Source: an uncultured Flavobacteriales bacterium (GTDB lineage: Bacteria > Bacteroidota > Bacteroidia > Flavobacteriales_D > Sanyastnellaceae). From it: a DNA stretch of 5,766 bases. Each line of letters begins with the position of its first letter. The first letter of the stretch is position 1. Below, in pieces: positions 1 to 5,766 of this stretch. The stretch lies in NCBI GenBank assembly GCA_913057815.1, contig CAJXOV010000169.1:1-5766 (forward strand), given 5' to 3'. The notes under the pieces are model-generated. The model was not told the DNA's origin and did not search any database. It saw only the letters and a program-made list of their open reading frames with translations. Made by a program: the position numbers and the translations under genes.

Positions 1-48
1 CGAGATGTAGAGAGGTCTCGTGGGCTCGGAGATGTGTATAAGAGACAG
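1..48 (+). other. Untrimmed Nextera i7 adapter (technical sequence)
   Basis: This is synthetic library sequence. Bases 1-6 match the end of the Illumina P7 tail, 7-14 (gtagagag) look like an i7 index, 15-29 (gtctcgtgggctcgg) are the Nextera read-2 adapter, and 30-48 (agatgtgtataagagacag) are the 19-bp Tn5 mosaic end used for tagmentation. Genomic DNA begins at 49. The mosaic end should not be read as a natural Tn5 insertion, because the flanking bases are adapter and not IS50. Confidence 0.98.
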
Positions 49-188
49 ACATACGCTTTAGATGCTGGAGTAGATGCTGATGGTTTTTCGGGAATACATC
101 CTTCTTCTTGAGCGCTTAGTGAAAAACCAAGCCCTAAAAAGGAAATCAAAACTAGAGCTCTGAATAATGAACTAAGTCTTCTTGTCAT
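49..188 (-). CDS. Exported TPM-domain (YgcG-like) protein, N-terminal part only
   Basis: The reading frame starts at ATG 188-186 and runs without a stop to the adapter at 49, giving 46 complete codons. It begins MTRRLSSLFRALVLISF: Arg at 3, 4 and 10, a hydrophobic core at about 11-24, and a likely signal-peptidase site after SLSA (residue 26, before Gln27). The mature start, EEGCIPEKPSA, resembles the short Ile-Pro-x-x-Pro lead-in common just before TPM domains of YgcG-type proteins, but the domain itself lies beyond the end of the genomic sequence. The start codon overlaps the end of the preceding TPM gene by 17 bases, which suggests translational coupling; a GGAG lies directly against the ATG. 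A lemA, soluble TPM, exported TPM order is common in Bacteroidota, and that order is the main support for the family call. The signal peptide is well supported; the family is inferred. Confidence 0.75.
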
Positions 189-621
189 CTCCGTAAGATA
201 TAGTGTTAGGTAGTTCATTGGTATCATCTTCTTGAATAGGAAAATGTGCCTTTAAATCAGTGCCGATGGAAAGAATAGCTTCTATGAGGCCTTCCTTAAA
301 TTTCTCTTCTTTAAAAGCTGCTCGCATTTCATCTTTCGTATTCTTCCAAAAACCTTTGGGAACTTTCTGATTTATGCCGGCATCTCCTATGATAGCAAAA
401 GTCTTATCCTCAACAGCCATATAGATCAATACTCCATTTCTACGCTCAGTTTTGTGCATTTCTAACTCCTCAAAAATCCAAGCCGTATGATCCAAAATCT
501 TTTCATCACACGTATTTTCTAAATGCACACGAATTTCTCCTGAAGTAACTTTTTCAGCTTCGTTTATAGCGTTTTCTATTTCCTCTCGTTCTTCTTCAGT
601 AAAGAAATCTCTAGCGCTCAT
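172..621 (-). CDS. TPM-domain protein, cytoplasmic, 149 aa
   Basis: This protein belongs to the TPM family (TLP18.3/Psb32/MOLO-1, formerly DUF477). Plant TLP18.3 has reported acid phosphatase activity, but the bacterial role is not settled. Family hallmarks fill the protein: FTEEEREEIENAI at 7-19, SGEIRVHLE at 27-35, MHKTERRNGVLIYMA at 55-69, FAIIGDAGIN at 75-84 with VPKGFW just after, and an acidic ELPNTISYGDD tail. There is no signal peptide or membrane segment, so it should act in the cytosol, unlike its exported neighbour. The ATG (621-619) directly follows the lemA stop codon (624-622) with no gap, and the 3' end overlaps the next TPM gene by 17 bases. This indicates a tightly coupled operon. 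The length is typical of the short, single-domain TPM proteins paired with LemA. Family assignment is confident; function is not. Confidence 0.95.
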   Translation of the reverse strand: MSARDFFTEEEREEIENAINEAEKVTSGEIRVHLENTCDEKILDHTAWIFEELEMHKTERRNGVLIYMAVEDKTFAIIGDAGINQKVPKGFWKNTKDEMRAAFKEEKFKEGLIEAILSIGTDLKAHFPIQEDDTNELPNTISYGDDKKT

Positions 622-1257
622 TTAGTCTGCGAAATTTACATCTGGTGCATCTTTAACCTCAGGATCAGCTGTGAATGGCTCTCGTTTAGCAAACTCTCCA
701 TCATCAGCCAGCATTCCTAATGCTTTAGATCGGAAAAATCCTCGTACATGAGAATTATAGTCTTTCACAGAAGCATTGTAATTCTCTCTAGATATAGCCA
801 CTCTATTCTCAGTTCCTTCTAGCTGAGTTTGAAGCATTTTAAAGTTTTCAGTAGATTTTATCTCTGGATAATTCTCCATTAAAAAGTTTCTACCTCTTCT
901 CATAGTTCCTATGATCGGAACTATCTGAGTTGGTGTTTCTGCTTGTTGAATTCCTTCTGAAATTTTATCGGTAAACTGCTCAGGAGAATAGCTTCCTGGA
1001 ACTATTCCTGCTCTGGCTTCTGTTACTCTTATCAGAATTTCTTTTTCATTCTCAGCGGCTCCTTTTACAGTAGCTACTAACTGAGGAATAAGATCGGCTC
1101 TTCGCTGATACTGGGCCTGTACATCTGCCCATTCCTGATCTACAGTTTCTTGTCGAACTACTGCTCCATCATAGATACTTCCTCCCCAGAGGTAAAAGAT
1201 TAAAAAGAAGAGAAGAACTACGCCTGCAAGGCCTAGTAGCGGAAGAAATTTTTTCAT
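622..1257 (-). CDS. lemA: LemA family membrane protein
   Basis: LemA proteins are small membrane-anchored helical proteins of unclear function. The name comes from a Listeria antigen and is unrelated to the LemA/GacS sensor kinase. The 211-residue product starts MKKFLPLLGLAG with one hydrophobic segment at about 5-24, acting as an uncleaved anchor or signal. The LemA signature follows: VDQEWADVQAQYQRRADLIP at 39-58, continuing LVATVKGAA and then EILIRVTEARAG. The C-terminal half carries ENYPEIKSTENF, LEGTENRVAISRENYN and VKDYNSHVRGF, the usual second conserved block. Length is slightly above the common ~190 residues because of the polar tail ending PDVNFAD. It is the first gene of the cluster with two TPM genes. 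Its start lies only 11 bases from the T-tract of the htpG terminator, so no ordinary promoter fits between the two; transcription may come from readthrough or from a start within or upstream of that hairpin. Confidence 0.96.
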   Translation of the reverse strand: MKKFLPLLGLAGVVLLFFLIFYLWGGSIYDGAVVRQETVDQEWADVQAQYQRRADLIPQLVATVKGAAENEKEILIRVTEARAGIVPGSYSPEQFTDKISEGIQQAETPTQIVPIIGTMRRGRNFLMENYPEIKSTENFKMLQTQLEGTENRVAISRENYNASVKDYNSHVRGFFRSKALGMLADDGEFAKREPFTADPEVKDAPDVNFAD

Positions 1258-1268
1258 TGTTGGTTTTT

Positions 1269-1313
1269 AAAAATAAAAGCGTTGCAATAAAGGATTCAAC
1301 CTCATTGCAACGC
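1269..1313 (-). terminator. Intrinsic terminator of htpG
   Basis: Read on the minus strand, GCGTTGCAAT (1313-1304) pairs perfectly with ATTGCAACGC (1288-1279), a 10-bp stem. Inside it an AGG/CCT extension (1302-1300 with 1293-1291) closes a six-base loop after a small 1x2 internal loop. The stem is followed at once by TTTTATTTTT (1278-1269). It lies 30 bases past the htpG stop codon, the expected place for a Rho-independent terminator. On the plus strand no comparable T-run follows directly, so it is a one-way signal. Confidence 0.88.
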
Positions 1314-1342
1314 CTTAAATATATCTATTTTTTACTTTATGC

Positions 1343-3247
1343 CTATTTTATCATTTCTACAGACCTAGAAACAAAGTCTGTAAGGTCCTCTCCCTTAAGT
1401 AATCCCTGAGCCAAAAGAGCCAAATCTACTGTCTGCTTAATTAAAGCTGAACGTGTAGAATCATCTTTTTCATCTAGAATTCTTCCTACCAAAGGATGGT
1501 TACCATTTACTACCAAGTTATACGTATCAGGCATAGCTCCGAACATTTGCATTCCACCACCGCCTCCGGTCATTTGCTGTTCTTTCATTCTTCTCATAAA
1601 CTCGCTTTGAGTTATAATCATAGGAGAATCTGAAGCTGACATGCTTTCTATCTGAACTACTAACTTTCCTTTATCCACCTCTCCTTCTATCATAGGCTTT
1701 AAAGATTCTATCTGCTCTGCAGAAAGTAAAGAAGGCTGCTCCTCATCTTTCTGTATAAGCTTATCAATAGTATCAGCATCTACTCTAGAAAACTGTACAT
1801 CAGTATGCTTGCTTTCAAGCTTACTCATTAAGTGACTAACTAACGGCCCTTCAAAATCTAATACTTCATATCCTTTATCTGTAGCTCTCTTCACGAATGA
1901 ATGTTGCTCTTTAGGGTCTGTAGTATAAAGAAGAATAGTTTTTCCGTCTTTGTTCTTTTGAGTTTCTTTTACTTTCTCGAAGTATTCTTCGAAAGTGTGG
2001 TATCCACCTGAAGTAGTTTTGTACATCGCAAATTTTTCTGCTTTGTCATAAAACTTATCGTCAGTTAACATTCCGTACTCAATGAATACTTTTACATCAT
2101 CCCATTTTTCTTCGAAATCTTTTCTGTCATTCTTAAACATAGAAGCCAACTTGTCAGCTACTTTTTTAGTAATGTGAGAAGATATTTTCTTTACATTTCC
2201 GTCTGCCTGTAAGTAAGACCTAGAAACGTTTAATGGAATATCTGGAGAATCTATAACTCCATGAAGAAGTGTAAGAAATTCAGGAACTATGTTTTCTACA
2301 TTATCAGTAATAAATACCTGATTACTGTAAAGGTTAATCTTGTTCTTCTGAACCTCTACGTTATTCTTAAGTTTCGGGAAATACAGAATTCCAGTTAAGT
2401 TAAACGGGTAATCTACATTTAGGTGAATCTGAAACAATGGATCTTCAAATTCCATTGGGTAAAGTTCTCTGTAAAATGAAGTGTAATCTTCATTAGAAAG
2501 ATCAGCTGGAGCTTTAGTCCAAGCTGGAGTAGGATTATTGATAATGTTATCTACCTCTTCAGAAATCTGCTTTACTTTATCGTCCTCTCCTTTTTCTCCT
2601 GATGGGTCATCAATCTGATTCGTTTGAGTTCCAAACTTTACTGGAACTGGTAAGAATTTACAGTACTTAGTTAAGATCCCTGAAATTCTTTGGTTTTCTA
2701 AAAACTCTAATGAATCATCAGCTATGTGAAGCACTATGTCTGTTCCTTTAGTCTTCTTAGTAGTTTCCTCCATAGTAAAATTAGGAGAACCATCACATAC
2801 CCATCTTACTGGAGTACTATTAGGTTTTTGGCTTTTAGAAATAATTTCTACTTCCTTAGCTACCATAAATGCTGAATAGAATCCTAAACCGAAATGTCCG
2901 ATAATAGAGTTCTTAGCATCTTCGTCTTTGTACTTATTCACGAACTCTTCTGCTCCAGAGAATGCTATTTGATTGATGTATTTATCTACTTCATCAGCAT
3001 CCATACCGATACCATTATCTCTAATAGTAAGAGTTTTAGCATCTTTATCTAAAATCACTTCTACTTTAAGCTTGTCTAGATCTGCTTTCATCTCTCCTAG
3101 CATACTCAGAGTTTTCATCTTCTGTGTAGCATCTACCGCATTAGAGACTAATTCTCTTAAGAATATCTCGTGGTCAGAGTAAAGGAATTGTTTGATAATC
3201 GGAAAGATGTTTTCCGTTGATACATTAATGTTACCTTCTTTTATCAT
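1343..3247 (-). CDS. htpG: Chaperone protein HtpG (Hsp90)
   Basis: This is bacterial Hsp90, the ATP-dependent cytosolic homodimeric chaperone that remodels client proteins with DnaK. At 634 residues it is close to E. coli HtpG (624). The N-terminal GHKL ATPase domain shows its motifs: ELVSNAVDA at 32-40 (catalytic Glu32, Mg-coordinating Asn36), DNGIGM at 77-82 and GHFGLGFYSAF at 117-127, with a later GTDIVLHI. The middle domain includes the WTKAPADLSNEDY region, a FNLTGILYFPK strand, and NIVPEFLTLLHGVIDSPDIPLNVSRSYLQ, which carries the conserved arginine contacting ATP. The C-terminal dimerisation domain has a glycine-rich TGGGGGMQMFGAMPDTYNLV insert typical of Bacteroidota homologues. As expected for bacteria there is no MEEVD tail. 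The start at 3247 gives the canonical N-terminus (GNINVSTENIFPIIKQFLYS). The gene is followed by its own terminator, and its upstream region has possible stress-promoter elements. Confidence 0.99.
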   Translation of the reverse strand: MIKEGNINVSTENIFPIIKQFLYSDHEIFLRELVSNAVDATQKMKTLSMLGEMKADLDKLKVEVILDKDAKTLTIRDNGIGMDADEVDKYINQIAFSGAEEFVNKYKDEDAKNSIIGHFGLGFYSAFMVAKEVEIISKSQKPNSTPVRWVCDGSPNFTMEETTKKTKGTDIVLHIADDSLEFLENQRISGILTKYCKFLPVPVKFGTQTNQIDDPSGEKGEDDKVKQISEEVDNIINNPTPAWTKAPADLSNEDYTSFYRELYPMEFEDPLFQIHLNVDYPFNLTGILYFPKLKNNVEVQKNKINLYSNQVFITDNVENIVPEFLTLLHGVIDSPDIPLNVSRSYLQADGNVKKISSHITKKVADKLASMFKNDRKDFEEKWDDVKVFIEYGMLTDDKFYDKAEKFAMYKTTSGGYHTFEEYFEKVKETQKNKDGKTILLYTTDPKEQHSFVKRATDKGYEVLDFEGPLVSHLMSKLESKHTDVQFSRVDADTIDKLIQKDEEQPSLLSAEQIESLKPMIEGEVDKGKLVVQIESMSASDSPMIITQSEFMRRMKEQQMTGGGGGMQMFGAMPDTYNLVVNGNHPLVGRILDEKDDSTRSALIKQTVDLALLAQGLLKGEDLTDFVSRSVEMIK

Positions 3248-3288
3248 GTTGATATAATATTGTTCTGTTTAAAACTGAAAAAGCTTTA

Positions 3289-3304
3289 GTCAATTAAAAT
3301 GCCA
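3289..3304 (-). promoter_or_regulatory. Possible sigma-54-like promoter of htpG
   Basis: The minus strand reads TGGCATTTTAATTGAC, compared with the sigma-54 consensus TGGCACG-N4-TTGCW. TGGCA and TTG match with the correct spacing, but the -12 GC is GA and the -24 CG is TT. A start about 12 bases downstream would give a leader of roughly 30 nt before the ATG at 3247, which is reasonable. No clear TAnnTTTG (the Bacteroidota housekeeping -7 box) is visible between here and the start codon. The imperfect -12 element keeps this a candidate only. Confidence 0.3.
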
Positions 3305-3313
3305 CGGAGCATA

Positions 3314-3384
3314 GTCTGACAAATTGCCTATTTATTTGCCTTTTATGCGTTGCAATGTCCGTTTTCATTGTAAAATTGTCAGAC
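3314..3384. promoter_or_regulatory. Widely spaced inverted repeat in the htpG/5-FCL divergent region
   Basis: GTCTGACAA (3314-3322) and its exact reverse complement TTGTCAGAC (3376-3384) are separated by 53 bases, 62 bp from arm to arm, about six helical turns. One arm lies 9 bases upstream of the sigma-54-like motif of htpG. The other ends one base before the ATG of the plus-strand gene. A 53-base loop makes an RNA hairpin unlikely, so paired operator half-sites for a regulator that loops the DNA, or for an enhancer-binding protein, fit better. The role is inferred from position and symmetry only. Confidence 0.4.
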
Positions 3385-3385
3385 C

Positions 3386-3931
3386 ATGACAAAAAATGAA
3401 GCCCGAAAAAAATATAAAGACATAAGGAACTTAATTTCAGAAGAATTAGTCGGTTTGGCTTCACTCTCTATTTGCAAACAACTTATAGACCTAGAATTAG
3501 CAGATAAAACAGTTCATGTTTTTCTTCCAATCAAAAGATTGAAGGAAGTTGATCTTTGGGAGTTCATAAACCATTGCTACGCTGAAAACATCACTGTATG
3601 TACTTCTGTTTCTGATTTTGAAAACCATACTATGAAAACAGTTCTGCTTAATCATGAAACAGAATTAAAGGAAAATGACTGGGGAATTCCAGAACCTGTA
3701 AATGGAAAGGAAATATCATCAAGGAATATCGACATAGTAGTAGTTCCACTTCTTTATGCTGATGGTAACGGGAACCGTGTAGGTTATGGCAAAGGATTTT
3801 ATGACAGATTTTTAGCTGATTGTAAAGCTGATGTTGAGAAAATTGGTGTGAATTTTTTCACTTCTAAAGAGGATATCACAGATGCTACTGATAAGGATAT
3901 TAGAATTGATCAATTAGTATTCGCCAAATAG
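3386..3931 (+). CDS. ygfA: 5-formyltetrahydrofolate cyclo-ligase (MTHFS)
   Basis: This cytosolic enzyme converts 5-formyltetrahydrofolate to 5,10-methenyltetrahydrofolate using ATP, returning a storage or inhibitory folate to one-carbon metabolism. The 181-residue length is typical. The N-terminal basic motif MTKNEARKKYKDIR (1-14) matches the family's K-x-x-x-R-x-x-x-x-x-x-R pattern that helps bind phosphate. WGIPEP at 99-104 is the conserved folate-site motif, and DIVVVPLLYADGNGNRVGYG (116-135) runs into the nucleotide-binding loop GYGKGFYDRFL at 133-143. No Shine-Dalgarno sequence is seen, as is usual in Bacteroidota; the ATG at 3386 sets the canonical N-terminus. It is divergent from htpG and followed by 111 bp with no obvious terminator before the next plus-strand gene. 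I see no functional tie to either neighbour. A promoter is not recognisable; one arm of the inverted repeat ends just before the start codon. Confidence 0.97.
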   Translation: MTKNEARKKYKDIRNLISEELVGLASLSICKQLIDLELADKTVHVFLPIKRLKEVDLWEFINHCYAENITVCTSVSDFENHTMKTVLLNHETELKENDWGIPEPVNGKEISSRNIDIVVVPLLYADGNGNRVGYGKGFYDRFLADCKADVEKIGVNFFTSKEDITDATDKDIRIDQLVFAK

Positions 3932-4042
3932 ACTCACCGTTAATCTACTCTTTATTAAAAAGATAACTATTTAAATTTCTCTCTACCCAAGTAAGTATAT
4001 TTTTTTTTCGTGATTAGGTCAGATAACTTAAAATCATAATTC

Positions 4043-5741
4043 ATGAAAAAATTTAGAAATATTTTAACTGCTTTTCTGGTGTTAGTTGCGCTAGGAGGCT
4101 ACGGACAAACCGATCTGGTTTGTGTAGAACTCTCCTTTGATGGAGAATCAATAATCCTTCCAATGTCCGCTGAGGAAGTAGATCAATTAGCTGACTCCGG
4201 TCTTGAATATGCTATAACTGATTGTCCAGATGATCTTGATTTTGGAGACGATTGGGGAAATGACTTTGGTGATGATTGGGAAGACGACTTCGATGGTGAT
4301 TTCGGAGATGATTTCGATGGAGATTTTGGTGACTTCGATGACTTTTCTTTTGACGAATTCATTTGCGTAGAAGTAACGGTAGAAGGAGAAACATGCATTA
4401 TTCCTGTTATGGAAGAAATGTTAGCTGATCTAGATTCTGAAGGTTTAGAATATACAGTAGTTGACTGTGAAGGTTTAATAGATTATGAAAATGATCTAGG
4501 TGACTGGGAAGATGATTTCGACTGGGACGAAGATTATGACTACGATGAAGATTTCGGAGATTGGGATGTTGATTACGATTTCGAAGATTTTATCTGTGTG
4601 GAACTTACACTTGAAGGAGAGGTTTGTATTATTCCAGTAGTAGAAGAAATGCTAGCTGATTTAGATGCTGAAGGATTAGAATACTCAGTAGTAGACTGTG
4701 ATGGTTTAGGAGATTATGATGGCAACTTCGGAGATGATTTCGGTGATTGGGATGAAGATTTCGACTGGGATGAAGATTATGACTACGATGAAGATTTCGG
4801 AGATTGGGACATTGATTATGACTACGAGGATTTCATTTGTGTGGAACTTACTGTTGAAGGAGAGACTTGTATAATTCCTGTAATTGAAGAAATGTTAGCT
4901 GATTTAGATGCTGAAGGATTAGAGTATTCAGTGGTTGACTGTGACGGTTTAGGAGATTATGACGACAATTACGGTGATGACTTCGGTGATTGGGACAATG
5001 ATTTCGGAGACTGGGATGAAGATTTCGATTGGGATGAAGACTTTGATTTCGGTGATTGGGATAACGAAGGAGATTATGGAGATGACTTTGGTGATTTCAC
5101 AACTGAAGATTTTATCTGTGTAGAAGTTACTTATGAAGGGCAAGTATGTGTAATTCCGATGTTGGAAGAGATGTTGTCTGATTTAGATTCTGAAGGTACT
5201 GAGTATACTATTGTAGACTGTGATGGAGTTTTTGACTACGAAGATTATTTAGGAGATTGGGATGATGAAGATTTCGGTGACTGGGATTTTGGAGATATCG
5301 AAGATTTTGACTTCGGTACCAGCATATGTGTAGAAATTTCAGATCAAGGAGAGTCTATCGTTATTTCTATTCCTGAGGAAATGCTAGAGCTTTTAGAGTT
5401 AGAAGGTTTAGATTTTGAAGTAGTAGACTGTGATAGTTTAGAAGGATCAGATTCTAACGAAGGTGGAATCCAGGAGTTCAACAATTACGGAATTTCAGAA
5501 TTAGCTGTATATCCTAACCCAGTAGAAGGTGATGGTATAGTTACAGTGAACTTCAACTCTGAAGGTGAATTTATTTCAAGAGTTTCTGTTACTAATCAAT
5601 TAGGACAAGTAATTAGCAACTTTAAGTCTAACACCAACGAAGGAAATAATAATATTCAAATTGATAGTTCAATTCTAGAGACAGGAGTTTACTTCATATC
5701 TATTGAGAACGGAAAGAATATTTACACCGAAAGAGTAATAG
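4043..5741 (+). CDS. Secreted acidic repeat protein with T9SS sorting domain; 3' end cut off
   Basis: The frame opens at ATG 4043 and stays open for 566 codons until the adapter at 5742, so no stop is present in genomic DNA. Residues 1-21 (MKKFRNILTAFLVLVALGGY plus Gly21) form a signal peptide, probably cleaved before Gln22. Residues 25-463 hold six 37-residue modules split by five acidic linkers (62-105, 143-182, 220-263, 301-356, 394-426). In linker two, 22 of 40 residues are Asp/Glu and 10 are Phe/Trp/Tyr. Residues about 485-566 are a type-A T9SS C-terminal domain: LAVYPNPVEGDG, VSVTNQLGQVIS, and ILETGVYFISIENGKNIYTE with RVI last. That ending suggests only a few residues are lost. No Lys, Arg or His occurs from 6 to 512. 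The product should be exported by Sec, then T9SS, to the surface or medium. I do not recognise a characterised family; cation binding, adhesion or matrix roles are guesses. The start lacks a Shine-Dalgarno sequence. Confidence 0.93.
4115..5431 (+). repeat. Six 37-residue protein modules in the secreted acidic protein
   Basis: The modules lie at 4115-4225, 4358-4468, 4589-4699, 4832-4942, 5111-5221 and 5321-5431 (residues 25-61, 106-142, 183-219, 264-300, 357-393, 427-463). All are exactly 37 residues and align without gaps. Invariant positions are Cys3, Val4, Glu5, Gly10, Glu20, Leu25, Gly29, Asp36 and Cys37. The central four add Cys13 (Ile in the first and last). A typical module starts FICVELTVEGETCIIPV, continues EEMLADLDAEGLEY and ends VVDC. 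The pattern suggests strand, turn, strand, helix, strand, with the first and last cysteines placed for a disulfide; this fold is inferred. Modules three and four share 34 of 37 residues, while the outermost modules are most diverged. Confidence 0.93.
4514..4809 (+). repeat. Near-identical direct repeat pair, 243-bp offset
   Basis: Bases 4514-4566 recur at 4757-4809 with one mismatch (4528 versus 4771). The last 38 bases of each copy are identical. The offset of 243 bp is exactly 81 codons, one module plus one linker, so the reading frame is kept. It encodes the shared linker core FDWDEDYDYDEDFGDWD. This is the clearest trace of recent in-frame duplication within the array, and a possible site of copy-number change by recombination or slippage, or of assembly collapse. 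Confidence 0.9.
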
Positions 5742-5766
5742 CTGTCTCTTATACACATCTCCGAGC
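5742..5766 (-). other. Untrimmed Nextera adapter at right end (technical sequence)
   Basis: Bases 5742-5760 (ctgtctcttatacacatct) are the reverse complement of the Tn5 mosaic end, and 5761-5766 (ccgagc) begin the reverse complement of the Nextera read-2 adapter. The frame of the secreted acidic protein reads into it and would yield false residues (VSYTHL) after Ile566 if it were not trimmed. Confidence 0.97.

Follow-up and report, generated by a model that had tools for sequence, protein, structure and literature searches.

The gene at the end of the window, the whole 5,766-nucleotide stretch of DNA that we analysed, encodes a protein that is best explained as an array of Kazal-derived beads on acidic linkers, exported by the type IX secretion system (T9SS) and serving as a surface or matrix scaffold. 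We assign this overall reading a probability of about 0.55. On this view, an inhibitor fold has apparently lost, one bond at a time, what made it an inhibitor, and now serves as a spacer within an exported polymer of extreme acidity.

The open frame runs from position 4043 to the contig end without a stop codon, and 566 residues are readable up to 5740. Both contig ends carry an adapter sequence (1-48 and 5742-5766), which we take to be Nextera, and the genomic DNA spans 49-5741. Since the contig runs into the adapter at 5742, the stop codon and the downstream genes are missing, and because the adapter was left on the contig ends, frames reaching them contain false residues. The gene extent of 4043 to 5741 given in the preliminary description thus holds at its start, but 5741 is where the genomic sequence ends, not the gene. 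The features are as follows.

1-48, no strand: adapter at the contig start (presumably Nextera; mosaic end 30-48, minus strand), non-genomic
4043-4108, plus strand: signal-peptide-like N-terminus (aa 1-22), judged from the sequence by eye
4115-4225, plus strand: module 1 (aa 25-61), two Cys
4226-4357, plus strand: acidic-aromatic linker 1 (44 aa)
4358-4468, plus strand: module 2 (aa 106-142), Cys 3, 13, 37
4469-4588, plus strand: acidic-aromatic linker 2 (40 aa)
4589-4699, plus strand: module 3 (aa 183-219), Cys 3, 13, 37; modelled singly and with module 4
4700-4831, plus strand: acidic-aromatic linker 3 (44 aa), pLDDT about 40
4832-4942, plus strand: module 4 (aa 264-300), Cys 3, 13, 37
4943-5110, plus strand: acidic-aromatic linker 4 (56 aa)
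5111-5221, plus strand: module 5 (aa 357-393), Cys 3, 13, 37
5222-5320, plus strand: acidic-aromatic linker 5 (33 aa)
5321-5431, plus strand: module 6 (aa 427-463), two Cys; counterpart of the C38 paralogue's Kazal-like module in the BLASTP alignment
5507-5740, plus strand: T9SS type A sorting domain (aa 489-566), truncated by the contig end
5742-5766, no strand: adapter at the contig end (presumably Nextera), non-genomic

The layout confirmed the preliminary description, which had noted a signal peptide, six fixed 37-residue modules and linkers dominated by Asp/Glu and Phe/Trp/Tyr. A signal-peptide-like start was seen by eye, and the coordinates of six modules, each of exactly 37 residues with 9 of 37 columns invariant, were mapped. 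The modules are constant in length but not in cysteine content: modules 2-5 carry a third Cys at position 13, which modules 1 and 6 lack. Residue counts over the five linkers (44, 40, 44, 56 and 33 residues; 217 in total) gave 41.5% Asp, 8.8% Glu and 25.9% Phe, Tyr and Trp combined, with no Lys, Arg or His, and the spacing from one linker aromatic residue to the next was 2, 3 or 4 residues in 47 of 51 steps. Between module copies, third-position changes were at least as frequent as first-position changes and more frequent than second-position changes in all 15 pairs. The dN value was below dS in each of the 11 pairs with computable dS (4 of the 15 pairs were saturated), and on this ground the modules look kept by protein-level selection.

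Residues 23-470, a stretch of 448, contain no Lys, Arg or His and carry a net charge of about -172 (computed pI 4.05). Such values could describe a protein that simply stores cations or binds mineral through its acidity, with charge alone mattering and the beads passive. We consider this very unlikely, as it leaves the regular aromatic spacing and the selected modules unexplained, and Pfam revealed no known calcium-binding repeat above cut-off in the protein.

The C-terminal tail matched PF18962 (E 4e-12, 46.6 bits; curated cut-off 27) and TIGR04183 (E 5e-12, 45.7 bits; curated cut-off 23), corroborating the T9SS sorting domain proposed earlier. The TIGR04183 match reaches position 70 of 72, indicating that little of the tail is missing. 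The same genome also encodes a full-length SprA translocon (TIGR04189, 2321 bits, positions 3-2318 of 2319). Judged from these sequence matches, export by the T9SS is highly likely. The protein resembles T9SS type A cargo in its signal-peptide-like start and its sorting domain above cut-off; it differs in that Pfam and NCBIfam detected no enzyme or known adhesin domain in it.

Direct searches with the module yielded no family. Across the whole protein, Pfam and NCBIfam gave a passing match for the tail only, apart from related T9SS models, and the Pfam Kazal models matched neither the whole protein nor a single module. A search of a 5.8-billion protein set with the whole protein, based on shared five-residue words that were mostly linker-derived, scored 7993 candidates, none of them at E 1e-3; the module alone gave no candidate with three shared five-residue words in that set. 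The module profile recovers its own six copies. Outside the window, among 114 genomes of the family and 399 of the order, it hit an unrelated protein of 749 aa, DnaG and a 27-aa frame, all of which were read as chance matches. The module pattern picked out 76 stretches in the genome contig collection, and none was confirmed. Several further candidates were set aside: PDB sequences found with the module profile (designed helical proteins in which no single stretch passed, and a few matches at E 0.9 to 1.1), a glutaredoxin match (E 0.19) taken as a chance helix-strand resemblance, and Pfam rows for RimM, endonuclease VII and DUF2612, in which no single stretch passed alone.

In structure prediction, a single module was predicted to adopt a strand-strand-helix-strand fold with a mean pLDDT of 86, in keeping with the small folded modules expected at the outset. 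The proposed modelling of two adjacent modules was carried out on modules 3 and 4 with linker 3: the linker, at a pLDDT of about 40, was predicted to be disordered. Kazal inhibitors contain one helix and an antiparallel sheet of three strands. A PDB structure comparison of the predicted fold placed the Kazal inhibitor greglin first, as a weak match tied with an intein; in another structure comparison, greglin was not among the best 50 of 189 Foldseek matches.

The linkers led to relatives. A linker DNA pattern (Asp-Phe/Tyr-Gly-Asp-Trp-Asp) was present in 6 of 114 family genomes, seven times in the own genome and once in each of five others, and its backward control gave 0 matches. In three of these five genomes, the motif sits in unrelated proteins. 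The remaining two genomes, G043 and G041, encode proteins that end in a T9SS tail, share this kind of linker and carry a six-cysteine module laid out like Kazal, in six copies or one copy per protein and seven modules altogether. In Pfam, one of these seven modules matched Kazal_2 below threshold (E 0.076), and none matched a further family. At E 0.1, their profile found matches in 15 of the 114 genomes of the family, several being weak, and these included arrays in G046, G048, G028 and G044; a linker of the G046 array contains WGDDWGDDWGDDW. With a profile of 26 such modules, matches at E 1e-4 came from 35 of the 399 genomes of the order, of which 34 belong to this family, and many of the matches lie in long proteins. 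Against Pfam at E 1, the 26 modules gave five Kazal_2 matches and one Kazal_1 match, all under cut-off. Kazal_2 itself gave matches in 109 of the 114 genomes of the family, above cut-off in 92, and in none of 14 control genomes.

The arrays of G043, G046, G048 and G028 resemble the window protein in having beads, linkers rich in Asp with Trp/Phe/Tyr or Gly, and a T9SS tail, and the linkers counted in family arrays likewise contain no Lys, Arg or His. They differ in that they have six Cys per module, against two or three in the window, and stand before a sigma gene. Several of the Kazal_2 proteins examined in the family also have T9SS tails. In L120 (30-1301, G041) and L166 (1330-2664, G042), a single Kazal-like module precedes extended stretches rich in Asp and Trp, in which TDSTWT and LDSLL are repeated, and the proteins end in a C-terminal tail, which was Pfam-tested as a T9SS tail in L120.

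The closest relative that we found is a paralogue in the same genome (G000), on contig C38, with one six-cysteine Kazal-like module. BLASTP produced one alignment between the two proteins, extending from module 6 through the tail end with 36% identity over 165 residues (E 3e-13, the value for that one comparison). In this alignment, Cys 3 and Cys 37 of module 6 correspond to the third and sixth cysteines of the C38 module. A C38-type gene was the best tail match other than the gene itself in 4 of 4 genus genomes. In one congener (G003, L011), the Kazal-like T9SS gene is broken into two frames.

Profile-profile comparisons connected the modules to Kazal domains in steps. The six window modules matched seven genus modules at E 5e-7, a score reached by 0 of 500 column shuffles, and a 51-module set that includes the genus modules at E 9e-5 (0 of 150 shuffles). 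The genus modules matched those of G043/G041 at E 2e-5 (0 of 150), and the 51-module set matched ten canonical Kazal domains from the family at E 1e-3 (0 of 150); G043/G041 against canonical Kazal gave E 4e-4, a comparison made without shuffles. Window modules against G043/G041 were weak (E 0.0027), as were window modules against the G014 modules, where 4 of 200 shuffles scored as high. Against shuffled-module decoys, the genus HMM stood out (12.9 bits, 0 of 2000 as high) and the other two HMMs did not (67 and 36 of 2000). As a negative control, a repeat of the same proteins was tried, and it matched neither the window protein nor the genus, canonical or G014 modules. Together, the paralogue alignment and the stepwise profiles with their shuffle controls support common descent with Kazal through intermediates, and derivation of the modules from a Kazal domain is, on sequence grounds, very probable.

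The module might instead be an unrelated small strand-strand-helix-strand domain that is Kazal-like by convergence. Every one-step comparison with canonical Kazal fails, for window, genus and G014 modules alike, and the tie with an intein in the structural match points the same way. The continuous alignment of module 6 and the tail with the C38 paralogue, together with a profile step to the genus modules that no shuffle equalled, makes convergence distinctly unlikely. The preliminary interpretation is borne out in part. The preliminary description had found no named family for the protein, a view that a match to a characterised family would weaken. It stands for direct searches, but the module can be placed through intermediates as a likely degenerate Kazal domain, so that such a match exists in part, by way of the paralogue and the family relatives only. 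Conservation in relatives is similarly divided: the wider gene family is present, but the module is absent from three congeners and the other family genomes searched, which marks the gene, as far as seen, as a species-level accessory.

The cysteines indicate how the domain may have changed. Canonical Kazal domains pair C1-C5, C2-C4 and C3-C6, and the domains termed atypical are without C3 and C6 and keep the loop-holding bonds, according to the accessible parts of PMC6950245. Modules 1 and 6 of the window have two Cys and modules 2-5 have three; in all six, only the C3 and C6 equivalents (positions 3 and 37) are kept, and C1, C2, C4 and C5 are absent. The six-cysteine pattern of Kazal domains is thus missing, as is a reactive loop clamped by C2 and C3, with C2 absent and an acidic linker in its place. 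Module 1 begins directly after the signal peptide, leaving no space for C1 and C2. Met, Val, Ile or Leu stands where C4 would be in modules 2-5, two residues past a Pro; between this Pro and the last Cys, these modules exceed those of G014 by about four residues. No counterpart was found for their third Cys. At the level of sequence, the losses run opposite to those of the atypical Kazal domains in the accessible parts of PMC6950245: C3 and C6 stay and the rest are lost. Rather than a new fold, the module is likely a Kazal domain stripped in the reverse manner. With known Kazal-type domains (PF07648, PF00050; non-classical members such as greglin), it shares the C3 and C6 equivalents and the stepwise profile link, and its predicted strand-strand-helix-strand order would agree with theirs; it differs in lacking C1, C2, C4 and C5, in the replacement of the loop by an acidic linker and in not being recognised by Pfam.

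Intermediate states occur among the relatives. By spacing pattern, 10 of 12 array or single-module proteins have six-Cys modules, and the C38 paralogue has one. The 663-aa protein L181 of G014 combines one six-Cys and nine four-Cys Kazal-like modules. The four-Cys modules are without C5 and without one of C1/C2; we take the latter to be C1, because it is the bonded partner of C5. Their profile matched that of G043/G041 at E 7e-8 (0 of 200 shuffles). Kazal pairing would predict that cysteines are lost in bonded pairs, and this natural six-, four- and two-cysteine series lets the minimal needs of the Kazal fold be studied.

Each bead would probably contain one disulphide, between positions 3 and 37, equivalent to the C3-C6 pair. 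The C1-C5 and C2-C4 bonds, which normally clamp the inhibitory loop, both appear to be gone, and the loop segment would correspond to acidic linker. With the loop-clamping cysteines lost and a linker in the place of the loop, the array likely no longer inhibits proteases. An opposing view sees a functional protease inhibitor with several heads and a reshaped reactive loop, protecting the cell surface; the Kazal descent and the spread of Kazal_2 matches through the family are in line with it. The absence of C1, C2, C4 and C5 from 6 of 6 modules, the acidic linker at the place of the loop and the start of module 1 straight after the signal peptide render it highly improbable, as do the published atypical Kazals, which lose C3/C6 and retain the loop-holding bonds in the accessible parts of PMC6950245. 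In the open-licence literature, we found no bacterial Kazal protease inhibitors described, and Kazal together with type IX secretion appeared, by title, only in enzyme work on P. gingivalis.

For the preferred reading, a scaffold of Kazal-derived beads, the remaining unit would be a compact bead with stapled ends, carried on linkers of strong negative charge and predicted disorder. Divalent cations or basic partners could be bound by the Asp side chains of the linkers. In acidic activation domains, acidic residues are reported to keep aromatic residues exposed. The closely spaced Phe, Trp and Tyr of the linkers might similarly act as stickers held exposed by charge, and chains could be cross-linked through the third Cys of modules 2-5. 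Bridging by cations and contacts of the aromatic residues would then enable a scaffold or coat role, of which the cation binding, adhesion or condensation suggested in the preliminary description may be part; we give a scaffold or binding role of the array even odds.

The gene neighbourhoods of the relatives suggest a further possibility. The upstream neighbour of the window gene is 5-FCL, which was found in the congeners G001 and G002 and not in G003. G001 and G002 retain HtpG and 5-FCL but not the window gene, and their next genes differ (MauG/peroxidase-like and enoyl-CoA hydratase-like, by reading). A tblastn scan, which left out loci first found with the 26-module profile, detected, for 12 of 15 loci, an ECF sigma gene directly downstream of the relative and on its strand (G000-C38, G001, G002, G003, G028, G041, G042, G043, G044, G046, G048 and G077). 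No sigma gene lies beside the G014 array, and none was seen within the available piece for G080 and a second G041 protein. In all four cassettes examined (G043, G046, G028 and G000), the next protein combines a single hydrophobic segment with a long polar stretch. Three of these four proteins gave an outer-membrane barrel match (E 0.0035, 0.0079 and 4.6e-8, of which the 4.6e-8 match alone passes the cut-off); the G000 protein gave none and is 20% identical to its G043 counterpart (E 8e-9). A lipoprotein-like gene with no Pfam match then follows in the examined cassettes.

Dma anti-sigma factors, encoded beside ECF21 sigma genes, have the same domain order of transmembrane segment, tether and barrel, as described in the accessible parts of PMC13088901. 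The relatives of the window gene, where examined, resemble the Das-Dma operons of Bacteroides in preceding an ECF sigma gene and a protein of this apparent order. They differ in that no T9SS Kazal-like array is described as the leading gene in the accessible parts of that paper. A T9SS cargo family tied, through relatives, to ECF sigma and dual-membrane anti-sigma cassettes is unexpected. To our knowledge, the outside signal of such cassettes is unsettled.

The array might belong to an ECF sigma/dual-membrane-spanning anti-sigma system of the Das-Dma kind, either as its partner on the outside or as its output. The T9SS-secreted array would meet the outer-membrane barrel of the anti-sigma factor, a putative contact, and report the state of the cell coat. 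The gene order of the relatives, the match to the published Dma order and the cassette at the C38 paralogue of the own genome favour this view. It is nevertheless unlikely for the window gene, and its account of a barrel contact equally so: the downstream side is cut off, the upstream gene is 5-FCL, no sigma gene was found on the contig, which ends inside the gene, the missing 3' end was not found on the genome's other contigs with related sigma genes, and the G014 array has no sigma gene next to it.

Some minor observations accompany these loci. Kazal-like T9SS genes stand directly before an ECF sigma gene in L219 (7461-12015), L218 (8008-13022), L222 (4432-9410), L220 (4642-9388) and L249 (3-3669), and the same order is seen in L009, L010, L011, L164, L165, L166 and L168. 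The adapter on the window's ends was also left at the ends of L243, L245, L246 and L248 of the same genome. Beside 5-FCL in G001 (L037, 7535-10400), a run of related small secreted proteins surrounds a sigma-like gene, and the first of these proteins has, by reading, a T9SS-like tail.
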